Of a DNA stretch of 64,000 bases, positions 1-64,000 are shown piece by piece (the stretch's first letter is position 1; each line of letters opens with the position of its first letter). The notes beneath the pieces are model-generated. The model saw only the letters and a program-made list of their open reading frames with translations. It had not been told where the DNA came from and searched no databases. Origin of the DNA: Brevibacillus composti (GTDB taxonomy: Bacteria > Bacillota > Bacilli > Brevibacillales > Brevibacillaceae). A program made the translations under genes and the position numbers. Location of the stretch: assembly GCF_016406105.1 (NCBI RefSeq), contig NZ_CP066308.1, forward strand, positions 3,672,001 through 3,736,000, read 5' to 3'.

Positions 1-1
1 C

Positions 2-451
2 GGCAGCGAGCTGTTGTTTGACCTGTATTGCGGGACGGGAACGATTGCGCTCTGGCTCGCTCCCTACGCCCGGGAAGTGCGCGGAATCGAGATCATCCCG
101 GAAGCGGTGGAGGATGCGCGGAAAAACGCGGAGCGCAACCAAGCAGCCAACGCGCAGTTCCATGTGGGCCGCGCCGAGGTGCTGATGCCCAAGTGGGCGA
201 AGCAAGGCGTAAAGCCGGATGTGGTCGTGGTCGATCCGCCCCGTACCGGGCTGGATAATGCGCTGATCCGCTCGCTGCTGGAGGTGAAGCCGAAGCGGAT
301 CGTCTATGTGTCGTGCAATCCGTCTACGCTGGCGAAGGATATTGCCCAGCTCTTGGCCGGGTATGAACTGGTACAGGTGCAGCCGGTGGATATGTTTCCG
401 CATACGGCGCATGTGGAGAGCTGTGCGTTGATAGAAAGAAGTAAAGAATAA
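2..451 (+). CDS. rlmD: 23S rRNA (uracil-5-)-methyltransferase, C-terminal part (5' truncated by window)
   Basis: The frame is open from the first bases, so the N-terminal two thirds (TRAM and iron-sulfur region) lie outside the window. The SAM-binding motif FDLYCGTGTIAL opens the visible part. It is followed by VVVDPPRTGLD, the catalytic-loop motif VYVSCNPSTLAKD with the nucleophilic cysteine, and a C-terminal FPHTAHVESCALIER. This order is characteristic of the TrmA/RlmD family, which methylates U1939 of 23S rRNA in Gram-positives. TrmA or RlmCD paralogues cannot be excluded without the N terminus. Stop TAA is at 449-451. Confidence 0.9.
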   Translation, partial: GSELLFDLYCGTGTIALWLAPYAREVRGIEIIPEAVEDARKNAERNQAANAQFHVGRAEVLMPKWAKQGVKPDVVVVDPPRTGLDNALIRSLLEVKPKRIVYVSCNPSTLAKDIAQLLAGYELVQVQPVDMFPHTAHVESCALIERSKE

Positions 452-805
452 GCATATGGGTTCAAGAATCTGTGGAAGATACTCGACCCGTCTGCTTCTA
501 TTTCTATACGGTTAATCAGTCGATGAAGAATTTCTAGAGTCAATTCTTTGAAAGACAGGAAATATAAAAGCAGAAAACCGAAATTGTGTTGAATCTTTTT
601 GGAAGAACGTACTAGGGATGTTTCATAATGCTAATCTGGAGTTGAGTAAATATGGAACATATAGAGCGTATGGCCTCTCAAAAATAGTGGAGGCAACCCA
701 GAATGTACACCCAAATTATAGCGCTCATCACCAGTGTGGTATAATTAGGAAAAATAAAGGCGCGGGGTGTTTGGGGTGCTTAAATTAGAAGGTAAAGTCA
801 AACGA
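452..805. other. AT-rich intergenic stretch, no gene seen
   Basis: Between rlmD and the orphan gene the composition becomes visibly AT-rich. Frames are short and lack ribosome sites. The only structure noted is a small hairpin, GCCTC...GAGGC, near 676-694. It probably holds the promoter of the next gene, but no convincing -35/-10 pair was picked. This is the left edge of the accessory patch. Confidence 0.5.
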
Positions 806-2689
806 ATGGATCTCGAATTGCGAATCAAATATCTCGGTTTGCAAACCAAAGTATATCAGCTCGATGACTTTAGGTTTGTTATTTATTGCGAAAATTACGA
901 GGGTGATTTTGAGGAACTTGCCGACGATTTCAACTCATCTATAAGGCACATGGGGACGAATGTCGAATTGACGAAAACTCCGCCGGAATCGTTCAAACAA
1001 AGAATCGAAAGAATTTCCTTATCAAACGTTGTGGACGGGTTCAAGGCAACCTGCGTTACCGAAAGCGACATTCGTAATTTTGTGGAAAGTAAATTCCATT
1101 ATATCAATGTGACGAATGTGGATATCCCGCATCGCGGCTTAGGCTTTGAAATCGTGGTTTCGGTTTCGGAAGATACAACGGCGGAAATGATGGAGCAGAT
1201 GCAAAATTATCTGCTACAGGCCGACTTGGGAACCGATAGGATAACAATCAAGCATGAGGATTTCCCGAGGCAACCGACAAATGCGGGAGCGGATCGCGCA
1301 GGTCATGAAACGGTAAACAATCTACTTGGTTCTTTCAACGTTATGAACCTATCATTATATAAGCAACTTCCGTTCACGATCAATGAAGCTGATTTTTGGT
1401 TCGAGCATGCCGAAGATATTTATACCGGAAAGACAGGGAGACAGGATATCCCTTTTTTTCGTGAAGGGTTGCAAAAATGTTTCCTCAACGCCTCTGTGTT
1501 CGAAACCGTCGACCTACGGGACGTGTTGCTACTATACGATACGGTCTATTTGGCACTTCCGATCGAGAATCATCTAGATTCGTTTCTGGAGCAACAGAAC
1601 ATGACAGCGTCCGATCTAGTCGAACTAGTCGACATGGGGAAGGTCGTCATTGTGTTACCAAATCAAGAGACCAGATACGACCAAAACCTGCTGCTACAAG
1701 CCTATCAATGCAATCCGCTGTCTGTCGTCGGGCGACGAGGTCTAAATGCGCTATTGGCCGCCCATCTTGTCGAAACGAAGACACAATACGAAAAACGATA
1801 TCCGAACATTTACGATGCGTCCTCCGAACTGTTCCTTCGGGGGAAGAGAGAGGGAGATCCTTTCGTGCAACGCTTCGCCCAGCTGTTAGCCTGGCCCGTG
1901 ACGGCGGCGGCGGCCAGCTTTCGCTACTTGCACCAGCACAGCCCAATGTCAGTCGCCAATTTCGGAGTTAATCTTATTGTCGAAGAAAGCTTTCGTGGTT
2001 CGGACCTTCATGAACAAATTTCGTTTGAGTTAATGGTGAATGCAGATAGCACGCACCTCGCTACGGCGTTGCAATCGACTTATTTTCCGTTCAAGTTAAG
2101 GACGCCTGACGGCATGTACAGCGATCAAGCAGTTTCCAATCTGATGGGAGATTTATTAAAAATGTATTGGTACGACGCGTCCAACTTGGAACAAATCGAA
2201 CGCCTTATTGACCGGAATCATTCGGAAAACAACTATTTGAAACTATTTGAGACCAACCCTCATGTTAAGGCAACGAAGGTGGCTTTGTTGGCGGACGAGT
2301 ACGATACCCCCAAAGCGTTCCGTAATTTGCTCCACCGTTTGGACGCGATGGACGACGCGACTCGCAGGCAAACCATCAACGAATACAACGATTTGTTGTT
2401 CGAAGTCGTGGAGGCGTCGGGGCGGTCTTCTGGGGGATTCGTCAAAATGATGCTGGGCGGCGCCGGCTTTCTTCCCTTGAGTTATCAGGAGTCGTTCGCT
2501 TTAGCCTTAGTCGGATTAGTTCACGATAAGGTCAATGCTCTTAAAACTGTTAAGAGGGCAAAGGAACTCGATCGGATCGAAAAATGCATTAAGGACTCCG
2601 GAATTCAAGCTCGAGAACATATGAAGGAAGATATTTATATACTGGACAAAATCTCCAGAGTGGCAATACTGAAGCAGCAAGTCTCATAA
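806..2689 (+). CDS. orphan protein of unknown function (about 627 aa)
   Basis: I do not recognise a family. The ORF can be read from GTG 767, but ATG 806 has an AGAAGG about 11 nt upstream and is preferred. There is no signal peptide or clear membrane segment, so it is probably cytosolic. A mid-protein stretch (about residues 240-290) alternates hydrophobic and acidic residues (LRDVLLLYDTVYLALP, then VELVDMGKVVIVLP), an alpha/beta pattern. The C-terminal 60 residues are charged and helical. It is more AT-rich than the flanking chromosome and sits beside a truncated Rep and an IS remnant, which suggests horizontal acquisition. An accessory or defence role is possible but is only inference from context. 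Confidence 0.55.
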   Translation: MDLELRIKYLGLQTKVYQLDDFRFVIYCENYEGDFEELADDFNSSIRHMGTNVELTKTPPESFKQRIERISLSNVVDGFKATCVTESDIRNFVESKFHYINVTNVDIPHRGLGFEIVVSVSEDTTAEMMEQMQNYLLQADLGTDRITIKHEDFPRQPTNAGADRAGHETVNNLLGSFNVMNLSLYKQLPFTINEADFWFEHAEDIYTGKTGRQDIPFFREGLQKCFLNASVFETVDLRDVLLLYDTVYLALPIENHLDSFLEQQNMTASDLVELVDMGKVVIVLPNQETRYDQNLLLQAYQCNPLSVVGRRGLNALLAAHLVETKTQYEKRYPNIYDASSELFLRGKREGDPFVQRFAQLLAWPVTAAAASFRYLHQHSPMSVANFGVNLIVEESFRGSDLHEQISFELMVNADSTHLATALQSTYFPFKLRTPDGMYSDQAVSNLMGDLLKMYWYDASNLEQIERLIDRNHSENNYLKLFETNPHVKATKVALLADEYDTPKAFRNLLHRLDAMDDATRRQTINEYNDLLFEVVEASGRSSGGFVKMMLGGAGFLPLSYQESFALALVGLVHDKVNALKTVKRAKELDRIEKCIKDSGIQAREHMKEDIYILDKISRVAILKQQVS

Positions 2690-3063
2690 GAGTTGTACAA
2701 GACGAAAGAGCCATCCCTTCGTTGTTGACGACACAAGCACGGCTCTTCGCGCATCGCTTCAACGTCTTCCTGCAGCGTTTTGCATGAAGAATTCTATGTG
2801 ATACATAAGTGAATACTCCCGCTTCTGCAGGAAATAGAAATTGTTATCGCTGTCTACTCAACACATGTGGAGTGCTGTTCACTGTTAGTGAGGAAGGACA
2901 AATAAATCGGGGATGTATTGGCGTAAATTGTAAAGAGGGGCGGCGAACCCCTCTTTTTTTCATCGTTGTAAACTAGTGGGCTTTTGCCCATTTTGCTTAC
3001 ATATAACTAGGCAGTTGCATAGGATAAATGGTCAATAAGAAAATCACCGAGAGGAGCATGAGT
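2690..3063. other. intergenic region between orphan gene and cupin gene
   Basis: No supported gene. It holds a long imperfect hairpin at about 2704-2750 (GAAAGAGCC pairing with GGCTCTTC) without a T-tract, and an intrinsic terminator at 2933-2960, listed separately. Confidence 0.5.
2933..2960 (+). terminator. intrinsic terminator
   Basis: AAGAGGGG pairs with CCCCTCTT around a 7-nt loop and runs into about eight Ts. It lies some 240 bp after the orphan gene, so it may end that transcript or a short unannotated RNA. Confidence 0.8.
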
Positions 3064-3600
3064 ATGTACCCTAATTCATGCTATTACTATCAATGGTATA
3101 ATCCAATGCAATGCCACTGGAATAACAAATCGGGTTATGATTGGAATCCCCATTACTACAACCGAAACAACTACTACCATAATCCTTATGGAAACATCCC
3201 TTTACAAGATTATGGAACAAGGCCATTTGTAGTAAATATTGACCAAGCAACCAAGCAAAACAACAATTACCGCACCGCTTTATGGACAGGGAAATATTTT
3301 CAAGTAACTTTGATGAGTATTAATGTTGGTGAAGACATAGGTTTGGAAGTCCATCCAACAACTGACCAGTTCATACGGATTGAAGAAGGTCAGGCACTTG
3401 TTCAAATGGGTGACAGCAGAGATAGCTTAGATTTTCAAGTTATGGCGTACGACGACTATGCAATTATGATACCTGCTGGAAAATGGCACAATGTAATCAA
3501 TACAGGTAATCGCCCTCTTAAAGTTTACGTTATTTATGCACCGCCTGAGCACCCATATGGTACAGTTCATGAAACGAAAGCAATCGCTCAAGGAAAGTAA
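3064..3600 (+). CDS. cupin-domain protein with Tyr/Asn-rich N terminus
   Basis: The start is placed at ATG 3064, seven bases after GAGGAG (3051-3056); ATG 3058 and ATG 3028 are in frame but poorly spaced. The first ~55 residues are extremely rich in Tyr, Asn and His (CYYYQWYNP, HYYNRNNYYHNPYG), a low-complexity leader seen in spore-coat-type proteins. Residues ~75-165 form a single-domain cupin barrel: motif 1 resembles G-x5-H-x3-(D/E)Q-x5-EG (IGLEVHPTTDQFIRIEEGQ), and motif 2 is IPAGKWHNVINTGNRPLKVYVIYAPPEHP. Metal-ligand histidines are present. Homologous cupins are common in Bacillales, usually unnamed; substrate unknown. The accessory setting fits transfer. Confidence 0.8.
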   Translation: MYPNSCYYYQWYNPMQCHWNNKSGYDWNPHYYNRNNYYHNPYGNIPLQDYGTRPFVVNIDQATKQNNNYRTALWTGKYFQVTLMSINVGEDIGLEVHPTTDQFIRIEEGQALVQMGDSRDSLDFQVMAYDDYAIMIPAGKWHNVINTGNRPLKVYVIYAPPEHPYGTVHETKAIAQGK

Positions 3601-3666
3601 GTAAACTTAGCTTTGGAGTGTGAATTAAAAAACGTTAGGTTCGTTAATGGTACGAAAAAGGAGCGT

Positions 3667-3704
3667 GACGTAAATAACCGCCTTAATGGGCGGTTATTTA
3701 CGTC
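3667..3704. repeat. 16-bp perfect hairpin without T-tract
   Basis: GACGTAAATAACCGCC (3667-3682) is the exact reverse complement of 3689-3704, with a 6-nt loop. It follows the cupin stop by about 65 bp. The missing T-tract argues against a classical terminator. It could be a Rho-independent relic, an RNA end, or a palindromic element tied to the mobile DNA next to it. Confidence 0.7.
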
Positions 3705-3862
3705 CGACAAGGATTTTCGGAAAAATTTCAGGCGTGTAGAACGCCACTAAAGACTTTTCTATCCCTCATATGCAAACGACTAGGCACCCGTGCCTTCCAT
3801 ATGAAAGTAAGCTTAGAAGCTAATTGTAGAGGTCTGAGGGCGCACTATATAGCCGCCCTGAC

Positions 3863-4435
3863 CTATCCTACTTCCTGATAGAATGGCTTGTGTGAGAGTA
3901 CGGGAATGGTAAGACCGTCAAGCATAAAGCCGTCTATATCTCCCTCGATATACTCTAGGAACAAGTCTAGCATGTCAACAGTTCTTTCCTTGACCGCCGC
4001 TGTAATTGCCTGTTTATCTTTCCGCTTTAGGTTTCTCCAATCACGTTTACCATTGATAACGCTCTTGAGCAAGCATCGAAGACCAATGAACTCTTTTGTA
4101 TTGGAAACGAACCGGAAGCCTTTCATTTTTATAAAGTCTTCCTTATCGTATCCTGTAAGCGGCTTTTGTTTCGGTCTCATTCGGAACTCGATTCTCGTCA
4201 TTGGAAGTGAATCAATACCCTTAGCTTCCTTTAGTTGCTTCTGTTTATCGTACTGACAGACCGATAACGCTGACTTTGCCGCCCCATAATATAAGGTTGT
4301 TTCATACCTTCTGATTCTAAGGTTAGTCGGCGGCGGCAATAAGAAACAATCCTTATAAGGTGTAGGGAAATCAAACGCAACATCTAATCTGCTAACCTTC
4401 CAACGCGCAGGCTCAATCATATTAAATATTTCCAA
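3863..4435 (-). pseudogene. truncated replication initiation protein, phage/plasmid CRI-like Rep
   Basis: The reading frame begins near a conserved core, WKVSRLDVAFDFPTP. It then has a YDK tyrosine-containing segment (VCQYDKQKQL) and TRIEFRMRPKQKP. This order resembles the rolling-circle replication proteins of filamentous phages and small plasmids (Phage_CRI / gpII type), where RxDxxxDF and YDK...R(I/L)E are hallmark blocks. Family proteins carry roughly another 100 N-terminal residues, missing here because the frame abuts the IS256 fragment near 4438. The C terminus appears complete. It is probably non-functional and marks a former integrated replicon. The family call is by motif memory only. 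Confidence 0.55.
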
Positions 4436-4437
4436 TC

Positions 4438-5054
4438 AGTCGAACATCACAGGGATCGAAGATCAAATTCTTGCGATGTACGCCAAAGGCGTTTCTACTC
4501 GCGACATTCAGGATCATCTGCAGCAACTCTAAGGAATTGAGGTCTCACCAACGCTCATTTCCAACGTGACAAACAAAATGCCATCGTCAACAAAGCAGCG
4601 TATATGGTCATTGGCATCGATTTGGATGGCCACAAAGATGTACAAGGATTTGAAGAAGATTACGTCAGATTTGAAGCCGATTTACAAGGCTCCAACGGAG
4701 CAGGTTGCCTTAGAAGAACTGGATCATTTTGAACAATCCTGGGGGAACAAATATCCCTTACTGGTTCGTTCCTGGCGAAACAATTGGTCAGAAATATCCA
4801 CGTTTTTCAAATACCCACCAGAGATTCGAAAGTTGATTTACACCACGAACGTCATTGAAAGTTACCATCGGCAATTGCGGAAAGTAACGAAAGGAAAAGC
4901 TGTATTTCCTACGGATGAAGCTCTTCTCAAAATGCTGTATCTTGTAACCATGGATGTTTTACGAAAATGGACAGGCCGAGTCCAAAACTGGGGACAGATC
5001 CTGTTACAGCTATCCATTTTCTTCGAAGATCGCGTACAACCGTACATCCGTTAA
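4438..5054 (+). mobile_element. IS256-family transposase remnant
   Basis: Three pieces of one IS256 (Transposase_mut) transposase lie in order. First comes GIEDQILAMYAKGVSTRDIQ (about 4452-4511), ending at an in-frame TAA (4530-4532). Next is a GIEVSPTLISNVT block, then a different frame with MVIGIDLDGHKDV. After an internal deletion near 4645 the original frame resumes with YKAPTEQVALEELDHFEQ and ends with TTNVIESYHRQLRK. That last part keeps the presumed catalytic Glu. The N terminus, the central DGL catalytic aspartate block and the C/H motif are lost. No intact terminal inverted repeats were seen. Clearly inactive; it borders and truncates the Rep remnant. Confidence 0.85.
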
Positions 5055-5207
5055 TTTAATGAAAGGATTCATCCCCAAATAGATTCTCTATCTCTCCGCC
5101 AACTGGGTCAAGGGTTCCGGAGTGGCTCATGACAACTCTGGTTTAGGATCAGAGGCCTGAGGCTTACCCTTGCCACCACTCTTGTAAAAGGGAGCGGCCG
5201 GGCCGTG

Positions 5208-6101
5208 TTAGATCTTCACTTCCAATTCATCCACAAAGACAGCCTGGCCCGAAATCTCCACCTCATACTGTCCTTCTCTCTTGGCAACCGATACCCCTAC
5301 CTTTCCGTCCCTGCCCATTTCCCTGCCTTGCTCCACCACGAGCCGAACGGACGAATCCTCTCCTCCCCGTATGTACTGCGCATAGTAGGCCCCCATCGCT
5401 CCGGAGGCGGTGCCGGTGACCGGGTCTTCCACCGTCCCCGAATACGGCGAGGAAAAATGGCGGGCATGCATTTGCGCGTCCGGATGGTAAGTCTCCAGGC
5501 AGAACGGATGGAGGGATGCCCGCGGCCTTTCTGTCAATATCGCGGGAAACCGCTCATTGTGCGGCTTCATGCGCCGGAAAGGCTCCAAGCCTTTGACCGG
5601 GATGAGCAGTGTCCAGATCCCTGTACTGCCGTACATGACCGGCAGCGATGGATCCAGATCGCTCTCTTCGATTCCCATCGCTTGCGCCACATCGTGCAGG
5701 GAGCCGCCAAATGGCTGAAACTGCGGGGCAGCCTGCTGCATCGTGATCGAAATGCCGCCCGCGCCGTCATCTTCAAGCCGAATCGGCAAGATGCCGGCCT
5801 TGGTTTCAATCGTAAGCTCTTTTTTCTCCCCCAGCAGCCCTCTCGACGTAAGCGCATATATCGTCGCAATCGTGGCATGACCGCACAGATCCATTTCATG
5901 GCCGGGCGTAAAATAACGGATGCGCAGGTCGGCGACATCGGAGGGAAACGGAAAAGACGTCTCCGTAAACCCTACCTGTTCGGCGATCTCCCTCATCTCT
6001 TCCTCGGTCAGTCCGTCCGCGTCCAAGACAAGCCCTGCCGGATTTCCCTTGTGCGGGACGCGGGTAAATGCTTCATAGTGGCAAACCTTGATTGTTTTCA
6101 T
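5208..6101 (-). CDS. PhzF family epimerase/isomerase
   Basis: The start at ATG 6101 is set by GGGAGG 8-9 bases upstream; longer in-frame starts lack a site. The sequence shows the PhzF fold's two halves. [10 protein letters not shown] and the catalytic Glu region GFTETSF lie at the N terminus. [17 protein letters not shown] follows. In the second half, [15 protein letters not shown] occupies the mirror position of the pseudo-twofold. Length (~297 aa) is typical. Family members resemble diaminopimelate epimerase and isomerise small metabolites; outside phenazine clusters the substrate is usually unknown, and no phenazine genes are here. It is cytosolic, probably a dimer, and seems monocistronic. 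Confidence 0.9.
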
Positions 6102-6228
6102 GCAAAAAACCTCCCCCTTCCACAAGCCGTTTCTACAGGAAAAGGGGGGCCTGATCTAAAGCTCCCCTGCAAACAAATGCTCCTGCCATGATGGATATGT
6201 CCGTACTATTATGGATGCGTCTGGCTTG

Positions 6229-6420
6229 CTACTGATGTGCGCCCTCCGTATAAATCTGGAAGGTACCCCCGAACTTGTCCGTTACGATGCCGTAAGCCGG
6301 ACTGAAAAAGGTTTCCTGCAGCAGCATGCCCACTTGGCCGCCTTCCTGCAGCGCTTCAAAGAACTTTTTGGATACTTCCGCGTCATCCGTAGAGATGCAG
6401 ATTGTCACCTGTGTTCCACC
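6229..6420 (-). pseudogene. C-terminal fragment of a VOC/PhnB-like protein
   Basis: On the minus strand a frame outside the annotated ORFs reads VTICISTDDAEVSKKFFEAL, then GGQVGMLLQETFFSPAYG and DKFGGTFQIYTEG, ending in TAG (6231-6229). This is the C-terminal half of the PhnB/3-demethylubiquinone-methyltransferase-like VOC fold, with the typical W/F-SPxYG...D(K/R)FG motif. About 80 N-terminal residues are missing, and the fragment overlaps the 3' end of the ArsR gene. ArsR-SRPBCC-VOC operons are common in Bacillales, so a deletion probably removed the ArsR/VOC boundary and the VOC N terminus. Confidence 0.75.
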
Positions 6421-6725
6421 ACATGCTTCAGCATGGACAGCTTGTTATTCCAGAAGTGCTCGTAATAGGAAAGCCACTGCTTCAGCTCCAACAAAGGCTC
6501 GGGATGGAGCCGGTAGAGCTTTTCCCTGCCGACCTTGCGTCCGCTGACCAGCTTCGCTTCGGACAGGACGTGGAGATGCTTGGCGACGGCTGTCCGGCTC
6601 ATGGGAAAATGCGAAGTGATCGCGGAGATGGGCAGCTCCCGGCCCGCTAGCAGCTGAAGAACCTCTCGGCGCGTCGGGTCCGCGATGGCCTGAAAAACGT
6701 CGTATTTTTGTGCGGCTCCAGCCAC
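6405..6725 (-). CDS. ArsR-family transcriptional repressor
   Basis: A 106-aa protein beginning at GTG 6725, one base after the upstream stop, with GGAGG in the preceding gene's end. The winged helix is clear: AIADPTRREVLQLLAGRELPI, the recognition region MSRTAVAKHLHVLSEAKLV, and wing GRKVGREKLYRL. No metal-binding cysteines are visible, so it belongs to the non-metal ArsR group usually paired with an AHSA1/SRPBCC gene, as here. The operon promoter carries two matching palindromes (7207-7251), pointing to autorepression. The last residues overlap the VOC remnant, so the natural C terminus may be altered. Confidence 0.9.
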   Translation of the reverse strand: MAGAAQKYDVFQAIADPTRREVLQLLAGRELPISAITSHFPMSRTAVAKHLHVLSEAKLVSGRKVGREKLYRLHPEPLLELKQWLSYYEHFWNNKLSMLKHVVEHR

Positions 6726-6726
6726 C

Positions 6727-7158
6727 TTACGCCTCCACTGCCTTCCGCAGATTCTCCATGATGCCGCCCCACCCTTGATTCATCCGGTCGCGAATGACCG
6801 CGGCGTCTTCATTGGCCTTCGGCACGACGGATGTCGGTTGTTTCCAGCCGCCGTGAATCAGGGTGAATTCCGTCTGCTCGCCGATCTCCTTCAGCGCAAA
6901 GGTGACGAACCAGCCATTCACATCCCAGGTAAACGAGAGGCGGTGAGGCGGATCCAGCTCGGTCACCTTGCAGGGCGACGGGCCAAAGGGGGATTGCAGG
7001 TGAAACTCATGTCCGAGTACCGGCTGAAAGTCATTGGGCATGAACCAGGAGGCAATGCCCTCCTGTGTGGAGACAGCTTCCCAGACCTTTTGGATCGGCG
7101 CGTCAAAGACGACCACATGCTTGATATCCTGCAGGGTATCTTGATGATTCGTTTCCAT
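6727..7158 (-). CDS. SRPBCC (AHSA1-type) domain protein
   Basis: ATG 7158 is chosen because AAGGAG lies seven bases upstream; the in-frame TTG 7164 is too close. Motifs are [23 protein letters not shown] at the N terminus, [14 protein letters not shown], and a C-terminal helix [15 protein letters not shown]. This is the START-like hydrophobic-cavity fold of the Aha1/YndB group, which binds small hydrophobic ligands. It is the first gene of the SRPBCC-ArsR operon and probably acts with that regulator in sensing or buffering an unknown compound. About 143 aa is normal for the family. Confidence 0.88.
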
Positions 7159-7206
7159 GATCAATCTCCTTCTTTCTCATCGAAAAGAGAAAACCAAGAA
7201 AATAGA

Positions 7207-7259
7207 AAACCAAATGGTTTCACTTTCTTTGATTATAAAACCATTTGGTTTCATGTCAA
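7207..7259 (-). promoter_or_regulatory. sigma-A promoter with two palindromic operators for SRPBCC-arsR
   Basis: Reading the minus strand, TTGACA (7259-7254) is followed 16 bp later by TATAAT (7237-7232), both perfect consensus. The spacer is filled by AAACCAAATGGTTT (7251-7238). A second copy in inverted form, AAACCATTTGGTTT as read on that strand (7220-7207), lies just downstream of the start point, 31 bp centre to centre (about three helical turns). This is the expected arrangement for repression by the ArsR protein encoded in the operon; protein binding itself is inferred. Confidence 0.85.
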
Positions 7260-7486
7260 GCTCAGGTTTTTCCTTCCTCCCTATTTTTCTGCATCCGCTT
7301 CTTTCCTATGATTCATGCCGCAAACGCCGGCGGTTCGCCCCTCTCAAGATCGGCAGCTTACAGCCTTGTAAGGTTTCTCCGGCCAGTTGTAAGATAAATC
7401 GATTTCTCCCAAAATGATCCATCTGTAAACTGGAGGAAGCGATGCAGCCTGCATCTGTCATTTGCAACAGTAGGAGGAAATGAGCG

Positions 7487-8086
7487 ATGTCGTTTTCGCA
7501 AGTGCATGAGGAAGTTTTTCGTTCGATCAACGACTTGGGCAAGCACTATCCGGCCCTGAACCCGTTTGCGGTTTTTCTGGCGGAGTACACGCTGTATGTG
7601 CTGGCCGCAGGAGTCGTCGTCTATTGGTTTACCCGTAGCTCCCCAAACAGGCGGATGGTGGTTCAGGCCGTGCTGGCTTTTGGATTGGCGGAGATTTACG
7701 GCACCATCGCCGGGCAGTTCTATTCCCATCACCAGCCGTTTGCCGTCCTGCCGGATGTGACGGCGCTGGTGCCCCATGAGATCGATAACTCGTTTCCGAG
7801 CGACCACACCATTTTGTTTTTTTCCTTTTGCTTCTCTTTTCTGCTCGTCCGCGGAAGGGAAGGCTGGCTATGGCTGGCGCTCGCGGTCTGTGTCGGCATC
7901 TCCCGGATCTATGTCGGCGTACACTACCCGGTCGATATCGCGGTCGGCGCTTTGTTTGGCATGCTGGCGGCACTCATCGCCTACCGGTTGACGCCGAAGC
8001 TCTCTTTTCTAAACCGGCTGCTCGCCGTTTATGAGAAAATAGAGAATCGGCTGCTACCCTCAAAAGGGAACGCCCGAAATATGTGA
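7487..8086 (+). CDS. bcrC: undecaprenyl-diphosphatase, PAP2 type (BcrC)
   Basis: The start ATG 7487 has AGGAGG nine bases upstream. It is a membrane PAP2 phosphatase with five to six hydrophobic segments. The three catalytic blocks are GQFYSHHQPF (C1-like), PSDHTILFFSFCFSF (C2 with catalytic His) and SRIYVGVHYPVDI (C3). BcrC enzymes dephosphorylate undecaprenyl pyrophosphate on the outer membrane face, recycling the lipid carrier for peptidoglycan and giving bacitracin resistance. A second, unrelated enzyme of the same function (UppP) lies at 44049-44828. The 200 bp upstream show no ECF-type promoter I can defend. Confidence 0.88.
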   Translation: MSFSQVHEEVFRSINDLGKHYPALNPFAVFLAEYTLYVLAAGVVVYWFTRSSPNRRMVVQAVLAFGLAEIYGTIAGQFYSHHQPFAVLPDVTALVPHEIDNSFPSDHTILFFSFCFSFLLVRGREGWLWLALAVCVGISRIYVGVHYPVDIAVGALFGMLAALIAYRLTPKLSFLNRLLAVYEKIENRLLPSKGNARNM

Positions 8087-8167
8087 TCCACCCGGATTTC
8101 CATACCTTGCCAGAGGCGGCCGGGTTTTGCTATCATAGTCACAGAAATCGGGAAAGGAGAGTGCCTT

Positions 8168-8299
8168 ATGAAAAAGAGAGCGATGACATCACTGGCTAAA
8201 GGATTAGGGTACTCGACTGCCGTTTTCTTTGTATTTGCGAGCCAAGGGAGAAGTCTGTCCAAAATCAGTGATACGCGCGACCTCGCACCCTTCGCTTAG
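8168..8299 (+). CDS. short hypothetical ORF (43 aa)
   Basis: An ATG follows GGAAAGGAG with good spacing and reads MKKRAMTSLAKGLGYSTAVF, then a hydrophobic stretch and a nondescript tail. The strong ribosome site suggests a genuine start. The tail looks like read-through of unrelated sequence, so this may be the 5' end of a deleted gene. It lies in a stretch of remnants. Confidence 0.35.
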   Translation: MKKRAMTSLAKGLGYSTAVFFVFASQGRSLSKISDTRDLAPFA

Positions 8300-8373
8300 C
8301 GATTTTCCGGAGCAAGTCCTGGGAATAGAAACGCCACGGGTCGCTTCCCTGTGGTTTGCATACCGATCTACCC

Positions 8374-8407
8374 AAACACCGCAGGGACACCTGTGGTGTT
8401 TTTTATT
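8374..8407 (+). terminator. intrinsic terminator just upstream of truncated GNAT gene
   Basis: AACACCGCAGG (8375-8385) pairs with CCTGTGGTGTT (8390-8400), one G-U pair, GACA loop, then TTTTATT. It ends 14 nt before the GNAT fragment's ribosome site, a position compatible with attenuation as well as with ending an upstream transcript. Confidence 0.8.
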
Positions 8408-8432
8408 AAAAACCAAAAGGGAGGCAACCGAC

Positions 8433-8627
8433 ATGAGACTGAATGGAACAAAAATTTTCGTGAAAATTTTGGAGAGCACAGATGCCGAGGCCATGCTGGA
8501 TCTGGAGAGAAGAAACCGCGCATTTTTCCAAACCTACACCCCGCTGCGGGATGAATCCTTTTTCACGCTGGAGGGACAGCGGGCACTGATCGAGAAACAC
8601 CGGGAAATGATGGCCCAGGACCAGTAA
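8433..8627 (+). pseudogene. N-terminal fragment of a GNAT acetyltransferase
   Basis: ATG 8433 follows GGGAGG by eight bases. The 64 residues (MRLNGTKIFVKILESTDAEA, LERRNRAFFQTYTPLRDESF, FTLEGQRALIEKHREMM) match the N terminus of RimJ/RimL-type GNAT enzymes. The frame then stops in sequence belonging to another gene, so the acetyl-CoA-binding half is absent. It is joined at about 8620 to the tyrosine-phosphatase fragment. Its start signals are intact, so a short peptide may still be made, without enzymatic function. Confidence 0.75.
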
Positions 8628-8859
8628 TGACCTGATCCAGCCGCGGATGAAAAAAATCGAGAGGTATATACGCTGGATGAGCCTCTTCCAAATATCGCCT
8701 GAGCGAATGAAACCACTGATGGAGGTGCGCCGCGATTATTTGGATGATACGCTCACTGCCGTCTTGAACGAGTACGGGACGATCGAGGAGTATTTGATAG
8801 AAGCGTGCGGAATCGAAGAAAAATGCCTGCTCAATCTGCGCCAGATGCTGATTGAGTAG
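8613..8859 (+). pseudogene. C-terminal fragment of a Y_phosphatase3-type tyrosine phosphatase
   Basis: The frame reads RTSNDLIQPRMKKIERY, SLFQISPERMKPLMEVRRDY, then NEYGTIEEYLIEACGI and LLNLRQMLIE. This is the C-terminal helical end of PF13350-type protein tyrosine/serine phosphatases, in which S-PE-L-p-L-eVr-eYL and yGs-e-YL-e-lG precede the end. The P-loop with catalytic Cys is missing, so it cannot be active. An internal ATG at 8647 opens a 70-aa frame that gene finders may call. It is fused head to tail with the GNAT fragment. Confidence 0.7.
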
Positions 8860-8866
8860 GCATCGC

Positions 8867-9583
8867 TTACTCCTCGATTAATTCCTTCGCCAGTTCGGCC
8901 ATCTGCTTTTGTACAGACTCATCCACTTGATTTCCGTTGATATGATAACCGATTTGATACCAGATTCCATTGTGGCAGAAATTGATCTCGTTGGCGGTGG
9001 TCACGACCGTCGCCAAGTAGTTTTCCTTGGCGTCCCAGCTATAGTAGGTATAGACGTATCCGCTGTTGGTTTGATGGATGTGATGATGCAGGCGTACGCC
9101 ATTCTCGGTATGCTCCACGTCAATTTTGTTGCCAAACATGTCCAGACCGCTTTCTCTGGCCTCAAAACCGGCGGGCAGTTCGTCTCCGATGTCCGTCATG
9201 CGAATGATAAAAAAGTCGTCTCCATTCATCCAGCCCCCCTCTTTTTTGGGGAGGTAGGTAAACTGCACCTGATACCGATCCTCTTCTTCCTGTTCCACGC
9301 GAAAGGTAGCCAGATACGCCGTTTCCTGTCCGACGGGAAAGGGAAGCTTGGCCGAATCGATCAGCTTCAGGTTTTCCTTCATATGCGCGGGAAGCGCACT
9401 GATCGCCTTATTGAAATCTACCGGCTGATAGTAGATCGCATCGCCGATCTGTTTGTTCAGAACATAGAACTCGCTTTGTGCCAGACGACCCTTCCCCGCT
9501 TTGGCCAAACTGTCATCCGAGCTGCAACCGACTACGCCGAGCATGATGCTTACAACCAAGAAGACACGAGAGAGTAACTTCAC
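8867..9583 (-). CDS. hypothetical secreted lipoprotein
   Basis: The preferred start is GTG 9583 with AAAGGA upstream; the frame extends to 9652 without a ribosome site. It begins MKLLSRVFLVVSIMLGVVGC (reading GTG as Met), a type II signal peptide with lipobox VVGC, so the mature protein would be lipid-anchored on the outer face of the membrane. The mature part (~220 aa) is acidic with many aromatic residues (YVYTYYSW, CHNGIWYQIGYH). No family recognised. It is monocistronic, downstream of the mqnD terminator. Confidence 0.75.
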   Translation of the reverse strand: MKLLSRVFLVVSIMLGVVGCSSDDSLAKAGKGRLAQSEFYVLNKQIGDAIYYQPVDFNKAISALPAHMKENLKLIDSAKLPFPVGQETAYLATFRVEQEEEDRYQVQFTYLPKKEGGWMNGDDFFIIRMTDIGDELPAGFEARESGLDMFGNKIDVEHTENGVRLHHHIHQTNSGYVYTYYSWDAKENYLATVVTTANEINFCHNGIWYQIGYHINGNQVDESVQKQMAELAKELIEE

Positions 9584-9706
9584 TGGATAGGATTCCTTTC
9601 TGTTGCTGTAAATGATCATGCTTCCATTATTGTTTCTTTTTCGCCTTTTCACAAGCTTTTCTCACCCGTATGGAAGAAGATTCATATGGAAGTCTATTCA
9701 CATCGA

Positions 9707-9748
9707 AAAGCTCCTGCCTTCGCTCATCGAACGAGGGACAGGAGCTTT
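9707..9748 (-). terminator. terminator of the mqnBD operon
   Basis: AAAGCTCCTG (9707-9716) and CAGGAGCTTT (9739-9748) form a 10-bp stem 26 bp after the mqnD stop. The T-run on the minus strand is short (TTTT); the plus side has CTTGTTTTC, so it may work both ways. Confidence 0.7.
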
Positions 9749-9773
9749 CTTGTTTTCTCGCAGGGAAGAACGA

Positions 9774-10616
9774 TTATTTGCGCAACGCGGCCATCTCGAA
9801 CGGCGGCACCAGCCCTTCGGCTTGGGCACGGCCGAGGAGAGCTTCTACGGCGGCGTAGCCGTCTTCGCCTAAATTGGCCGTGAAGCTGTTCACATACAGT
9901 TGGATATGGGCCTTCGCTACTTCCGGATCCATCTCCTGAGCGTGGCTCATGACGTACGCCTGGGAGGCTTCCGGATGGGCCCAGGCATATTCCACGGAAG
10001 CGCGGGTCCAGGCAGCCAGTTGATCCAGATCGAGGGAGCGGCGGGCGATAATCGCGCCGAGCGGAATCGGCAACTGCGTCTCGGCCTCCCACCAGCTGCC
10101 CATGTCGGCGAGCAGTGAAAGTCCATATTGCGGATAGGTGAAGCGGGCCTCATGGATCACCAGTCCGGCGTCAATCAGGCCGTCGCGGACAGCCGGCATG
10201 ATCTCGTGAAACGGCATCACGACGATTTCGCCTACTCCTCCCGGCACATTTTGCGCGGCCCAGAGACGGAAAAGCAGATAGGCCGTAGAGCGCTCGCTGG
10301 GTACGGCCACCCGCTTGCCGGAGAGGACTGCCGGATCCTTTTCAGCGGTCTGGCTTCCCTTTGTCAGCACGAGCGGACCGCAGCCCCGGCCAAGCGCCCC
10401 TCCGCAAGGCAGCAGCGCATACTCGGACAATACCCACGGCAGTGCCGCATAGGAAATCTTCAGCACATCCGGTCCCTGGCCGCTGGCGGCGAGACCGTTG
10501 GTGATATCGATATCTGCATACATCACATCGAGCTTGGGCGCACCGGGAATCAATCCGTGCACCCAGGCGTGAAAAACAAAGGTGTCATTGGGACAAGGGG
10601 AAAATGCAATGTTCAT
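9774..10616 (-). CDS. mqnD: 1,4-dihydroxy-6-naphthoate synthase
   Basis: The start ATG 10616 has GGAGG just upstream and overlaps the mqnB stop by four bases (ATGA). The N terminus MNIAFSPCPNDTFVFHAWVHG is diagnostic for MqnD of the futalosine pathway. Later landmarks are DVLKISYAALPWVL, GCGPLVL, VAVPSERSTAYLLFRLW and IDAGLVIHEARFTYPQ. The enzyme converts cyclic dehypoxanthine futalosine to 1,4-dihydroxy-6-naphthoate with a two-lobe periplasmic-binding-protein fold; the catalytic His is probably in the VIHE segment. With mqnB beside it, this shows menaquinone is made by the alternative route. Confidence 0.95.
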   Translation of the reverse strand: MNIAFSPCPNDTFVFHAWVHGLIPGAPKLDVMYADIDITNGLAASGQGPDVLKISYAALPWVLSEYALLPCGGALGRGCGPLVLTKGSQTAEKDPAVLSGKRVAVPSERSTAYLLFRLWAAQNVPGGVGEIVVMPFHEIMPAVRDGLIDAGLVIHEARFTYPQYGLSLLADMGSWWEAETQLPIPLGAIIARRSLDLDQLAAWTRASVEYAWAHPEASQAYVMSHAQEMDPEVAKAHIQLYVNSFTANLGEDGYAAVEALLGRAQAEGLVPPFEMAALRK

Positions 10617-11323
10617 CGTACTACCTCCCGTAAGGCACTGCATGCCGCTTGCAGGGCATCCAGCGCCTCTTTGATTCGCCAGGCTGCCCGGTCGCGCGGG
10701 CCGACAGCGTTGGAGATTGCGCGGATTTCCAGGACCGGCACCCCATGTGCTCTGGCGGCGACTGCCACGCCGTACCCTTCCATCGCTTCTGCCGCCGCTC
10801 CCGGCACTCTGGCCTCCAGAGCGGCCGCCGTCTCCGCTGTACCCGTGACAGTGGTGACCGTGAGCACCGGCCCCGAGCAGACCGGCAGCCCCGCCTCTCC
10901 GATTGACCGGGTGACCGCAGCAGCCAGACGGGAGTCCACCTCCACACGCGCCGACCCAAAGCCCAGCTCATCGATGCTGCAAAATCCGTCCGGTGTCTCT
11001 GCTCCCAGATCGGCTGCGATGATCTCGCTGGCCACGACCAGCGATCCTACTGCCGCCCTGCCAGCAAAGCCGCCGGCAATGCCCATGCAGATGACGAGGC
11101 TGTACGCCGTCCCGCTTTTCGCCAATGCGCTGGTGGTGCTGGCAGCTGCTTGGGCAGTCCCTACGCCGCCTACCAGCACGTCAAATCGGCCGTCTCCGTC
11201 CAGTCCGCGCCAGACTGCGTCTCTCTCAGGGGGTACAGAGACGACGATCAGCACGCGCTCATCCGCTCCCCCCATGCTTCCGTCAGGCAGCAGAGAGGGA
11301 TCTTTTTTTCTGTCAGCATTCAT
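10613..11323 (-). CDS. mqnB: futalosine hydrolase
   Basis: ATG 11323 has GAAGGAG eight bases upstream. It is a nucleoside-phosphorylase-like fold: LVGGVGTAQAAAS, VICMGIAGGFAG, a central EAMEGYGVAVAARAHGVP (substrate Glu, Met, Glu) and EIRAISNAVGPRDRAAW near the end. This matches MqnB, which cleaves futalosine to hypoxanthine and dehypoxanthine futalosine. It is the first gene of the mqnB-mqnD operon. An ~18-residue polar N-terminal extension (DRKKDPSLLPDGSMGG) precedes the first strand, so a later start is conceivable. No mqnA or mqnC is in the window. Confidence 0.93.
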   Translation of the reverse strand: MNADRKKDPSLLPDGSMGGADERVLIVVSVPPERDAVWRGLDGDGRFDVLVGGVGTAQAAASTTSALAKSGTAYSLVICMGIAGGFAGRAAVGSLVVASEIIAADLGAETPDGFCSIDELGFGSARVEVDSRLAAAVTRSIGEAGLPVCSGPVLTVTTVTGTAETAAALEARVPGAAAEAMEGYGVAVAARAHGVPVLEIRAISNAVGPRDRAAWRIKEALDALQAACSALREVVR

Positions 11324-11409
11324 GCGTCTAGCTCCTTCACGTTATTTCCATATTCCTCTGTTTCTATCAGACAATACGCTCCCTATTAAAGTTATCTTGA
11401 TCTTCGCCG

Positions 11410-11453
11410 GCTGTAAAGCGATCGGGTGCCAAAGAGGCGGGCGATCGCTTTTA
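11410..11453. repeat. hairpin between divergent promoters
   Basis: GTAAAGCGATCG and CGATCGCTTTTAC flank a 17-nt loop, upstream of mqnB on one side and of the candidate RNA promoter on the other. No strong T-tract, so regulatory palindrome or weak terminator are both possible. Confidence 0.5.
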
Positions 11454-11470
11454 CCCCTAGGAAGCCTCCC

Positions 11471-11730
11471 TTGCCTCTGACAATTTTCTTCGGGTATAAT
11501 GGGGGTACCAAATTACTCAGTAGGGGATGTCTTGATGTCCGCGTCGGTTCTTAACTAATCAAATTGGATAGGGTTTTCCTGCTTCTCATCTTTTTTCAAA
11601 TCCACATCATTTGTGGTTTATTTGTGATGAGAAAAACAGGGGATCCCCCATTAGTTAAGAACCGGCATCCCTTTCAATAATCTTTTTTGTTGACTGCAGA
11701 CGACCGTGCTCTTACGCACGGTTTTTGTTT
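11471..11730 (+). ncRNA. candidate independent structured RNA with own promoter and terminator
   Basis: TTGCCT (11471-11476) and TATAAT (11495-11500), 18 bp apart, would start an RNA near 11507. It folds into one long nested hairpin. CGGTTCTTAACTAAT (11545-11559) pairs perfectly with 11650-11664. CCTGCTTCTCATC (11578-11590) pairs with GATGAGAAAAACAGG (11626-11640). CCACA/TGTGG closes the tip (11602-11616). Asymmetric unpaired strands separate outer and inner stems. A terminator ACCGTGC...GCACGGT plus TTTTGTTT ends it at 11730. No ORF is apparent. The rod shape with a central bubble recalls 6S RNA, but I see no sequence signature and leave the family open; a MITE-like repeat is the alternative. 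Confidence 0.5.
11703..11730 (+). terminator. intrinsic terminator of candidate RNA
   Basis: ACCGTGC (11703-11709) pairs with GCACGGT (11716-11722) and is followed by TTTTGTTT. First of two terminators ahead of bpsA. Confidence 0.85.
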
Positions 11731-11812
11731 GTGTCCCGCGTGTGGCTTCCCCATGTGCCTGCATGTAATTGTCGCGGCGCGGGCCGGGCGGGTATGGTCA
11801 ACATCAGGTTAG

Positions 11813-11851
11813 GGCAGAAGATGACGCTGTGTTCATCTTCTGCCTTTTTTT
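11813..11851 (+). terminator. strong terminator 27 bp before bpsA, possible attenuator
   Basis: GGCAGAAGATGA (11813-11824) pairs perfectly with TCATCTTCTGCC (11833-11844), 8-nt loop, then seven Ts. Only 26 bp separate it from the bpsA start, too little for a promoter. Either bpsA is transcribed through this hairpin or its promoter overlaps it. Confidence 0.85.
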
Positions 11852-11877
11852 GTCTGATTAAAAAAACGCGGAAATGA

Positions 11878-13056
11878 GTGATTTCCTTGAAAAATTATAT
11901 CGAATTGGCAAGCAAACGTGTACAACTGCAAGAAGGTCCCCCGGCCATCGAAAAGCTCCTCTTGACCTGCTATCTGCGACCCGGCATCTCTACGAAAGAG
12001 CTGGCCCGCCAGCTGCTTTTGCCTGTTCCCGTCGCGGCCGCCGTCAAAAAGGAGCTGATCCGGCTGGGTGCGCTGCGTCAGGACCGCGGCGTTTGCTGCA
12101 CACCGGACGGAGAGACTTACGTAAGCCGCAGATGGGGGCTGGATGGGCTGGATCTGCCTTTGTACCGCAGGCTGATGGAAGAAGAAGGAGCGTGGCGCGC
12201 AGAGCTGGCTGACCTGTTGCAGAAGCTGGGCGACATCTTCCAGGCCCGTCCGCAGGTGGATGTGCAGATCGACCAGTCGAAATGCACGCCGGAAACCAGC
12301 CTGAAAAGAGCGCTCCTCTGCTTGCGAGATCATGCCCTCATCGGCAGCCGAATCCTGTGTCTTGGAGACGATGATCTCGTCAGCGTCTCGCTCGGGCTGC
12401 TGTTGCAGCGGCTGTTCCCGCGTGCGGTCGATCACCGGGCAGCGGTCACGGTCGTCGACATCGACCAGCGCTTTCTCCAGTACATCAGAGAGATCGCTGC
12501 ACGGGAAGGACTGCCGATCGAGTGCCGCCATGCCGACCTGCGCCGTCCGCTCTCGAGGACAGCTCTGGGCACGTTTGACTGCTTTTTTACAGACCCGCCC
12601 TACACCCTGCCGGGGATGAGCCTGTTTCTGTCTCGGGGCATCAGCGTCTTGAAGAAAAAATCAGGACAGCCGATCTATCTGTCGTTTGCCCATAAATCGC
12701 CCGACTTCATGCTGGAGATGCAGCGCGAGTTTATCCGCATGGGCCTGATGGTCAGCGAAGTGATTCCCCAGTTTAACGAATATGAAGGGGCTGAGATGAT
12801 CGGCAACCGGGGACAGATGATCATTCTGAAAACGACAGACAAGACCGCTCCCCTCCTCACGGGAGAATTCAAAGACGCCCTCTACACCGGCGAGGTCAAG
12901 CGGACCCTGCGGACGTACCGCTGCAAAAAGTGCGCCCAAGAGATCACGGTCGGCTTTCAAGCTGCTTTTGCGACGATTGAAGTGCTCAAAAACAAAGGCT
13001 GCCCGCTGTGCCGGCATGATTCCTTTGATCTTGCGCAGAAAAAATCTGTGATGTAA
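11878..13056 (+). CDS. bpsA: N4-bis(aminopropyl)spermidine synthase (branched-chain polyamine synthase)
   Basis: The 392-aa protein has an N-terminal winged-helix-like part (residues ~20-85, RPGISTKELARQLLLP). A Rossmann methyltransferase-like core follows: RILCLGDDDLVSVSLGLLL, VTVVDIDQRFLQYI and the catalytic FDCFFTDPPYTLPGM. The DPPY motif replaces the ED-type motif of ordinary spermidine synthases, as in BpsA. A C-terminal zinc-ribbon-like pair CKKC...CPLC closes it. BpsA adds aminopropyl groups from decarboxylated SAM to spermidine, giving branched polyamines first known from thermophiles. The start at GTG 11878 has a weak GGAAA upstream. TTG 11887 is possible. Confidence 0.88.
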   Translation: MISLKNYIELASKRVQLQEGPPAIEKLLLTCYLRPGISTKELARQLLLPVPVAAAVKKELIRLGALRQDRGVCCTPDGETYVSRRWGLDGLDLPLYRRLMEEEGAWRAELADLLQKLGDIFQARPQVDVQIDQSKCTPETSLKRALLCLRDHALIGSRILCLGDDDLVSVSLGLLLQRLFPRAVDHRAAVTVVDIDQRFLQYIREIAAREGLPIECRHADLRRPLSRTALGTFDCFFTDPPYTLPGMSLFLSRGISVLKKKSGQPIYLSFAHKSPDFMLEMQREFIRMGLMVSEVIPQFNEYEGAEMIGNRGQMIILKTTDKTAPLLTGEFKDALYTGEVKRTLRTYRCKKCAQEITVGFQAAFATIEVLKNKGCPLCRHDSFDLAQKKSVM

Positions 13057-13145
13057 TGGCTGGATGCGGCACCTTCTTCATCGCAGCAGGCTGAGCAGCT
13101 ACCTATGTTTACCTAATGCCAATGCGAGTTACGGGGCTGCAGTGG

Positions 13146-13343
13146 GAAGAAGCATGTTCCCATGCTAAGCTCCGTTCTCCGCCCGGCTAGGATGATTCAC
13201 TGTCCGCTCCACAGCGGCCCGCGGGGGTGCTCAAAAGCAGCAGCGCTCCGAGGTCATCCCACGTTTCGCCCCTTTTTCCCGCGGTCCGCTGTTCCGCTTA
13301 GCTGGGCTCCGCAAAGTCGCTGCGCATGGGAACATGCTTCTTC
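13146..13343 (+). repeat. palindromic ~198-bp element, copy 1 (forward)
   Basis: It is bounded by a perfect 20-bp inverted repeat: 13146-13165 (GAAGAAGCATGTTCCCATGC) against 13324-13343. The interior shares ordered blocks with copy 2 read in reverse: AGCTCCG, CCGCCC, TGTCCGCTCC, GGTCATCCCA, CCTTTTTCCCG, GGCTCC.CA and AGTCGC. No ORF. Homologous ends plus homologous interior make it a repeat family (MITE-like or structured-RNA-like), not a chance hairpin. Confidence 0.85.
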
Positions 13344-13487
13344 ACCGGAGCAGCCAGCTTTCGTCGGGTTGTATTTTTGCACTTCCCGTCAAAGACGTAT
13401 GGCGTTCTAGTGGCGTACTCCCTCAAGCATTCAATCTTCTTTATTCGACGGCAGCTTCACCCACACATCTTTAACCCATGGTTACAT

Positions 13488-13686
13488 GAAGAAGCATGTT
13501 TCCCTGCGGTGCGACTGTGGAGCCCTGCCGAGCGGAGTGGCGATTTTCGGGAAAAAGGAGCGCAACCCTGGGATGACCGCGGAGCGATACTACTTTTGCG
13601 TCTCCCCCGAAAATCGTCACGGAGCGGACAGTCCATGCTCCCCCGCAGGGCGGAACCCGGAGCTGAGCAGGGAAACATGCTTCTTC
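13488..13686 (-). repeat. palindromic ~199-bp element, copy 2 (inverted)
   Basis: The ends are a perfect 20-bp inverted repeat: 13488-13507 (GAAGAAGCATGTTTCCCTGC) against 13667-13686. Read on the minus strand the interior follows copy 1 block by block, with substitutions compensated between the two arms (CCATGC/GCATGG in copy 1, CCCTGC/GCAGGG here). Compensatory change suggests that the palindrome itself is maintained. The two copies are 144 bp apart in opposite orientation; ACCGG(A/T)GCAGCC follows the right end of both on the plus strand. Confidence 0.85.
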
Positions 13687-13712
13687 ACCGGTGCAGCCCC
13701 GCCACCTACGCA

Positions 13713-13754
13713 TAAAAAAACGAGGCTCCGCCAAACCTCCTGGCGAAGCCTTCG
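13713..13754 (-). terminator. terminator of the ferric transporter operon
   Basis: On the minus strand CGAAGGCTTCGCC pairs with GGCGGAGCCTCG, then TTTTTTT. It lies about 40 bp after the ATPase stop. Confidence 0.88.
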
Positions 13755-13793
13755 TTTCACTTGCATCTTTTGCACGTTACACCTGCAGAAGCG

Positions 13794-14441
13794 CTACGCT
13801 CCTTTCCCCATCACAACCGTCCGATCACAGATAGCATGCACATCTTCCTTGTCATGCGTCACAAAAATACAGGTGATCTTCGCCTTCTTCAGAATGTCGC
13901 GAAGCTCCTCCCTGATCCGCTCTTTGAGGTCTGCGTCGAGATTGCTGAAGGGCTCATCCATCAAAAGGACTTGCGGCTTGGGTGCCAGCGCGCGGGCCAG
14001 TGCCACCCGCTGCTGCTGGCCGCCGCTCAGCTCGTGCGGATAGCGCTTCTCAAAGCCCTTGAGCTGGACCAGCTCCAGCATCTCGTCGAGGCGTTTCTGC
14101 CTCTCTTTGCGGGACAGCCGGTGCAGCCCGAAGACGATGTTTTGGGCCACCGTCAGATGAGGAAACAGGGCGTAATCCTGAAACACCATGCCGACCCCGC
14201 GCTCCTCCGGCTCGACGAACCTGCGCTCATCGACGACGGTTTTTCCGGCGATCACAATCGAGCCGCCCGCGGGCTCTTCCAGGCCGGAGATCAGGCGCAG
14301 CAGGGTGCTCTTTCCGCTCCCGCTCTGTCCCAAAATCCCGACGATTTCTCCCTGCGAGATCGTGAGCGTGAAGTCTTGAATGGTCTTTTCCTTTGCCTTG
14401 GGGTAGTAAAAAGAAAGCTCCTTGATTTCACAGAAATTCAT
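13794..14441 (-). CDS. ferric iron ABC transporter ATP-binding protein (FbpC-like)
   Basis: Walker A GQSGSGKST, Q-loop VFQDYALFPH, signature LSGGQQQRVALARAL, Walker B VLLMDEPFSNLD and the H-loop VTHD are all present. At 215 aa it is short for the FbpC group (~350 aa): the C-terminal regulatory TOBE domain is absent, so it is a minimal ATPase. It overlaps the permease stop by four bases. With the permease and the substrate-binding lipoprotein upstream it forms a complete Fe(III) importer; the Fur box ahead of the operon supports iron as substrate. Confidence 0.9.
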   Translation of the reverse strand: MNFCEIKELSFYYPKAKEKTIQDFTLTISQGEIVGILGQSGSGKSTLLRLISGLEEPAGGSIVIAGKTVVDERRFVEPEERGVGMVFQDYALFPHLTVAQNIVFGLHRLSRKERQKRLDEMLELVQLKGFEKRYPHELSGGQQQRVALARALAPKPQVLLMDEPFSNLDADLKERIREELRDILKKAKITCIFVTHDKEDVHAICDRTVVMGKGA

Positions 14442-16093
14442 CGCTCACTCTTCTCCTCTCCGAATCGGTGGAATAGCAGTACCGTGATCATGCTGATGCC
14501 AATGATCAGCAGGGATGGTATGGATGCCTCGATGATCTGCTCGTCATTGGCGTACTGATACGTCTTGGTCGCCAGCGTCTCGAAATTGAAAGGGCGGAGC
14601 AGCAGAGTCAGCGGCAGCTCCTTGATGATCTCCACAAAGGTGAGGATCGACGCGCTGAGGATCGCCCCTTTGATCATTTTCAGATCGACGGCAAAAAAGG
14701 TTCTCGTCATCCCCAGGCCCAGCAGCCGGGATGCCTCATAATATTTTTTCCCTACTTTTTCAAAACCCGTCTCTACTGAATTGAAGCCGATCGCCATGAA
14801 ACGAATCGCGTAGGCCACGATCAGCATGACGATGGACAGGCTGAGCACCAGCTTTTGATCGCCCAGGCCCAGTCCGCGATAAAGTCCGGCCAGACTCTTA
14901 TCCAACGAGATAAAGACAGCCAGCACCCCGATGGAGATGACCGCACCCGGCACGGAATAGCCCATCGCGATCAGCTTGGCGATGATTGTGGAAAAGAAGG
15001 ATTGCTGGATGCGGCTGACATTGGCCGCGACGACGGCAAAAAAGACGACGATCGCCGTCGCGATCAGCGAGACCAGCAGCGTATTGGAGACCAGCCGGCC
15101 GAATTGATCGTTCAGTACGTGGGCATAGCTGAGCTTGGCCCAGGCAATAAGCTGAACAAACGGAATGAGAAACGAACAGGCAAAAATCAGCAGGCAAAAG
15201 AGCGAAGCCGCTCCGCCGGCGATGAGGCCCATTTTTTTCGGGGTCAGCGGCCTGACCTTGCTGGTCGATGAGCTAAACTTCTGACGATTGCGGAGATACT
15301 TCTCCAGGATGAACAAGCCGATGACGGCGACCATCAGATAGGCGGCGAGACGGATCGCCGAATCCAGGTCGTACATGCCAAACCACGTCTGGAAAATCGC
15401 GGTGGAAAACGTACTGATTCCAAAATAGCTGGTGACCCCGAAGTCATTCAGCACCTCGAAGATGACAAGGCTCACGCCTCCGACGATTGCGGAGCGCGAG
15501 AGAGGCAGAACGACCTGAAAAAAGATTTGCAGCGGCCCTTTGCCCAGCAAGCGGGCGTTTTCGATGTAGGAGGCGCTTTGTCTCTCCAAAAACGTCTTGG
15601 TGATCAGATAGACGTAGGGAAAGAGAAACATCGTAAAGACGAAGATCGCCCCTTCCATCGACATGAAATCGAAATACTTCTGATCCAGCGTGATGCCGAA
15701 CTGATTGCGAAGCACCTTTTGCACCGCGCCGGTGTAGCTGAGCATCGTGCTGTAGGTGTACGCGCCGATATAGGGAGGAATCGCGAGGGGCAGGACAAAA
15801 GCCCAGCGGTAGAGGCGTTTCCCCGGAAAATCATAAGCCGTCATCAACCAGGCGAGCGTCACCCCGATGATCACGGTAAAAAGGCCCGTAAACAGAACGA
15901 GCCAAAGCGATTGGAGCACATACTCCTTCAGCATAAACTCCCGGATGTGCTGCCAGTTCTCGTTGGGCCTCTGGAACAGATTGATGAGAATATAAAGGTT
16001 GGGCAGCAATACAATTGCTACCCCAACCAGGCTAATCGCCATCCACCCGTTCCTGTTCCGTTTGACGGCTTGCAGGAATGTGCGACTATTCAT
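14438..16093 (-). CDS. ferric iron ABC transporter permease (FbpB-like)
   Basis: A 551-aa fused double permease with about 12 transmembrane segments. Each half carries an EAA loop: ENARLLGKGPLQIFFQVVLP in the first, YEASRLLGLGMTRTFFAVDL in the second. This duplicated layout is typical of FbpB/SfuB/FutB iron permeases. It starts two bases after the binding-protein stop and overlaps the ATPase start, so the three genes are translationally coupled. Confidence 0.9.
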   Translation of the reverse strand: MNSRTFLQAVKRNRNGWMAISLVGVAIVLLPNLYILINLFQRPNENWQHIREFMLKEYVLQSLWLVLFTGLFTVIIGVTLAWLMTAYDFPGKRLYRWAFVLPLAIPPYIGAYTYSTMLSYTGAVQKVLRNQFGITLDQKYFDFMSMEGAIFVFTMFLFPYVYLITKTFLERQSASYIENARLLGKGPLQIFFQVVLPLSRSAIVGGVSLVIFEVLNDFGVTSYFGISTFSTAIFQTWFGMYDLDSAIRLAAYLMVAVIGLFILEKYLRNRQKFSSSTSKVRPLTPKKMGLIAGGAASLFCLLIFACSFLIPFVQLIAWAKLSYAHVLNDQFGRLVSNTLLVSLIATAIVVFFAVVAANVSRIQQSFFSTIIAKLIAMGYSVPGAVISIGVLAVFISLDKSLAGLYRGLGLGDQKLVLSLSIVMLIVAYAIRFMAIGFNSVETGFEKVGKKYYEASRLLGLGMTRTFFAVDLKMIKGAILSASILTFVEIIKELPLTLLLRPFNFETLATKTYQYANDEQIIEASIPSLLIIGISMITVLLFHRFGEEKSER

Positions 16094-16095
16094 TT

Positions 16096-17202
16096 TTACT
16101 TCCAGCCTACTTTATTGGAGATTTCCAGCGCTTTTTTGTTATGGGTTCCCAGCGCCGCGAAATCGATCTCCTGCGCTTTGAATTCACCCCAGGATTTGAG
16201 CAGCTCCGGCATTTCCGCTTCGGCATTCACCGGGAACTCGTAGTTGGACTGGGAGAGCATGCTCTGTGCTTCCTTGTCGGTGAGGAATTCGATCAGTTTG
16301 ATGGCATTTTCCTTGTTTTTGCTGTGCTTGGTCAGACCTACCCCGCTGATGTTGAGATGCGTGCCGGTGGTCTCTTGGTTCGGGAAGAAGACGCCGATGC
16401 TTTCGCCGACTTTTACTTCTTCCGGATCTTTGGAATTGAGCAACAGTCCCACGTAGTAGGTGTTCATGATCGCCACGTCGCCCACGCCGGCTACGATCGC
16501 TTTTGCCTGATCGCGGTCGCCGCCTTTTGGCTCCTGCGCCATGTTGGCCACGATGCCTTTTGCCCATTCTTCGGTCTTGGCTTCCCCGTTCAGTTCGATG
16601 AAGGATGCCAGCAGGGACTGGTTGTACAGGCTGGTCGAAGAGCGGACCAGCACTTTGCCTTTCCATTTGTCGGTGGCCAGATCTTCATACGTGGAGAGAT
16701 CTTCCGGCTTCACGCGCTCTTTGGAGTAGGCAATCACGCGTGCGCGGGTAGCGATCCCGATCCACTCATTGTCTTTGTCGCGCAGATGCTTCGGCACATG
16801 CTTGTCGACCGTTTCCGATTGGATCGGCTGGAGTACGCCGTTTTCCTTGGCAGTGTTCAATACGCCGCCGTCCACGGTGATAAACAGGTCCGCTTCCGTG
16901 CTTTCACCTTCGCGCTTCAGACGCTCGATCAGCTCCTCTGCTTTCCCTTTGACGGTATTGACTTTGATCCCCGTCTTTTGCGTGAAGGCTTCCATCAATT
17001 TATCGTCGGATTCATAATGTCTTGCGGTATAGACATTGACTACCTGGTCGCCGCTTGCCGCCGGAGTTTCTGCTGCCTTTCCCGGTTGATTGGCTGTATC
17101 TGTGCCAGTGCCGGCATTACCGCCGCTGGTGCCGCAACCGGCCAGCAGGCCCGCCGCCATGACAACACTGAGAATGGAAGAAGTCAGTTTTCCCTTGGTC
17201 AT
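16096..17202 (-). CDS. ferric iron ABC transporter substrate-binding lipoprotein (FutA/FbpA-like)
   Basis: The type II signal peptide ends in LLAGCGTSGG, followed by a Gly/Thr/Asn linker. The mature protein is a type II periplasmic-binding fold: VVNVYTARHYESDDKLMEAF, GVFFPNQETTGTHLNISG, and tyrosines in TYYVGLLLN. The last resembles the adjacent-tyrosine Fe(III) ligands of FutA/FbpA. AAAGGG precedes ATG 17202. First gene of the operon, controlled by the promoter and Fur box just upstream. Confidence 0.92.
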   Translation of the reverse strand: MTKGKLTSSILSVVMAAGLLAGCGTSGGNAGTGTDTANQPGKAAETPAASGDQVVNVYTARHYESDDKLMEAFTQKTGIKVNTVKGKAEELIERLKREGESTEADLFITVDGGVLNTAKENGVLQPIQSETVDKHVPKHLRDKDNEWIGIATRARVIAYSKERVKPEDLSTYEDLATDKWKGKVLVRSSTSLYNQSLLASFIELNGEAKTEEWAKGIVANMAQEPKGGDRDQAKAIVAGVGDVAIMNTYYVGLLLNSKDPEEVKVGESIGVFFPNQETTGTHLNISGVGLTKHSKNKENAIKLIEFLTDKEAQSMLSQSNYEFPVNAEAEMPELLKSWGEFKAQEIDFAALGTHNKKALEISNKVGWK

Positions 17203-17241
17203 ATGTAATACGCCCTTTCGCTAGTAAATGATCATAATGTT

Positions 17242-17302
17242 GATAATGAGAATTATTATCTGTCTCGTTTATGATCATACTCGGACACCCGCCTGATGTC
17301 AA
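17242..17302 (-). promoter_or_regulatory. sigma-A promoter and Fur box of the iron operon
   Basis: Minus strand: TTGACA (17302-17297), 17-bp spacer, TATGAT (17279-17274). The sequence GATAATGAGAATTATTATC (17242-17260) matches the 19-bp Fur consensus at 17 positions and sits over the transcription start region, where bound Fur would block initiation. A weaker match, TGAGAACGATTCTTA, lies at 17321-17335. Confidence 0.9.
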
Positions 17303-17366
17303 GCATCTTCCCCAAAAAAATGAGAACGATTCTTAGTAGTCAGACGACGCTTTTTTGCCGCTGCTT

Positions 17367-18509
17367 ATGTTTGCGTATACCGATGCGGCCGGATGTACAT
17401 ATCGTATCCATGAGGTGCCGTACTCCCATCATTTCAGTCCCTTCGTCGGCGTGATCCCGGACGGGCGGATCTGGGGGATCAGGGGGGCGGTCCTGACCCC
17501 GGAAGACAAGCTGGTCTGGGACGTTTCGATCGAACATTCGGCTGAGCCGCCGGAGATGCATTCTGTTTTTCGCAAGGCTTCCCTCCCCCCGCCGGTATAC
17601 TGTGACGAGACATGGGCAAACCTCGCCTACACCGCCGGCGACAGCTATTTTCACTGGATGCTGGACGTGCTGCCCCGGCTGGACCTCATCCGGGAGAGCG
17701 GCATTCCCATCGACCGCTACGTCTTTTCCTACATGGCGAATCCGCCGGTCGAACTGCCCGTAGACCGCAAAGTGATCGCCTATCCAAACGGGCTGGCACC
17801 GGGAAATGGTCACGATACCCTCCTGGTGGCACTCTGCATACTGAAGCAGCAGCGGGAGGACTTCTTCGTGTGGATCATCGGTGACGGTCCCGCCCGGGGG
17901 GAGCTGGAGGCTTTTTGCACGGCAAACGATCTGGAGCGTCATGTCCAATTCCTGGGGCAGCGCCCGGACTGGCCTTCTCTGTTGGCCAAGACCGATCTGG
18001 TGGTGTGGCCGGCCCCGGCTCGGAGCATCCCCCTCCCGCTGATGGAGGCGCAGGTGGCGGGAAAAGCGATAGTGGCCCTCGATGCCGGCCCCCTCCGGGA
18101 TGCGGTCCGGGATGGCGAGACGGGATTGCTGTTTAGCGCTGGCAGCAGTCATCAGCTCGCCTCTTCTCTCCTGCGGCTGCTGGACGATTCGCTGCTGGCC
18201 ATACGTCTGGGGAAGGAAGCCAGGAATTTCGGGATGAGAACCTGGTCCTCTGCCAGCTGGGCAGAAACTATCGAGAGCGTCTATCAGCAAGCGAGAGAGA
18301 AGCGGGCCTCCCTGCGAACCGTAGAGACAGCGGCTGGCGAAAAAAGAAAAAACCGGGACGACCTCTCAGCCCGATTCGCTTTCCGCCCCCATCATCGCTG
18401 GGACCAGAATGGCTGGAATCTGTTTGCTGAACGTCTCCCGGTTTCCTATCGCTTGCCCGACCTTTCGTTTCTGCGCGTGCTCACCGCCTCCAATCAGTTT
18501 GACGAGTGA
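17367..18509 (+). CDS. chimeric glycosyltransferase ORF (GT61-like N part, GT4-like C part), probable pseudogene
   Basis: Residues ~80-140 (YCDETWANLAYTAGDSYFHW, MLDVLPRLDLIRESGI) are GT61/DUF563 type. From about residue 160 it becomes the donor-binding half of a GT4 enzyme: NGHDTLLVALCILKQQREDF, IIGDGPARGELEAFC, FLGQRPDWPSLLAKTDLVVW, PLPLMEAQVAGKAIVALDAG. The GT4 N-terminal acceptor half and its VGRL-PEK motif are missing, and the GT61 C-terminal half is missing too. No ribosome site precedes ATG 17367. The last ~65 residues look like read-through, including an A-rich run that would be the T-tract of the opposing gene. A deletion fusing two tandem glycosyltransferase genes explains this best. 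Confidence 0.65.
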   Translation: MFAYTDAAGCTYRIHEVPYSHHFSPFVGVIPDGRIWGIRGAVLTPEDKLVWDVSIEHSAEPPEMHSVFRKASLPPPVYCDETWANLAYTAGDSYFHWMLDVLPRLDLIRESGIPIDRYVFSYMANPPVELPVDRKVIAYPNGLAPGNGHDTLLVALCILKQQREDFFVWIIGDGPARGELEAFCTANDLERHVQFLGQRPDWPSLLAKTDLVVWPAPARSIPLPLMEAQVAGKAIVALDAGPLRDAVRDGETGLLFSAGSSHQLASSLLRLLDDSLLAIRLGKEARNFGMRTWSSASWAETIESVYQQAREKRASLRTVETAAGEKRKNRDDLSARFAFRPHHRWDQNGWNLFAERLPVSYRLPDLSFLRVLTASNQFDE

Positions 18510-20611
18510 ACGGCCGGGCCTGGGGTGATCACGGCCCGGGCCCCTGCTTCCAAATCAAACCAGAAAATCAGGTCTCCCTGGTCTTTCTTTTGTGGAGGCT
18601 TTTTTCCGTTTACGTAGATCTGCGCACTTCGGACTGCCATCGACAGCCCGGATATTTTGGTCGGACCGTCATTGTACACATGCACCGAGCCGTCGGGTTG
18701 AACCTCCATCCGCACCTGCTCCAGCGCCAGCCAGTAATTCATGATGTCGCGCACCGTGGTGAGATACAGCTTCTTCTGATCGCGGAGCCCCGCCATTTTT
18801 TTCAGGATCTGGTCAAAGCCGGGCTGTACGACCAAGGCTCCCTGTCGGTCCCGTGTCAAAAAGGCCGAGGACTTCTTGTTTGCAGGCACGCGCGCGGGAT
18901 AGACGTGATTGATCAGAACGCCCCGGTCCTGAACCAGCCGCTGCAAATTCTGGTCGTGATAAACATAGACCGTATCGTCGGGGACGATCGCGGCTGCCCA
19001 GGAGTAAAAGGGCCCCGTCACCGTGGGGTGAGACCAGTACAGGGGCGTCCGTTTCCCATCTCCGAGCCGCGTCTGCAGCAAATCGAAGGAGCGGTTGATG
19101 TTGGTGCCGTCTTCTGAGCTGTAGTGCCAGAAATAGCGGGTGCCATGTTTTTGCCAATAATCGGCCAGGTAAGAAGGCGTGTGGACATTTAAGCCCTGGA
19201 AGCCAAAGCTGCTCTTCACATACCCGTGGTCAATCCAGGTGACGCTTTGAAACTCCTTTTTCATAAAAGAGAGAGCGTCGTCCGCCACCCCGCCGTAGAG
19301 ATAGAGATCATACGGATAGACGGTATGCAGGCCGATTTCCGTCCCCCGCTTGTGGAGATCCTTTAGAAATTGCAGGAATTCCGGACTTTCACTGATCGCG
19401 ACATGAAGCGGCCGCTCCGGACGGTAGTAGGGATTGGCGAAAAAGACGCTTTTCGTGACGGGGATGCCGTATCGCACAAATCCGCCCACCGCTTTATCCG
19501 GGCTCGTGATCCTCTCCGATCCGTAGTAGACAGCGCGATTGCTGGCGAGCGTCTGTTCATCCGCATGCTCGGTCCAGACATGCGTCGCCAGGTAGCCATG
19601 CGGCTGCAGCATCAATCTCGGCACGACGCCGGGCTGGTACCCGACGACGAGGGTGAAGCGATTGATGCGCTGCTCCAGCGGCTTGTATTCGGAGGCATGG
19701 CGCACCTTGCCTACCTGCCTCCCGGAGATCTGCTCGACATAGCGGTGTTCGCCCATGTGATCCAGATTGACGAGCAGCTGATTCTGCCCCGTGTCCAGCT
19801 CCAGGGAGGAGATGTGCGGCGTATGGTAGAGGAGGGCGGTCTGCTGTCCCTGCCCGAACCGCACGCCTTCCCGATCCAGCCAATAATGCTTCTGAAAGGC
19901 CCGCGTATCGCTCTTTCTGTTTTTGCGGTACACCTCGGAGACCTTCGGCGCGAACTGGAGGCCCAGCGCTTCCCGAAAGACCTTTGTCTGCTGTTTGTAG
20001 GTGGTTTTGACTTGCACCTCGACCGTCGGCTTTTGCTGGTGAAAAAAGTATTCTGTCTCGATTTCGGCCACCGGCGTCTCGCCGACGGTCCTGAGGAGCA
20101 GCCCCTCCGGCTTTCGCTCGACATGGACCGCAGCCTTTTGATAGTTGCGCACGACGGTGCCGTTCCACTTGATAAAGAGATTGGTATCCATCGCTTTGGT
20201 CAATGGCGGGGCAAATGATAGCTCATCGCCCTGCACTTGGGTGACTTTGGCCTGGTGGACGAGCGGCGCGTTTTGTCTCCCGCCGAATGATTCGGAACGG
20301 ATCTCGATTGCGGCGCCCGCCGGAATGACGGGCTTTGCATCCAGCTTGATTTTGCTGGTCCCGGCCGGAATCTGGGGAACCAGCAGATTGTAGAGATCGC
20401 CGTACTCCGCCAGATACTGCACGGAGCGAAGGATCTCTTTCCCCGACCGGTCCAACAGGCGCAGATTCCCTCCCGAATCCCAAGCGGCTGTATAGTAGGG
20501 TTGTTGAAAGATCGCCTCTGCCCTGCCTGATGCCGAATCCATATGGAAAGCGCAGGAGATAAACAGCAATAGGCCGATCATCCAAATTTTCATTCGGCTG
20601 CGCGGCTTCAT
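18494..20611 (-). CDS. large secreted protein of unknown function
   Basis: The start is uncertain: the frame is open to GTG 20737. I prefer ATG 20611 (MKPRSRMKIWMIGLLLFISC), giving a clean Sec signal ending near ASGRAEA. The ~680-residue mature protein is rich in beta-type sequence in its first half (VQVKTTYKQQTKVF, QLLVNLDHMGEHRY). A distinct part (residues ~420-620) has GTEIGLHTVYPYDLYLYGG, TWIDHGY and YSSEDGTN, recalling the (beta/alpha) layout and Asp/His content of polysaccharide deacetylase-like or glycoside-hydrolase-like proteins. I cannot name the family. It overlaps the converging glycosyltransferase ORF by 16 bp. Confidence 0.6.
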   Translation of the reverse strand: MKPRSRMKIWMIGLLLFISCAFHMDSASGRAEAIFQQPYYTAAWDSGGNLRLLDRSGKEILRSVQYLAEYGDLYNLLVPQIPAGTSKIKLDAKPVIPAGAAIEIRSESFGGRQNAPLVHQAKVTQVQGDELSFAPPLTKAMDTNLFIKWNGTVVRNYQKAAVHVERKPEGLLLRTVGETPVAEIETEYFFHQQKPTVEVQVKTTYKQQTKVFREALGLQFAPKVSEVYRKNRKSDTRAFQKHYWLDREGVRFGQGQQTALLYHTPHISSLELDTGQNQLLVNLDHMGEHRYVEQISGRQVGKVRHASEYKPLEQRINRFTLVVGYQPGVVPRLMLQPHGYLATHVWTEHADEQTLASNRAVYYGSERITSPDKAVGGFVRYGIPVTKSVFFANPYYRPERPLHVAISESPEFLQFLKDLHKRGTEIGLHTVYPYDLYLYGGVADDALSFMKKEFQSVTWIDHGYVKSSFGFQGLNVHTPSYLADYWQKHGTRYFWHYSSEDGTNINRSFDLLQTRLGDGKRTPLYWSHPTVTGPFYSWAAAIVPDDTVYVYHDQNLQRLVQDRGVLINHVYPARVPANKKSSAFLTRDRQGALVVQPGFDQILKKMAGLRDQKKLYLTTVRDIMNYWLALEQVRMEVQPDGSVHVYNDGPTKISGLSMAVRSAQIYVNGKKPPQKKDQGDLIFWFDLEAGARAVITPGPAVHSSN

Positions 20612-20801
20612 CCTTTCCCGAATTCCCCTTGTCCTCATTCTGGTGACTTCGCGATGCCCACTTGTGATCATTTGTTCTTCTGGACCCTCTCTCTTGCGAC
20701 TGATTGGCAACTGCAATATTTCGACAAAAACTTCCACTACTCCTAGGATTTACGCCAAGTTTGCGAGAAATAGTAGGGAGCAAATACGAGGAGGCGTACG
20801 T

Positions 20802-21287
20802 ATGTCATTCACGATCGCCCGAGCCACATTCGAGCAAAAACACATTCTGGAGCATCTGCTAGAGCTCTACAGCCACGACTTCAGTGAATTCATCGAGATT
20901 GACGTGGATGAAGAAGGGCGATATGGCTATCCCCAGTTGGGTATGTATTGGACGGAGCCGGATCGCCATCCGTTTCTCATTCGATCGGGGGAAAAATGGG
21001 CAGGCTTTGTCCTGGTAAGGAAGATCGCGGGAGATCATCCCGATGCCGGCAGCTCCTATTCCATCGCCGAGTTCTTCATCATCCGCAAATACCGCCGGTC
21101 GGGGATTGGCAAGGCGGTCGCCCATGAGATTTTTCGCATGTTTCCCGGCCGGTGGGAGGTCTTTCAGCTTACAACCAACTTGCCCGCACAAGCGTTTTGG
21201 CGAAAAACCATCGGGGAGTATACAGGCGGCCGCTATCGCGAGAAAGAGGAAAACGGAAAGCAGTTCCAGCTGTTTCATTCTCCTTAG
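20802..21287 (+). CDS. GNAT family N-acetyltransferase
   Basis: ATG 20802 follows GAGGAGG by seven bases; a longer frame back to 20643 has no such signal. About 161 aa. Conserved motif A is FFIIRKYRRSGIGKAVAHEI, with pyrophosphate-binding RxxGIG; VFQLTTNLPAQAFWRKTIGE is the C-terminal motif B. The upstream block (LLELYSHDFSEF) resembles the YkkB/PhnO-like subgroup. Substrate unknown. It is divergent from the large secreted protein gene. Confidence 0.85.
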   Translation: MSFTIARATFEQKHILEHLLELYSHDFSEFIEIDVDEEGRYGYPQLGMYWTEPDRHPFLIRSGEKWAGFVLVRKIAGDHPDAGSSYSIAEFFIIRKYRRSGIGKAVAHEIFRMFPGRWEVFQLTTNLPAQAFWRKTIGEYTGGRYREKEENGKQFQLFHSP

Positions 21288-21303
21288 GAAAGCAGGTGCG
21301 CAT

Positions 21304-21514
21304 ATGGCCTTCTATCAGATGCATGCCCATTACTCCGATGGAATCCCACATCCCCGGCGATTTTGAGCGGATTGGCTTCTTCTTTTATCCCGACCGCTTC
21401 CAGCCGTCACGCGTCGAGGCAAAGCTGCGCGAAGGCAGCGAGCAGGTGATGGTCAGGGGGAATTTGACCTTTGACCGTACATTCTTTTCCATTCCGATTA
21501 CAGCCGCTTTTTGA
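21304..21514 (+). pseudogene. possible frameshifted small ORF
   Basis: An ATG at 21304 opens MAFYQMHAHYSDGIPH and stops after 20 codons. The neighbouring frame continues with GDFERIGFFFYPDRFQPSRV, AKLREGSEQVMV and FDRTFFSIPI to 21514. Both halves look protein-like, so one gene with a frameshift near 21345 is possible. No family recognised and low certainty. Confidence 0.25.
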
Positions 21515-21571
21515 TGCTATGTTATAATTTAACGAGAGAGAATATATTGAATGATACAGGAGGAGTTGCCT

Positions 21572-22453
21572 TTGGAAGGAGTCCAAGGAAAATCAGCACA
21601 TCAAAAGCTATCCATCGCCAAGCTTATTAAGCGGGCCCTGTTTATCCTGATTGGTTCTACCCTGTTTTCGGTGGGGTTGGAAATTTTTTTGGTCCCCAAT
21701 CACATTATTGACGGCGGGATTGTCGGGATCGCCATTATTACCTCTCACCTGTCGGGGCTGCCGCTCGGATTGTTTCTCTTTGTCCTCAACCTGCCGTTCT
21801 TGCTGCTCGGCTACAAGCAGATCGGCAAAACCTTTGCCTTGTCCACGTTGCTGGGCGTAAGCACCATGTCCATCGTCAGCTCTTTGCTGCATGATGTCCA
21901 AGGCGTAACCGATGACTCTCTGTTGGCCGCAGTCTTCGGCGGGATTATTCTGGGGATTGGTGTAGGTCTCGTCATTCGCTATGGGGGTTCGCTGGACGGA
22001 ACGGAGATTATTGCAATATTGATCAACAAAAAAACGCCGTTTTCCGTTGGCGAAATTGTGATGTTTTTTAACCTGTTCATCCTGGGCAGCGCAGCTCTGG
22101 TATTTGGCCCGGATCGAGCCATGTACTCCTTGATTGCCTATTACATCGCCTTTAAAATGATTGATTTGACGATTGAAGGATTTCAGGGGTCGAAGTCCGT
22201 CTGGATTATCACGGACAACTACAGAGATGTCGGTGACGCGATTGTCGCCCGGCTCGGCCGCACGGTCACTTATTTAAAAGGAGAAGGCGGCTACTCCGGA
22301 GACGACAAAAATGTCGTGTTCTGCGTCATAACCCGGCTGGAAGAGGCCAAACTGAAGCTGATCGTCGAGGAAGTGGATCCTTCCGCTTTTCTGGCAGTTG
22401 GCAATATTCACGATGTACGGGGCGGACAGTTTAAAAAACGTGACATTCACTAG
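21572..22453 (+). CDS. YitT family membrane protein (DUF161/DUF2179)
   Basis: TTG 21572 is chosen since AGGAGG lies eight bases upstream; the ATG at 21551 has no site. Five to six transmembrane segments form the first two thirds (ALFILIGSTLFSVGLEIFLV, GGIVGIAIITSHL, GGSLDGTEIIAILINKKTPF). A cytosolic C-terminal DUF2179 domain follows (VWIITDNYRDVGDAIVARL, GGYSGDDKNVVFCVITRLE, AFLAVGNIHDVRGGQF). Function of YitT/YxkD/YpjC proteins is not established; transport is suspected. Confidence 0.92.
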   Translation: MEGVQGKSAHQKLSIAKLIKRALFILIGSTLFSVGLEIFLVPNHIIDGGIVGIAIITSHLSGLPLGLFLFVLNLPFLLLGYKQIGKTFALSTLLGVSTMSIVSSLLHDVQGVTDDSLLAAVFGGIILGIGVGLVIRYGGSLDGTEIIAILINKKTPFSVGEIVMFFNLFILGSAALVFGPDRAMYSLIAYYIAFKMIDLTIEGFQGSKSVWIITDNYRDVGDAIVARLGRTVTYLKGEGGYSGDDKNVVFCVITRLEEAKLKLIVEEVDPSAFLAVGNIHDVRGGQFKKRDIH

Positions 22454-22468
22454 CGGATGATTGATGAG

Positions 22469-22499
22469 AGAGCTGCCTTTTGCCGGCAGCTCTTTTTTC
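22469..22499 (+). terminator. intrinsic terminator after yitT-type gene
   Basis: AGAGCTGCC pairs with GGCAGCTCT, 7-nt loop, followed by TTTTTTCT. Confidence 0.9.
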
Positions 22500-22539
22500 T
22501 AGAATAGGAGGATAGACGGTTGATCAGGAGGTGTTGACC

Positions 22540-22995
22540 ATGATCATTCGCGCTGTTCGCCCGGAAGAAACCGAGGCTCTCAGCGATCTGGCCTTTCGTT
22601 CCAAAGCCTACTGGGGCTACGACGAGGCATTCATGGAGGCTTGTCGCAAGGAACTGACGATTCTCCCTGCGCATCTGTCCAGCTGTCATCTTCGCGCAGC
22701 CGAACAAGACGGGGTTCTCCTGGGGTTTTACCGTTTGTCGCCCCGTGAACATGAGGCAGAGCTGGCCGATTTCTTCGTCGATCCCGCCGCCATTGGCAGA
22801 CAGGTGGGGAAAAAGCTGTGGCTTCACATGCTGGAGCTGGCCCGAGCCCAACAGATTGCGCGCGTCTGGATTCACAGCGACCCCCACGCGGAAGGATTTT
22901 ATGCCAAGATGGGGGCCGTTCGCGCCGGGGATGTCCGCTCTACCGTCTTCCCGGACCGCGAGCTCCCCTTGATGAAAATCGATTTGACCGGATAA
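22540..22995 (+). CDS. GNAT family N-acetyltransferase
   Basis: ATG 22540 is eight bases after AGGAGG. About 151 aa. The N terminus MIIRAVRPEETEALSDLAFR and SKAYWGYDEAF fit the GNAT subgroup with SKAxWGY. The CoA-binding part is FFVDPAAIGRQVGKKLWLHM, with GRQVGK as the phosphate loop, and IHSDPHAEGFYAKMGAVRAG is the C-terminal block. Monocistronic after a terminator. Substrate unknown. Confidence 0.88.
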   Translation: MIIRAVRPEETEALSDLAFRSKAYWGYDEAFMEACRKELTILPAHLSSCHLRAAEQDGVLLGFYRLSPREHEAELADFFVDPAAIGRQVGKKLWLHMLELARAQQIARVWIHSDPHAEGFYAKMGAVRAGDVRSTVFPDRELPLMKIDLTG

Positions 22996-23123
22996 GCCCC
23001 TCGTCTGGCACGCTCCCGACTCTCGCAATTTCCGCGCATCTACTTCCCCGATGTAGGCACCCGCGCAAGCAAGACCCTGCCACTCCACATACAGTAATAC
23101 GAAATGAAAGGGGGGCAGGAAAA

Positions 23124-23210
23124 GTGGGTATCTTCAACGGATCTGACGACTTTACGCTGATTCTCGTTCTGTTCATTTTGCTTGTCATCGTCGGCTGTGA
23201 CTGTGACTGA
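23124..23210 (+). CDS. YjcZ-like sporulation small membrane peptide (28 aa)
   Basis: GTG 23124 follows a purine-rich GGGGGG site by a few bases more than usual. The peptide is a short polar head (MGIFNGSDDF) and one hydrophobic helix (TLILVLFILLVIVG) ending in CDCD. YjcZ-family peptides have just this form (Gly-rich head, FxLIVVLFILLIIVG) and are expressed in sporulation. The Cys-Asp tail is unusual. Confidence 0.7.
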   Translation: MGIFNGSDDFTLILVLFILLVIVGCDCD

Positions 23211-23419
23211 TCGAGAGAGAGATAAAAAGAGCAGGGATATGCAAAGGGGGAGCTGTTGTTTTTCGTCTCTCTTTGCATTTTTCATTTGCAGGCAAAGCGA
23301 GGTGAAATCAGCTGGCCAGACGGACTAATCAGGCAAGTGACGGCTTTTCTCCTGAATTTTGGGGCTGGGTCAAGACAAAAGGAGTATCCAGGAGACGGCT
23401 TCGGCGGAATCCGGATCTC

Positions 23420-23608
23420 TTGGACCAATACCATCAGGAATGGACGAAAATGAATCGAAAAAGGAAGCCTCGCGCGTCGGCGCTCTTCCGGCTTCCCCCA
23501 TTGGATATCGGACAAATTTTGAACGGGATGCAAATGGCGACCGAAGTGATGAGGACTTTTCAAGGCTTGACCGGAAACGGCACCAATTCCTCCAGATCTG
23601 CGGACTAA
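23420..23608 (+). CDS. small hypothetical protein (up to 62 aa)
   Basis: The frame begins at TTG 23420 (DQYHQEWTKM) or ATG 23450 (MNRKRKPRASALF). The latter has AGGA about 11 bases upstream. It is basic at the N terminus, then LPPLDIGQILNGMQMATEVM, then a Thr/Asn/Ser tail. The stop TAA is immediately followed by a good terminator, which supports a real transcription unit. No family recognised. Confidence 0.5.
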   Translation: MDQYHQEWTKMNRKRKPRASALFRLPPLDIGQILNGMQMATEVMRTFQGLTGNGTNSSRSAD

Positions 23609-23630
23609 GGGAGCGCGGCTCCCTTTTTTA
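23609..23630 (+). terminator. intrinsic terminator
   Basis: GGGAGC pairs with GCTCCC around a GCG loop and runs into TTTTTTA, directly after the small ORF stop. Confidence 0.85.
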
Positions 23631-24350
23631 CATAGGGCGGGCGAGAAGTGCCGGCAGCTGAACCAGCCTCTCGACGACGGCATAGGGGACAGGCCCGGAC
23701 GGCGGCGCCAGCTTATGCGGATTGATCCAGACAGCGTCCATGCCCGCCGCCATCGCACCGGCTACGTCCGCCTCCCAGTTGTCTCCGACAAACAGGGTCT
23801 CTCCCGGCTGCAGGCCGAATATCTCCAGCGCCGCGGAAAAAATACGCGGATCCGGCTTGTGATGCCCCACCTTCTCGGAGATGACGATGGACTCGCGCGG
23901 GAAGAGATGGGCGATGCCGAGCCGTTCCACTTTGGTATACGCCATGTCCTCCGGTCCATTGGTGACAATCCCCAGCCGGTAGTCGGCAGCCAGTTCGTGT
24001 AAGCATGCCTGTACGTTCGGCTCCGGCACGATCGCCTCGAAGCAGGCCGCCAGAAACATCCGCTGAAAATCCCGGCTCTCTTCCTCGCCTACGGTCCGTC
24101 CCCATTCCGCAGCGGTCTTCACCAGTCTCGTATGGCGGTACTCCTGCAGGCTGATCCGATTTTCGATCAAGTCCGGCCACAGCTCTTCGCTGTATGCTTT
24201 CAGCCTGCGGTAAAAACGATCCTCGTCCAGATCGGCAGACAGGCGATGCTGCCGGATCGTCTGCCGCATGCCGGCCTCAAACGATTTCGTATAGTCAAAC
24301 AAGGTGTCATCCAGATCAAACAGGATCAGCTTGTGCGTTTTCTCTCCCAC
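23628..24350 (-). CDS. HAD-superfamily hydrolase, YjjG-type phosphatase
   Basis: GTG 24350 is seven bases after GGAGG; ATG 24356 overlaps the upstream stop but is too close to the site. HAD motifs: I, LILFDLDDTLFDY; II, GIVTNGPEDM; III, K in SEKVGHHKPDPRIF; IV, LFVGDNWEADVAGA. The long helical cap between I and II makes it C1-type, matching YjjG/YfnB house-cleaning nucleotidases. Translationally coupled to the thioesterase gene ahead of it. Confidence 0.88.
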   Translation of the reverse strand: MGEKTHKLILFDLDDTLFDYTKSFEAGMRQTIRQHRLSADLDEDRFYRRLKAYSEELWPDLIENRISLQEYRHTRLVKTAAEWGRTVGEEESRDFQRMFLAACFEAIVPEPNVQACLHELAADYRLGIVTNGPEDMAYTKVERLGIAHLFPRESIVISEKVGHHKPDPRIFSAALEIFGLQPGETLFVGDNWEADVAGAMAAGMDAVWINPHKLAPPSGPVPYAVVERLVQLPALLARPM

Positions 24351-24352
24351 GA

Positions 24353-24766
24353 TCATTCCTCCAGCATCATCGCTTGCTTCAATTCTACAGCCAGATCCGC
24401 CGGCAGCGTAACTGCCCGCCGGGTCTGTCCATCGATCATCACCATCGTCACGTCCGCATCCGCAGCGAGCTGATTCTTCGCTGTGTACAGCTCCTGGCGA
24501 ATGACAAAGCTCCTCTCGCCTACTGCCAAGACCTGCGTGCGCACCTGCACCTGCTCCAGCATGCGCAATTCTTTCCGATAGTTGATGTTGAGATTGACGA
24601 CGACCGGCATCAGCCCCCGCCGCTGCAGTTCGTCCAGGGTAAAGCCTTTTTGACAGATCCAGTCAAAACGGGCCCACTCCATGTACTCGAGGTACTTGGC
24701 GTTGTTTACATGCCCGATAAAATCAATATCCGTGGAACGGACGACCAAATCAAACTGATGCGTCAC
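24353..24766 (-). CDS. acyl-CoA thioesterase, hotdog fold (4HBT family)
   Basis: GTG 24766 follows AGGGGAG by eight bases. The ~137-aa protein has the YbgC/FadM-type motif STDIDFIGHVNNAKYLEYMEW, where Asp and the HVNN block shape the active site. The central helix (WARFDWICQKGF) and NLNINYRKEL, VRTQVLAVGERSFVIRQEL strands complete the hotdog. It probably hydrolyses medium or long acyl-CoA. First gene of a two-gene operon with the HAD phosphatase. Confidence 0.88.
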   Translation of the reverse strand: MTHQFDLVVRSTDIDFIGHVNNAKYLEYMEWARFDWICQKGFTLDELQRRGLMPVVVNLNINYRKELRMLEQVQVRTQVLAVGERSFVIRQELYTAKNQLAADADVTMVMIDGQTRRAVTLPADLAVELKQAMMLEE

Positions 24767-24888
24767 ATGGATCGCTCCCCTCTTCTCTTTTTCTCAGTAT
24801 ACCGAATCAGAGCAACTGAGTGAATATTCATTCGGCACCCTTTCGGAATATTCTGAGGATGTTGCTGTATTTTCTCCTCTTCTTCTCT

Positions 24889-25079
24889 ATAATAGAACAA
24901 TAGAACATAATGAATCGCCTGTAGAGGGCAGGGTGGTGAAAATCATGATCGCACGTCCGCGTTTTGAGTGTGATGTACCCGGCGTTCTCCTCACCTAGTC
25001 GGAGAGGGAACGGCTGACTAGCGTCCCCCCGGCTGGGAAAAAGAAAAAGCAATCATTTTTCCGGGAGGGGCTATTTACG
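24889..25079 (+). promoter_or_regulatory. structured leader of the EamA gene, candidate riboswitch
   Basis: A TATAAT-like -10 (about 24889-24894) is followed by ~180 nt of GC-rich leader. CTAGTC...GACTAG near 24996-25022 closes one hairpin. The ribosome site GGGAGGGG (25063-25070) lies in CCGGGAGGGG, complementary to CCCCCCGG at 25025-25032. Between them GGGAAAAA can pair with TTTTTCC. The ribosome site could therefore be masked by one fold and freed by another. No known riboswitch consensus was recognised; T-box and ykkC were considered and not supported. Confidence 0.4.
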
Positions 25080-25994
25080 ATGAATACCGTATGGAAACAG
25101 CAGTTGTTTGGAGGGGTTTGCCTGGCTCTGGCCGCGGCTATCTGGGGCGGCGTCTACGTCGTGAGCAAGGTCGTGCTGGAGGTCATTCCGCCGTTCACCC
25201 TTTTGATTATCCGTTTTGCCATCGCTTCGCTGGTCTTGGGCGTCTTTGTCGTCGCGCGGCGCGAATTTATCGCCAAACGGGATTTTCCGATGATCATGGC
25301 CATCGCCTTCGTCGGCGTGACCATCTCGATTGGCGCGCAGTTTTTGGGGACCAAGCTCTCCACCGCCCATATGGGGGCACTGATTACGGCCGCTTCCCCT
25401 GCCTTTATCGCCATCTTCGCCGTCTCGCTGCTGAAGGAGCGCATTCACCGCAAGCAGATCGCGGGGATCCTGCTGGCGACGGTCGGCGTCCTGATCGTCA
25501 TCGGCGTTCCGGACGAGGCAGACGCCCAGTCTTCCCTGATCGGGAATCTGATTCTGCTGGTGGCTGCCGTGAGCTGGGGCCTGTACACGGTGATGAGCAA
25601 AAAAGCGACGATGCGCTACTCGTCGCTGGCAGTTACCACCTATGTCGCCTTGTTCGGGATGATCTTCACCAGTCCCGTGATGATTTGGGAGCTGTCCGTC
25701 ACGCCGGTCTCGTGGCATTTTAGCTGGAAAATCTGGGCGGGCGTCCTGTACATCGGGATCATTTCGACCGCCGGCGCCTTTTACCTGTGGAACAAAGGCT
25801 TCGAATTGATGCAGGCAGGCAGCGGCGCGGGCTTTTTCTTCGTCCAGCCGATCGTCGGCGCCGCCTTGGGCTGGCTGCTGCTGGGAGAACATCTGGGGAT
25901 CGGCTTTTTTGCCGGAGCTGCCTTTATCTTTTTGGGCGTGGCGCTCTCCAATCTGCAACAATCTGCTGAAAACAAAGAAGGCACACCCGATTAG
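25080..25994 (+). CDS. EamA/DMT family transporter
   Basis: ATG 25080 follows GGGAGGGG by nine bases. About 304 aa with ten transmembrane helices in two EamA repeats: LALAAAIWGGVYVVSKVVLE opens the first; LILLVAAVSWGLYTVMSKKA opens the second, with the conserved W(G) pairs. The end has QPIVGAALGWLLLGEHLG. Substrate unknown; DMT members export amino acids, nucleosides or other metabolites. The long structured leader suggests ligand control. Stop codon overlaps the converging brnQ stop. Confidence 0.88.
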   Translation: MNTVWKQQLFGGVCLALAAAIWGGVYVVSKVVLEVIPPFTLLIIRFAIASLVLGVFVVARREFIAKRDFPMIMAIAFVGVTISIGAQFLGTKLSTAHMGALITAASPAFIAIFAVSLLKERIHRKQIAGILLATVGVLIVIGVPDEADAQSSLIGNLILLVAAVSWGLYTVMSKKATMRYSSLAVTTYVALFGMIFTSPVMIWELSVTPVSWHFSWKIWAGVLYIGIISTAGAFYLWNKGFELMQAGSGAGFFFVQPIVGAALGWLLLGEHLGIGFFAGAAFIFLGVALSNLQQSAENKEGTPD

Positions 25995-26012
25995 GGTGTG
26001 CCGCTTGTTTTT
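25980..26012. terminator. bidirectional terminator with both stop codons in its loop
   Basis: GGCACACCC (25980-25988) pairs with GGGTGTGCC (25994-26002). The five-base loop GATTA holds the brnQ stop (25993-25991 on the minus strand) and the start of the EamA TAG (25992-25994). T-rich runs follow on both sides. Confidence 0.88.
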
Positions 26013-27349
26013 TCCCGGTATGCGGTTTTTTCCTGCGAACGGCGCGGACGAAGACTTCCCCAGAGGAAGCCCAGCAAGCTGCCGGCAATGGCGGGTAAAA
26101 GCCAGCCGATGCCTTCCTCATACAGCGGCAGGTTTTTGTACACAGCGGTGATCTGATCCAGCTTCGCCCCGAGCAGCACCAGGCCATCGATGAGGCTGAT
26201 CGCGGCAGTCGCGATGATCGCTCCGATATAGACCGAGGAGTAGCCTCTGAATGCCGTGTGCAGGAAGGAGAGCAGCATCAGCACGATCGCCAGCGGATAG
26301 ATCGCGATCAGCACAGGCACGGAGAAGCTGATCAGCTGCGTCAAGCCTACGTTGGCAACGGCCGTGCTGAAAACGCACAAGATGGCCGCCATCGTTTTAT
26401 ACGAGATCGCGGGAAACAGATCAGAGAAGTAGCGGCTGCAGGCCGTGACCAGTCCGACCGATGTGGTAATGCAGGCGAGCGTGACAGCGACACCGAGCAG
26501 CAATGCGCCGCCCTGACCGAATAACTGCGCCACTACGCCGCTCAAAATCTGTCCGCCGTTATCCGAAGCGCCGAGCACCTGACTGGTCGCTCCGAGATAC
26601 CCCAGAGCCAGGTAGACCAACGCCAGCCCCAGTGCAGCGACGATCCCGGCCTTGGCCGTCGCCAGGGAGATCTTTTTGCGGTCGGTAATGCCCTGCTCCC
26701 TGACTGCTGTCGTGACGACGATGCCAAACACCATGGCCGCGAGGGCGTCCAAAGTCAGATAGCCCTCCAGAAAGCCTTTAAAGAACGGCGTCTTCTCGTA
26801 TGGCCCGACAGGCGCGCCGATTTCGCCGATGGGGCTCAGTGCACCCTTGACGAACATCAAGGCGATCGTCAGCAGAAGAAGCGGGGTCAGCAGCTTTCCG
26901 ATCCGGTCCACCAGTTTGGACGGATGCAAGGAAAGCCAGAACGTTACGGCAAAAAAGACGAGCGTGCTGAGAAAGAGCGGCAGCCAGCTCTGGCCGGCCG
27001 ATGCAGGCAGGAACGGCAGCACCGCCATCTCGTACGATACGGTCCCTGTCCGGGGAATCGCCAAAAATGGTCCGATCGCAAGGTAGACGATCACCGTAAA
27101 GATGACCCCAAACAGCGGATGCACGCGGTTCGCCAGCGTCGACAACCCGCCGCCGGCCAGACCAACCGCGACTACGCCCAGCAGCGGGAGCCCGACTCCG
27201 GTAATGATAAAGCCAAGCATGGCCATCCAGACATGAGTCCCGGCCGCCTGACCGAGAGCCGGTGGAAAAATCATATTTCCAGCCCCGAAGAACAAGGCAA
27301 ACAGCATAAGTCCAATTGTGACGGTTTCTCTTTTGGATAATTCTCTCAT
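25991..27349 (-). CDS. brnQ: branched-chain amino acid transport system II carrier protein
   Basis: ATG 27349 is preferred: GGAGAGG is six bases upstream; GTG 27364 is an alternative. About 452 aa with 12 transmembrane segments. The N terminus has GLMLFALFFGAGNMIFPPAL, diagnostic for BrnQ/LIVCS carriers, then FLAIPRTGTVSYEMAV. These import Leu, Ile and Val with Na+ or H+. A consensus promoter and a CodY-like box lie upstream, fitting control by branched-chain amino acid availability. Confidence 0.93.
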   Translation of the reverse strand: MRELSKRETVTIGLMLFALFFGAGNMIFPPALGQAAGTHVWMAMLGFIITGVGLPLLGVVAVGLAGGGLSTLANRVHPLFGVIFTVIVYLAIGPFLAIPRTGTVSYEMAVLPFLPASAGQSWLPLFLSTLVFFAVTFWLSLHPSKLVDRIGKLLTPLLLLTIALMFVKGALSPIGEIGAPVGPYEKTPFFKGFLEGYLTLDALAAMVFGIVVTTAVREQGITDRKKISLATAKAGIVAALGLALVYLALGYLGATSQVLGASDNGGQILSGVVAQLFGQGGALLLGVAVTLACITTSVGLVTACSRYFSDLFPAISYKTMAAILCVFSTAVANVGLTQLISFSVPVLIAIYPLAIVLMLLSFLHTAFRGYSSVYIGAIIATAAISLIDGLVLLGAKLDQITAVYKNLPLYEEGIGWLLPAIAGSLLGFLWGSLRPRRSQEKTAYREKTSGTP

Positions 27350-27382
27350 TTCTGTCCTCTCCACATGCCTTTCTAGTTTTTA

Positions 27383-27449
27383 AATTTTGCGAAATTTTCA
27401 TATAGTACAACTGAACAAAGATTATAGTACGAAACAAGATATTTTTCAA
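27383..27449 (-). promoter_or_regulatory. brnQ promoter with CodY-like box
   Basis: Minus strand: TTGAAA (27449-27444), 17-bp spacer, TATAAT (27426-27421). AATTTTGCGAAATTT (27383-27397, plus strand) matches the CodY motif AATTTTCWGAAAATT at 12 of 15 positions and lies downstream of the start point, where it would act as a roadblock. CodY binding is inferred. Confidence 0.55.
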
Positions 27450-27521
27450 ATATATTTTTTTTCAGCACATGAAGATCAGCGATTCGTATGGATTTGTAGT
27501 ATGTGTGGCCAGACGGGGATT

Positions 27522-28098
27522 ATGCATTTTGTTCCATACGGGCAATTCCTGTCCCACTGGCAAGATAAAACAAAACGGCACCAACTCGATTCAGAGCATG
27601 GCCCTGTTTATCAATCAGGCGCAAGACCCGGAGCTGCGCTCGATGATCCTGCGCCACTATTCGGCTCACGTACAAGACTACAACATGAAAGTCGAATTCG
27701 TGACGCAGCAGGCGGGCTCCCGCGATACGCTGAATGTCCCGTCGATCGCCGGCCAGAGCTTCTCGCCCGCTCCGGGGCATCAATACCAGCCGATTCAGCC
27801 GCAGATCAAGCTGAGCCATCTGGATGACCGGGCGATTGCGACCTCCTACCTGCTCACATTGAAGCGCTCAGGCCGGGAATACGCCTGGGCAGCCTTCGAG
27901 ACCACCACTCCCCCGCTCCGCATCTTCCTGGAGGATGCCTTCCGGATGTGTTCCCACCAGGCTTATGAAGTGTGGCAGTACATGGTGCGCAAAGGCTGGT
28001 ATGCGGTGTCGATGGCTCCGGCCGAGACTGTCTCCACCCTGGGCCAGGTGTACCAGCAGGTCCCTTACCACCAGCCGATGCAGGGTTATCAGCAATAG
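27522..28098 (+). CDS. CotF-like spore coat protein, probable N-terminal frameshift
   Basis: The continuous frame (27469-28098, or from ATG 27598) contains two CotF-like four-helix halves. The first has MALFINQAQDPELRSMILRH; the second has DDRAIATSYLLTLKRSGREY, FETTTPPLRIFLEDAFRMC and VWQYMVRKGWYAV. The N terminus of the continuous frame is not coat-like, but the adjacent frame starts MHFVPYG at 27522. This resembles the opening of CotF-like proteins and joins smoothly to NSCPTGKIKQNGTNSIQS if one base is skipped near 27540. So the gene probably starts at 27522 and carries a +1 frameshift or a sequencing error. Confidence 0.7.
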
Positions 28099-28115
28099 CC
28101 GTCTGTTCGATGAAA

Positions 28116-28153
28116 AACAGCTGTCACCCGATCGATTTCGGATGACAGCTGTT
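28116..28153. terminator. long hairpin after cotF-like gene
   Basis: AACAGCTGTCA pairs with TGACAGCTGTT, with an inner CCGA/TCGG extension. The following GTGCTTGTG is a poor T-tract, so it may be a secondary terminator or an RNA-stabilising hairpin. Confidence 0.6.
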
Positions 28154-28179
28154 GTGCTTGTGTAGCTCATGGCTCCAAA

Positions 28180-28209
28180 AAGCCCGGTCCAGAGGCCGGG
28201 CTTCTTTTA
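28180..28209. terminator. bidirectional terminator between cotF-like gene and proline dehydrogenase
   Basis: AAGCCCGG pairs with CCGGGCTT; TTTTAT follows on the plus strand, TTTTT on the minus strand. Confidence 0.85.
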
Positions 28210-28233
28210 TGCCTTGGAAACAATTGAATGAAC

Positions 28234-29154
28234 CTACTTCGTAAACATGCCTTTCAGGACAAACGCCACGTTGGCCGGGCGCTCTGCCAGACGGCGCATA
28301 AAGTAGCCGTACCAGTCGTTGCCGTAGGGGACGTATACGCGCATTTTGTAGCCTTCCTTCGCCAGATCGATCTGCGTCTGGGTGCGGATGCCGTAGAGCA
28401 TCTGGAATTCAAACTGGGTGCGCGGGATATTGTACTCCTTCTCCAGCTTTTTCACGTAGTCGATGATCGCATCATCATGGGTCGCCACAGCGGCGTAGTT
28501 GCCGTTCAGGAGATGCTGCTTGATGATTCTCTTGTAGTTCTCATCCACGTCAGCCTTGTTCGGATAGGCCACCTCGGGCGATTCCTTGTACGCCCCTTTT
28601 ACCAGACGCAGGTTTACTTTTTTATCCTTGAGCGCCTCGATATCAGCGACCGTATCGTACAGATACGCCTGAATTACGGTTCCGACATTGCTGTAGTCTT
28701 CCAGCAGCTCGTGGAGAATCTCCAGCGTGATGTTCTTGTGAGCGTAGTCCTCCATGTCAATCCGCACGAAAATGTTGCCGTGTTCGCGGGCGAATTGAAG
28801 AATCCGGCGCATATTGTTCATGCACAGTTCACGGCTGATATCCAGGCCCAAACTTGTCATTTTTAAAGACAGGTTGCAATCCACGCCTGATTTGTGAATC
28901 GCTTCCAAAGTCTTGATGCAGTAGTCGGCCGACTCGTTTGCTTCCTCTGTGCTGAATACAAATTCGCCCAGGTGATCCAGCGTGCAGACCAGTCCTTTTT
29001 GATTCAGTTCACGTACCTTGGTGATTGCCTCTTCGATGGTTTCGCCGGACACGAACCGATTGGCGCCAAAGCGCAGGCCCCATTTTTTAGCAGCGGCATT
29101 CAGCGCCTTGTTCTTGGAAAGGAACAGGAAAAAATCCTTCATCAATTGTTCCAT
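28234..29154 (-). CDS. proline dehydrogenase
   Basis: A 306-aa monofunctional proline dehydrogenase of the Gram-positive type (PutB/FadM). Motifs of the FAD-binding TIM barrel: LSLKMTSLGLDIS, FVRIDMEDYAHKN, VIQAYLYDTVADIEAL, LRLVKGAYKESPEVAYP, ATHDDAII, EFQMLYGIRTQTQIDLA and VYVPYGNDWYGYFMRRLAERP with the substrate Arg pair. It oxidises proline to P5C, passing electrons to quinone. AGGAGGAG precedes ATG 29154. No P5C dehydrogenase gene is nearby. A sigma-54 promoter and a divergent sigma-54 activator upstream indicate inducible expression. Confidence 0.94.
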   Translation of the reverse strand: MEQLMKDFFLFLSKNKALNAAAKKWGLRFGANRFVSGETIEEAITKVRELNQKGLVCTLDHLGEFVFSTEEANESADYCIKTLEAIHKSGVDCNLSLKMTSLGLDISRELCMNNMRRILQFAREHGNIFVRIDMEDYAHKNITLEILHELLEDYSNVGTVIQAYLYDTVADIEALKDKKVNLRLVKGAYKESPEVAYPNKADVDENYKRIIKQHLLNGNYAAVATHDDAIIDYVKKLEKEYNIPRTQFEFQMLYGIRTQTQIDLAKEGYKMRVYVPYGNDWYGYFMRRLAERPANVAFVLKGMFTK

Positions 29155-29200
29155 GGTGTTTCGGTCTCCTCCTCAATGATTCATCTGCGTCCTTTTTATT

Positions 29201-29216
29201 AGCATGAACCGTGCCA
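29201..29216 (-). promoter_or_regulatory. sigma-54 promoter of proline dehydrogenase
   Basis: Minus strand 29216-29201 reads TGGCACGGTTCATGCT, matching TGGCACG-N4-TTGCW with one mismatch and exact GG-N10-GC spacing. Transcription would start near 29190, about 36 nt before the gene. Confidence 0.85.
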
Positions 29217-29269
29217 ATCGACAATATCGAAAAATAAACGACAATTTCTCCTTACGCCCATCCATGTTT

Positions 29270-29306
29270 TGTACATATATGTACAGATCGTGTTTATTGT
29301 TGTACA
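29270..29306. promoter_or_regulatory. palindromic upstream activating site
   Basis: TGTACATATATGTACA (29270-29285) is a perfect 16-bp palindrome, and a further TGTACA (29301-29306) lies 31 bp on. It is 55-105 bp upstream of the sigma-54 promoter and between it and the activator gene, the expected place for an enhancer-binding protein. Confidence 0.75.
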
Positions 29307-29366
29307 CTTTTGCTTATAGTCAACTTCGTGTCTGTATACTACTTAGTTTGGATCGGAAGTGATGAT

Positions 29367-31106
29367 TTGAAACCGCTATTTTCCCTGAACGATAAAATCT
29401 CCTGCCTGGCGGATCCGATCGACCCCGCTTCTATCAGCTTACGCCGGGACGAAGCAACAGGTGTGCGCCGCATTGGCGATCGCGAAGAGAACGTATGGCT
29501 GCTGCCGGAGACGACCACCCTGGCCGCGGCCGGCCAACAGCTTCTCGGAGACGCAGAGCGGCTGCATACGCCGTGCGATGTCATCACCGTGGATGGCGAC
29601 GGCACCGTCACCGGATGGATACCGGCCCAGCGTCTGCTTGCTGCCTACATCTCCATCTCGGCCAACCAGGACATCCTCCTGCGGACGCTGCTGGATACGC
29701 TGAGCGAAGCGATTACGATTGTGGACACCGACAATATTGTGCGGTACTGGAATCCGGCGGCCGAAAAAATATATGAAATCGATCGCAGCCAAGTCGTCGG
29801 CACCCGATTGGACGAGCACTTCGCGAGTGAATCGATCCGCCTGTTGGACGCGCTCACGCAGGGCGAATCCGTCTACCGGGTGTACCATGTGCCGCGGCCG
29901 GACCGCCACGTGCTGATCAATGCCGCTCCGATTCGCAAGGAAGCGGAAATCATTGGCGCCATCTCGATTGAACAAGATATTACGGAGCTGGTCCGCCTCA
30001 ACGATGAGCTGGCTCACACGACGGCCCATCTCCACAATCTGCAGCAGGAGATGAGCCGCTTTCATCCTGCGGACGATCCCTTTTTTCCGATCAAGGGTCA
30101 CTCCTCCCAGATCCAATCCGCCATCCAATCTGCGCGCAAGGTGGCCCAGACCGATGCCACCGTGCTGATTGACGGCGAGAGCGGCGTGGGCAAAGAGCTG
30201 TTTGCCCAGGCCATCCATCAGGCCAGCCGCCGCCGGGATCAACCGTTTATCGCCATCAACTGCGGCGCGATTCCCGCCGCCCTGTTTGAGAGCGAGCTGT
30301 TCGGCTACCAGGGCGGCGCCTTTACCGGTGCGGAGAAAAAGGGGAAGCCCGGCAAGCTGGAGCTCGCCCATGGCGGCACCCTGTTCCTGGACGAAATTGG
30401 CGAGCTGCCGCTGGAGCTGCAGGTAAAGCTGCTCAGAGCCCTGCAGGAGCGACAGTTTTACCGCGTGGGCGGGACCGAGCCGATCACCGTGAATACCCGC
30501 ATCATCTCCGCTACCAACCGCAATCTCGAACAGATGGTGGCCGAAGGATTGTTTCGCGAGGACCTCTACTACCGATTGAATGTCTTTACGCTGGAAATTC
30601 CTCCACTACGGATGAGGCGCGAGGATATTCCCGAATTGGTGCATATCTTCCTGCAGGAATACGCCATCGCCCATGAGCATCCGGTGCCGCGCATCACGCC
30701 GGAGGTCATGCAGGCTCTGATCGACTATTCCTGGCCGGGAAATATCAGGCAGCTCCGCAATGTGATCGAGCGCCTGTCCATTCTGCAGGAAGGCGGGCTG
30801 ATCCGCTACGAGCAGCTGCCGTCCGCGATTAAACAGCAGCAGGAGACTTCCTATTTGCACGCTCCCTACGCTCCGTCCGGCGAAGCTGCCGCTCCCCCTC
30901 TGGCTGCGGGAGTGCGGGGCCATTCCTTCGCCGCGCAGGCTGCCCCTGCATTCGCCGGATTCGCCCCGCCCGCCCGGGAAGAATCCGAGCGTGAGCGGAT
31001 CCTGGCGGCATTGGAGCGGACTTACGGAAATCGCAAAGCAGCCGCGGAGCTGCTGGGTTACTCGCGGGGAACCTTGTATAATAAAATGAAAAAATACGGA
31101 ATATGA
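29367..31106 (+). CDS. sigma-54-dependent activator with PAS sensor domain
   Basis: TTG 29367 is preferred: GGAAGTGA is upstream, and a TATACT -10 at about 29334 would leave the frame's earlier ATG (29310) untranscribed. The N-terminal ~120 residues resemble the CBS/ligand-type region of RocR- and PrdR-like regulators. A PAS domain follows ([40 protein letters not shown]). The AAA+ domain has Walker A GESGVGKE, the sigma-54 loop GAFTGA, Walker [13 protein letters not shown] and R-finger region [14 protein letters not shown] Fis-type HTH ends it ([20 protein letters not shown]). Divergent from proline dehydrogenase, so most likely its proline-responsive activator. Confidence 0.9.
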
Positions 31107-31121
31107 CGAGGATTGAGACCA

Positions 31122-32264
31122 ATGGCCATGCTCTATTTGGATGATGGCACCCATCAGGTCAGCTGGGGCGGCGAAACCATCACCCTGCTTCCAAAAGAAT
31201 ACCTCCTCTTCCGCTTTCTCTACCTGCATCGCAATCAGGCGTTTCGCCGGGAGGAGCTGCTGGACCGGGTCTGGGGATTGGAGATGCCGACCGACCGCAC
31301 GGTGGATGACCATGTGTACCGCCTGCGCAAAAAGCTGCAATTTTGGCAGCATCTGCTGTCCATCGAGACGGTGCGCGGAGTCGGCTACCGCCTCCACTGG
31401 AAGGAGCCCCAGCCGGCCAATGTGCTGGATGTACACCCCGAGTTTGCTTCGCACATCAAGCAGATGCTGGAGATGTATCACGGACTGGGGATGGGCGCTG
31501 CGCTGCAGACACTCTCTGCGCACAAGGATGTGCTCGGCTTGACGCTGGACCCCTTCTACGCCGTGTACGTGCGCTTCGTGACGGGGGAGTTCGCCTGGTT
31601 CTTGCGCGCCGCCGAGATCCCTTTGCGGGAGCGGCTGTTTTACCTGTCCCATCTCTACATCTTGACGGAAAAAGATCCCGCGAAGGCGCTGGCGCTGTGC
31701 AAGCAGGTCCTCAGCCGCAAAGAGGATTTGCCCGGGATGTGGGAGGTAGAGCTGGAAATGAATCTGATCCCCCTCTACGTGGAAACGGGGCAGTGGCAAC
31801 ACGCCGAGAGCCAGATCGAAAAGCTGGCGGAGACTATCTCCGGCCTGCGATCCAATAGCTACACCCTGACGTATTGGTTTCAACAAATGACATACCTGCT
31901 CAGACGGAAAGAACTGGCGCTTGCCCAGAAAAAGCTGGAGGAGGCCAAATGCCTGCTGGCCGAAAAGCCGATGCAGCGGGAACAAGGAATGCTGCTCGGA
32001 CTGGAAGGGATGCTTGCTTTTCAACGGGGAGAGCAGGCGCGCGCCCGCCGGCTCATCGATGAAGGGATCGACATCCTCCGGCAGACGAGATTTGTCCCCC
32101 ATTATCTCTACGCTGTCCGCAAGGTAGAGCGCTTTTTTCAAATCTACCCCGGCGACAGCGCCTGGCAGCAAAAATACCGGAAGGAATGGGCACGACTCTG
32201 GGAGGAGCACCGCCTCGGGGAGCTTCACAAGCAGCTGGAGGAGCTGTTCGCTCGCCAGCTCTAA
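31122..32264 (+). CDS. winged-helix (OmpR-type) regulator with TPR-like C-terminal domain
   Basis: Starts at ATG 31122 (GAGG 10 bases upstream), 15 bp after the activator gene, so probably cotranscribed. Residues 1-95 form a Trans_reg_C domain: LLPKEYLLFRFLYLHRNQAF, EELLDRVWG, RTVDDHVYRLRKKLQ and ETVRGVGYRL. There is no receiver domain. The remaining ~280 residues are alpha-helical with TPR-like pairs (AKALALCKQVLSRKEDLPGM, ALAQKKLEEAKCLLAEKPM). The layout resembles SARP/BTAD-type one-component regulators. Targets unknown; the MFS gene 70 bp downstream is a candidate. Confidence 0.75.
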   Translation: MAMLYLDDGTHQVSWGGETITLLPKEYLLFRFLYLHRNQAFRREELLDRVWGLEMPTDRTVDDHVYRLRKKLQFWQHLLSIETVRGVGYRLHWKEPQPANVLDVHPEFASHIKQMLEMYHGLGMGAALQTLSAHKDVLGLTLDPFYAVYVRFVTGEFAWFLRAAEIPLRERLFYLSHLYILTEKDPAKALALCKQVLSRKEDLPGMWEVELEMNLIPLYVETGQWQHAESQIEKLAETISGLRSNSYTLTYWFQQMTYLLRRKELALAQKKLEEAKCLLAEKPMQREQGMLLGLEGMLAFQRGEQARARRLIDEGIDILRQTRFVPHYLYAVRKVERFFQIYPGDSAWQQKYRKEWARLWEEHRLGELHKQLEELFARQL

Positions 32265-32295
32265 CCGATCGTCCCCTGATATTGCTCTGACAAAT

Positions 32296-32334
32296 CCCCT
32301 TTATTCTGATTCTTGAGAAGAAGGGGGTTTTTTT
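32296..32334 (+). terminator. terminator-like hairpin abutting the MFS start codon
   Basis: CCCCTTTATTCT (32296-32307) pairs with AGAAGAAGGGG (32316-32326, one bulge) and runs into seven Ts, after which ATG 32335 follows at once. The 3' arm AAGGGGG is also the ribosome site of the MFS gene, so the fold would both terminate and hide it. Confidence 0.75.
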
Positions 32335-33591
32335 ATGACGCTGCTACGAAATCGCGTATTCGCCAAAATGTTCGCAGCCTACGGGCTCTCTACGCTGGGA
32401 GACTGGTTTGACTTCATCGCCTTGTCGATGCTGCTCGGCTACGTCTGGAAAGCGGAGCCGATGATGCTCGCCCTGGTTCCGCTTGCCTACGCGCTGCCCA
32501 GCGTGCTGTTCAGCCAGTTCGCCGGGATCGCCGCTGACCGCAGCAGCAAGCTGCGGGTGATGATCGGCACCGATTTGATCCGCGCGGTGTTGACGATCCT
32601 GTTGACCTTGGCTCCCAATCCCTGGTGGCTGCTCAGTCTCGTTCTGCTCCGCAGCACAGCCGAGATTTTCTACGCACCGGCCCATCAGGCGCTGACGAGA
32701 CATGTCGTGCCCGAAGAGCAGCTGCTCCAGGCCGCCTCCCTAAACGGCACGGTCTTTCAATCCGGCAAGCTGATCGGGCCGCTGCTCGGCGGAACCATCG
32801 TCGCCTTCACGTCGCCCACGGTCTGTCTAATCATCAATGCGATCAGCTTTTTGCTGTCAGCGGTCTGTCTCCTCTGGATCGGTCCGCTTCGGGAATCGGC
32901 GCCGCGTCAGGCGACACCTGCCGTGCAGCAGCCGGAGAAGACAAGCTGGCGGACTACCTGGAAGGACGGCTGGCGGATCCTGCTCACCAACCGGATTTTG
33001 CTGGTCAGCACTATTTTTTCACTGCTGGCCTTGGCTGCGATTCAACTGATCGATGCCCAGTTTGTGACGATTTTGCGCGAAAAGGCACCGGACCAGCCGC
33101 AATTATTGGGATATGTCGTCAGTACGATCGGGGTGGGCGCTTTGCTGGCGGTGACCTGGCTGTCTCGCAGGAAGGAGATCAAGTCGTATGGGTGGCTTTT
33201 AGGGGGAGGCGTGCTTTTGATCGGAATCATGGTAGCGGCAGCCGGCATGTATCAGCCGGAGAATGGCCCGCTGACGCTGCTCGGCGCAGCGCTCCTCGGG
33301 GGAGTCGGAACCGGTCTGACGTCCGTCGGCTCCAGCTTCCTGCGACAAAAAGAGACGCCAAAGGAAGCGATCGGCCGCGTCACGGGCATCCTCGATTCCC
33401 TGAGCAGCGCGATCTTTATTATCGCTCCGCTTTTGGGCGGATGGCTGGTCCAGAGCTGGGGTGTCAGCTTCAGTTTTCAGTGGATCGGGGTGCTGATTGG
33501 CATCATCGGCACCTGCGGCATCGTGCTGCAAAAATGGATTTGGCAAAGAGAAGAGGCCAAGAGAGGAGAAATGTCCCTTCCCGTTGAGTAA
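32335..33591 (+). CDS. MFS transporter (MFS_3 / multidrug type)
   Basis: 418 aa with 12 predicted transmembrane helices. The N terminus (FAKMFAAYGLSTLGDWFDFI) and loop AGIAADRSSKLRVMIGTDLI (motif A-like) with LRSTAEIFYAPAHQALTRHV are typical of the MFS_3 (enterobactin exporter/macrolide efflux-like) group. Substrate unknown. Its ribosome site is part of a terminator-like hairpin, hinting at conditional expression. It converges on the PilZ gene five bases away. Confidence 0.88.
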   Translation: MTLLRNRVFAKMFAAYGLSTLGDWFDFIALSMLLGYVWKAEPMMLALVPLAYALPSVLFSQFAGIAADRSSKLRVMIGTDLIRAVLTILLTLAPNPWWLLSLVLLRSTAEIFYAPAHQALTRHVVPEEQLLQAASLNGTVFQSGKLIGPLLGGTIVAFTSPTVCLIINAISFLLSAVCLLWIGPLRESAPRQATPAVQQPEKTSWRTTWKDGWRILLTNRILLVSTIFSLLALAAIQLIDAQFVTILREKAPDQPQLLGYVVSTIGVGALLAVTWLSRRKEIKSYGWLLGGGVLLIGIMVAAAGMYQPENGPLTLLGAALLGGVGTGLTSVGSSFLRQKETPKEAIGRVTGILDSLSSAIFIIAPLLGGWLVQSWGVSFSFQWIGVLIGIIGTCGIVLQKWIWQREEAKRGEMSLPVE

Positions 33592-33596
33592 ACGGC

Positions 33597-34214
33597 TCAG
33601 AGTTTCAGCTGGCGGCGCTCCTCCAGCTGTCTCTCCAGAATATACTTGCGCAGGGTGTGAAAATAGCGGGCTTGTATTCCAACTATTTTACAACCGTAAT
33701 AATAGCTCTCTTTGTCCTTGCGCTCATGGATGACCTGCAGTTCCGCCCGAACCACGCCGTCTTTTCGCTGGCGGCCGTACAGCTCGGTTGAAAAGATCAG
33801 CTGTTCTTCATGCGGGATCGGCTTGTCCGCGCGCAAGGCCACCCCTCCCAGACTCAGGTTGGTCAACTCCACCCTTTGGGTATAGATGGAAAAATTTCCT
33901 TGCCCGGGTACTGAGTTGCACTGAATCCAGGCATCCAGACTGACGTCAAAGCGGGGATAACGGCGCCTCTGTTCCCGATATTCGATCATGGTCGGGGAAT
34001 GGAAAAGAAACAGGCGGTTTTTCTCCTTGGCGATCACGACTGCTTCAAAATTGCTGATGGTCTCATAATTATCCGTCAGCAAACAGGGCAGCTGGTCGCC
34101 CACGGCAACCTCCAGGGCTTCCTGAAATACGACTTCAATCAGGTCTCCCTCCCCGTATGTAACGCTGCCTTCAAAAAATTGCTTCCCTTTTTTTATCTGC
34201 AAGAAGCTTTCCAT
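33597..34214 (-). CDS. PilZ domain c-di-GMP receptor (YpfA/DgrA-like)
   Basis: 205 aa. An N-terminal YcgR-like domain (residues 1-95: KGKQFFEGSVTYGEGDLIEV, LFLFHSPTMIEYREQ) precedes a PilZ domain. That domain has the c-di-GMP motifs RRRYPRF (RxxxR) and LTNLSLGGVAL ((D/N)xSxxG). In B. subtilis the equivalent YpfA slows flagellar motility when c-di-GMP is high. Monocistronic here, with no flagellar genes in the window. Confidence 0.88.
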   Translation of the reverse strand: MESFLQIKKGKQFFEGSVTYGEGDLIEVVFQEALEVAVGDQLPCLLTDNYETISNFEAVVIAKEKNRLFLFHSPTMIEYREQRRRYPRFDVSLDAWIQCNSVPGQGNFSIYTQRVELTNLSLGGVALRADKPIPHEEQLIFSTELYGRQRKDGVVRAELQVIHERKDKESYYYGCKIVGIQARYFHTLRKYILERQLEERRQLKL

Positions 34215-34329
34215 CTACTGTCTCCACCACTTCACAAAAAAATTTACTGCATGTTTCCAATCAGATGAAAGTGAGTCATTTCTTGAGGAAATAAGGTATA
34301 ATGGGAACATTGACAGATAGGAGGTTTCC

Positions 34330-34509
34330 ATGCCGATGAGTCGTTATCAATTCGTTACTCTGGCGCTAGCTCTTGGCGTAGCCGCCTGCTTCATCGGGGT
34401 TGGCATTGCGATTGGTGAGCGCAGCTCGCTCGGTGTCATAGGCGGAGTCCTTGGCGCCTGTGCCCTGATGGGATACGGTTTTTCCTACAAGCGGAAACAC
34501 ATGCGCTAG
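34330..34509 (+). CDS. DUF5325 / YlaF-like small membrane protein
   Basis: ATG 34330 follows AGGAGG by six bases; 59 aa. Two hydrophobic helices (FVTLALALGVAACFIGVGIA and LGVIGGVLGACALMGYGF) are separated by IGERSS and followed by a basic tail KRKHMR. This is the pattern of YlaF/DUF5325. A TATAAT at about 34299-34304 may be its -10. Function unknown. Confidence 0.75.
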   Translation: MPMSRYQFVTLALALGVAACFIGVGIAIGERSSLGVIGGVLGACALMGYGFSYKRKHMR

Positions 34510-34519
34510 CTCTCGGATT

Positions 34520-35575
34520 CTACCTTCGCACGAGCAGGCTGTTTACGTAAAACAACAGGGATGGCAGTCCTTTGGCCTGCTTTAACAGCTGTCTGGCGAT
34601 CGTGTAAATGCGCGGCTGATTGCGGTTTACTTTGCGATCTACCAGGTAAAAGGCCACGAGACCATCCACAATCATACGGTGAAAAGCTGGATTGGGCAAG
34701 CCTTCGACGCTTGCCTTTGCTTGTTTGATAAAGTGCTGCAAGCGCTCGGTCGCCTCCTGCTCGGAGCGGTAGTAGCTGACGAAGTTCAGATCGCCGCCGA
34801 GCCTGTCCTCCTCCAGGTCGATCAGGTAGTCCAGCAGGATATGCAATCCGCTGATCCAGGGAAAGTAGGCTTGATTGACAGCGGCAATCTCTTCATCCGC
34901 TACCTCTTTTTCCGTCGCCATGCAGAACAAGGCGAAGATGTTGATCGTCGAGCCCGTCACGGCCGCGAATTCCTGCCAGAAAAGCCCCTCGTTTTCGCTC
35001 TTATGTTCCTCCCACCACGAGAGCAGCCGTGCCTCCCGCTGATCGTGAGCAATATGCTTGTACACCTGCAGGTCACTATAGAGACAGGATAGTCTCAGGA
35101 CATGCGGCTTGATTTTTTCGTAGCCGGGCAATTGGGCCGCATACCGCTGGCAAGCGAGCACCAGTTCCGCCAGAAATCCCCCGTCGTCCTTTTCATCCCG
35201 GTATTGGTAGTAGTCCCGAAGCGGAGCCCCCGGCGTCAAAGCGTCCTGCATCGACACATGCAGCTGGCGAAAGTCCACGGGGTCCAGCGACGTGCTCCGA
35301 TCGCAGAGATTGTCGAGATAGTCGCTGATCGTCTGGTACGCCACAATCAGCGGCACGATGACCTCCGCGTGAGGAATCACCTGTGTCGCGTATACCGATC
35401 CGCCCTGGCAATGAAATTTTTTACTCTCCATGCTGGCCATCGCCTGCTTGCGCAATTCCGGATCATCGATTCTTTGCGCCCGCTCGTACCAGGCACCGAA
35501 CTCCCGCTCCAAGACGGGCTGTATATGGCGATACATCCGATACAGTAATTGCCACGGATGTCGTAGCTCTCTCAC
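34520..35575 (-). CDS. ytpB: tetraprenyl-beta-curcumene synthase (YtpB, DUF2600)
   Basis: GTG 35575 is set by AGGAGG seven bases upstream. About 351 aa, all alpha-helical. Characteristic stretches are HCQGGSVYATQVIPHAEVIV, FIVAYQTISDYLDNLCDRS-type (here LIVAYQTISDYLDNLCDRST), HVLRLSCLYSDLQVYKH and LLDYLIDLEEDRLGGDLNFV. The Asp-rich DYLDN and DYLIDLEED resemble the Mg-diphosphate sites of class I terpene synthases. YtpB makes C35 tetraprenyl-beta-curcumene in Bacillus, precursor of sesquarterpenes of spores. The heptaprenyl diphosphate synthase and downstream cyclase are not in the window. Confidence 0.9.
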   Translation of the reverse strand: MRELRHPWQLLYRMYRHIQPVLEREFGAWYERAQRIDDPELRKQAMASMESKKFHCQGGSVYATQVIPHAEVIVPLIVAYQTISDYLDNLCDRSTSLDPVDFRQLHVSMQDALTPGAPLRDYYQYRDEKDDGGFLAELVLACQRYAAQLPGYEKIKPHVLRLSCLYSDLQVYKHIAHDQREARLLSWWEEHKSENEGLFWQEFAAVTGSTINIFALFCMATEKEVADEEIAAVNQAYFPWISGLHILLDYLIDLEEDRLGGDLNFVSYYRSEQEATERLQHFIKQAKASVEGLPNPAFHRMIVDGLVAFYLVDRKVNRNQPRIYTIARQLLKQAKGLPSLLFYVNSLLVRR

Positions 35576-35724
35576 GTCATTCCCTCCTCGCCGGCAACAC
35601 TGTTGCACCCGTATCGCAAATCCAATAAGGCCTGTTGGGCGATGTTGGATTTCCTTCCCTTCAATAGAGATATCTTACCACAAATACCGGCCCGCTCCAA
35701 AAGGGATTGCTTCCTGCCCCACAG

Positions 35725-36645
35725 TTATCCCAACAAGCGTTTTGCTTCCAGATACAGCACGTAGATGAACTTTTTTGCGTTGATCCGGGTGGTGGACGGA
35801 GCCGATTCCACATGGTCCTCCAATTCCTTCATTCGTTTGCGGACTTCCGTAAAATCAAAGAAGGTAGAAGCGTAGTTCTCAAATTTGGGATTGGCGTAAT
35901 CGGTCAAACCGAGTGAGGCCAGATGGGAGAGCGCCTGGTAGATCGCCCGCCGCACCCGCTGCTCGGCCGCTTTTGCTTCCTTTTGCAGTTCGGTTTCGCT
36001 CGCCGCGTCGCCCAGCTTCTGGCGGGCGACGCGGAGAAAGATGTCTTTTAAAGAAGGGAACTTGTAATCCCCGGCAGCTACCTTCTCTTCCCGGTGCAGG
36101 CAGCCAAGCATCTCCAGCAGGTCTTTGCTGCCGCTTTCCCCGATCATCCCCAGCTCTGTGAGCAAAAACTTTCCGGGGGTCTGGATCGTTTTTTCGGTAA
36201 AGGGCTGCTCCTTCTTTTCTCGCGCCGCTCCCCCGCCCAGCACGCTGAGCGAGCGCTGGATGCCCTCGATCGATCGCTGCAAGAGGATCCGCTCCTGCAC
36301 TTTTTGCAGCACGCTCAAGACCTCCAGCCGATTGATCGGCTTCGTGATATAGTATTCGATACCGAGCGAGTAGGCCTCGGCGATCATTTCTTTGGACTCG
36401 ATCTGGGAGATCATCACGATGCGCCCCTCGAAGTCCCGCAGCTGCCGGATCGTCTCGATCCCATCCCGGTTGGGCATCAAGAGATCGATCAAAAGAATGT
36501 CTACCCTCTTCATGTGCAAGTAATCCGCATCGATTTGCGAGCCGTCCTCCGCTTCTCCCGCTACGACTCCCAGATCCGCGTCCTCGATGATCTGCATCAG
36601 CATCGAGCGCACCGCCGGATCGTCATCTGTGATGAAGTATCGCAT
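35725..36645 (-). CDS. GlnL (YcbB)-type response regulator
   Basis: ATG 36645 has AAAGG eight bases upstream. Receiver domain (1-120): FITDDDPAVRSMLMQII, phospho-Asp in VDILLIDLLMPNRDGIE, Lys in YYITKPINRLEV. The rest is the YcbB domain: LLEMLGCLHREEKV, LKDIFLRVARQKLG, EQRVRRAIYQALSHLASLGL and ENYASTFFDFTEVRKRM, ending in YVLYLEAKRLLG. It is the same architecture as B. subtilis GlnL, which controls glutamine utilisation. Paired with the kinase gene just upstream. Its likely target is the divergent TRAP operon. Confidence 0.88.
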   Translation of the reverse strand: MRYFITDDDPAVRSMLMQIIEDADLGVVAGEAEDGSQIDADYLHMKRVDILLIDLLMPNRDGIETIRQLRDFEGRIVMISQIESKEMIAEAYSLGIEYYITKPINRLEVLSVLQKVQERILLQRSIEGIQRSLSVLGGGAAREKKEQPFTEKTIQTPGKFLLTELGMIGESGSKDLLEMLGCLHREEKVAAGDYKFPSLKDIFLRVARQKLGDAASETELQKEAKAAEQRVRRAIYQALSHLASLGLTDYANPKFENYASTFFDFTEVRKRMKELEDHVESAPSTTRINAKKFIYVLYLEAKRLLG

Positions 36646-36649
36646 ACTA

Positions 36650-37933
36650 TCAACCTTTCTGGACAAGATTAGCGATCGGCAAACGAATCCTGAAGACAGT
36701 CGAATACCCCTCTGTACCTTCCAATAACTCTACCTGCCCCTTCAGGTTTTCCACGACTTCCTTTACATAAGAAAGCCCAATTCCCGTCGACGGATTTCCG
36801 GACACGTCGTACTTGGTCGTAAAGCCGGGCATGAACAAGAGCTCGCGATCCCGGACGACGATTCCCGGACCATCGTCTTTCACCGTAAACAGAAAGTCCT
36901 TGTCCGCGTCCAGCTTGACCTCGATGGCGATCGTGCCGCGCTCGCGAATGGCCTCTACCGCATTGGCCACCAGATTGTTCAGGAGAGACAAGGTCGTAAA
37001 GATATGGCAAGCGAGGTAAGGAGACCCCACCTGATGCGTAAAGCTGATGTCTTTGCCCAGCAGCCTGGCGTACTTTTCATTCGCCCGCACGACGACTTTC
37101 ATCAGTTCGCCCAGCGGCATGTAATCGCGGTCATTCTCATCGGAGATCAGCTTGGATAAGCCTGCAAAGATCCGCTGATTGTCCTTTTTCACTTCATGGA
37201 CCTGCCCGGCGATCCGCAGGGCTTGCCGCGCATACTCCTCCCCCTGCCCGCCGGCCTCATCCTGCTTCAACTGGCGGTAGAGCTCGTAGCAGTCCCGGGT
37301 GATTTCCTCCACGTCCTGAAGCGTCTTCTTCAGATGAATCGATTCCTCGTATAGATTGGAGACCAGCATGAGCATGTGCTCATTTCGCACCCGCTGCTGC
37401 TCCTCCATCCACTTGGCCTGCCGAAGCTGAATCATGTTGAAGAAGCTGAGGACGAAGAAACTGCGGATCAGCGCGATGACCGCGACCGGACTGATCACTT
37501 CCCACTGAAAGATGGCGTGCCAGTGAGGGGATCGAAATGCCAGCTCCACCAGATTGGCGGCGATCTCGGCTACCGTCGCCAGAATCCCGACGAGAAGCGG
37601 GAACTGGTGAAGCTGATTGACGCGGGCCAGTGAAAAGATCAGCGAAAAGGTCACGTAAAAGAAAAAAGCAGGAAAATGCATCTGAACAGAGGAGACCAGG
37701 TCAAATGACTCGTAGGTGAGCCAGTCCAGCCCCAGCCGAAACAACACGACGGCCAGTCCTGTCAGCGTGCCCGTGAGATACGCAGGGATTTTGCGCAGCC
37801 ACAGCAAAAAAAAGAAAAACGCCGTCGTTCCAAAACTGATGCGAAAGTCATCCTGGAAGGGATGAAACTTCAACTCGCCCGCGATGGGAACGGCCAAAAG
37901 CATCACTAGCAAAATATACAAGCTTTCTCTCAT
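36650..37933 (-). CDS. GlnK (YcbA)-type sensor histidine kinase
   Basis: 427 aa. Five to six N-terminal transmembrane helices (LYILLVMLLAVPIAGELKF, HFPAFFFYVTFSLIFSLARV) form a membrane sensor. A coiled-coil-like linker (KWMEEQQRVRNEHM) follows. The catalytic domain has N-box LLNNLVANAVEAI, G1 VKDDGPGIV, F FTTKYDVSGNPSTGIGLSY. The H-box is not canonical; a His in QVHEVKKDNQRIFAGLSKLI fits the GHK/SpoOB-like class. This matches GlnK/DctS-type kinases. Its stop is four bases before the regulator's start. Confidence 0.85.
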   Translation of the reverse strand: MRESLYILLVMLLAVPIAGELKFHPFQDDFRISFGTTAFFFFLLWLRKIPAYLTGTLTGLAVVLFRLGLDWLTYESFDLVSSVQMHFPAFFFYVTFSLIFSLARVNQLHQFPLLVGILATVAEIAANLVELAFRSPHWHAIFQWEVISPVAVIALIRSFFVLSFFNMIQLRQAKWMEEQQRVRNEHMLMLVSNLYEESIHLKKTLQDVEEITRDCYELYRQLKQDEAGGQGEEYARQALRIAGQVHEVKKDNQRIFAGLSKLISDENDRDYMPLGELMKVVVRANEKYARLLGKDISFTHQVGSPYLACHIFTTLSLLNNLVANAVEAIRERGTIAIEVKLDADKDFLFTVKDDGPGIVVRDRELLFMPGFTTKYDVSGNPSTGIGLSYVKEVVENLKGQVELLEGTEGYSTVFRIRLPIANLVQKG

Positions 37934-37970
37934 AATCGTCCGCTTTCTTTGTCGAATGATTTTGATATCT

Positions 37971-38010
37971 ATTTTACTATACTTTTCTATAGTTTTTTGT
38001 AGTTTTTTAT
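37971..38010. promoter_or_regulatory. four 10-bp direct repeats, candidate GlnL-like binding site
   Basis: ATTTTACTAT, ACTTTTCTAT, AGTTTTTTGT and AGTTTTTTAT stand in exact 10-bp phase between the kinase gene and the TRAP operon. One repeat per helical turn puts all on the same DNA face. B. subtilis GlnL recognises a direct repeat of TTTTGT type. The downstream TRAP promoter (TATGAT near 38065, no good -35) looks activator-dependent. Confidence 0.7.
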
Positions 38011-38127
38011 AGGTATGCGCTTACACTGCTAGATGGTAGTTCCTTTGTCCTCGCAAAAATCGTGTATGATTGCGATGACCAGGGACTATAGGAAATGTAA
38101 AGAAAATTATCGTAAGGGGGATTTTTC

Positions 38128-39147
38128 ATGAAAAAACGCAGTCTCCTTCTCTCTCTGGCGCTGCTCCTGACAGCATCGCTCGTAACAGCCTGTGGCGGCG
38201 GTGGCGGCAACAGTGCAGGCGGCAACAGCGGCGGTACAGGGAGCAACGGCGGAAGTGCAGCCGAAAGCAACGATCCGTCCCAGCTGATCATCGCAACGGG
38301 CGGTACCGGCGGAACTTACTATCCGCTTGGCGGCGGTATGGCTGACCTGATCGGCAAAAACGCCGGCGTCACCGCTACTGCACAAGCAACAGGCGCTTCT
38401 GCTGAAAACATCCGTCTGATTCGCGACAAAAAGGCTGATATCGCTTTCACGCAAAGCGACATCGCTGACTACGCGAGCAAAGGCGAAAACATGTTTGCGC
38501 AAGACGGCAAAATCGACTCTTTCCAAGCGATGGGTTCTCTGTACAATGAGACCATCCAAATCGTGGTATCCAGCGACAGCAACATCAGCAGCGTAGCTGA
38601 CCTGAAAGGCAAGCGCGTCTCTGTAGGCGCTCCTGGAAGCGGCACCGAGATGAACGCGCAGCAAATCCTGGAAATGTATGACCTGAAATTTGAAGACCTG
38701 CAACTGCAGCGCCTCTCCTTCGCTGACTCCGCGAAAGCGATTCAAGACGGCAAGCTGGATGCAGCATTCCAAACAGCTGGTACGCCAACTGCTGCCATTA
38801 CCGAATTGGCTGCTACCAAAGGCGTGAAAATCATCCCGGTCGATGCTGACAAGATCGATGCGCTGATCGCAAAATATCCGTTCTATGTAAAGACCACCAT
38901 TCCGGCTAACACCTACACGACTGTTCCGGAAGAAATCAATACCGTATCTGTAAAAGCGATGCTCGTTATCCGTGCTGACCTGAGCGAAGATCTGGTCTAC
39001 AAGGCAACCAAAGCCATTTTCGAAAACACGGACAAACTGGGCCATGCAAAAGCGAAAGAAATCACGATCGAAGAAGGACTTGCTGGTGTGAGCTTGCCGG
39101 TTCACCCTGGTGCGAAGAAATTCTTTGAAGAAAAAGGCGTAAAATAA
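38128..39147 (+). CDS. TAXI family TRAP transporter substrate-binding lipoprotein
   Basis: AAGGGGG precedes ATG 38128. Lipoprotein signal ends LVTACGGGGG, followed by a Gly/Ser/Asn linker. The TAXI-type fold shows IIATGGTGGTYYPLGGGMAD, VTATAQATGASAENIRLIRD, DIAFTQSDIADYA, GKRVSVGAPGSGTEMNAQQI and an ending LPVHPGAKKFFEEKGV, all hallmark of the family. TAXI proteins bind acidic solutes such as glutamate, glutamine or 2-oxoglutarate. With a GlnKL-like regulator, glutamate/glutamine is a reasonable guess. Confidence 0.94.
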   Translation: MKKRSLLLSLALLLTASLVTACGGGGGNSAGGNSGGTGSNGGSAAESNDPSQLIIATGGTGGTYYPLGGGMADLIGKNAGVTATAQATGASAENIRLIRDKKADIAFTQSDIADYASKGENMFAQDGKIDSFQAMGSLYNETIQIVVSSDSNISSVADLKGKRVSVGAPGSGTEMNAQQILEMYDLKFEDLQLQRLSFADSAKAIQDGKLDAAFQTAGTPTAAITELAATKGVKIIPVDADKIDALIAKYPFYVKTTIPANTYTTVPEEINTVSVKAMLVIRADLSEDLVYKATKAIFENTDKLGHAKAKEITIEEGLAGVSLPVHPGAKKFFEEKGVK

Positions 39148-39154
39148 ACACCTT

Positions 39155-39685
39155 ATGCTTCACAGAAAACAACCTGGTAGCGGGAAAGGGCGGACCTCGT
39201 TCCGCCTTTTCTCCTTACTTTTGTTGATCGCTGTCCTTTCTATTCTTATCATCCCCCTTTTTCCGACTCTAGTCATCCGGGACAATGAGACGAACCGGAT
39301 CGTCTGGAGCAGCCGAATCGAAGAAAACAGCACCTTTCAGATCCGTTGGACTCATTCCATTCACCGCTCTCCCGTGGTGGAGACTTACCTCATCCAAAAC
39401 GGGCAGATTCTCTTATCCGAATTGACTTTTCAGGATTACGGCATCGGCATGGAAAGCGAGTTGGCTCCCGGTGAACAGCTGATCAGTCAAGACGGCCAAT
39501 TTCGCATCGTCAATATGAATCGCGTATTCCCTGCCCTGCACCTGTTCATCGGTCAGGTGAGGGCTAATCATACACTGCTTTTCGCTGGAGGGGAAATACC
39601 GCTCGCCAGCCTGGATCAGCCGGGAGCGGCCGTTACCATTCAAGTGGAGAAGCGTTCCATTTTGAATGAGATTGGAGGGTACTAG
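39155..39685 (+). CDS. DUF1850 protein, small TRAP-associated component
   Basis: 176 aa, starting seven bases after the binding-protein gene and ending directly at the permease ATG. One N-terminal membrane anchor (LFSLLLLIAVLSILIIPLF), then an extracytoplasmic beta-rich domain with RWTHSIHRSPVVETY, the DUF1850 signature. DUF1850 genes recur between TAXI and fused DctQM genes, so a role in assembly or gating of the transporter is inferred. The ribosome site is weak, suggesting coupling to the upstream gene. Confidence 0.85.
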   Translation: MLHRKQPGSGKGRTSFRLFSLLLLIAVLSILIIPLFPTLVIRDNETNRIVWSSRIEENSTFQIRWTHSIHRSPVVETYLIQNGQILLSELTFQDYGIGMESELAPGEQLISQDGQFRIVNMNRVFPALHLFIGQVRANHTLLFAGGEIPLASLDQPGAAVTIQVEKRSILNEIGGY

Positions 39686-41629
39686 ATGAGCACACAACAA
39701 CACATGAGTCAGCAAGAAATGGATCAGCTAATCGCCCAGTACGACAAAGAATCCGCCGTTCGCCAGTTTATCGGACCGATGAAGTGGATTACCTTTTGTC
39801 TGTTGGTACTCTTTACCGTATACCAGCTGGTCAGTACGATTTTCTTTGCGCTTCCGCCGCAAATTCACCGACCGATTCACTTGGCCTTTGGTCTGGGACT
39901 GATTTATCTGATGTATCCGCTCAGCACCAAGCGAAACAACAACAAAATCGGGATTGCCGGGATTGTGCTTGCAATCTTCGCCTTCCTCCTGCCCCTGTAT
40001 TGGGTCTACGATTACGAAGGCTTGGTCGTGCGCACCGGAAACTACACGACGCTTGATCTGATCATCGGCGGCATTGCCATCGTCCTGGTGATCGAAGCGG
40101 CTCGCCGCGTCGTTGGCTTGCCCATTGCGATCATCGCATCGCTGTTTTTGCTCTATACCTACTTCGGACCGTGGATGCCGGGCTTCCTGGAGCATCGCGG
40201 AAACGATGTGGACCGCATCATCGGCCACTCGTTCTACACACTGGAAGGGATTCTCGGAACACCGCTCGGGGTATCCTCCACGTTTATCTTCTTGTTTATC
40301 TTGTTTGGCGCGTTTCTGGAAAAGACAGGTGTGGGACAGTACTTTAACGATCTGGCCCTCGTTGTAGCCGGACGCCGCATCGGCGGACCTGCGAAGGTAG
40401 CGGTATTCTCCAGCGCCCTGCAGGGTACGATCAGCGGCAGCTCCGTTGCCAACGTGGTGACCTCCGGATCGTTTACGATTCCGATGATGAAACGCCTTGG
40501 CTACCGCCCCGAGTTCGCGGGTGCCGTGGAAGCCGCGTCTTCCACAGGCGGACAAATCATGCCGCCGATCATGGGAGCCGCAGCCTTTTTGATGTCGGAA
40601 TTCTTGAACATCCCTTATTTTGAAATTGCCAAAGCCGCTGCGCTTCCTGCGCTTCTCTACTTCACGGGAGTCTGGATCATGACGCACCTGGAAGCGAAAA
40701 GACTGGGCCTTCGCGGGCTGAAAAAAGAAGAGTTGCCTGACAAAAAAGCGGTCCTGAAGCGGGTATACCTGCTGTTGCCGATCTTTGTCATCATCGTCAC
40801 CCTGATGAGCGGCGTTTCGCCCGAACTGTCCGCGATTATCGGGATTGCTTCGACCGTCGTCGTCGGCGCATTCCGCAAAGAGACGCGGATGTCCATCATC
40901 GACATTATGGAAGCCTTCGCTTCCGGTGCCAGAACGGCATTGGGCGTCGTTGCCGCTACCGCCTGTGCGGGCATTATCGTAGGGACCGTCACCCTGACCG
41001 GTATCGGTCTGAAACTGGCCAACGGCCTGATCGATCTGGCTGGCGGTGTCTTGATCCTGACCCTGTTCTTCACCATGATCGCCTCGCTGATCTTGGGGAT
41101 GGGCACGCCGACTACGGCAAACTACATCATTACATCGACGATTGCAGCTCCTGCTCTGATCCAGATGGGTGTTCCGGATCTGGCTGCTCACATGTTTACG
41201 TTCTACTTCGGAATTGTCGCGGATATTACGCCGCCTGTCGCACTTGCGGCCTTTGCTGCCGCCGGCATCGCCAAGTCGAAACCGATGCAGACCGGTGTTC
41301 AATCCACCAAGCTGGCAATCGCCGCCTTCATGGCTCCGTATATCTTTGTCGTGTCGCCGCAATTGCTGCTCATTGACACCACCTTCATGGAGTCGCTGTG
41401 GGTGATGATCACTTCGATCCTGGGTATGATTGGCGTGGGCGCCGCCATCATCGGGTTCTGGATGTCCAAGCTGAATCCGCTCGAGCGCTTGTTGGCTGCT
41501 GCTGGCGGTATTCTGGCCGTCATTCCGGGTCTGGTGACAGATATTACAGGTCTTGGCCTTTTGGCAGTCGTTTTCGCCATCTCTTTCTACAAAGGTCGCA
41601 AAAGCGATACAACAGTCGCTGCATCTTAA
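39686..41629 (+). CDS. fused TRAP transporter permease (DctQ-DctM type)
   Basis: 647 aa with about 17-19 membrane segments. The N-terminal four-helix part corresponds to the small DctQ subunit. The large part shows the DctM blocks ALQGTISGSSVANVVTSGSF, VEAASSTGGQIMPPIMGAAA and a mirrored LILGMGTPTTANYIITSTIA. Fused permeases are standard for TAXI-TRAP systems. GGAGGG is six bases upstream. Imports substrate with Na+ in the cytoplasmic membrane; partner is the lipoprotein at 38128. Confidence 0.94.
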   Translation: MSTQQHMSQQEMDQLIAQYDKESAVRQFIGPMKWITFCLLVLFTVYQLVSTIFFALPPQIHRPIHLAFGLGLIYLMYPLSTKRNNNKIGIAGIVLAIFAFLLPLYWVYDYEGLVVRTGNYTTLDLIIGGIAIVLVIEAARRVVGLPIAIIASLFLLYTYFGPWMPGFLEHRGNDVDRIIGHSFYTLEGILGTPLGVSSTFIFLFILFGAFLEKTGVGQYFNDLALVVAGRRIGGPAKVAVFSSALQGTISGSSVANVVTSGSFTIPMMKRLGYRPEFAGAVEAASSTGGQIMPPIMGAAAFLMSEFLNIPYFEIAKAAALPALLYFTGVWIMTHLEAKRLGLRGLKKEELPDKKAVLKRVYLLLPIFVIIVTLMSGVSPELSAIIGIASTVVVGAFRKETRMSIIDIMEAFASGARTALGVVAATACAGIIVGTVTLTGIGLKLANGLIDLAGGVLILTLFFTMIASLILGMGTPTTANYIITSTIAAPALIQMGVPDLAAHMFTFYFGIVADITPPVALAAFAAAGIAKSKPMQTGVQSTKLAIAAFMAPYIFVVSPQLLLIDTTFMESLWVMITSILGMIGVGAAIIGFWMSKLNPLERLLAAAGGILAVIPGLVTDITGLGLLAVVFAISFYKGRKSDTTVAAS

Positions 41630-41636
41630 GCAAAAA

Positions 41637-41669
41637 AACGGGTTTCCCACAAGGAAGCCCGTTTTTTTA
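41637..41669. terminator. bidirectional terminator between TRAP operon and antiporter
   Basis: AAACGGGTTTCC pairs with GGAAGCCCGTTT (one wobble), CACAA loop, T-run on the plus strand and a seven-T run on the minus side. It overlaps the antiporter stop. Confidence 0.9.
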
Positions 41670-42791
41670 CTGCTTAAAAAAAGCCTTCATCATCGGCGGC
41701 GTGACTACCGTCGTCACCAAGACGACGAGAACGATCACGGGAAAGAGCGATTCTGCAAGCAAGCCTCTTTCCAGGCCGATGGCGGCGATAATCAAGGCGA
41801 CTTCTCCCCGCGATACCATGGCGGCCCCGATCCCGAGAGAGCTCCTCCAGCCAAATCCGGAGAGTCGGGCGCCGATGGCGGAACCGACCAGCTTGGTCAG
41901 GATGGCCAACACGCTGAGCAGGACGATGACCCACAGATAGCGGGAGAGGCCCGTAAAATTGACAGCGACCCCGATCGTCGTAAAGAAGACCGGCACGAAC
42001 ACGGAATAGCCGATCGTCTCCACCTTTTCAAACACCTCGTGCTTGTAATCGGTGAGACTGATCGCCACACCCGCGATATAGGCACCGATGATCGCGGCCA
42101 CCCCGGCGTATTCCGCCAAGGCAGAGAAGAAAAAACAGATCAGCAGGGCGGCCGAGATGACGGCTTCGCTCACCCGCAGCGGCGCAAACCGCTTCAGGAT
42201 CCAAGGAACCGCCTTCCACCCGGCCAGGATCGCGAGTCCAAAAAAAGCGGCTTTTTTCCCTACCAGTGCCGCCAGATTTACTTCTCCGCCAGCCGCACTC
42301 ATGACAAAAGCCAGCGCGATAATGACCAGCACATCGTCAATCACCGCCGCGCCGAGGATGGTCATGCCTTCTCTGGACTTCAACCGATCCAGCTCCTTGA
42401 GCGCCTGGACCGAGATGCTGACACTCGTCGCTGACAGCAGGAGGCCGAGAAAAATGGCTTCCAGCGTCGAGAGCTCCATTAGCAGACCGGTCAGATAGCC
42501 CAATCCCAGGGGCACCAGAATCCCCGCGATTCCGACGTATGTAGAGGGCTTTGCGGTCTGTCTCAGCTCCTCCACATCCGTCTCCAGACCGGCGATGAAC
42601 ATCAAGAGAAGCACGCCGATTTGGCTGAGCTGATGCAAAATATTCTGATTGGTGATGATCCCCAATACGGCCGGACCCAACACAATGCCAATCAAAAGTT
42701 TTCCCAGAACGGAGGGCTGTCCCAGCCGTACGCTGAGATCACCCGCTATTTTCGAGGCGAATAAGATCACGGCTAAATGAAAGACAAGCAT
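41667..42791 (-). CDS. CPA2-type cation:proton antiporter
   Basis: ATG 42791 has AAGGGG 11 bases upstream (GTG 42803 possible). About 374 aa, 11-12 membrane helices: GQPSVLGKLLIGIVLGPAVL, LLLMFIAGLETDVEELRQ and the ion-binding GAAVIDDVLVIIALAF (DD pair, electrogenic type). The region AAMVSRGEVALIIAAIGL follows. It lacks KTN/TrkA-N regulatory domains, so it resembles NapA/GerN-type Na+/H+ antiporters. GerN-like antiporters serve spore germination in some Bacilli; here that is only a possibility. Confidence 0.88.
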   Translation of the reverse strand: MLVFHLAVILFASKIAGDLSVRLGQPSVLGKLLIGIVLGPAVLGIITNQNILHQLSQIGVLLLMFIAGLETDVEELRQTAKPSTYVGIAGILVPLGLGYLTGLLMELSTLEAIFLGLLLSATSVSISVQALKELDRLKSREGMTILGAAVIDDVLVIIALAFVMSAAGGEVNLAALVGKKAAFFGLAILAGWKAVPWILKRFAPLRVSEAVISAALLICFFFSALAEYAGVAAIIGAYIAGVAISLTDYKHEVFEKVETIGYSVFVPVFFTTIGVAVNFTGLSRYLWVIVLLSVLAILTKLVGSAIGARLSGFGWRSSLGIGAAMVSRGEVALIIAAIGLERGLLAESLFPVIVLVVLVTTVVTPPMMKAFFKQ

Positions 42792-42844
42792 GACGGCTAC
42801 CACCCCTTCAGCTTATCTTTTGAAACGGACCTCCCTCTTATGTG

Positions 42845-42874
42845 AAAAACGGGCCCCTTTTTTGGGACCCGTTT
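42845..42874 (-). terminator. terminator of cvfB
   Basis: AAACGGGTCCC pairs with GGGGCCCGTTT as read on the minus strand, followed by TT; it ends three bases before the cvfB stop, so the stem follows the coding region immediately. Confidence 0.75.
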
Positions 42875-42876
42875 GC

Positions 42877-43884
42877 CTATTCTCGCACTTCACCCATCAG
42901 CCTTGTCCAGCCGTCAGCCTGTTCCACTCTTCGTTCCTTCATCAATTTGCCCAGGGCACGTTTGAACGCGGACTTGCTCATGGCAAACTTCTCACGGATG
43001 ACATCCGGCTGCGTATCGTCCGTATACGGCATCGCCCCTCCCCGTTGGGTGAGGTAGGCCAACAGCTTGTCGGCGTCTTCCCCGTACTGCACTTCTTTGC
43101 GGACGCGCATCGAACCGTTGATCCGGCCGTCTTCGCGAACGTAGCTGACCCGGCAGCGAACGGATTGACCCAGACGAAGCGGCTCGGTCATCTCTTCCCG
43201 ATGCACAAACATGACATATTCATCGTCAGTGAACAAAAAGGCGCCATCTTTAATGACTTTATAGACGGTTCCCTCCACCCACTGATTATGCGCGCTATCC
43301 GGGGCAGGGACCGCTATTTTGTTGATCTCCTCTTCCGTTACGGGCTTTGCGAGCAAACGTCCCAGCTTGTCCCGCTTCAGCGAGACGAGCAGCCTGTCTC
43401 CGATGCGGGGCCATTCGAATTTGAGTTTAGGCAGGTCATCGACAAAGAGCAGCAGGTCTTTTCCGATGCCATTGTCCAGAAAAACACCCATCTGCGGCAT
43501 GCTGTCCACGACCTCCAGCCAGCCGTATTCATTCAAGCCGACGTAGGGCTGCTCCATCGTCGCTGCCAGCCGGTTCTCATGGTCGTGATAAAGAAAAACG
43601 TCCACCTCGTCCCCTGGGGACAGCCTCCGCTCTGCTTCCCGGCGATGCAGGAACACTTCATCCTCGCCAGCGCGCAGAAAGTAGCCGGGCTCGATCTCCC
43701 GCTCCACAGTCATGGCGAGCTGCATCCCCGCCTGCAATCCTGCGGGTGGCGTATACGGCCTCTTTTTGGCACCGGTTTGGATCAGCTTTCCCGTCAGGTC
43801 GCGCTGGACGCGTCCTTTGCGCTGGATGCGCGCGCCCGGCCGATTCCCCTGATGTCTCGAATTTCTTTGGTTTCGTTGGTTCAT
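42877..43884 (-). CDS. cvfB: CvfB/YitL-type S1 RNA-binding protein
   Basis: 335 aa. A ~45-residue basic, disordered N terminus (RNQRNSRHQGNRPGARIQRK) is longer than in most homologues. Then come tandem S1-like domains (GMQLAMTVEREIEPGYFL, WVEGTVYKVIKDGAFLFTDD) and a C-terminal winged helix (LAYLTQRGGAMPYTDDTQP, FAMSKSAFKRALGKLMKERR). CvfB homologues bind RNA and affect virulence factor expression in staphylococci. Monocistronic, divergent from uppP. Confidence 0.9.
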   Translation of the reverse strand: MNQRNQRNSRHQGNRPGARIQRKGRVQRDLTGKLIQTGAKKRPYTPPAGLQAGMQLAMTVEREIEPGYFLRAGEDEVFLHRREAERRLSPGDEVDVFLYHDHENRLAATMEQPYVGLNEYGWLEVVDSMPQMGVFLDNGIGKDLLLFVDDLPKLKFEWPRIGDRLLVSLKRDKLGRLLAKPVTEEEINKIAVPAPDSAHNQWVEGTVYKVIKDGAFLFTDDEYVMFVHREEMTEPLRLGQSVRCRVSYVREDGRINGSMRVRKEVQYGEDADKLLAYLTQRGGAMPYTDDTQPDVIREKFAMSKSAFKRALGKLMKERRVEQADGWTRLMGEVRE

Positions 43885-44048
43885 TCTGCTTTCCTCGCTT
43901 CCATATGTACCCTAACTATACCCATTCTCCTCCACGCATGACCACTCCTTTTTGCAGCTGTTCGGCAGATTTCGCGAAAAACAGGCAAGTCTGCCCCATT
44001 CCGTCATACATATGGTGTACAAGTACGCGTGAGATGGGAGCGAAGACG

Positions 44049-44828
44049 ATGATTGTCTTACTGGAACATATTTTTCTCGGGATCGTACAAGGCCTCACCG
44101 AATTCCTTCCGATTTCCAGCACGGGTCATCTGGTCTTATTCCGCAAACTGTTCGGGATGCAAGAAGCCGGTCTGCTGTTTGATACCATGCTTCACTTCGG
44201 CACGCTGATTGCGGTCGTCCTCGTCTTTTGGACAGAAATCACCCAGGTCCTGCGGAATCCTGCCGGCAAGCTGGCCCGCCTGCTCGTGGTCGGAACGATT
44301 CCGACAGCGGTGATCGGCCTGGCCTTTGAAGATTATTTTGAGGAGATCTCCCGCACAGGTGTCACCATCGGCTGGGAGTTCCTGGCGACAGGGGCGATTC
44401 TCTGGGGAGTGGAGTCGATGCGCCGGGGGAATCGCAAATTCGCGCAGATTACCTACACCGACGCCCTGCTGATCGGGACGCTGCAGGGCGCTGCGATTCT
44501 GCCCGCCATCTCCCGCTCAGGCCTCACCATCGCCGGTTCCCTGATGCGCGGAATCGAACGGGCGGACGCGGCCCGCTTCTCGTTTCTCCTGTCGCTGCCA
44601 GCCATCCTCGGCGCCTCCGCGCTGCAGACGGTAAAGCTGGCGAAGGCTCCTGCCGAATCTTATGAGCTGATCCCGCTCATCGTCGGTACCGGCTTCGCCG
44701 CCATCGCCGGCTATGTCGCGATCCGCTGGATGCTGAAAATCATCAGCACCGGCTCGATGAAGGGCTTTGCCGTCTATGTATGGATTCTCGGAGGCCTCAT
44801 CCTGGCCATGCAGTATCTGGGCTGGTGA
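44049..44828 (+). CDS. uppP: undecaprenyl-diphosphatase (BacA/UppP)
   Basis: ATG 44049 has GGGAGC nine bases upstream. About 259 aa, eight membrane segments. The two family signatures are present: FLPISSTGHLVLFRKLFG (Glu-rich region just before, GLTEFLPISSTGH) and PAISRSGLTIAGSLMRGI. It dephosphorylates undecaprenyl pyrophosphate during cell wall lipid recycling, and confers bacitracin resistance. It backs up the unrelated BcrC enzyme at 7487-8086. Confidence 0.95.
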   Translation: MIVLLEHIFLGIVQGLTEFLPISSTGHLVLFRKLFGMQEAGLLFDTMLHFGTLIAVVLVFWTEITQVLRNPAGKLARLLVVGTIPTAVIGLAFEDYFEEISRTGVTIGWEFLATGAILWGVESMRRGNRKFAQITYTDALLIGTLQGAAILPAISRSGLTIAGSLMRGIERADAARFSFLLSLPAILGASALQTVKLAKAPAESYELIPLIVGTGFAAIAGYVAIRWMLKIISTGSMKGFAVYVWILGGLILAMQYLGW

Positions 44829-44853
44829 TAGCGGTACGGGTCCCCTATACGTC

Positions 44854-44880
44854 AAAAAGCTGGCCCATTCGCCAGCTTTG
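44854..44880. terminator. bidirectional terminator after uppP
   Basis: AAAGCTGGC pairs with GCCAGCTTT over a 6-nt loop; an A-run before the stem provides the T-run for the small minus-strand gene. Confidence 0.85.
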
Positions 44881-44881
44881 C

Positions 44882-45088
44882 TCACTTGATCTCGCCACGG
44901 TCTTCATAACGGCTGGCTACCAGTTTGCCGATGAGCAGGACGATTCCGTAAAAGGCCGTGGCCAGCAGGGACGTGGCCAGCCACGTGACCGTTCCCAGGA
45001 ACAGATACAGCAGGGCATGGGCCAGAAAAATGCCGATGAGCCAGACGAACACATTCATCCGATTGAGAAAGGCCATCAGGTTGCGCAA
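44882..45088 (-). CDS. small membrane protein of unknown function
   Basis: 68 aa starting at TTG 45088, ten bases after GGAGG. Two hydrophobic helices (FVWLIGIFLAHALLYLFLG and LATSLLATAFYGIVLLIGKL) and a charged end SRYEDRGEIK. No family recognised. It lies downstream of the toprim gene on the same strand and may share its transcript. Confidence 0.7.
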   Translation of the reverse strand: MRNLMAFLNRMNVFVWLIGIFLAHALLYLFLGTVTWLATSLLATAFYGIVLLIGKLVASRYEDRGEIK

Positions 45089-45170
45089 ACGAACGACACC
45101 TCCAACAAGTCCATCTCTTGTTGTTATTGCCGTTCTCCCGGCAAGTTATCCCCGCCGTGCATCCCTTTTC

Positions 45171-45509
45171 TCACTTTTCCCCGCGCACCTGAAAGTCGGC
45201 CCGAACGAGAATCTCGGCCAGCACCTCCAGCGGTGTATGGGCTACCTGTCCGTATATGCTTTGCGTACGAAGATGGGATGCCTCCGGGAATTCCTCCTGG
45301 AGCTGAGCGCGCAGCTTTCTCCCGCTTTCGTCCTCATCCGTAAAAATATAGATTTCGTCCGCTTCCGCCAGCCGCTCGGCCAGCTGGAGCGCCTTTTCCT
45401 CGCTGTAGGTTCCATAGGTGCAGACAAACAGCACAGGTTCGGCCAACACCTTTTGCAGTTGTTCCCGATCCGTCTTTCCCTCTACGATGATCGCCCGTAT
45501 CCCGTCCAT
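45171..45509 (-). CDS. toprim domain protein
   Basis: ATG 45509 is ten bases after GGAGG; the open frame continues far upstream but without signals. The 112-aa protein is a bare toprim domain: AIIVEGKTDREQLQKVL has the catalytic Glu, and IYIFTDEDESGRKLRAQL has the DxD metal site. Resembles RNase M5-like and OLD-type single toprim proteins, and YusF of Bacillus. Likely a Mg-dependent nuclease or regulatory protein; substrate unknown. Confidence 0.85.
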   Translation of the reverse strand: MDGIRAIIVEGKTDREQLQKVLAEPVLFVCTYGTYSEEKALQLAERLAEADEIYIFTDEDESGRKLRAQLQEEFPEASHLRTQSIYGQVAHTPLEVLAEILVRADFQVRGEK

Positions 45510-45668
45510 CGCCAACTTCCCTCCGTTCCCCTTCATAGGACCAGTATACTTCACTTTTCTGGACAGCCAAAAACCCAAAAAAGGACCGCTGCTACAAAAT
45601 CTGGATGGGTAGCAAACCGCTTCGAATGGAAACGTAACGGTAGGATCAACAAGAAAGGGTGAACCGCA

Positions 45669-45827
45669 ATGTCCAACTGGAAAAGCGCCAAAAACCTGAA
45701 TCAAAAAGGACTGGCTGTCACCGGGCTGACCAGCAGCACGGTCGCTGACGACACGCATACGGAAGATAATCAGGGCAACTCCAAAGCCCATCGAAACCAG
45801 GAGAAAAAAGAAATACGCCCGATGTGA
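45669..45827 (+). CDS. small hydrophilic protein (52 aa)
   Basis: ATG 45669 follows AAAGGGTG by seven bases. It reads MSNWKSAKNLNQKGLAVTGL, a Ser/Thr/Asp-rich centre, and QEKKEIRPM. The composition (small, polar, no hydrophobic core) resembles minor spore proteins, but no family is recognised. A strong terminator follows ten bases after the stop. Confidence 0.6.
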   Translation: MSNWKSAKNLNQKGLAVTGLTSSTVADDTHTEDNQGNSKAHRNQEKKEIRPM

Positions 45828-45836
45828 GGAAGCAAA

Positions 45837-45863
45837 GAAGCCTGGGAGTCAGGCTTCTTTTTT
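45837..45863 (+). terminator. intrinsic terminator
   Basis: GAAGCCTG pairs with CAGGCTTC over GGAGT, then TTTTTT. Confidence 0.9.
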
Positions 45864-46009
45864 CATTCCGGCATGCTTGCTCCCGCTTCCCGTGCACCTT
45901 TACATCCAGGAGACCTCCTGCTATGCTGATCTAATCAAAATCTTTTTATTCGATGCAATCGTCAGCATCTTCACAAGCGTACAAATAAAAGCGGGACGGA
46001 GAGATTAGC

Positions 46010-47266
46010 GTGGTGACGTCGTCACTTTGGAAGAATCGGTCGTTTGTCAAGCTGTGGCTGGCGCAGCTGACTGCCAATATCGGCGATCAGTGCTATAGCT
46101 TTGCTTTGCTGTGGTATCTCCTGCAAGCCACGCAATCCGGCACGGTGCTCAGCCTGCTTGCCATTCCGGAGATGACGGCCGGCTTGTTGTTTTACCTGGT
46201 CGGAGGCGTGCTGGCGGATCGGTATCATCCGCGTTCGCTCATGGTCGGAGCGGACCTGGCGCGGATCGCCGTCGCTGTACTGGTGGGCATCATGGCGGCC
46301 ATGAGCGTAAAGCATTTCGCCTTCTTCCTCACCGCCCAATTTATGATCGGGGTCTTTTCCAGTCTGTTTCATCCTGCCCGGACAGTGGCTCTCAAGGCGA
46401 TCGTCCCCGTCGAACAGCTCAGCCGCTCCAACGCGATTCTCGACACGACGTTTCGCACGGTTCGCATCGCGGCGCCCATGACGATCGGCGTAATCGCTTC
46501 TTGGATGCCGCTCTCCCATCTGTTTTTTATCAATGCCTTCGCCTACCTGCTCTCCGCCTGTTTCCTCTACACGCTGGGCAACATTCCGCGAAGCAGTCAA
46601 AGTATGGGCACAGGCCCGCTTCATTTCAGACAGTACGTGCGGGACATCGGCGCAGGCATCGGGGAGCTGCGCACCAACCGCCTGCTGTTTATCGTACTGT
46701 TATTCAGCAATATGGGCTTTCTCGTCTGGCAGGTATGCTGGAATGTCGGCTTCCCCTTTCTGGCGAACGGCATGCAGCAGGGGGACGGCAGCATGCTCGC
46801 GGTGCTGATCGGCTCCTACGGCGTCGGCAACCTGCTGGGCAGTCTGTTTATGGCCCGGTTTTCCTACCAGCGCCACCTGCTCGTCATCTTGTTCGGGTGG
46901 CTCATACAGGCGGCCGGTTTCCTCCTGCTCACTCTGGGTCTGGCACATCATTGGCTGGCTTTCCTGGCGGCGGGCATCGCCGGAGTGGGCGGCCCTTTGA
47001 TCGGCATCCCGACGGTCACGGCCATCCAGACGAAGGCAGCAGATTCCCACACCGGCAAGGTATACGCCTTGAATATGCTGATGTTCACCTTGTTCAGCAT
47101 GGGATCCAGCAGCATGGGCGCCGTGTGGCTGGGAAAATGGCCCGTCGAACAGCTCTTTTTTGTCAGCGGTTTGTTCCTCGCCATCATGAGCGCCGCCGGC
47201 TTCGCCATCGAGCGAAGGGCGCGGAGCGGTCAAGACCGGCAGCAGCCCCGCACTTTCTCCGCCTAG
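46010..47266 (+). CDS. MFS transporter (MFS_3 type)
   Basis: 418 aa with 12 membrane helices, starting at GTG 46010 (CGGAGAG upstream). LWKNRSFVKLWLAQLTANIG, GGVLADRYHPRSLMVGADLA (motif A) and FSSLFHPARTVALKAIVPVE resemble the MefA/EntS-like efflux branch. It is a distant paralogue of the MFS protein at 32335. Substrate unknown. Followed by a bidirectional terminator. Confidence 0.87.
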   Translation: MVTSSLWKNRSFVKLWLAQLTANIGDQCYSFALLWYLLQATQSGTVLSLLAIPEMTAGLLFYLVGGVLADRYHPRSLMVGADLARIAVAVLVGIMAAMSVKHFAFFLTAQFMIGVFSSLFHPARTVALKAIVPVEQLSRSNAILDTTFRTVRIAAPMTIGVIASWMPLSHLFFINAFAYLLSACFLYTLGNIPRSSQSMGTGPLHFRQYVRDIGAGIGELRTNRLLFIVLLFSNMGFLVWQVCWNVGFPFLANGMQQGDGSMLAVLIGSYGVGNLLGSLFMARFSYQRHLLVILFGWLIQAAGFLLLTLGLAHHWLAFLAAGIAGVGGPLIGIPTVTAIQTKAADSHTGKVYALNMLMFTLFSMGSSSMGAVWLGKWPVEQLFFVSGLFLAIMSAAGFAIERRARSGQDRQQPRTFSA

Positions 47267-47271
47267 CATGT

Positions 47272-47320
47272 AAAAATCCCCCGTCTCTTCGCTGCTGCGG
47301 CGAAGAGGCGGGGGATTTTC
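47272..47320. terminator. bidirectional terminator
   Basis: AAAATCCCCCG.CTCTTCGC pairs with GCGAAGAG.CGGGGGATTTT, a long stem with one mismatch, T-runs on both sides, between converging MFS and MOSC genes. Confidence 0.92.
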
Positions 47321-47334
47321 TGTTATTCGCCGGA

Positions 47335-48054
47335 CTAGTCCAGCAGGAGGACAGCATCTCCCTCCGTGACGCGGCCCCGGCTGACGATGGACGCATACAC
47401 CCCAAAATGATTGTCATGCCGCTTCACACAGGTCTTCAATACGACAGGGTGGATCTCCCCGGTCTCGGGATCGATATTGACGTAATGGCAGCGCTCGCAG
47501 TGCTTGTTCACCTGGAGCGTGACATCGTTAATCTGGAGCTGTCTGCCCAGCCACTCGTCTTCAGCGAATGGACGGTCATCATCTAAGGCAATGATCAGAT
47601 TGCCCCGAAAGCGTCTTGGATCGATGCTCTCCCATCCGATCAGGCGAGCCAGCTCGCGCAGCGAGGCATCCGTTACCAGCAGGATATGGTCCTCCCAGTT
47701 CTTGCCGCCCTCCCGGGGGGTGGACCGCAGCGGCGTAATCGGACGGCCGGCCGTGCGGGCGACATCCGCAAAAAGCTCCTCTTCCCAGCCGTATTCCGCT
47801 CCTGACGGGGCCGCAATTTGCACCTCAGGGTAGGCCTCTTCGCTCTCGCCAGCAAGCAGCCTGGCTGAGTACCGGAGCATAGCCGGGACGACATCGGCGC
47901 TCAAATACTTGCCATTGCGCGATTCATCCAAAAAAGCGTAGCTTCTGTCGCCGTACAGGCCATATCCGTCCACCAGGCTCGTCCGAAGCTGCTCGCCCCG
48001 CATCGCCTTGACCGGATGGCGGTAAATCTGGCCGACTGTCCCGATCCTCTTCAT
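47335..48054 (-). CDS. MOSC domain protein
   Basis: ATG 48054 has GAGGGATTGAGG upstream. About 239 aa. N-terminal MOSC_N beta-barrel: IYRHPVKAMRGEQLRTSLVD and GLYGDRSYAFLDESRNGKYL. The MOSC core includes RRFRGNLIIALDD and the Cys-containing VNKHCERCHYVNIDPETGEI. This is the layout of mARC/YcbX-like molybdenum cofactor enzymes, in which a conserved Cys would bind Mo. Substrate unknown; no moa/mob genes nearby. Confidence 0.88.
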   Translation of the reverse strand: MKRIGTVGQIYRHPVKAMRGEQLRTSLVDGYGLYGDRSYAFLDESRNGKYLSADVVPAMLRYSARLLAGESEEAYPEVQIAAPSGAEYGWEEELFADVARTAGRPITPLRSTPREGGKNWEDHILLVTDASLRELARLIGWESIDPRRFRGNLIIALDDDRPFAEDEWLGRQLQINDVTLQVNKHCERCHYVNIDPETGEIHPVVLKTCVKRHDNHFGVYASIVSRGRVTEGDAVLLLD

Positions 48055-48100
48055 CCTCAATCCCTCACTTCTCTTTTTCTCTCTGAACATGCCGCGGCGG

Positions 48101-48901
48101 CTACCCGGTGATAAACGATTTGCGCACCCGGCTCCAAAACGTCATTTTTTTATAGCGGGCGAACTTCACTTTGCGGCTTCCCACCCGGCAGGTGATCGAC
48201 CGCACATCCTGCCAGACTGCCTGCTCCCGATCCAGTCCGATCATAATCTCCGGATTCATCACGATGATTTCGACTTCGTGGTGGCAAGGCAGGACGAGCG
48301 AACTGTTCACCGTCCGGTACGCCTGATTGTTGATCGAGGCGATCTCGGACAGCTGGATGGCCTCGATCGACGGGTGCACCAATGCCCCGTTGACCGCTTT
48401 GTTGTACGCCGTGCTGCCGGAGGGGGACGAGACGATCAGGCCGTCGCCGCGAAACGTCTCGAACTCGTCTCCGTTGATATAGACACAGGCTACCAGGGTG
48501 GAGAGCGAGTTATTTCGAATCACCAACTCATTCAACGCCCATTTGTCATAGGTTTGTCCGTCTCTGGTATGGATCTGGCACTGTACGATCGGATATTCCG
48601 CCAGATACGGCTTGTTCTCCGCCATCAGCACCTCGACGAACGAATCCAGCTCGTCCGGATGCCAGTCGGCATAGAACCCCAGATGTCCCGTATGTATGCC
48701 CACATACGCAGGCTCAAAACCGTATTGGTGGACCGCCTCCAGGAGCGTCCCGTCACCTCCGATGGACAGGACCATATCCGGCTCCTCATCCGGGTGTTCC
48801 ACAAAACGAAACGGGCTCCCCGGCCGGAGAAGCTTCTCCCGCAATTGCCGGCAGACCTCCCGTGTAAAGTCATCATTGCGCAGTACGGTAGCGATTCTCA
48901 T
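48101..48901 (-). CDS. nadK: NAD kinase
   Basis: 266 aa with the diagnostic GGDGT motif (VLSIGGDGTLLEAVHQ), GIHTGHLGFYADW, NELVIRNNS, DGLIVSSPSGSTAYN and a C-terminal beta domain (MIGLDREQAVWQDVRS). It phosphorylates NAD+ to NADP+ in the cytosol. Length and motifs match the shorter PpnK2/YtdI form of Bacilli. GGAGG precedes ATG 48901. It lies about 45 bp upstream of the MOSC gene on the same strand and may share its transcript. Confidence 0.94.
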   Translation of the reverse strand: MRIATVLRNDDFTREVCRQLREKLLRPGSPFRFVEHPDEEPDMVLSIGGDGTLLEAVHQYGFEPAYVGIHTGHLGFYADWHPDELDSFVEVLMAENKPYLAEYPIVQCQIHTRDGQTYDKWALNELVIRNNSLSTLVACVYINGDEFETFRGDGLIVSSPSGSTAYNKAVNGALVHPSIEAIQLSEIASINNQAYRTVNSSLVLPCHHEVEIIVMNPEIMIGLDREQAVWQDVRSITCRVGSRKVKFARYKKMTFWSRVRKSFITG

Positions 48902-48937
48902 GGTGCCTCCACCCTCACTTTTTTCGTTGGCAAATGG

Positions 48938-48969
48938 GGCTTCGCCAAGCCTTTTCTGCCGGCGAAGCC
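48938..48969 (-). terminator. hairpin between Nudix and NAD kinase genes
   Basis: GGCTTCGCC and GGCGAAGCC form a perfect 9-bp stem with a 14-nt loop; the T-tract is weak on either strand. Confidence 0.6.
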
Positions 48970-49076
48970 TTCTTTGCGCTAAAAGTAAAACAAAAGCCCC
49001 TGACGATCATGACTTTTGCGAGTTTTCACGGTTTCACTATAACACAGCAGCAAACCCGATGCATGTATCCAGCCCC

Positions 49077-49526
49077 TCACCATCGATCGGTCGGGTAGTG
49101 CCGCTGGCAAAACTCCTCAATTCGCCGGCTGGTAGCAGGGGTCATCTCCCGGGGCAGCCCATCCCAGGGGAAAAAGCGGTACTCAGCCACCTCTGGATCA
49201 TTTGGCTCGTGCTGCTCCTGGCGAAAGTCATCTACGTGGAAAAGAGCAATATAGTCCCGCTTTCCTTCTCTCTCGCTGTAGTACAAATGGCAAAGCGTCA
49301 TGGACCTGGCTTCGGCCCTGCACTCCTCCCACAGCTCCCGCCTGGCTGCATCCTGAAAGGACTCCCCCTTTTCCACGCCCCCGCCTGGCAGATACCAGCC
49401 CTTTACATAGGTATGGCGAACAAGCAGCACGCCTTTCTGCCGATCCGTCACGATCAAGCGGACTCCCAACGTCAGAGGCTTTCTGAGGCGCCAGTACCAG
49501 CTGATCAACGGATGATACCAGGCCAT
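49077..49526 (-). CDS. Nudix hydrolase
   Basis: 149 aa. The Nudix box GGGVEKGESFQDAARRELWEE fits GX5EX7REUXEEXGU apart from the terminal glycine region (EECRAEA). LGVRLIVTDRQKGVLLVRHT precedes it. A tyrosine/tryptophan-rich N terminus (MAWYHPLISWYWRLRKPL) is typical of the Bacilli NUDIX proteins that hydrolyse nucleoside diphosphate derivatives. Substrate unknown; monocistronic. Confidence 0.9.
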   Translation of the reverse strand: MAWYHPLISWYWRLRKPLTLGVRLIVTDRQKGVLLVRHTYVKGWYLPGGGVEKGESFQDAARRELWEECRAEARSMTLCHLYYSEREGKRDYIALFHVDDFRQEQHEPNDPEVAEYRFFPWDGLPREMTPATSRRIEEFCQRHYPTDRW

Positions 49527-49654
49527 GCCCCATCCCCCCTATCCGTGAGACTTGCTTTCCATCTGCTACCATTTTACCTCACCTGCTCGCTCCATGCCAT
49601 GCGGACAATCGCAACAAAATGCTCCTCCCTCCCTAAAAAACGGGCCCAAGCAAA

Positions 49655-49690
49655 ATAAAACGGACCGCAGCAATGCATCCGGCCCGTTGG
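49655..49690 (-). terminator. terminator of the yugN-like gene
   Basis: Minus strand ACGGGCCG pairs with CGGTCCGT (one G-U), then TTTATTTT. Confidence 0.75.
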
Positions 49691-49702
49691 CTTTTTCCTT
49701 TT

Positions 49703-50104
49703 CTATTCAAACCTGATTTCCAGGTCCCGGACGATCGCCTCTGCCTTGCGGACCCAGTGGTCCTCCACCGCGTCATCCTTGTCCACCGGCTCCTGAAACT
49801 GGTTCATCACCGCCGAAGCGACAGCCGAGTAGTAGCCGATGTCTTCCTCCACGTCTCGTTGGTAGACGTGCTTCAGGACAAAAGGTGTCCCCATCTCCAG
49901 CCAGGCGTCGGCTGCGTCCAGCTCTCCCTCCTGTACCTGAACGGGGATGCGCAGATACACCATCCCCTGATCGTCCAGCTTTTTATCCAGATACCCTTGA
50001 TCGTAATCCCAATTGGCCAGGGTAAAGCCGTCGGGCTCAAGTGCCTCGCGAAAATAGCCGTAAGTCCCCCTCGTGCCTGCCAGGCTGCTCTGAATGGTTT
50101 TCAT
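49703..50104 (-). CDS. YugN-like family protein
   Basis: 133 aa; AAAGGAAG precedes ATG 50104. Diagnostic are FTLANWDYDQGYLDKKLDD, VYLRIPVQVQEGELD, LEMGTPFVLKHVYQRDVEED and FQEPVDKDDAVEDHWV, the order found in YugN (PF08868). Cytosolic, unknown function; structures of the family show a TBP-like fold. Monocistronic between two terminators. Confidence 0.88.
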   Translation of the reverse strand: MKTIQSSLAGTRGTYGYFREALEPDGFTLANWDYDQGYLDKKLDDQGMVYLRIPVQVQEGELDAADAWLEMGTPFVLKHVYQRDVEEDIGYYSAVASAVMNQFQEPVDKDDAVEDHWVRKAEAIVRDLEIRFE

Positions 50105-50204
50105 CCAATCGCTTCCTTTCCGGTATTTGTGTCGTTAGTGTGCGACAAACCGGTGAGTTGTACTCACGGCGGCGGCGAACCCCGTCAGCTGAAAACATGA
50201 AGAA

Positions 50205-50234
50205 AGCCTCAAAACCGCTTGTTCGGCTGAGGCT
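50205..50234 (-). terminator. terminator after the Pro-rich protein gene
   Basis: AGCCTCA and TGAGGCT form the stem; TTCTTC follows on the minus strand. It lies about 27 bp after the stop. Confidence 0.7.
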
Positions 50235-50260
50235 GTTCCCATGTATGGTGGATGGGGGAT

Positions 50261-51160
50261 CTATATCAGCGCAATCGACAATAGGGAAAAGAGCGCCAAA
50301 GGAATCACTTTTTTCCGGCAGCGGCGGCGACGGCGATACGGTATCACCCCGGAAGAAGACGACGACGAGCCGAAAGGATGAACGACCGGCGGCGGTGCCG
50401 GCGGCAGCGGTCTTACAGGCGGGTAGGGCGGGAACGGCGATACCTGCGGATAGGGTGCAACGGGCGGATAGGGCGAAACCGGCGGATAGGGCGAAACCGG
50501 TGGATAGGGCGAAACCGGTGGATAGGGCACGTACGGCATCGGGGGATAAGGCGCATAGTAGGGTGGATAAGGGCTGTAGCCGGGACTTTCCGTTTCAGCC
50601 GGACTTACCCTAGTGGGCGGCCTTCTGTCTGTCTCGAGCGGGCTAATCAGGGGCTGGCACGGAAAACAGTAGGCGTAGGGCTGCGGATAACCATAGGGAG
50701 GCGCGGTGCTTTCCGGAGAAACCGCCGTAAACGGGCTGCCTCCCGGATAGGGACGGGCGTTGGGCCCTGTCGCAAATGGACTTACCGTCGTAAACGGACT
50801 AACTCCCGGATTAGGACGGGCGTTCGGTCCTGTCGCAAACGGACTTACCGCTGTATAAGGCGGCTGCATATTGGGTGTGGCTGTGCCGTATGGACTGACA
50901 GCGCCGTACGGATTGTAGACGACGGGCGCCAGATCGAGCTCATCCTCCCAATCATCCACTTCTTCTTCAATCTCGACATAGACATTCTGGTCGTCCCAGT
51001 CGACGATTTCTCCCTCGTACACCTGGCCATCCACTGCTTCAATCCTGACTCTCTGCCGGGCGTGCTCCTGACAGACATTTTGCACGGTATGGCGGATATC
51101 TTTGATCATGCTGATCGCTTCCTCATCAACATGAAACAGTTCCTTGCGTGACTCTTCCAT
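50261..51160 (-). CDS. proline-rich repeat protein with N-terminal SH3/LSm-like strand region
   Basis: ATG 51160 follows GGAGGAG by eight bases. Residues 1-75 are ordinary: a helix (EEAISMIKDIRHTVQNVCQE), then RVRIEAVDGQVYEGEIVDWD and VYVEIEEEVDDWED, a small-barrel-like pattern. The next 200 residues are low complexity. Two copies of a SPFATGPNARPxPG unit stand first. A run of (SPYPPV) hexapeptides follows, encoded by 18-bp DNA repeats near 50463-50530. After a Ser-rich stretch and a basic RRRRRCRKK cluster, a hydrophobic end (IPLALFSLLSIAL) could anchor it. Spore-coat-like composition, function unknown. Confidence 0.75.
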   Translation of the reverse strand: MEESRKELFHVDEEAISMIKDIRHTVQNVCQEHARQRVRIEAVDGQVYEGEIVDWDDQNVYVEIEEEVDDWEDELDLAPVVYNPYGAVSPYGTATPNMQPPYTAVSPFATGPNARPNPGVSPFTTVSPFATGPNARPYPGGSPFTAVSPESTAPPYGYPQPYAYCFPCQPLISPLETDRRPPTRVSPAETESPGYSPYPPYYAPYPPMPYVPYPPVSPYPPVSPYPPVSPYPPVAPYPQVSPFPPYPPVRPLPPAPPPVVHPFGSSSSSSGVIPYRRRRRCRKKVIPLALFSLLSIALI

Positions 51161-51265
51161 CGGAAGAACTCCTCCCCTCTCACGTTTCCTTATTACCATA
51201 TACGACAGCCTATGGGGAGGTGTCTAAATTCGAGAGGGGACCAGCCTATTTTCACATCCTCCCGG

Positions 51266-52384
51266 TCATCTCTTATCGCTCGCCGCTAAAAAACGGGCTG
51301 GCGAAAAAGGAGCGAGCGGCCCGTCTTGTCCATCCACCAAATAATCGGACATGCTGACGGCGGTGACAGGAGACAGGAGTATGCCGTTGCGGAAATGGCC
51401 CCCTGCCACAAAGACCCCCTCCCACCCTGGAAGAGGCCCGAGCAGCGGGAGACCGTCCGCCGCAGCTGGACGCAGTCCCGCCCAGGCTTGCAAAAAGGCG
51501 GCGGATTGCAGCACGGGCACATAGGGGATCACCCCTTGCAGCACATGCGTCAATCCGTGCAGGGTTACCTCCCGCTGAAAGCCTGCTTCGTCTTCCGTGG
51601 CGCCGAGGACAATCTTGCCATCCCGCTTGGGCGTGATATAGCCGCCTGATCCAAAAATGACGGTCTGCAGGGGAACCCCGATGGAAGAGACGGCGGCCAC
51701 CTGTCCTCGCACCGGCCTGACCAGCACAGATACCCCCAGCCAATCTGCGATCATGCCCGCCCAGGCTCCGGCTGTAATCACCGTATGGGCGGCGGGAATC
51801 ATCCCCTGTGTCGTATGCACGCCGGTGACGCGGCTCCCTTCAGAGGCCATTCCGGCCACGGCGCAGCCCGAAAGCAGGCGGACCCCCTGCTGCCGGCAAG
51901 CCATGACGAGAGCCGAGAGGAGCATCCGATTGTTGATATGGCCCTCCCCCGGCGAATAGATCCCCGCCGTCACCCCTTCAGTGAGCAGCGGCTCCAGCTC
52001 CCGCAGCTCTTTACCGGTCATCCAGTGGACATCGTACCCGGCTTCCTTTTGCCACTCGTATTTTTGCCGCAGGGAGCGCTCTTCGTCTTCTGTCAATGCC
52101 ACCGTCATAACGCCCGAGCGGCATAGCTGCACCTCGATTCCGGTCGTCTCCTCCAGTTCCTTAGCCCAGCCTGGATACAACTGCAGAGATTTCATCCCGA
52201 GATCAAGCAGCGGCCCCGGCTGAGAGAATTCCTTCAGCGGCGCCAGCATGCCTGCTGCAGCAGAGGAAGCCTGTCCTCCCCATTCTCCTTGCTCCACGAC
52301 GGTTACCGCCATGCCTCGCTTCGACAGCTCATATGCCAGACTGAGTCCAATGATGCCTCCACCGATCAGTACGAAGTCGGTCAT
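51266..52384 (-). CDS. thiO: glycine oxidase
   Basis: ATG 52384 has AAGGAG six bases upstream. About 372 aa. FAD-binding GGGIIGLSLAYELSKRGMAV and VVEQGEWGGQASSAAAGMLA open it. YSPGEGHINNRMLLSALV, ITAGAWAGMIADWLGV, VRPVRGQVAAV, GGYITPKRDGKIVLGATEDE and WAGLRPAAADGLPLLGPLPG are DAO/ThiO blocks. ThiO oxidises glycine to the imine used for the thiazole of thiamine. Expression is under the TPP riboswitch upstream. Unusually it stands alone, without thiS, thiG or thiE. Confidence 0.93.
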   Translation of the reverse strand: MTDFVLIGGGIIGLSLAYELSKRGMAVTVVEQGEWGGQASSAAAGMLAPLKEFSQPGPLLDLGMKSLQLYPGWAKELEETTGIEVQLCRSGVMTVALTEDEERSLRQKYEWQKEAGYDVHWMTGKELRELEPLLTEGVTAGIYSPGEGHINNRMLLSALVMACRQQGVRLLSGCAVAGMASEGSRVTGVHTTQGMIPAAHTVITAGAWAGMIADWLGVSVLVRPVRGQVAAVSSIGVPLQTVIFGSGGYITPKRDGKIVLGATEDEAGFQREVTLHGLTHVLQGVIPYVPVLQSAAFLQAWAGLRPAAADGLPLLGPLPGWEGVFVAGGHFRNGILLSPVTAVSMSDYLVDGQDGPLAPFSPARFLAASDKR

Positions 52385-52405
52385 GTTCTCTCTCCTTCTC
52401 TCCAC

Positions 52406-52441
52406 AGAAAAGCCCACCCTCTCCGGCAGGAAAAGGTGGGC
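52406..52441 (-). terminator. attenuator terminator of the TPP riboswitch
   Basis: Minus strand GCCCACC pairs with GGTGGGC and runs into TTTTCTGT, between the riboswitch and the thiO ribosome site; the usual off-state terminator. Confidence 0.85.
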
Positions 52442-52489
52442 ACAACCAAGCATCCCATCGCATCGCCGGGACTCGCAGCTCCGGCGTGC

Positions 52490-52588
52490 AGCCACTTCCC
52501 TGCGCCAGCATGATCTGGATCAGGTGCAAAGGGTCGACGGTCGCAGCTTCCGTCCTCTCAGCCCAGCGTGATGGACTCCCCCAGTTAC
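52490..52588 (-). promoter_or_regulatory. TPP riboswitch (THI element)
   Basis: On the minus strand the element has GGGGGAGTCC at its 5' end, GGGCTGAGAGGA, CTGCGACCGTCGACCCTTT, ACCTGATCCAGATCATGC, then TGGCGCAGGGAAG. CUGAGA and ACCUGAUC...AUGC.GGCGCAGGGA are the conserved TPP-binding core. It precedes thiO and its terminator. Confidence 0.95.
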
Positions 52589-52658
52589 TTTTCGTTCTAT
52601 TCTGTTCATGTTTCAGTATAGTCCTCCCTCCCGGTGCATGACAAGAAGGAGATCACGC

Positions 52659-52904
52659 CTAGTCTTCATCCTTCACATCATAGCTCTCCGGGATCGGCTC
52701 CTGCTTTTCCGCTTCCTCGAACGCGCGCAGCTTCTTCATCTGCTCCAGAAAATGCTGGAATTGATCCTTGTTGATGAGATACTCTTCTCCGTTGTGAACG
52801 GCTCGAATCCGTCCCTCGCGAATTTTTTCGAGAAGAAACGGCATTGGCAAATCCAGGTATTCAGCTGTCTCCGCTACGGTCAGATAGGTTTTTGTCGTTT
52901 CCAT
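52659..52904 (-). CDS. excisionase-type helix-turn-helix protein
   Basis: ATG 52904 lies inside the end of pgi, with GGAAGCGAG as ribosome site. 81 aa. YLTVAETAEYLDLPMPFLLE and KIREGRIRAVHNGEEYLINK form the MerR-like/excisionase HTH (HTH_17), followed by an acidic tail ending in SYDVKDED. Such stand-alone proteins are widespread in Bacilli next to housekeeping genes and need not be phage-derived. It overlaps pgi by 44 bp, so cotranscription is likely. Confidence 0.8.
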   Translation of the reverse strand: METTKTYLTVAETAEYLDLPMPFLLEKIREGRIRAVHNGEEYLINKDQFQHFLEQMKKLRAFEEAEKQEPIPESYDVKDED

Positions 52905-54252
52905 CGATTCTCGCTTCCAATTCCGCTTTTCGTTTTTCAAAGCCAGGCCGCCCGAGCAGGGCGAACATATTGGTCTTGTACGCTTCCACGCCAGGCTGGT
53001 CAAACGGGTTGACGCCCAAGAGGTAGCCGCTGATCGCACAAGCCTTTTCAAAAAAATAGATCAGCTCACCAAAATGATACGCTGTCATCCGCGGAATTTC
53101 CACTAGAAGATTGGGCACGCCGCCATCGGTATGTGCCAAAATCGCTCCCCGCAGGACACGGGCGCGGACGTATTCCATGCCTTTCCCGGCGAGGTACTGC
53201 AGGCCGTCCAGATTGTCGGGATCATCGGCAATCGTCACATCCACTTCCGATTTCTGGACCGACAGAACGGTTTCGAAGAGGTGACGCTGGCCGTCTTGCA
53301 GATATTGGCCGATGGAGTGAAGATCCGCCGAGTATTCGGCAGCGACGGGGAAGAGTCCCTTGCCCCCCTTGCCTTCGGACTCCGCAAACAACTGCTTCCA
53401 CCACTCTCCAAAGAAGCGGAACCGGGGCTCGTAGCTGACCAGGATCTCGATCAGCTTCCCCTGGCGATAGAAGAGATTTCGAACCGCTGCGTACTGATAG
53501 CACGGATTTTGGTCCAGGTCGGGCGAGGCGAAGCGCTCCCTGGCGCAGGCCGCTCCCTGCAGCAGCTCGTCGATGTCGATCCCGCCGGCCGCCATGGGCA
53601 AAAGACCGACCGGCGTCAAAATGGAATAACGGCCGCCAACGTCATCCGGTATGACAAAACTGGCGTAGCCTTCACGGTCGGCAAGCTGCCGGAGCGCCCC
53701 CTTTTTCCGGTCCGTTGTCGCATAGATGCGCGTGCGCGCCTGCTCTTGCCCGTACTTTTTCACCATCCAGTCCCGAAACAGCCGAAATGCGATCGCCGGC
53801 TCCATGGTCGTCCCGGACTTGGAGACGACGTTCAGCGAGACATTTTTCCCCTCCAGCAGTTCCAGCAGATGAACCAGGTACACCGAGCTTACGTTGTTTC
53901 CGACAAAATAAATCTCGGGACCGCTTCTCCTGCCGGCAGGGAGCCGGTTGTTGAAGTGGTGACCGAGCATTTCCAGCGCAGCCTTCGCACCCAGATACGA
54001 TCCTCCGATCCCGATCACGATCAGCACATCCGAATCAGCGCGGATCTTGTCCGCTGCCTGCCTGATCCGCTCCCGTTCGGGCTGACAGAGCTGAATCGGC
54101 AAATCGAGCCATCCGCGAAACTCACTCCCCGGCCCCGTCCCGAGGTGAAGCTGTGTATGTGCCCTGCACACTTCAGCAGCAAGCTGATCCCAGTCGTGCT
54201 GCGCAATGAATTCGCACGCATGGGAGTAGTCGAATCGAAGTGCCTGGTTCAT
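52861..54252 (-). CDS. pgi: glucose-6-phosphate isomerase
   Basis: 463 aa. IVIGIGGSYLGAKAALEML, VVSKSGTTMEPAIAFRLFRD (signature), DDVGGRYSILTPVGLLPMA, and the catalytic Glu/His part (HSIGQYLQDGQRHLFETVLS). The end GYLLGVNPFDQPGVEAYKTN is the second PGI signature. It interconverts glucose-6-phosphate and fructose-6-phosphate. GGGAGGG precedes ATG 54252. Confidence 0.97.
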   Translation of the reverse strand: MNQALRFDYSHACEFIAQHDWDQLAAEVCRAHTQLHLGTGPGSEFRGWLDLPIQLCQPERERIRQAADKIRADSDVLIVIGIGGSYLGAKAALEMLGHHFNNRLPAGRRSGPEIYFVGNNVSSVYLVHLLELLEGKNVSLNVVSKSGTTMEPAIAFRLFRDWMVKKYGQEQARTRIYATTDRKKGALRQLADREGYASFVIPDDVGGRYSILTPVGLLPMAAGGIDIDELLQGAACARERFASPDLDQNPCYQYAAVRNLFYRQGKLIEILVSYEPRFRFFGEWWKQLFAESEGKGGKGLFPVAAEYSADLHSIGQYLQDGQRHLFETVLSVQKSEVDVTIADDPDNLDGLQYLAGKGMEYVRARVLRGAILAHTDGGVPNLLVEIPRMTAYHFGELIYFFEKACAISGYLLGVNPFDQPGVEAYKTNMFALLGRPGFEKRKAELEARIDGNDKNLSDRSGDS

Positions 54253-54375
54253 GGCTCCCTCCCTGAGAATTCTTGCGTACTTCCTACCATCTTACGGATG
54301 GAGAGAAGCAAGAGTTCGGCCAAGGAAAGCCCACTTTTCCTGCTTTCGGTTCTACCTAATGCGTCTTCTCAAAAA

Positions 54376-54426
54376 GCAAAAGCAGCTGTTCAATCACATC
54401 GCTTGATTGAGCAGCTGCTTTTTCCC
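54376..54426 (-). terminator. terminator of the small-gene cluster
   Basis: AAAAGCAGCTG.TCAATCA pairs with TGATTGAGCAGCTGCTTTT around a short loop; T-runs on both strands. It would end transcripts coming from 54493-55154. Confidence 0.85.
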
Positions 54427-54492
54427 TTGCGAGCATAACCTGTCTCCGAGCAACGATCCAGCCTCCATGAGCGGGGGGCGATTTACGGCTGT

Positions 54493-54672
54493 TCATGACA
54501 AGGCGGGAGTATCCGTGACGAGCTTCAGGAGAAAGAAGAGCGTAATTCCGAAGCTGGCTACCACCCACCACAACAGTTTTCCCCCGGGTCTCCCCTCCTT
54601 GTAGATGCCAAGCAACCGCCAGGTACCCACCGCCACACAGATGACGCTGACAAAGAGCAGGATGGTCCCCAC
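54493..54672 (-). CDS. small two-helix membrane protein (59 aa)
   Basis: GTG 54672 follows GGGGGAATCACC. The protein has one helix at the start (GTILLFVSVICVAVGTW), a loop LLGIYKEGRPGGKL, a second helix (LWWVVASFGITLFFLLKLV) and a short polar end. It is just below common ORF size cut-offs. No family recognised. It follows the 54733 gene on the same strand. Confidence 0.65.
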   Translation of the reverse strand: MGTILLFVSVICVAVGTWRLLGIYKEGRPGGKLLWWVVASFGITLFFLLKLVTDTPALS

Positions 54673-54732
54673 GGTGATTCCCCCTTTCCCCTTCTTCTAG
54701 GTATATGGGAAAAGGGCACTAAAAATCCCTGC

Positions 54733-54879
54733 TCAATTTTTCTTCTTGCCCAGCCGGGAGAGGATCCCCTTTCCCCGCTCCTTGATCGCCTCGTCCCTGA
54801 CGTCCAGCTCCCGGCGCTTGAGCATGCCGTTTTTCGACGTATCCGGCCGCCCTTTCTCCCGGTTTTTCTCCTCTGTCAT
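54733..54879 (-). CDS. small charged protein (48 aa)
   Basis: ATG 54879 shares one base with the upstream stop (TGATG) and has GGAGG 12 bases before it. It reads MTEEKNREKGRPDTSKNGML, KRRELDVRDEAIKERGKGIL, SRLGKKKN. Highly charged, no hydrophobic core. Coupling to the DUF3886 gene suggests a shared role, possibly in spores; family not recognised. Confidence 0.65.
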   Translation of the reverse strand: MTEEKNREKGRPDTSKNGMLKRRELDVRDEAIKERGKGILSRLGKKKN

Positions 54880-55154
54880 CAGCTGTATTTACCTCCGCCC
54901 TTTTTCTCATAATCCTCGAGCAGTTCGGCAAAGCTCTTGTTTCGTTCCCGCTCTTCCTGTTCGCGCTTTTTCTGCTCGGCTGCGGCTTGCAGAGCGCGTT
55001 CCTGCTCTTTTTTCATCGTCTGCTCCAACTGCTTCAGTTTGCCCAGCGCATTCTCGCTGAGCATCTCCTTGAGGTTGAGGCCTGTCTTTTCCGCAAGTCC
55101 CGCCTGCTCCTGCCGGGACTCTTGCGGCTTTTGCCTCCGCTGTTTTTTTGCCAT
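54879..55154 (-). CDS. DUF3886 (YqkE-like) protein
   Basis: ATG 55154 follows AAAGGAG by nine bases. 91 aa with the YqkE pattern: basic MAKKQRRQKPQESRQEQAGL, then LNLKEMLSENALGKLKQLEQ, a long coiled coil rich in Glu/Lys/Gln, and the signature NKSFAELLEDYEKKGGGKYS. Function unknown. First gene of a small operon with the 48-aa protein and perhaps the membrane protein. Confidence 0.85.
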   Translation of the reverse strand: MAKKQRRQKPQESRQEQAGLAEKTGLNLKEMLSENALGKLKQLEQTMKKEQERALQAAAEQKKREQEERERNKSFAELLEDYEKKGGGKYS

Positions 55155-55243
55155 GAGGGATTGCTCCTTTCCGCTGTTACCTATGATCGAATCGGCCTCA
55201 TTGGGCCATACTATGTCCATGTGACAAAAGAGGAGGGCTGACC

Positions 55244-55375
55244 ATGGTACGAAACAAAGCAAAAGATTTTGGGAAAACGGCCGAGATTCGCGGGCCGAAA
55301 GCCCAGTCAGAAGCTGTTCGTTCTGACGGCTCCATCAATAGTGAACCACAAGAGCGCCTAAAAGAAAACCGGTAA
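55244..55375 (+). CDS. sspK: small acid-soluble spore protein, SspK-like
   Basis: ATG 55244 is seven bases after AGGAGGG. The 43-aa protein begins MVRNKAKDFGK, has a hydrophilic middle, and ends DGSINSEPQERLKENR. B. subtilis SspK begins MVRNK-KGF and ends DGSIN-PQERM, so the match in both termini is good. Minor SASP of the spore core; the central GEP segment is changed. Followed 22 bp later by the DUF3905 gene. Confidence 0.8.
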   Translation: MVRNKAKDFGKTAEIRGPKAQSEAVRSDGSINSEPQERLKENR

Positions 55376-55397
55376 CTCCAACAAGGAGGTCGCCTTC

Positions 55398-55742
55398 ATG
55401 GATGAGAAGACGTCAAAAGAGCTGAAAGATATCTCGATCGACGGGACGCTGCCTCACCAGATCAGCGCTCCGGACTATAAAAATTCGTCCCGGGAGATTC
55501 AAAAGCCGTTTATTAACGAACATGGCGTAGTCATTGGAGACAGTTACTACAGCTCCGCCAATTCCCCGCTGCAACAATGGGATACCGACACCGATCCAGC
55601 GGAGATGGCCGGGGATGAGTGGGTGCACCCGACCAATGACATCGGCTGGAACAGCACCGAAAACAAAGAGCTCCTGGAGGATATTCAGCCAAAAGGGCAG
55701 TTTATGCACCCGACCCTCGACGTGAGCAAGGGCAGAGACTAA
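55398..55742 (+). CDS. DUF3905 protein
   Basis: AAGGAGG precedes ATG 55398. 114 aa with the DUF3905 block GVVIGDSYYSSANSPLQQWD, TDTDPAEMAGDEWVHPTNDI and GQFMHPTLDVS. Soluble, acidic. Function unknown; found only in spore formers, and its position behind sspK supports a sporulation-linked unit. A terminator follows. Confidence 0.85.
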   Translation: MDEKTSKELKDISIDGTLPHQISAPDYKNSSREIQKPFINEHGVVIGDSYYSSANSPLQQWDTDTDPAEMAGDEWVHPTNDIGWNSTENKELLEDIQPKGQFMHPTLDVSKGRD

Positions 55743-55770
55743 TGAAGATGCCAAGCAGACCGATTTCCAG

Positions 55771-55797
55771 ACGCCGCTTCCCGTAAGCGGCGTTTTT
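55771..55797 (+). terminator. intrinsic terminator after DUF3905 gene
   Basis: ACGCCGCTT pairs with AAGCGGCGT, CCCGT loop, then TTTT. Confidence 0.9.
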
Positions 55798-55900
55798 CAT
55801 GTGGTCGGGCGGTGCAGGAGTGCGGCTGTGAGCTGTCCAGAGATTAGATTCACGGCCGCGGTTCCAAAGCGTGGCCACGGGCTTTCCGGGGATTCGCGGC

Positions 55901-55940
55901 CGCAGACGCGGGCAGACGCGGGCAGACGCGGGCAGTCGCG
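55901..55940. repeat. four tandem copies of a 10-bp GC-rich unit
   Basis: The unit GGCAGACGCG is repeated in exact 10-bp phase with a first-base change in unit 1 and GGCAGTCGCG in unit 4. It lies in the otherwise empty 240-bp gap upstream of the HesB-like gene. Confidence 0.8.
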
Positions 55941-56037
55941 AAAGACGCAGCGGCCGCTTTCTCTAGCGGGCCTCGAGAAAGGACATCTTGTGGTACACTA
56001 GAGACAGAGATCAGGAAGTGTACGAGAGGAGACAGTC

Positions 56038-56340
56038 ATGAGTATCCAACTGCGAATCGAACCGGCCTTCGCACGGGCCTACCAGCGCTACGCGGACTTT
56101 CGCCCCGGCGACACGCTCCGGCTGTATGTGCGGACGGGCGGACCGGGCACAGGCGGACTTTTCTACGCGATTGAGAAGGATGAGCGGGAAGAGGGCGACG
56201 CTGTATTTGAAGTAGAGGGGATGCGCTTCATCATCCGCCCGAGCGACTTCTGGTACTTCGATGGAGGCGAACTCCGTTTTGATCAGCGGTACGGGGAATA
56301 CGGCTTTTCCTTTGCCAATCCGCGGCTCCTGGGAGAGTGA
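56038..56340 (+). CDS. HesB/YneR-like protein lacking cysteines
   Basis: GAGGAGA precedes ATG 56038. 100 aa. The fold pattern matches YneR-type members of the HesB/IscA superfamily: LRIEPAFARAYQRYADFRPG, RLYVRTGGPGTGGLFYAIEK, FEVEGMRFIIRPSDFWYF and a FDQRYGEYGFSF end. The three cysteines needed for iron-sulfur assembly in IscA are absent (there is no Cys at all), so it cannot act as a classical A-type carrier. Confidence 0.8.
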   Translation: MSIQLRIEPAFARAYQRYADFRPGDTLRLYVRTGGPGTGGLFYAIEKDEREEGDAVFEVEGMRFIIRPSDFWYFDGGELRFDQRYGEYGFSFANPRLLGE

Positions 56341-56410
56341 GGAAACTTTCCCCGCTGCCGTCCGTAAGTAAAGTAGGACTGCAATTGATTTTCGTACAGG
56401 AGGAAACAGC

Positions 56411-57527
56411 ATGAACAAAACCAGGTCAGCCTTGCTGGCCATCGGCGCTTTTCTCTTGACTAATGCAAAATGGCTCGTCAGCCTGCTGAAGTTCTCCAAA
56501 TTCGGCACGACCCTGCTGTCCATGGTCGTCAGCCTGGGAGCTTACGCCATGCTGTACGGCTGGAAATTCGCAATCGCCCTGGTCTACCTCATCTTTGTCC
56601 ACGAGATGGGCCATGTCATCGCCGCCAAACAAAAAGGAATTGCCACTTCACCGGCCGTCTTTATCCCGTTTGCCGGTGCTTTTATCGCGATGAAGGACCA
56701 TCCGCGAGATGCCCGCACCGAGGCGTATCTGGCCTACGGCGGACCGCTGGCGGGCTTGCTCTCCTTTCTCCCGGCCCTGCCCTTGTACTGGTGGACCCAC
56801 GATCCGTTTTGGGCGCTGGTCATCTATCTGGGAGCCTTGATCAACCTGTTCAACCTGCTGCCGATCTCGCCGCTGGACGGCGGGAGAATCGTCTCTGTTT
56901 TGTCTACCAAAATTTGGTTGATCGGACTGATTGTACTGGGCGTCATGCTCTTTGCCAATCCCGGCCCGATTATGGTCTTTATCTTCATTATCGGTCTCAT
57001 CACCTGGTGGAATCGCGCTCGCGAAGGCTATCAGAAGCAAGTGCTGGAGTACGAACGGGAGAAGCTGACGGATTTCCTGCAGGAGGTCCACAGCTGGCCG
57101 CAACTGGAGAGTACCTTGGGCAAGCGGGAGGAGCTCTACGCAAAGCAGCTCCACGCCAAAGCCCGCAAAGCTCCGGAGGGATACGCGCTGCCCTTTTTGC
57201 AGGACGAAAAGCGGCTCGAAAAGGAGCGCGTGCGACTGGATAAATTCACCGCCGAACGGACTTGGGAGCTGTTCCACCAGTGGGAGCGGGAGACGGTCGT
57301 CTTCATCGACGGCGATCCCTTCCGCCCGGCACCGTCCCGTCTGCTGACGGAAGCGGAGAAAACAGCCCGCGACCGCCTGGCGGAGCTCGACGAGAATCTG
57401 CACCGCATGAACACGTACTACGTCGCCGCGGCCTCAACCAAGTGGAAGGTCCTGGCCGCCTATCTCGGTCTGGCCGGTCTTGTCCGGCTTTTTCGTGTAT
57501 GGGCAAACCCTCCTCCAGACTGTCTAG
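56411..57527 (+). CDS. site-2 protease family (M50) metalloprotease, probable 3' frameshift
   Basis: AGGAGG precedes ATG 56411. The zinc site is LIFVHEMGHVIAAKQKG (HExxH) and LLPISPLDGGRIVSVLS (NxxPxPxLDGG-like) in a membrane domain of about six helices, followed by a cytosolic alpha-helical part. The continuous frame runs to 57715 with a Cys/Pro-rich tail that reads through a T-tract. A +1 shift near 57478 instead gives LSGFFVYGQTLLQTV and TAG at 57525-57527, a membrane-type ending that fits the preceding KWKVLAAYLGLAG helix. The true protein is therefore probably about 371 aa, with a single-base indel here. Confidence 0.8.
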
Positions 57528-57773
57528 CCCATCAAGATGTCCGTGCTGCGTCCGGTTTCCCGGGCGCTTTTTTTTTCGGTTTTCAAGCGCTTTGCCCTCT
57601 GTGGCCCCTCCAGCGGGCAAAAACGTGTGAGCCGGATACCAGATGTCCGTTTTTTCGGGTGGAATGGGGCGCAGCAGGTCGGAATGAACCAAAATCGACT
57701 TTGAGCAACGAATAAAGAAAGGGTATGATGGGAGTATCATACAAATTGATCCAGAGAGAGGATGACTTTTTGC

Positions 57774-59117
57774 TTGGACAGTATTCCGATAGTGCTTAAC
57801 CTGCTTTTTGTGCTGTTTCTCGTTGTATTGAATGGCTTTTTCGTCGCAGCCGAATTCGCGCTCGTAAAGGTGCGGCAGACACGCCTGACGCAGATGGTCA
57901 ATGAGGGGAACAAACGGGCCGCCTTCGCCCAGAAAGTGACGCAGAAACTGGACGCGTACCTGTCTGCCTGCCAGGTCGGGATTACGCTGGCGTCGCTTGG
58001 ACTCGGTTGGGTCGGGGAACCGGTCATCGCCGAGATGATCGTGAAGCCGCTGCTGGGTTCGTTCCACCTGCCTGATTACCTGCTGTCGACGATTTCCTTC
58101 GGGATCGCCTTTACGATCATCACCTTCCTGCATATCGTGCTGGGCGAGCTGGCGCCCAAATCGCTCGCCATTCAAAAAGCGGAAACCACATCCCTGTGGG
58201 TGGCGGCACCATTGATGTTCTTTTATAAATTGCTGTATCCGGCGATCTACGTATTGAACGGGAGCGCCAACCGGATGCTCAAATGGTTCGGCCTGGAGCC
58301 GGTGTCCGAGCATGAAGCGGCTCATACGGAAGAAGAGATCCGCTTACTCGTCAACCAGAGCCACCAGAGCGGCCATATTGACCAGACTGAACTTTCGCTC
58401 GTGGAACATGTTTTTGACTTTTCCGAAACGGTCGCCCGGGAGATTATGATCCCCCGCATCGACATGATTTGTTTATATACAACCAACAGCTTTGAGGAAA
58501 ATCTGGCGATTGTCAGCTCGCAGCGCCACACTCGTTTTCCCGTGGCCACAGGCGACAAGGACAATCTGATCGGCTTCGTCCACGCGACCGACTTTTACCT
58601 GTCGGCCCTGGACAAGCAAAACACCAAGCTGGAGGAGATCCTCCGTCCGCTCCTGACTGTGCCGGAATCGATGGAGATCAGCCACGTGCTGCGGCTGATG
58701 CAGAAAAAGCGCTCGCAAATCGCGATCGTCATCGACGAGTACGGCGGTACGGCGGGACTCTTGACGATGGAAGACATCCTGGAAGAGATCGTCGGAGACA
58801 TTCAGGATGAGTTCGACACCCATGAGCGGCCTGAGCTGGAGAAGCTGGAGAACGGTTTGTCGGTGGCCGGGAAAATGCTGCTGACCGAGCTGAATGACCA
58901 CTTGCCGTTTGAACTGGTTTCCGACGAGGTGGATACGGTGGGGGGCTGGCTGTACAGTCAGCTGGAAGAGGAGATCGCCGTAGGCGCTTCGGTGGAGATC
59001 GAGGACCATCTGTTCACCATCGCCGCGATGGATAACCACCGCGTCACGCGGATCACGATCAAAAAGCTGAACCGCCAACCGGCCGAGCCGGCAGAAGCGC
59101 AATTGAGCGCAGTGTAA
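57774..59117 (+). CDS. CNNM/CorC-type (hemolysin C family) membrane protein with CBS pair
   Basis: TTG 57774 (AGAGAGG 12 bases upstream) is preferred to ATG 57762, which nearly touches the site. DUF21 membrane domain: LNGFFVAAEFALVKVRQTRL, SACQVGITLASLGLGWVGEP, HIVLGELAPKSLAIQKAE. Then a CBS pair (EIMIPRIDMICLYTTNSFEE, QIAIVIDEYGGTAGLLTMED) and a C-terminal CorC_HlyC domain (GGWLYSQLEEEIAVGASVEI). Related YhdP, YrkA and MpfA proteins are linked to Mg2+ export. A terminator follows. Confidence 0.9.
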   Translation: MDSIPIVLNLLFVLFLVVLNGFFVAAEFALVKVRQTRLTQMVNEGNKRAAFAQKVTQKLDAYLSACQVGITLASLGLGWVGEPVIAEMIVKPLLGSFHLPDYLLSTISFGIAFTIITFLHIVLGELAPKSLAIQKAETTSLWVAAPLMFFYKLLYPAIYVLNGSANRMLKWFGLEPVSEHEAAHTEEEIRLLVNQSHQSGHIDQTELSLVEHVFDFSETVAREIMIPRIDMICLYTTNSFEENLAIVSSQRHTRFPVATGDKDNLIGFVHATDFYLSALDKQNTKLEEILRPLLTVPESMEISHVLRLMQKKRSQIAIVIDEYGGTAGLLTMEDILEEIVGDIQDEFDTHERPELEKLENGLSVAGKMLLTELNDHLPFELVSDEVDTVGGWLYSQLEEEIAVGASVEIEDHLFTIAAMDNHRVTRITIKKLNRQPAEPAEAQLSAV

Positions 59118-59135
59118 CATAGAGGCAAAAAGTGA

Positions 59136-59169
59136 AAAAGCCGATACCCGGTGAGGTGTCGGCTTTTTT
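59136..59169. terminator. bidirectional terminator
   Basis: AAAAGCCGATACC pairs with GGTGTCGGCTTTT (one wobble), T-runs on both strands, between the CorC-type gene and the LysE remnant. Confidence 0.9.
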
Positions 59170-59171
59170 GT

Positions 59172-59395
59172 TCAGCTTTGCTTTTCCATGGCCAATTTTA
59201 AGCCGAAGCCAATCAGCACAAGTCCCGTTGCCTTGTCCATCATACCCTGCACTTTTGGAGACATGAGCCAGACACGCAAGTAGTTGATAAAAAATACATA
59301 GACGATGAACCAGATGATCGAGAGTGCCGTGTAAATCGCTCCCATCATGACCAGTTGCACAGCCGTATCGGTGCCGGTCTTTACAAATTGTATTT
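59172..59395 (-). pseudogene. C-terminal fragment of a LysE-family exporter
   Basis: The frame reads QFVKTGTDTAVQLVMMGAIY, SIIWFIVYVFFINYLRVWLM, SPKVQGMMDKATGLVLIGFG and LKLAMEKQS. This is the last third of a LysE/RhtB amino acid exporter (the final helices). Upstream of about 59395 the sequence no longer fits, and no N-terminal part is found, so at least 130 residues have been deleted. The natural stop and terminator are kept. Confidence 0.75.
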
Positions 59396-59533
59396 TGCCG
59401 CTTCGCGGTCAGCGGCGAATGCTCCGTGCCCAGCAAGTGGGAATTCATGAGCGTGAGCCGTACCGTCTTACCTCTTTTGCGTGGATGGTTGTTGGCCAGC
59501 ATACATCTCCACCCCCCTCTCCAGAAAAACGTT

Positions 59534-59881
59534 TCAGGTATCGAGAAGCGCCTTGTTCGTCACGGTAAACTGCTCCAGGAGCGGATCGTAGTCGCCCTCC
59601 GCAATCTGCAGCCGCGTGACGATATGAAACGAGGCCACATATGTCTTGGCGATGGGAATGGCGATGATATATTCATATTCGCCAAACACGCCCTGTTGCC
59701 CTTTGCAGCCTATCACCGCTTGATTGGATAAAAAGGCGGCGACCATCCAGCTCTGGTTAGGCGGGTAGAGGTCATTGTGATCCAGCCGAAAACGGTGATC
59801 GCCGTCCACATCCCGCGCGTACCCGATCTGCACCAACGCGCGGCTTGACAAAAAATGCCCGGTTCGGTCCCAGTTTGCCAA
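59534..59881 (-). CDS. unrecognised ORF, probably a gene fragment
   Basis: The continuous frame encodes 115 aa. From about residue 15 it is protein-like: ALVQIGYARDVDGDHRFRLD, LYPPNQSWMVAAFLSNQAVI, GEYEYIIAIPIAKTYVASFH and EQFTVTNKALLDT. The first 15 residues are the TIR-like fragment read out of frame, so the true 5' end is missing or fused. No family recognised and no ribosome site at the ATG. Together with 59830-59965 it forms a junction of two gene pieces. Confidence 0.35.
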   Translation of the reverse strand: MANWDRTGHFLSSRALVQIGYARDVDGDHRFRLDHNDLYPPNQSWMVAAFLSNQAVIGCKGQQGVFGEYEYIIAIPIAKTYVASFHIVTRLQIAEGDYDPLLEQFTVTNKALLDT

Positions 59882-59965
59882 TGGCGAGGCCCAGTTCGAA
59901 CAGGACGTTGTCCCGGGCGGTGACCCACTCTTCTCCGCGAAGCTGGAGCTGGTCCTGATCCGTAG
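59830..59965 (-). pseudogene. fragment of a TIR-like nucleotide-binding (PF10137-type) protein
   Basis: Within a longer artificial frame lies LRGEEWVTARDNVLFELGLA followed by IGKLGPNRAFFVKPR. This is the conserved core of the predicted nucleotide-binding TIR-like family (R-R-NV-FE-G--iG-LG--R), found in CBASS/TIR effectors and orphan genes. Sequence before ATDQDQL and after KPR does not fit, and the frame's N terminus runs over the atoE terminator, so only ~45 residues survive. It is a relic of a possible NAD-degrading effector. Confidence 0.6.
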
Positions 59966-60065
59966 CGCACATCTTCTTTCTATCTATATGAACAGACCAT
60001 CCATTTTCATCCAATAAAAAAATTGGAGCCTTGCCATTTTTGCGAAGCTCTCGCTGCCGAGTGAG

Positions 60066-60105
60066 CAAAAAAACCTCCGCCGCAAAACGAGCGGCAGAGG
60101 TTTGA
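60066..60105 (-). terminator. terminator of the atoE-type gene
   Basis: Minus strand AAACCTCTGCCGC pairs with GCGGCGGAGGTTT, followed by TTTTTGC. Confidence 0.9.
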
Positions 60106-60123
60106 GAAGCTTTCCTTAAAACA

Positions 60124-61452
60124 TTAAAACACCAGGAATCCGAGGCTGATAATGGCTCCCGTGACAAGCAGCATCATCAGACAGTAGCCCATGATATCGC
60201 GTGCGCCGAGACCTGCCAGTGCCAGCACAGGCAGCGCCCAGAACGGCTGAATCAGGTTAGTCCACGCATCTCCCCAGGCAATCGCCATAGCCACCTTGGC
60301 ATGGGAGACGCCCAGCTCTGTTGCGACCGGCAGCATGATCGGCCCTTGGACAGCCCACTGTCCGCCGCCGGACGGGATGAAGATATTCAGAAGTCCCGCG
60401 CTCCAGAACGTAAACAGCGGAAATGTGGTCGGCGTAGAAATGCTGATGAACCACTGCGAGATGCTGGCAGCCAGACCCGATGCCGTCATCATGCCGATGA
60501 TGCCGGCGTAGAACGGAAACTGCACCACGATTCCGGTCGTCGTCTTGATTGCATCTCCCATCGCGTCGAGGAACTTACGCGGCGTACCATGCAGGAAAAT
60601 GCCCAGGAACAAAAACGCCAGGCTCACGATGTCGAGATTCAGCTTGAAGCCTTTGTCCACAAAATAAGCAATCAGATAGACAAAACCGATGGCAGAGATC
60701 AGGTAAGAGATGACGCGGCTGTTTTCCATTTTCACAGCCGGACTGTCCGGGTCTCCGGTTGGAGCCGCTGCTGCCGCTGTTTCCTCGTGATCGTAATCCG
60801 CAGCGTGATACACGATTCGATCTTTCTCAGCCGGCAGCATCATGCGGTTCACCAGCGGCAAGATCACCATGATGGCGACGATGATCGTCAGGTTCATCGG
60901 CGAAAACATGGTTTCCGATGTCGGAATGATCCCAATGACGTCCTGCAGGCTGTGTTTTTCGGTAGCGATGGTGAGCGGAACCGATCCTGCCAGACCGCCG
61001 TGCCAGACGACAAAACCGCCGTACGCGCTGGCAACCAGCAGGCGATAGTCCACTTTTTCCACCCGTCTGGCAATTTCACGGGCGAGCAGGGCGCTGATAA
61101 CCAGTCCAAATCCCCAGTTAATCCAGTTGGCTACACAGGAGACCAATGTAGTCAGGACGATGGCCCGTCCAGGCGTGTGGGCGATCGAAGCGACAGCTCT
61201 CAGTCCCTTTTTGCAGACCTCCGTCGCCGCCAGGGTATGACCGGTGACCAGGATCAGCACCATCTGCATGGTGAAGCTGAGCAGTCCCCAGAATCCATTC
61301 CCCCAGAAATTGACCATTTCCAGCGGGGTTTTTCCGTTCACGACCATACCGGCCACAAACACGATAAAGGTAAGAATGACGGCAAATAAAAAGGCGTCAG
61401 GCAAATAACGCTGCACCAACCGAACAGACGCGTTGGTTAAGGCTTGAAACAC
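60124..61452 (-). CDS. atoE: short-chain fatty acid transporter (AtoE family)
   Basis: GTG 61452 is eight bases after AAAGGGG; ATG 61470 lacks a site. About 442 aa, 11-12 membrane helices. RYLPDAFLFAVILTFIVFVA, NWINWGFGLVISALLAREIA, YGGFVVWHGGLAGSVPLTIA, FPFYAGIIGMMTASGLAASI and IPSGGGQWAVQGPIMLPVAT are the conserved blocks of PF02667. Uptake of butyrate/acetoacetate-type acids is inferred from E. coli AtoE. A sigma-54 promoter precedes it, and an AtoC-like regulator lies just upstream. Confidence 0.92.
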   Translation of the reverse strand: MFQALTNASVRLVQRYLPDAFLFAVILTFIVFVAGMVVNGKTPLEMVNFWGNGFWGLLSFTMQMVLILVTGHTLAATEVCKKGLRAVASIAHTPGRAIVLTTLVSCVANWINWGFGLVISALLAREIARRVEKVDYRLLVASAYGGFVVWHGGLAGSVPLTIATEKHSLQDVIGIIPTSETMFSPMNLTIIVAIMVILPLVNRMMLPAEKDRIVYHAADYDHEETAAAAAPTGDPDSPAVKMENSRVISYLISAIGFVYLIAYFVDKGFKLNLDIVSLAFLFLGIFLHGTPRKFLDAMGDAIKTTTGIVVQFPFYAGIIGMMTASGLAASISQWFISISTPTTFPLFTFWSAGLLNIFIPSGGGQWAVQGPIMLPVATELGVSHAKVAMAIAWGDAWTNLIQPFWALPVLALAGLGARDIMGYCLMMLLVTGAIISLGFLVF

Positions 61453-61502
61453 AAGGCATTCCCCTTTCACGAAAATAAGATGACTTCCGTTTATTCAGAG
61501 AA

Positions 61503-61518
61503 TGCAAAAGACATGCCA
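61503..61518 (-). promoter_or_regulatory. sigma-54 promoter of atoE
   Basis: Minus strand 61518-61503 reads TGGCATGTCTTTTGCA, a match to TGGCAC-N5-TTGCA with one deviation and exact GG-N10-GC spacing; start near 61491, about 39 nt before the GTG. Confidence 0.88.
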
Positions 61519-61548
61519 ATGATTGCCGGATTCAGGAACCCCTCTCTT

Positions 61549-61564
61549 GTATGCGCTTTCATAC
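61549..61564. promoter_or_regulatory. palindrome upstream of the atoE promoter
   Basis: GTATGCGCTTTCATAC has 5-bp inverted half-sites (GTATG/CATAC) around six bases. It stands about 30 bp upstream of the sigma-54 promoter and just after the response regulator stop; candidate binding site for that regulator. Confidence 0.5.
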
Positions 61565-61584
61565 GCCCGCTGCTGCCTCGGTGA

Positions 61585-63012
61585 CTACTTTTTGCGCACT
61601 TCGACACCGTTTTGTGCATCGTCGCCTGCCAGTCCGTACATCTCCAGCTTGTAGAGCAGCGCACGACGAGAGATGCCTAGCCGCTTGGCCGTCTGCAGCC
61701 GGTTCCCTTTCTCCTTCTGCAGCGCTCTGGCTATCGCTTCCCGCTCTACCTCCTGAACGAGCTCGCGCATCGTCCGGTCCTCCCACTGCAGCAGCTGGCC
61801 GATGCCGGATGCCTCCGTCTGCTCCGACTCCTGGAGATAGGCCTCTACATGCTCGGGCAGGATCGCCGAGCCGCCGGCGATCACCAGCGCGCGCTCGATA
61901 GTGTTCTCCAATTGCCGGACATTGCCCGGCCAGTGGTACGAGCGCAACACCTCCATCGCCGCCGGAGACAGATGACAGGGCTCCTTGCCCAGTTCCCGTC
62001 CGAATTTGGCTACAAAATGCGCAGCCAAGAGCGGAATATCTTCTCTTCTCTCTCTGAGCGGCGGCATGTAGATCGGCACGACGTTCAGCCGATAGTACAG
62101 ATCCTCGCGAAACAGCCCCTGGCGGATGCGCTCCTGCAAATCGCGGTTGGTCGCCGCGATGATGCGCACATCCACCGAGATCGATTCGACGCCGCCCACC
62201 CGGACAAAGGTGCGCTCCTGCAAGACGCGGAGCAGCTTGACCTGCAGGCTGGGCGGGAGCTCGCCGATTTCATCGAGGAACAGCGTCCCGCCGTCCGCCA
62301 GCTCCACCAGCCCCGGCTTTCGTCCGGCTGCCCCGGTGAAAGCCCCCCGCTCGTAGCCGAACAGCTCGCTCTCCAGCAAATTTTCCGGGATGGCCCCGCA
62401 GTTTACGGTGATCATCGGAGAAGCCGCTCGGGGGCTGTTGTTGTGAATCGCTTTGGCGATCAGCTCCTTGCCCGTGCCGCTCTCTCCCTGGATCAGCACT
62501 GTGGCCTTGGTCATGCTAACCCGCCCGACCATCTTGTACACTTCCTGCATGGCTGGGCTCAGTCCCACGAGACCCGGACTCTCCCATGTCTCTTCCGCCG
62601 CTTGCTCCCGGAGCATGCGATTGGCCCGGTCGCTCTCGCGCTGCCTCAAAGCCTGGGCCACCACTTCTTTGACCCGGGCCAGGTCAAACGGCTTTTGCAC
62701 GTAATCAAAGGCGCCCAGCTTGATCGCCTCCATCACGTCTTTGGCTGAGCCATAGGCCGTCATCATCACGACGCTGGGCCTCTCCTCTTCCCGCAAATTC
62801 ATCTCCCGCAGCCGCCGCAGCGTCTCCATGCCGTCCAGCTCCGGCATACGGAGGTCAAGCAGCATCACTTCGGGCTGAAATTCTGCCAGAAGCGCCAACG
62901 CTTCGCTCCCGCCGGACGCTTCCCTTGTTTCATATCCTACCTTGCGCAGCGCTGTCGTCAGTGCTTTCCGGACATTGAGCTCATCGTCGACCAGCAGCAC
63001 TCTCTGTTTCAT
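61585..63012 (-). CDS. NtrC-family sigma-54 response regulator (AtoC-like)
   Basis: GGAGG precedes ATG 63012. 475 aa. Receiver: VLLVDDELNVRKALTTAL, phospho-Asp in VMLLDLRMPELDGMETL, Lys in FDYVQKPFDLARV. AAA+ domain: Walker A QGESGTGKELIAKAI, sigma-54 contact FTGA in YERGAFTGAAGRKPG, Walker [16 protein letters not shown] Fis-type HTH with KGNRLQTAKRLGISRRALLY ends it. Full three-domain architecture. Kinase partner overlaps upstream by four bases; target is very probably the adjacent atoE sigma-54 promoter. Confidence 0.93.
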   Translation of the reverse strand: MKQRVLLVDDELNVRKALTTALRKVGYETREASGGSEALALLAEFQPEVMLLDLRMPELDGMETLRRLREMNLREEERPSVVMMTAYGSAKDVMEAIKLGAFDYVQKPFDLARVKEVVAQALRQRESDRANRMLREQAAEETWESPGLVGLSPAMQEVYKMVGRVSMTKATVLIQGESGTGKELIAKAIHNNSPRAASPMITVNCGAIPENLLESELFGYERGAFTGAAGRKPGLVELADGGTLFLDEIGELPPSLQVKLLRVLQERTFVRVGGVESISVDVRIIAATNRDLQERIRQGLFREDLYYRLNVVPIYMPPLRERREDIPLLAAHFVAKFGRELGKEPCHLSPAAMEVLRSYHWPGNVRQLENTIERALVIAGGSAILPEHVEAYLQESEQTEASGIGQLLQWEDRTMRELVQEVEREAIARALQKEKGNRLQTAKRLGISRRALLYKLEMYGLAGDDAQNGVEVRKK

Positions 63013-64000
63013 GCTCTTCCTTCCTCCTTCTGTGCAGGCAAGACGACCGTAAACTGAACCCCCATCTCTACGTTGCGGGCCGTGATGTACCCGCCGTAGG
63101 CTTGGACGATGCGCTGCGAGATGGCCAGTCCCAGTCCGGTTCCTGATTGCTTGGTGGTAAAAAACGGCTCAAACACCGCCAGCAAATGCTCCTCCGCGAT
63201 GGAGGACCCTTCATTGGTAATGGATATGTAGACACATGAATCTTCCACGCTCGTTTCGACGAGCAGCTTGCCTCCCTCCTGCATCGCCTGCAGGGCATTG
63301 ATCAGGATGTTGAGGAAGACTTGCTTGAGCAGCTTCGGCGAGGCGAGCACGTACGCGAGATGATCCCGGTACACCTTTTCCAGCCGGACTCCTTGGCGGA
63401 CAGCCGTCCGTTCGACCAACAGCAGGGTCTGATCGAGCACCTCGCCGATCTGGGCGGAAACATGCTTCTCTTCGTTCGGACTGGAAAAGAGGAGCAGTTC
63501 GTCGGCAAACCGGTTCAGCCGCTCCACCTCTCCCACGATAATGCCAGTATACTCCCGGCTGTCATGGTCCGCAGGCAAATCCTCCTCGATAATTTGCGCA
63601 AAGGCCTTGATGGAAGTGAGCGGATTGCGCACCTCATGGGCGATGCTGGCAGCCAGCTCCCCGATGACGGCCAGCCGCTTGGCCTGGGCCAAACTGTTCT
63701 CCATCCGCTTCCATTCCGTGCGGTCGTCCATTACGATAATGGCGCCCAGCACCTCGTTCATTGGACTGCGCCAGATAAACGTGCCGATTTTGACATAGAG
63801 CCTGGGCCCCTTGGGGGAATGCGGACTCCACTCCTCGTCTTTCGTCGTTTTTCCCATCGTCAGCGCGTCCGAGAGCGCTTTCAAAAGAGCGGCTTCGCCT
63901 TTGAACAACTCCCGATAATCGCGGCCCATGGCCTGCTCCAGCCCGATGCCGGTGATGCGGCTCGCTGCTTCGTTCCAGGCGGTGATGCAGCCGCTGTGAT
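63009..64000 (-). CDS. PAS-containing sensor histidine kinase (5' end beyond window)
   Basis: The frame stays open to the window edge, so the N-terminal sensor is not seen. The visible part starts with a PAS domain (ITAWNEAASRITGIGLEQAM, GRDYRELF, then IWRSPMNEVLGAIIVMDDRT). The HisKA H-box is LAASIAHEVRNPLTSIKAFA. HATPase motifs follow: N-box VFLNILINALQAMQEG, F-box FFTTKQSGTGLGLAIS, and ITARNVEMGVQFTVVLP. This is the NtrB/AtoS-like class that pairs with NtrC-type regulators. The ATGA overlap shows co-translation with the regulator. Confidence 0.92.
   Translation of the reverse strand, partial: HSGCITAWNEAASRITGIGLEQAMGRDYRELFKGEAALLKALSDALTMGKTTKDEEWSPHSPKGPRLYVKIGTFIWRSPMNEVLGAIIVMDDRTEWKRMENSLAQAKRLAVIGELAASIAHEVRNPLTSIKAFAQIIEEDLPADHDSREYTGIIVGEVERLNRFADELLLFSSPNEEKHVSAQIGEVLDQTLLLVERTAVRQGVRLEKVYRDHLAYVLASPKLLKQVFLNILINALQAMQEGGKLLVETSVEDSCVYISITNEGSSIAEEHLLAVFEPFFTTKQSGTGLGLAISQRIVQAYGGYITARNVEMGVQFTVVLPAQKEEGRA

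Follow-up and report, generated by a model that had tools for sequence, protein, structure and literature searches.

Divergent pairs of two structured palindromes, oriented with GC skew, form an interspersed non-coding family in Brevibacillus composti and related genomes

We analyzed a 64,000-nucleotide stretch of Brevibacillus composti (the window; contig NZ_CP066308.1, positions 3,672,001 to 3,736,000) and confirmed that two palindromes within it are one unit of an interspersed non-coding family, present in this host genome (G000, 4.47 Mb) and in its relatives. The unit consists of two different hairpins of about 200 nt, types M and K, that diverge across a spacer. The family is multi-copy and intergenic, M and K pair divergently, the direction of the units is locked to GC skew, the K-to-M linker is near-constant, and the fold is strand-specific and preserved by compensatory changes. 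The best reading of these observations is that the element is old and non-coding, and organized like REPINs and BIMEs but of much larger structured palindromes.

The first-pass annotation had described two palindromes with perfect 20-bp terminal inverted repeats. Alignment of the arms bore out these repeats and the positions of both copies (Table 1). The arms of copy 1 (13146-13170 and 13319-13343) are 92% complementary over 25 nt, the first 20 perfectly, and those of copy 2 (13487-13507 and 13667-13687) are 100% complementary over 21 nt. The copies had also been described as colinear when one is inverted, and this agrees with interior blocks that are 72-85% complementary and a blastn identity of 74% between copies. 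Two end positions differ between the copies and are paired within each copy, as had been proposed. The folding energies of copies 1 and 2 on either strand correspond to z-scores of -5.9 to -7.6 relative to dinucleotide shuffles, and 0 of 200 shuffles were as good each time. The copies had been said to carry no ORF; mechanical open reading frames overlap them, and a hexamer-based gene caller accepts none there. Copy 2, which is the M side of the unit, is the one facing the terminator of the ABC transporter ATPase gene.

Table 1. Features of the hairpin unit and its surroundings, in window positions
Feature	Position	Strand	Remarks
Flanking gene, BpsA_C / methyltransferase-like	11878..13056	+	3' end 89 bp left of copy 1
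Outer extension of copy 1	13130..13145	-	TACGGGGCTGCAGTGG on the plus strand; family-conserved beyond the terminal palindrome (seen in the flanks of 33 G000 copies and in alignments of duplicated units)
Copy 1, structured palindrome of ~198 nt, K/A side	13146..13343	-	G-U-tolerating strand is minus; R1 match on minus, 217 bits
Spacer of the unit	13344..13487		82.5% identity over 143 nt with the spacer of unit G000:C1:533501-533994
Copy 2, structured palindrome of ~199 nt, M/B side	13488..13686	+	Structured strand is plus; R1 match on plus, 216 bits
Outer extension of copy 2	13687..13701	+	ACCGGTGCAGCCCCG
Intrinsic terminator stem-loop of the right-hand minus-strand gene	13722..13751	-	Found by scan; T-run ~30 bp from copy 2 (M/B side)
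Flanking gene, ABC transporter ATPase	13794..14441	-	3' end 107 bp from copy 2

Copy 1 used as a blastn query identified 47 places in the host genome. The 16-mer end, with one mismatch allowed, occurs at 75 places there, compared with 0 for a reversed control pattern. By profile search, G000 has 33 full-length copies and a second genome, G008, has 55, besides partial and internally deleted copies. We built a covariance model, R1, from 28 host copies. Every one of the 26 genus genomes has R1 matches, between 1 and 83 each; these counts include weaker matches to the reverse strand of the same hairpin. At the family level, 36 of 39 genomes and 7 of 7 genera had matches. An even sample of the class gave matches in 19 of 151 genomes; 11 of these 19 lie outside the family, and five of those have five or more matches. 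The exact motif GGAGCGGACAGTC was present in 19 of 398 genomes of the phylum, with 16 sites in the host and one in each of the other 18, and is enriched in the host genome only.

The blastn and covariance-model searches had been suggested in the first-pass annotation, and they reveal many further copies, by blastn in the host genome and by R1 also in related genomes. It had reasoned that the two palindromes would be a local inverted duplication of one palindrome, without wider meaning, if related genomes held no further copies and paired substitutions were not in excess. The window's two copies, taken alone, would fit such a duplication. It is refuted by the genome-wide family and by covariation above controls (see below), and we give it practically no weight.

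Searches of plasmid, phage and viral-contig collections (three patterns were run on the viral contigs) returned no match, and we rejected a plasmid or phage origin, noting that these collections may omit records near the host genome. A known Rfam RNA was rejected because the best scores for window positions 13000-13900 and five loci of G006, G008 and G019 were under the gathering scores (24.6 bits of 90 and 26.2 of 44.3). A tRNA was rejected as well. A single very strong match (160.8 bits; L284:2662-2861) lies on a 10.6-kb draft contig of G121, a genome of another family, and suggests a recent transfer or contamination. One match in a Gammaproteobacteria MAG has no hairpin and is, by our estimate, about as much as chance would yield.

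Full-length hairpins measure about 192-201 nt. Conservation extends beyond them by about 16-23 nt on the outer and about 45-70 nt on the inner side, and a type-specific 5' leader is partly conserved. The first-pass annotation had noted neither these extensions nor the genome-wide family, the heterotypic pairing and the strand and skew polarity described below. The copies of G000 and G008 are largely paired, minus then plus in structured orientation, at distances of 31-2422 bp. G008 has 26 pairs, of which 24 are heterotypic, and its neighbors within 2600 bp are minus-then-plus in 23 of 23 cases. We defined a unit as a minus hairpin followed by a plus hairpin and counted 110 units in four genomes (G000, G006, G008 and G019), comprising 102 heterotypic and 8 homotypic units. 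Plus-then-minus neighbors in G000, G006 and G019 are the joints between successive units of arrays. The unit of G006 and G019 comprises M (198 nt), about 70 bp, and K (about 200 nt), with up to four units in tandem. The K-to-M linkers within these arrays are 46-52 bp long in 21 of 23 cases and similar from locus to locus. A tandem array also occurs in G000 at 1017085-1018902.

Three pairs of units are duplicates (G000 3685146/533501, of which the unit at 533501 is truncated; G008 490365/528487 and 115122/607072). Duplicated units have in common the hairpins (90.4-98.6% alike), the spacer (84.0-88.4%) and about 16-23 nt outside the hairpins, and homology ends beyond. It had been proposed that the spacer could itself be mobilizable; this gains partial support because the three pairs have spacer sequence in common. 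The spacers examined contain no gene of their own except two ordinary insertion sequences. These are an IS605-type TnpA-TnpB pair and an ISL3-family transposase in the two longest G008 spacers (L141:3660-5167, L146:4449-5675). Being of different kinds, they look like chance insertions, and an autonomous transposon in the G000 and G008 spacers was rejected because only these two are found there.

Other forms were observed at particular loci. At least four M-like hairpins lie in tandem and in one direction at L112 (G007), with a period of ~286 bp and no K detected by profiles. Short tandem repeats of the hairpin 3' end plus the outer extension adjoin a full unit at L154 (G008 4635057-4635187) and in the right flank of G008 443508. 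Shortened hairpins without the centre or one side occur at G000:C1:4226636-4226746, G008:C1:4611030-4611095, and G006 504743 and 4832181; the deletion joint of G006 504743 is at a short repeat. At G006:C1:5862923, the unit-end motif CCCACCACGACAGC is present with no profiled hairpin alongside.

M and K lie on the strands predicted by local GC skew in 102 of 102 heterotypic units of the four genomes. These include arrays and orthologs and are not independent, and the G008 units alone give 23 of 23. GC skew is taken to stand for replication direction, and unit direction thus appears to follow replication. Counting clusters instead of units, 150 of 164 (one locus fetched twice) are oriented as skew expects; single hairpins and homotypic pairs account for the other 14. 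Sorted by neighboring genes, the clusters with the expected orientation number 94 of 106 where both genes are leading, 44 of 46 where they are convergent, 9 of 9 where they are divergent and 3 of 3 where both are lagging. Because polarity holds where the neighboring genes disagree, unit direction is set by skew, and hence presumably by replication, rather than by gene direction.

A site for replication or chromosome organization, that is, a fork-polar DNA element bound by a host protein in folded or double-stranded form, comparable to polar motifs or protein-binding BIMEs, would show such polarity. BIMEs bind gyrase and other host proteins. The 102 of 102 units whose polarity is largely independent of gene direction, the intergenic positions and the same architecture in a second family (see below) are consistent with this explanation. 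However, matches per genome range from 1 to 83 in the genus, and particular sites, including that of the window, are without a hairpin in relatives, which argues against a site-specific essential role. Long structured palindromes with spacers would also be an unusual protein site, and we consider this explanation improbable.

The units are intergenic, and their M side often lies just past a T-run. A T-run was found 12-75 nt outside the hairpin for 56 of 102 M and 31 of 102 K hairpins, compared with 331 of 2200 in the background. Hairpins serving as mRNA 3' ends reached by read-through were rejected, since the selected M strand would run antisense to the leading gene beside it. Class C group II introns insert just downstream of intrinsic terminators and resemble the units in this siting. 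They differ in structure, and no Rfam group II intron match was detected in the loci searched. One group II intron reverse transcriptase (RVT_1 and GIIM; L171:1450-2712, G006) lies directly upstream of an M hairpin. As a T-run is found in the same pre-unit stretch of G019, the G006 intron may have used that terminator.

We assessed the fold in an alignment (A2) in which 97.6% of cells are paired. Both sides have changed in 21 of 49 pairs, compared with a mean of 11.8 for shuffled alignments (0 of 500 as high) and 5-8 for slid structures. The suggestion that the palindrome is selected or copied as a unit is supported, because paired substitutions exceed every control and occur also between orthologous copies at the same locus. 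Strand specificity was assessed from mismatches. Pairs picked by each strand's own fold contradicted themselves (230 G-U to 6 A-C on one fold, 37 to 149 on the other), and we therefore used pairs common to both folds and an energy-free choice. On the 31 pairs found in both strand folds, the strand read spacer-outwards has 36 G-U and 2 A-C mismatches (M 19:1, K 17:1). Pairs picked by covariation alone gave 81:28 (M 34:4, K 47:24), the same direction but weaker for K. The alifold energy of 88 copies is -70.7, versus -42.6 on the reverse complement. Given the G-U tolerance of the outward strand, the functional strand in the window is minus for copy 1 and plus for copy 2. Because M functions from one strand and K from the other, a mutation bias tied to replication should not yield both.

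A similar architecture was found in another family (f12), in genomes G127 and G087 (~47% GC in the fetched loci). All 14 adjacent pairs within 400 bp are divergent, mostly about 165 bp apart, and 11 of 11 typed pairs comprise one of each of two subfamilies; the pairs of L265, L266 and L268 were omitted from typing because they are too diverged or incomplete. With the sense set by majority, 9 of 11 typed pairs follow skew, counting as agreeing L272, where skew is near zero; the exceptions are L275 and the second pair of L279. The f12 fold has an energy of -48.8 versus -22.8 kcal/mol on the reverse complement, and 17 of 28 shared pairs have changes on both sides. The ratio of G-U to A-C mismatches is only 20:10 (p 0.10). 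The motif GGAGCGGACAG is present in 29 of 37 matches of G127, G087 and G091.

The main rival to a mobile element is a divergent pair of structured RNAs, an alternative that the first-pass annotation had already raised. Promoters in the spacer would drive M one way and K the other, yielding closed-hairpin RNAs of ~200-240 nt with a conserved apical region and GGAGCGGACAGU, and the copies would be dosage or locus-specific genes of one RNA class. The outward G-U tolerance of both hairpins, the alifold energies favoring the outward strand here and in f12, the retention of GGAGCGGACAG, the partly conserved type-specific leader and the compensatory changes at orthologous loci all agree with it. This explanation accounts for the strand effect as well as the mobile reading does, but not for direction, and it leaves the siting past T-runs unexplained. 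In addition, no Rfam relation was detected, and window positions 13000-13850 contain 0 sigma-70-like promoters (0.4 expected). We regard it as possible but rather unlikely.

The evolution of the loci was followed between G006 and G019, the flanks of which are mostly 92-97% alike. Of 51 clusters in G019 (one locus counted twice), the fetched G006 sequence covers both flanks for 40, and an element is present there at 39 of these. Conversely, the fetched G019 sequence covers both flanks for 37 of 55 G006 clusters, with an element present at 36. We note that these counts of locus stability are biased because the regions were picked around matches. The G019-to-G006 exception left an end remnant in G006 rather than an empty site. 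The G019 counterpart of G006 886090 is other sequence, and in G019 the flanks of G006 unit 871410 are separated by about 4.5 kb, with no hairpin between them. Array sizes differ between the two genomes (1 vs 2, 2 vs 1 and 4 vs 3 units, and others). At L191 (G019 434591-443534), a gene pair resembling a regulator and a membrane peptidase by eye is present twice among three units, compared with once in G006 (L182), as if the units were recombination sites.

We compared 28 hand-chosen orthologous hairpins using single-sequence folds. Divergence is 5.1% in stems versus 11.3% in unpaired parts. The 181 changed stem pairs comprise 125 that are broken, 40 that are pairable by a one-sided change and 16 that changed on both sides and still pair; if changes were independent, about 5 double changes, kept or not, would be expected.

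In a comparison of G000 with G008, 10 of 30 G000 clusters have a same-side neighbor gene in common. Five G000 sites are without a profiled hairpin in G008: the single copies at 4121946, 4133885 and 4174106, the unit at 3767791, and the window unit, whose flanks are about 2.6 kb apart in G008. Three profiles detected no hairpin in 18 stretches, among them the surroundings that the relative of the left-hand gene has in 12 other genomes. We could read neither a target duplication nor a clean empty site, as the hairpin-less G008 counterparts are too diverged at their junctions and one G006 site is a remnant. The stability of loci between G006 and G019 and the hairpin-less sites in G008 and other genomes indicate that sites persist for a while, with turnover in the long term.

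The first-pass annotation had named a MITE family and a REP/BIME-like element beside a structured RNA. These candidates pointed to the right neighborhood, but a classic MITE is unsupported. Ordinary MITEs would be derived by deletion from a DDE insertion sequence and, not being autonomous, would depend on its transposase for movement. The 20-bp inverted ends, the lack of a gene-like open reading frame, the intergenic sites, the copy number and the spacer common to duplicated units fit this explanation. Heterotypic pairing and a direction kept in 102 of 102 units are not expected of MITEs, and old copies keep compensated folds. There is no readable target duplication and no autonomous partner in the places searched, and no insertion sequence with the same ends was seen (of the 37 places where the K-end pattern occurs in G006 and G019, 36 adjoin a profiled hairpin). 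Ordinary MITEs are therefore a very unlikely explanation.

A search of the host genome for a REP-type transposase gave one PF01797 match, an IS200/IS605-like TnpA beside a TnpB-like open reading frame, with no hairpin in the 3.35-kb locus. Because this sole match is IS200/IS605-like and without hairpins, we rejected a RAYT-moved REP in the host genome. A RAYT would be a Y1 transposase with the repeats on its flanks. Classic IS200/IS605 transposition uses ends on a single strand, whereas M and K function from opposite strands. The GT(A/G)G or CGTC tag is absent from the window copies; on the structured strand, the sequences ahead of them are CTCCGGT and GGTTACAT. GTAG does occur at or near the 5' edge of 61 of 85 K hairpins of G006 and G019 (CTCGTAG then AGGAAACAGG); this may recall REP tags and is perhaps a coincidence. 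The REP/BIME-like proposal stands as far as inverted pairs and alternating clusters are concerned, but as size, tag and RAYT tests fail for the host genome, we do not file the family as REP.

In the cited descriptions, REPINs are inverted palindrome pairs with a less conserved spacer that form a replicative, extragenic unit, and REPs occur in tandem clusters that take in flanks, with singlets read as remnants and palindromy kept by complementary change (PMC3116915, PMC2817692). The present family resembles these accounts in its inverted palindromes with a spacer, extragenic position, tandem clusters and complementary change, and differs in that its hairpins are ~200 nt with conserved non-palindromic motifs, compared with 20-40 bp for REPs (PMC3116915, PMC2817692). 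For heterodimers (HH/TT) of GTAG/CGTC repeats, spacers of 20-100 bp are given for most dimers, and alternating opposite orientation, regular spacing and heterodimers of different elements are likenesses to BIMEs as portrayed there (PMC3733652, PMC2817692). Unlike REPINs, the family pairs two types as a rule and keeps a direction tied to GC skew; the window copies have no GT(A/G)G head, and no RAYT was found in the host. It is set apart from BIMEs by its size, elaborate structure, strand specificity and the skew polarity of 102 of 102 units.

The 190-bp repeat of Bacillus subtilis, reportedly noted in the 1997 genome paper, is said to have about ten copies of ~190 bp in two subfamilies, to lie in one direction relative to fork movement, and to keep its secondary structure through compensatory mutations, for which a structural RNA was suspected. 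By this account, it is strikingly alike in size, fork-relative direction and compensated fold, but is not described as divergent heterotypic pairs. By this likeness, it may belong to the hairpin family.

Our preferred explanation, to which we give about an even chance, is a non-autonomous composite element, similar to REPINs and BIMEs, that spreads in connection with the replication fork and the fold of which is kept by selection. The entity copied would be the whole unit and not the single hairpin. Copying would be carried out in trans by a fork-linked, single-strand-dependent enzyme, which would explain the locked direction. The present copies would hardly move over short periods, and most of their change would come from arrays growing or shrinking and from internal deletions. 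The fold would owe its maintenance to recognition of the strand read spacer-outwards, by a protein or by RNA of the element itself. Several observations count against this explanation. No mobilizing gene was found in searches of the host genome and the G000 and G008 spacers, and loci are largely stable between G006 and G019. By single-sequence folds, 125 of 181 changed stem pairs are broken between orthologs, and the direction rule is broken by 14 of 164 clusters and by 2 of 11 typed f12 pairs. The unreadable target duplications and empty sites, the opposite strands of M and K, unlike classic IS200/IS605 ends, and the G-U to A-C ratio of 20:10 in f12 also weigh on this side.

We do not claim that the family of hairpin pairs is unpublished; it is possibly a new kind if its mobilization or an RNA function proves distinct. 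More broadly, and with less than even confidence, we suggest a class of replication-polar heterotypic hairpin pairs that occurs in several families of the taxonomic class. Each unit would encode or display two differing strand-specific folds acting together, either as the two termini of a mobile element that rides the fork as a single strand and differs from both REP/RAYT and IS200/IS605, or as a divergent non-coding RNA pair at the ends of leading-strand genes. Covariation material for an Rfam family is already at hand. If this suggestion is right, the pairs would be a substantial class of non-coding repeats, spread over several of these families, that combines three rules: two-type pairing, a strand-specific fold and a skew-locked direction. 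They would provide a natural assay for fork-coupled insertion, with many copies per genome for testing folded intergenic elements at gene ends. They may also explain the puzzle of the B. subtilis 190-bp repeats, reportedly both suspected of being a structural RNA and locked in direction to the fork.
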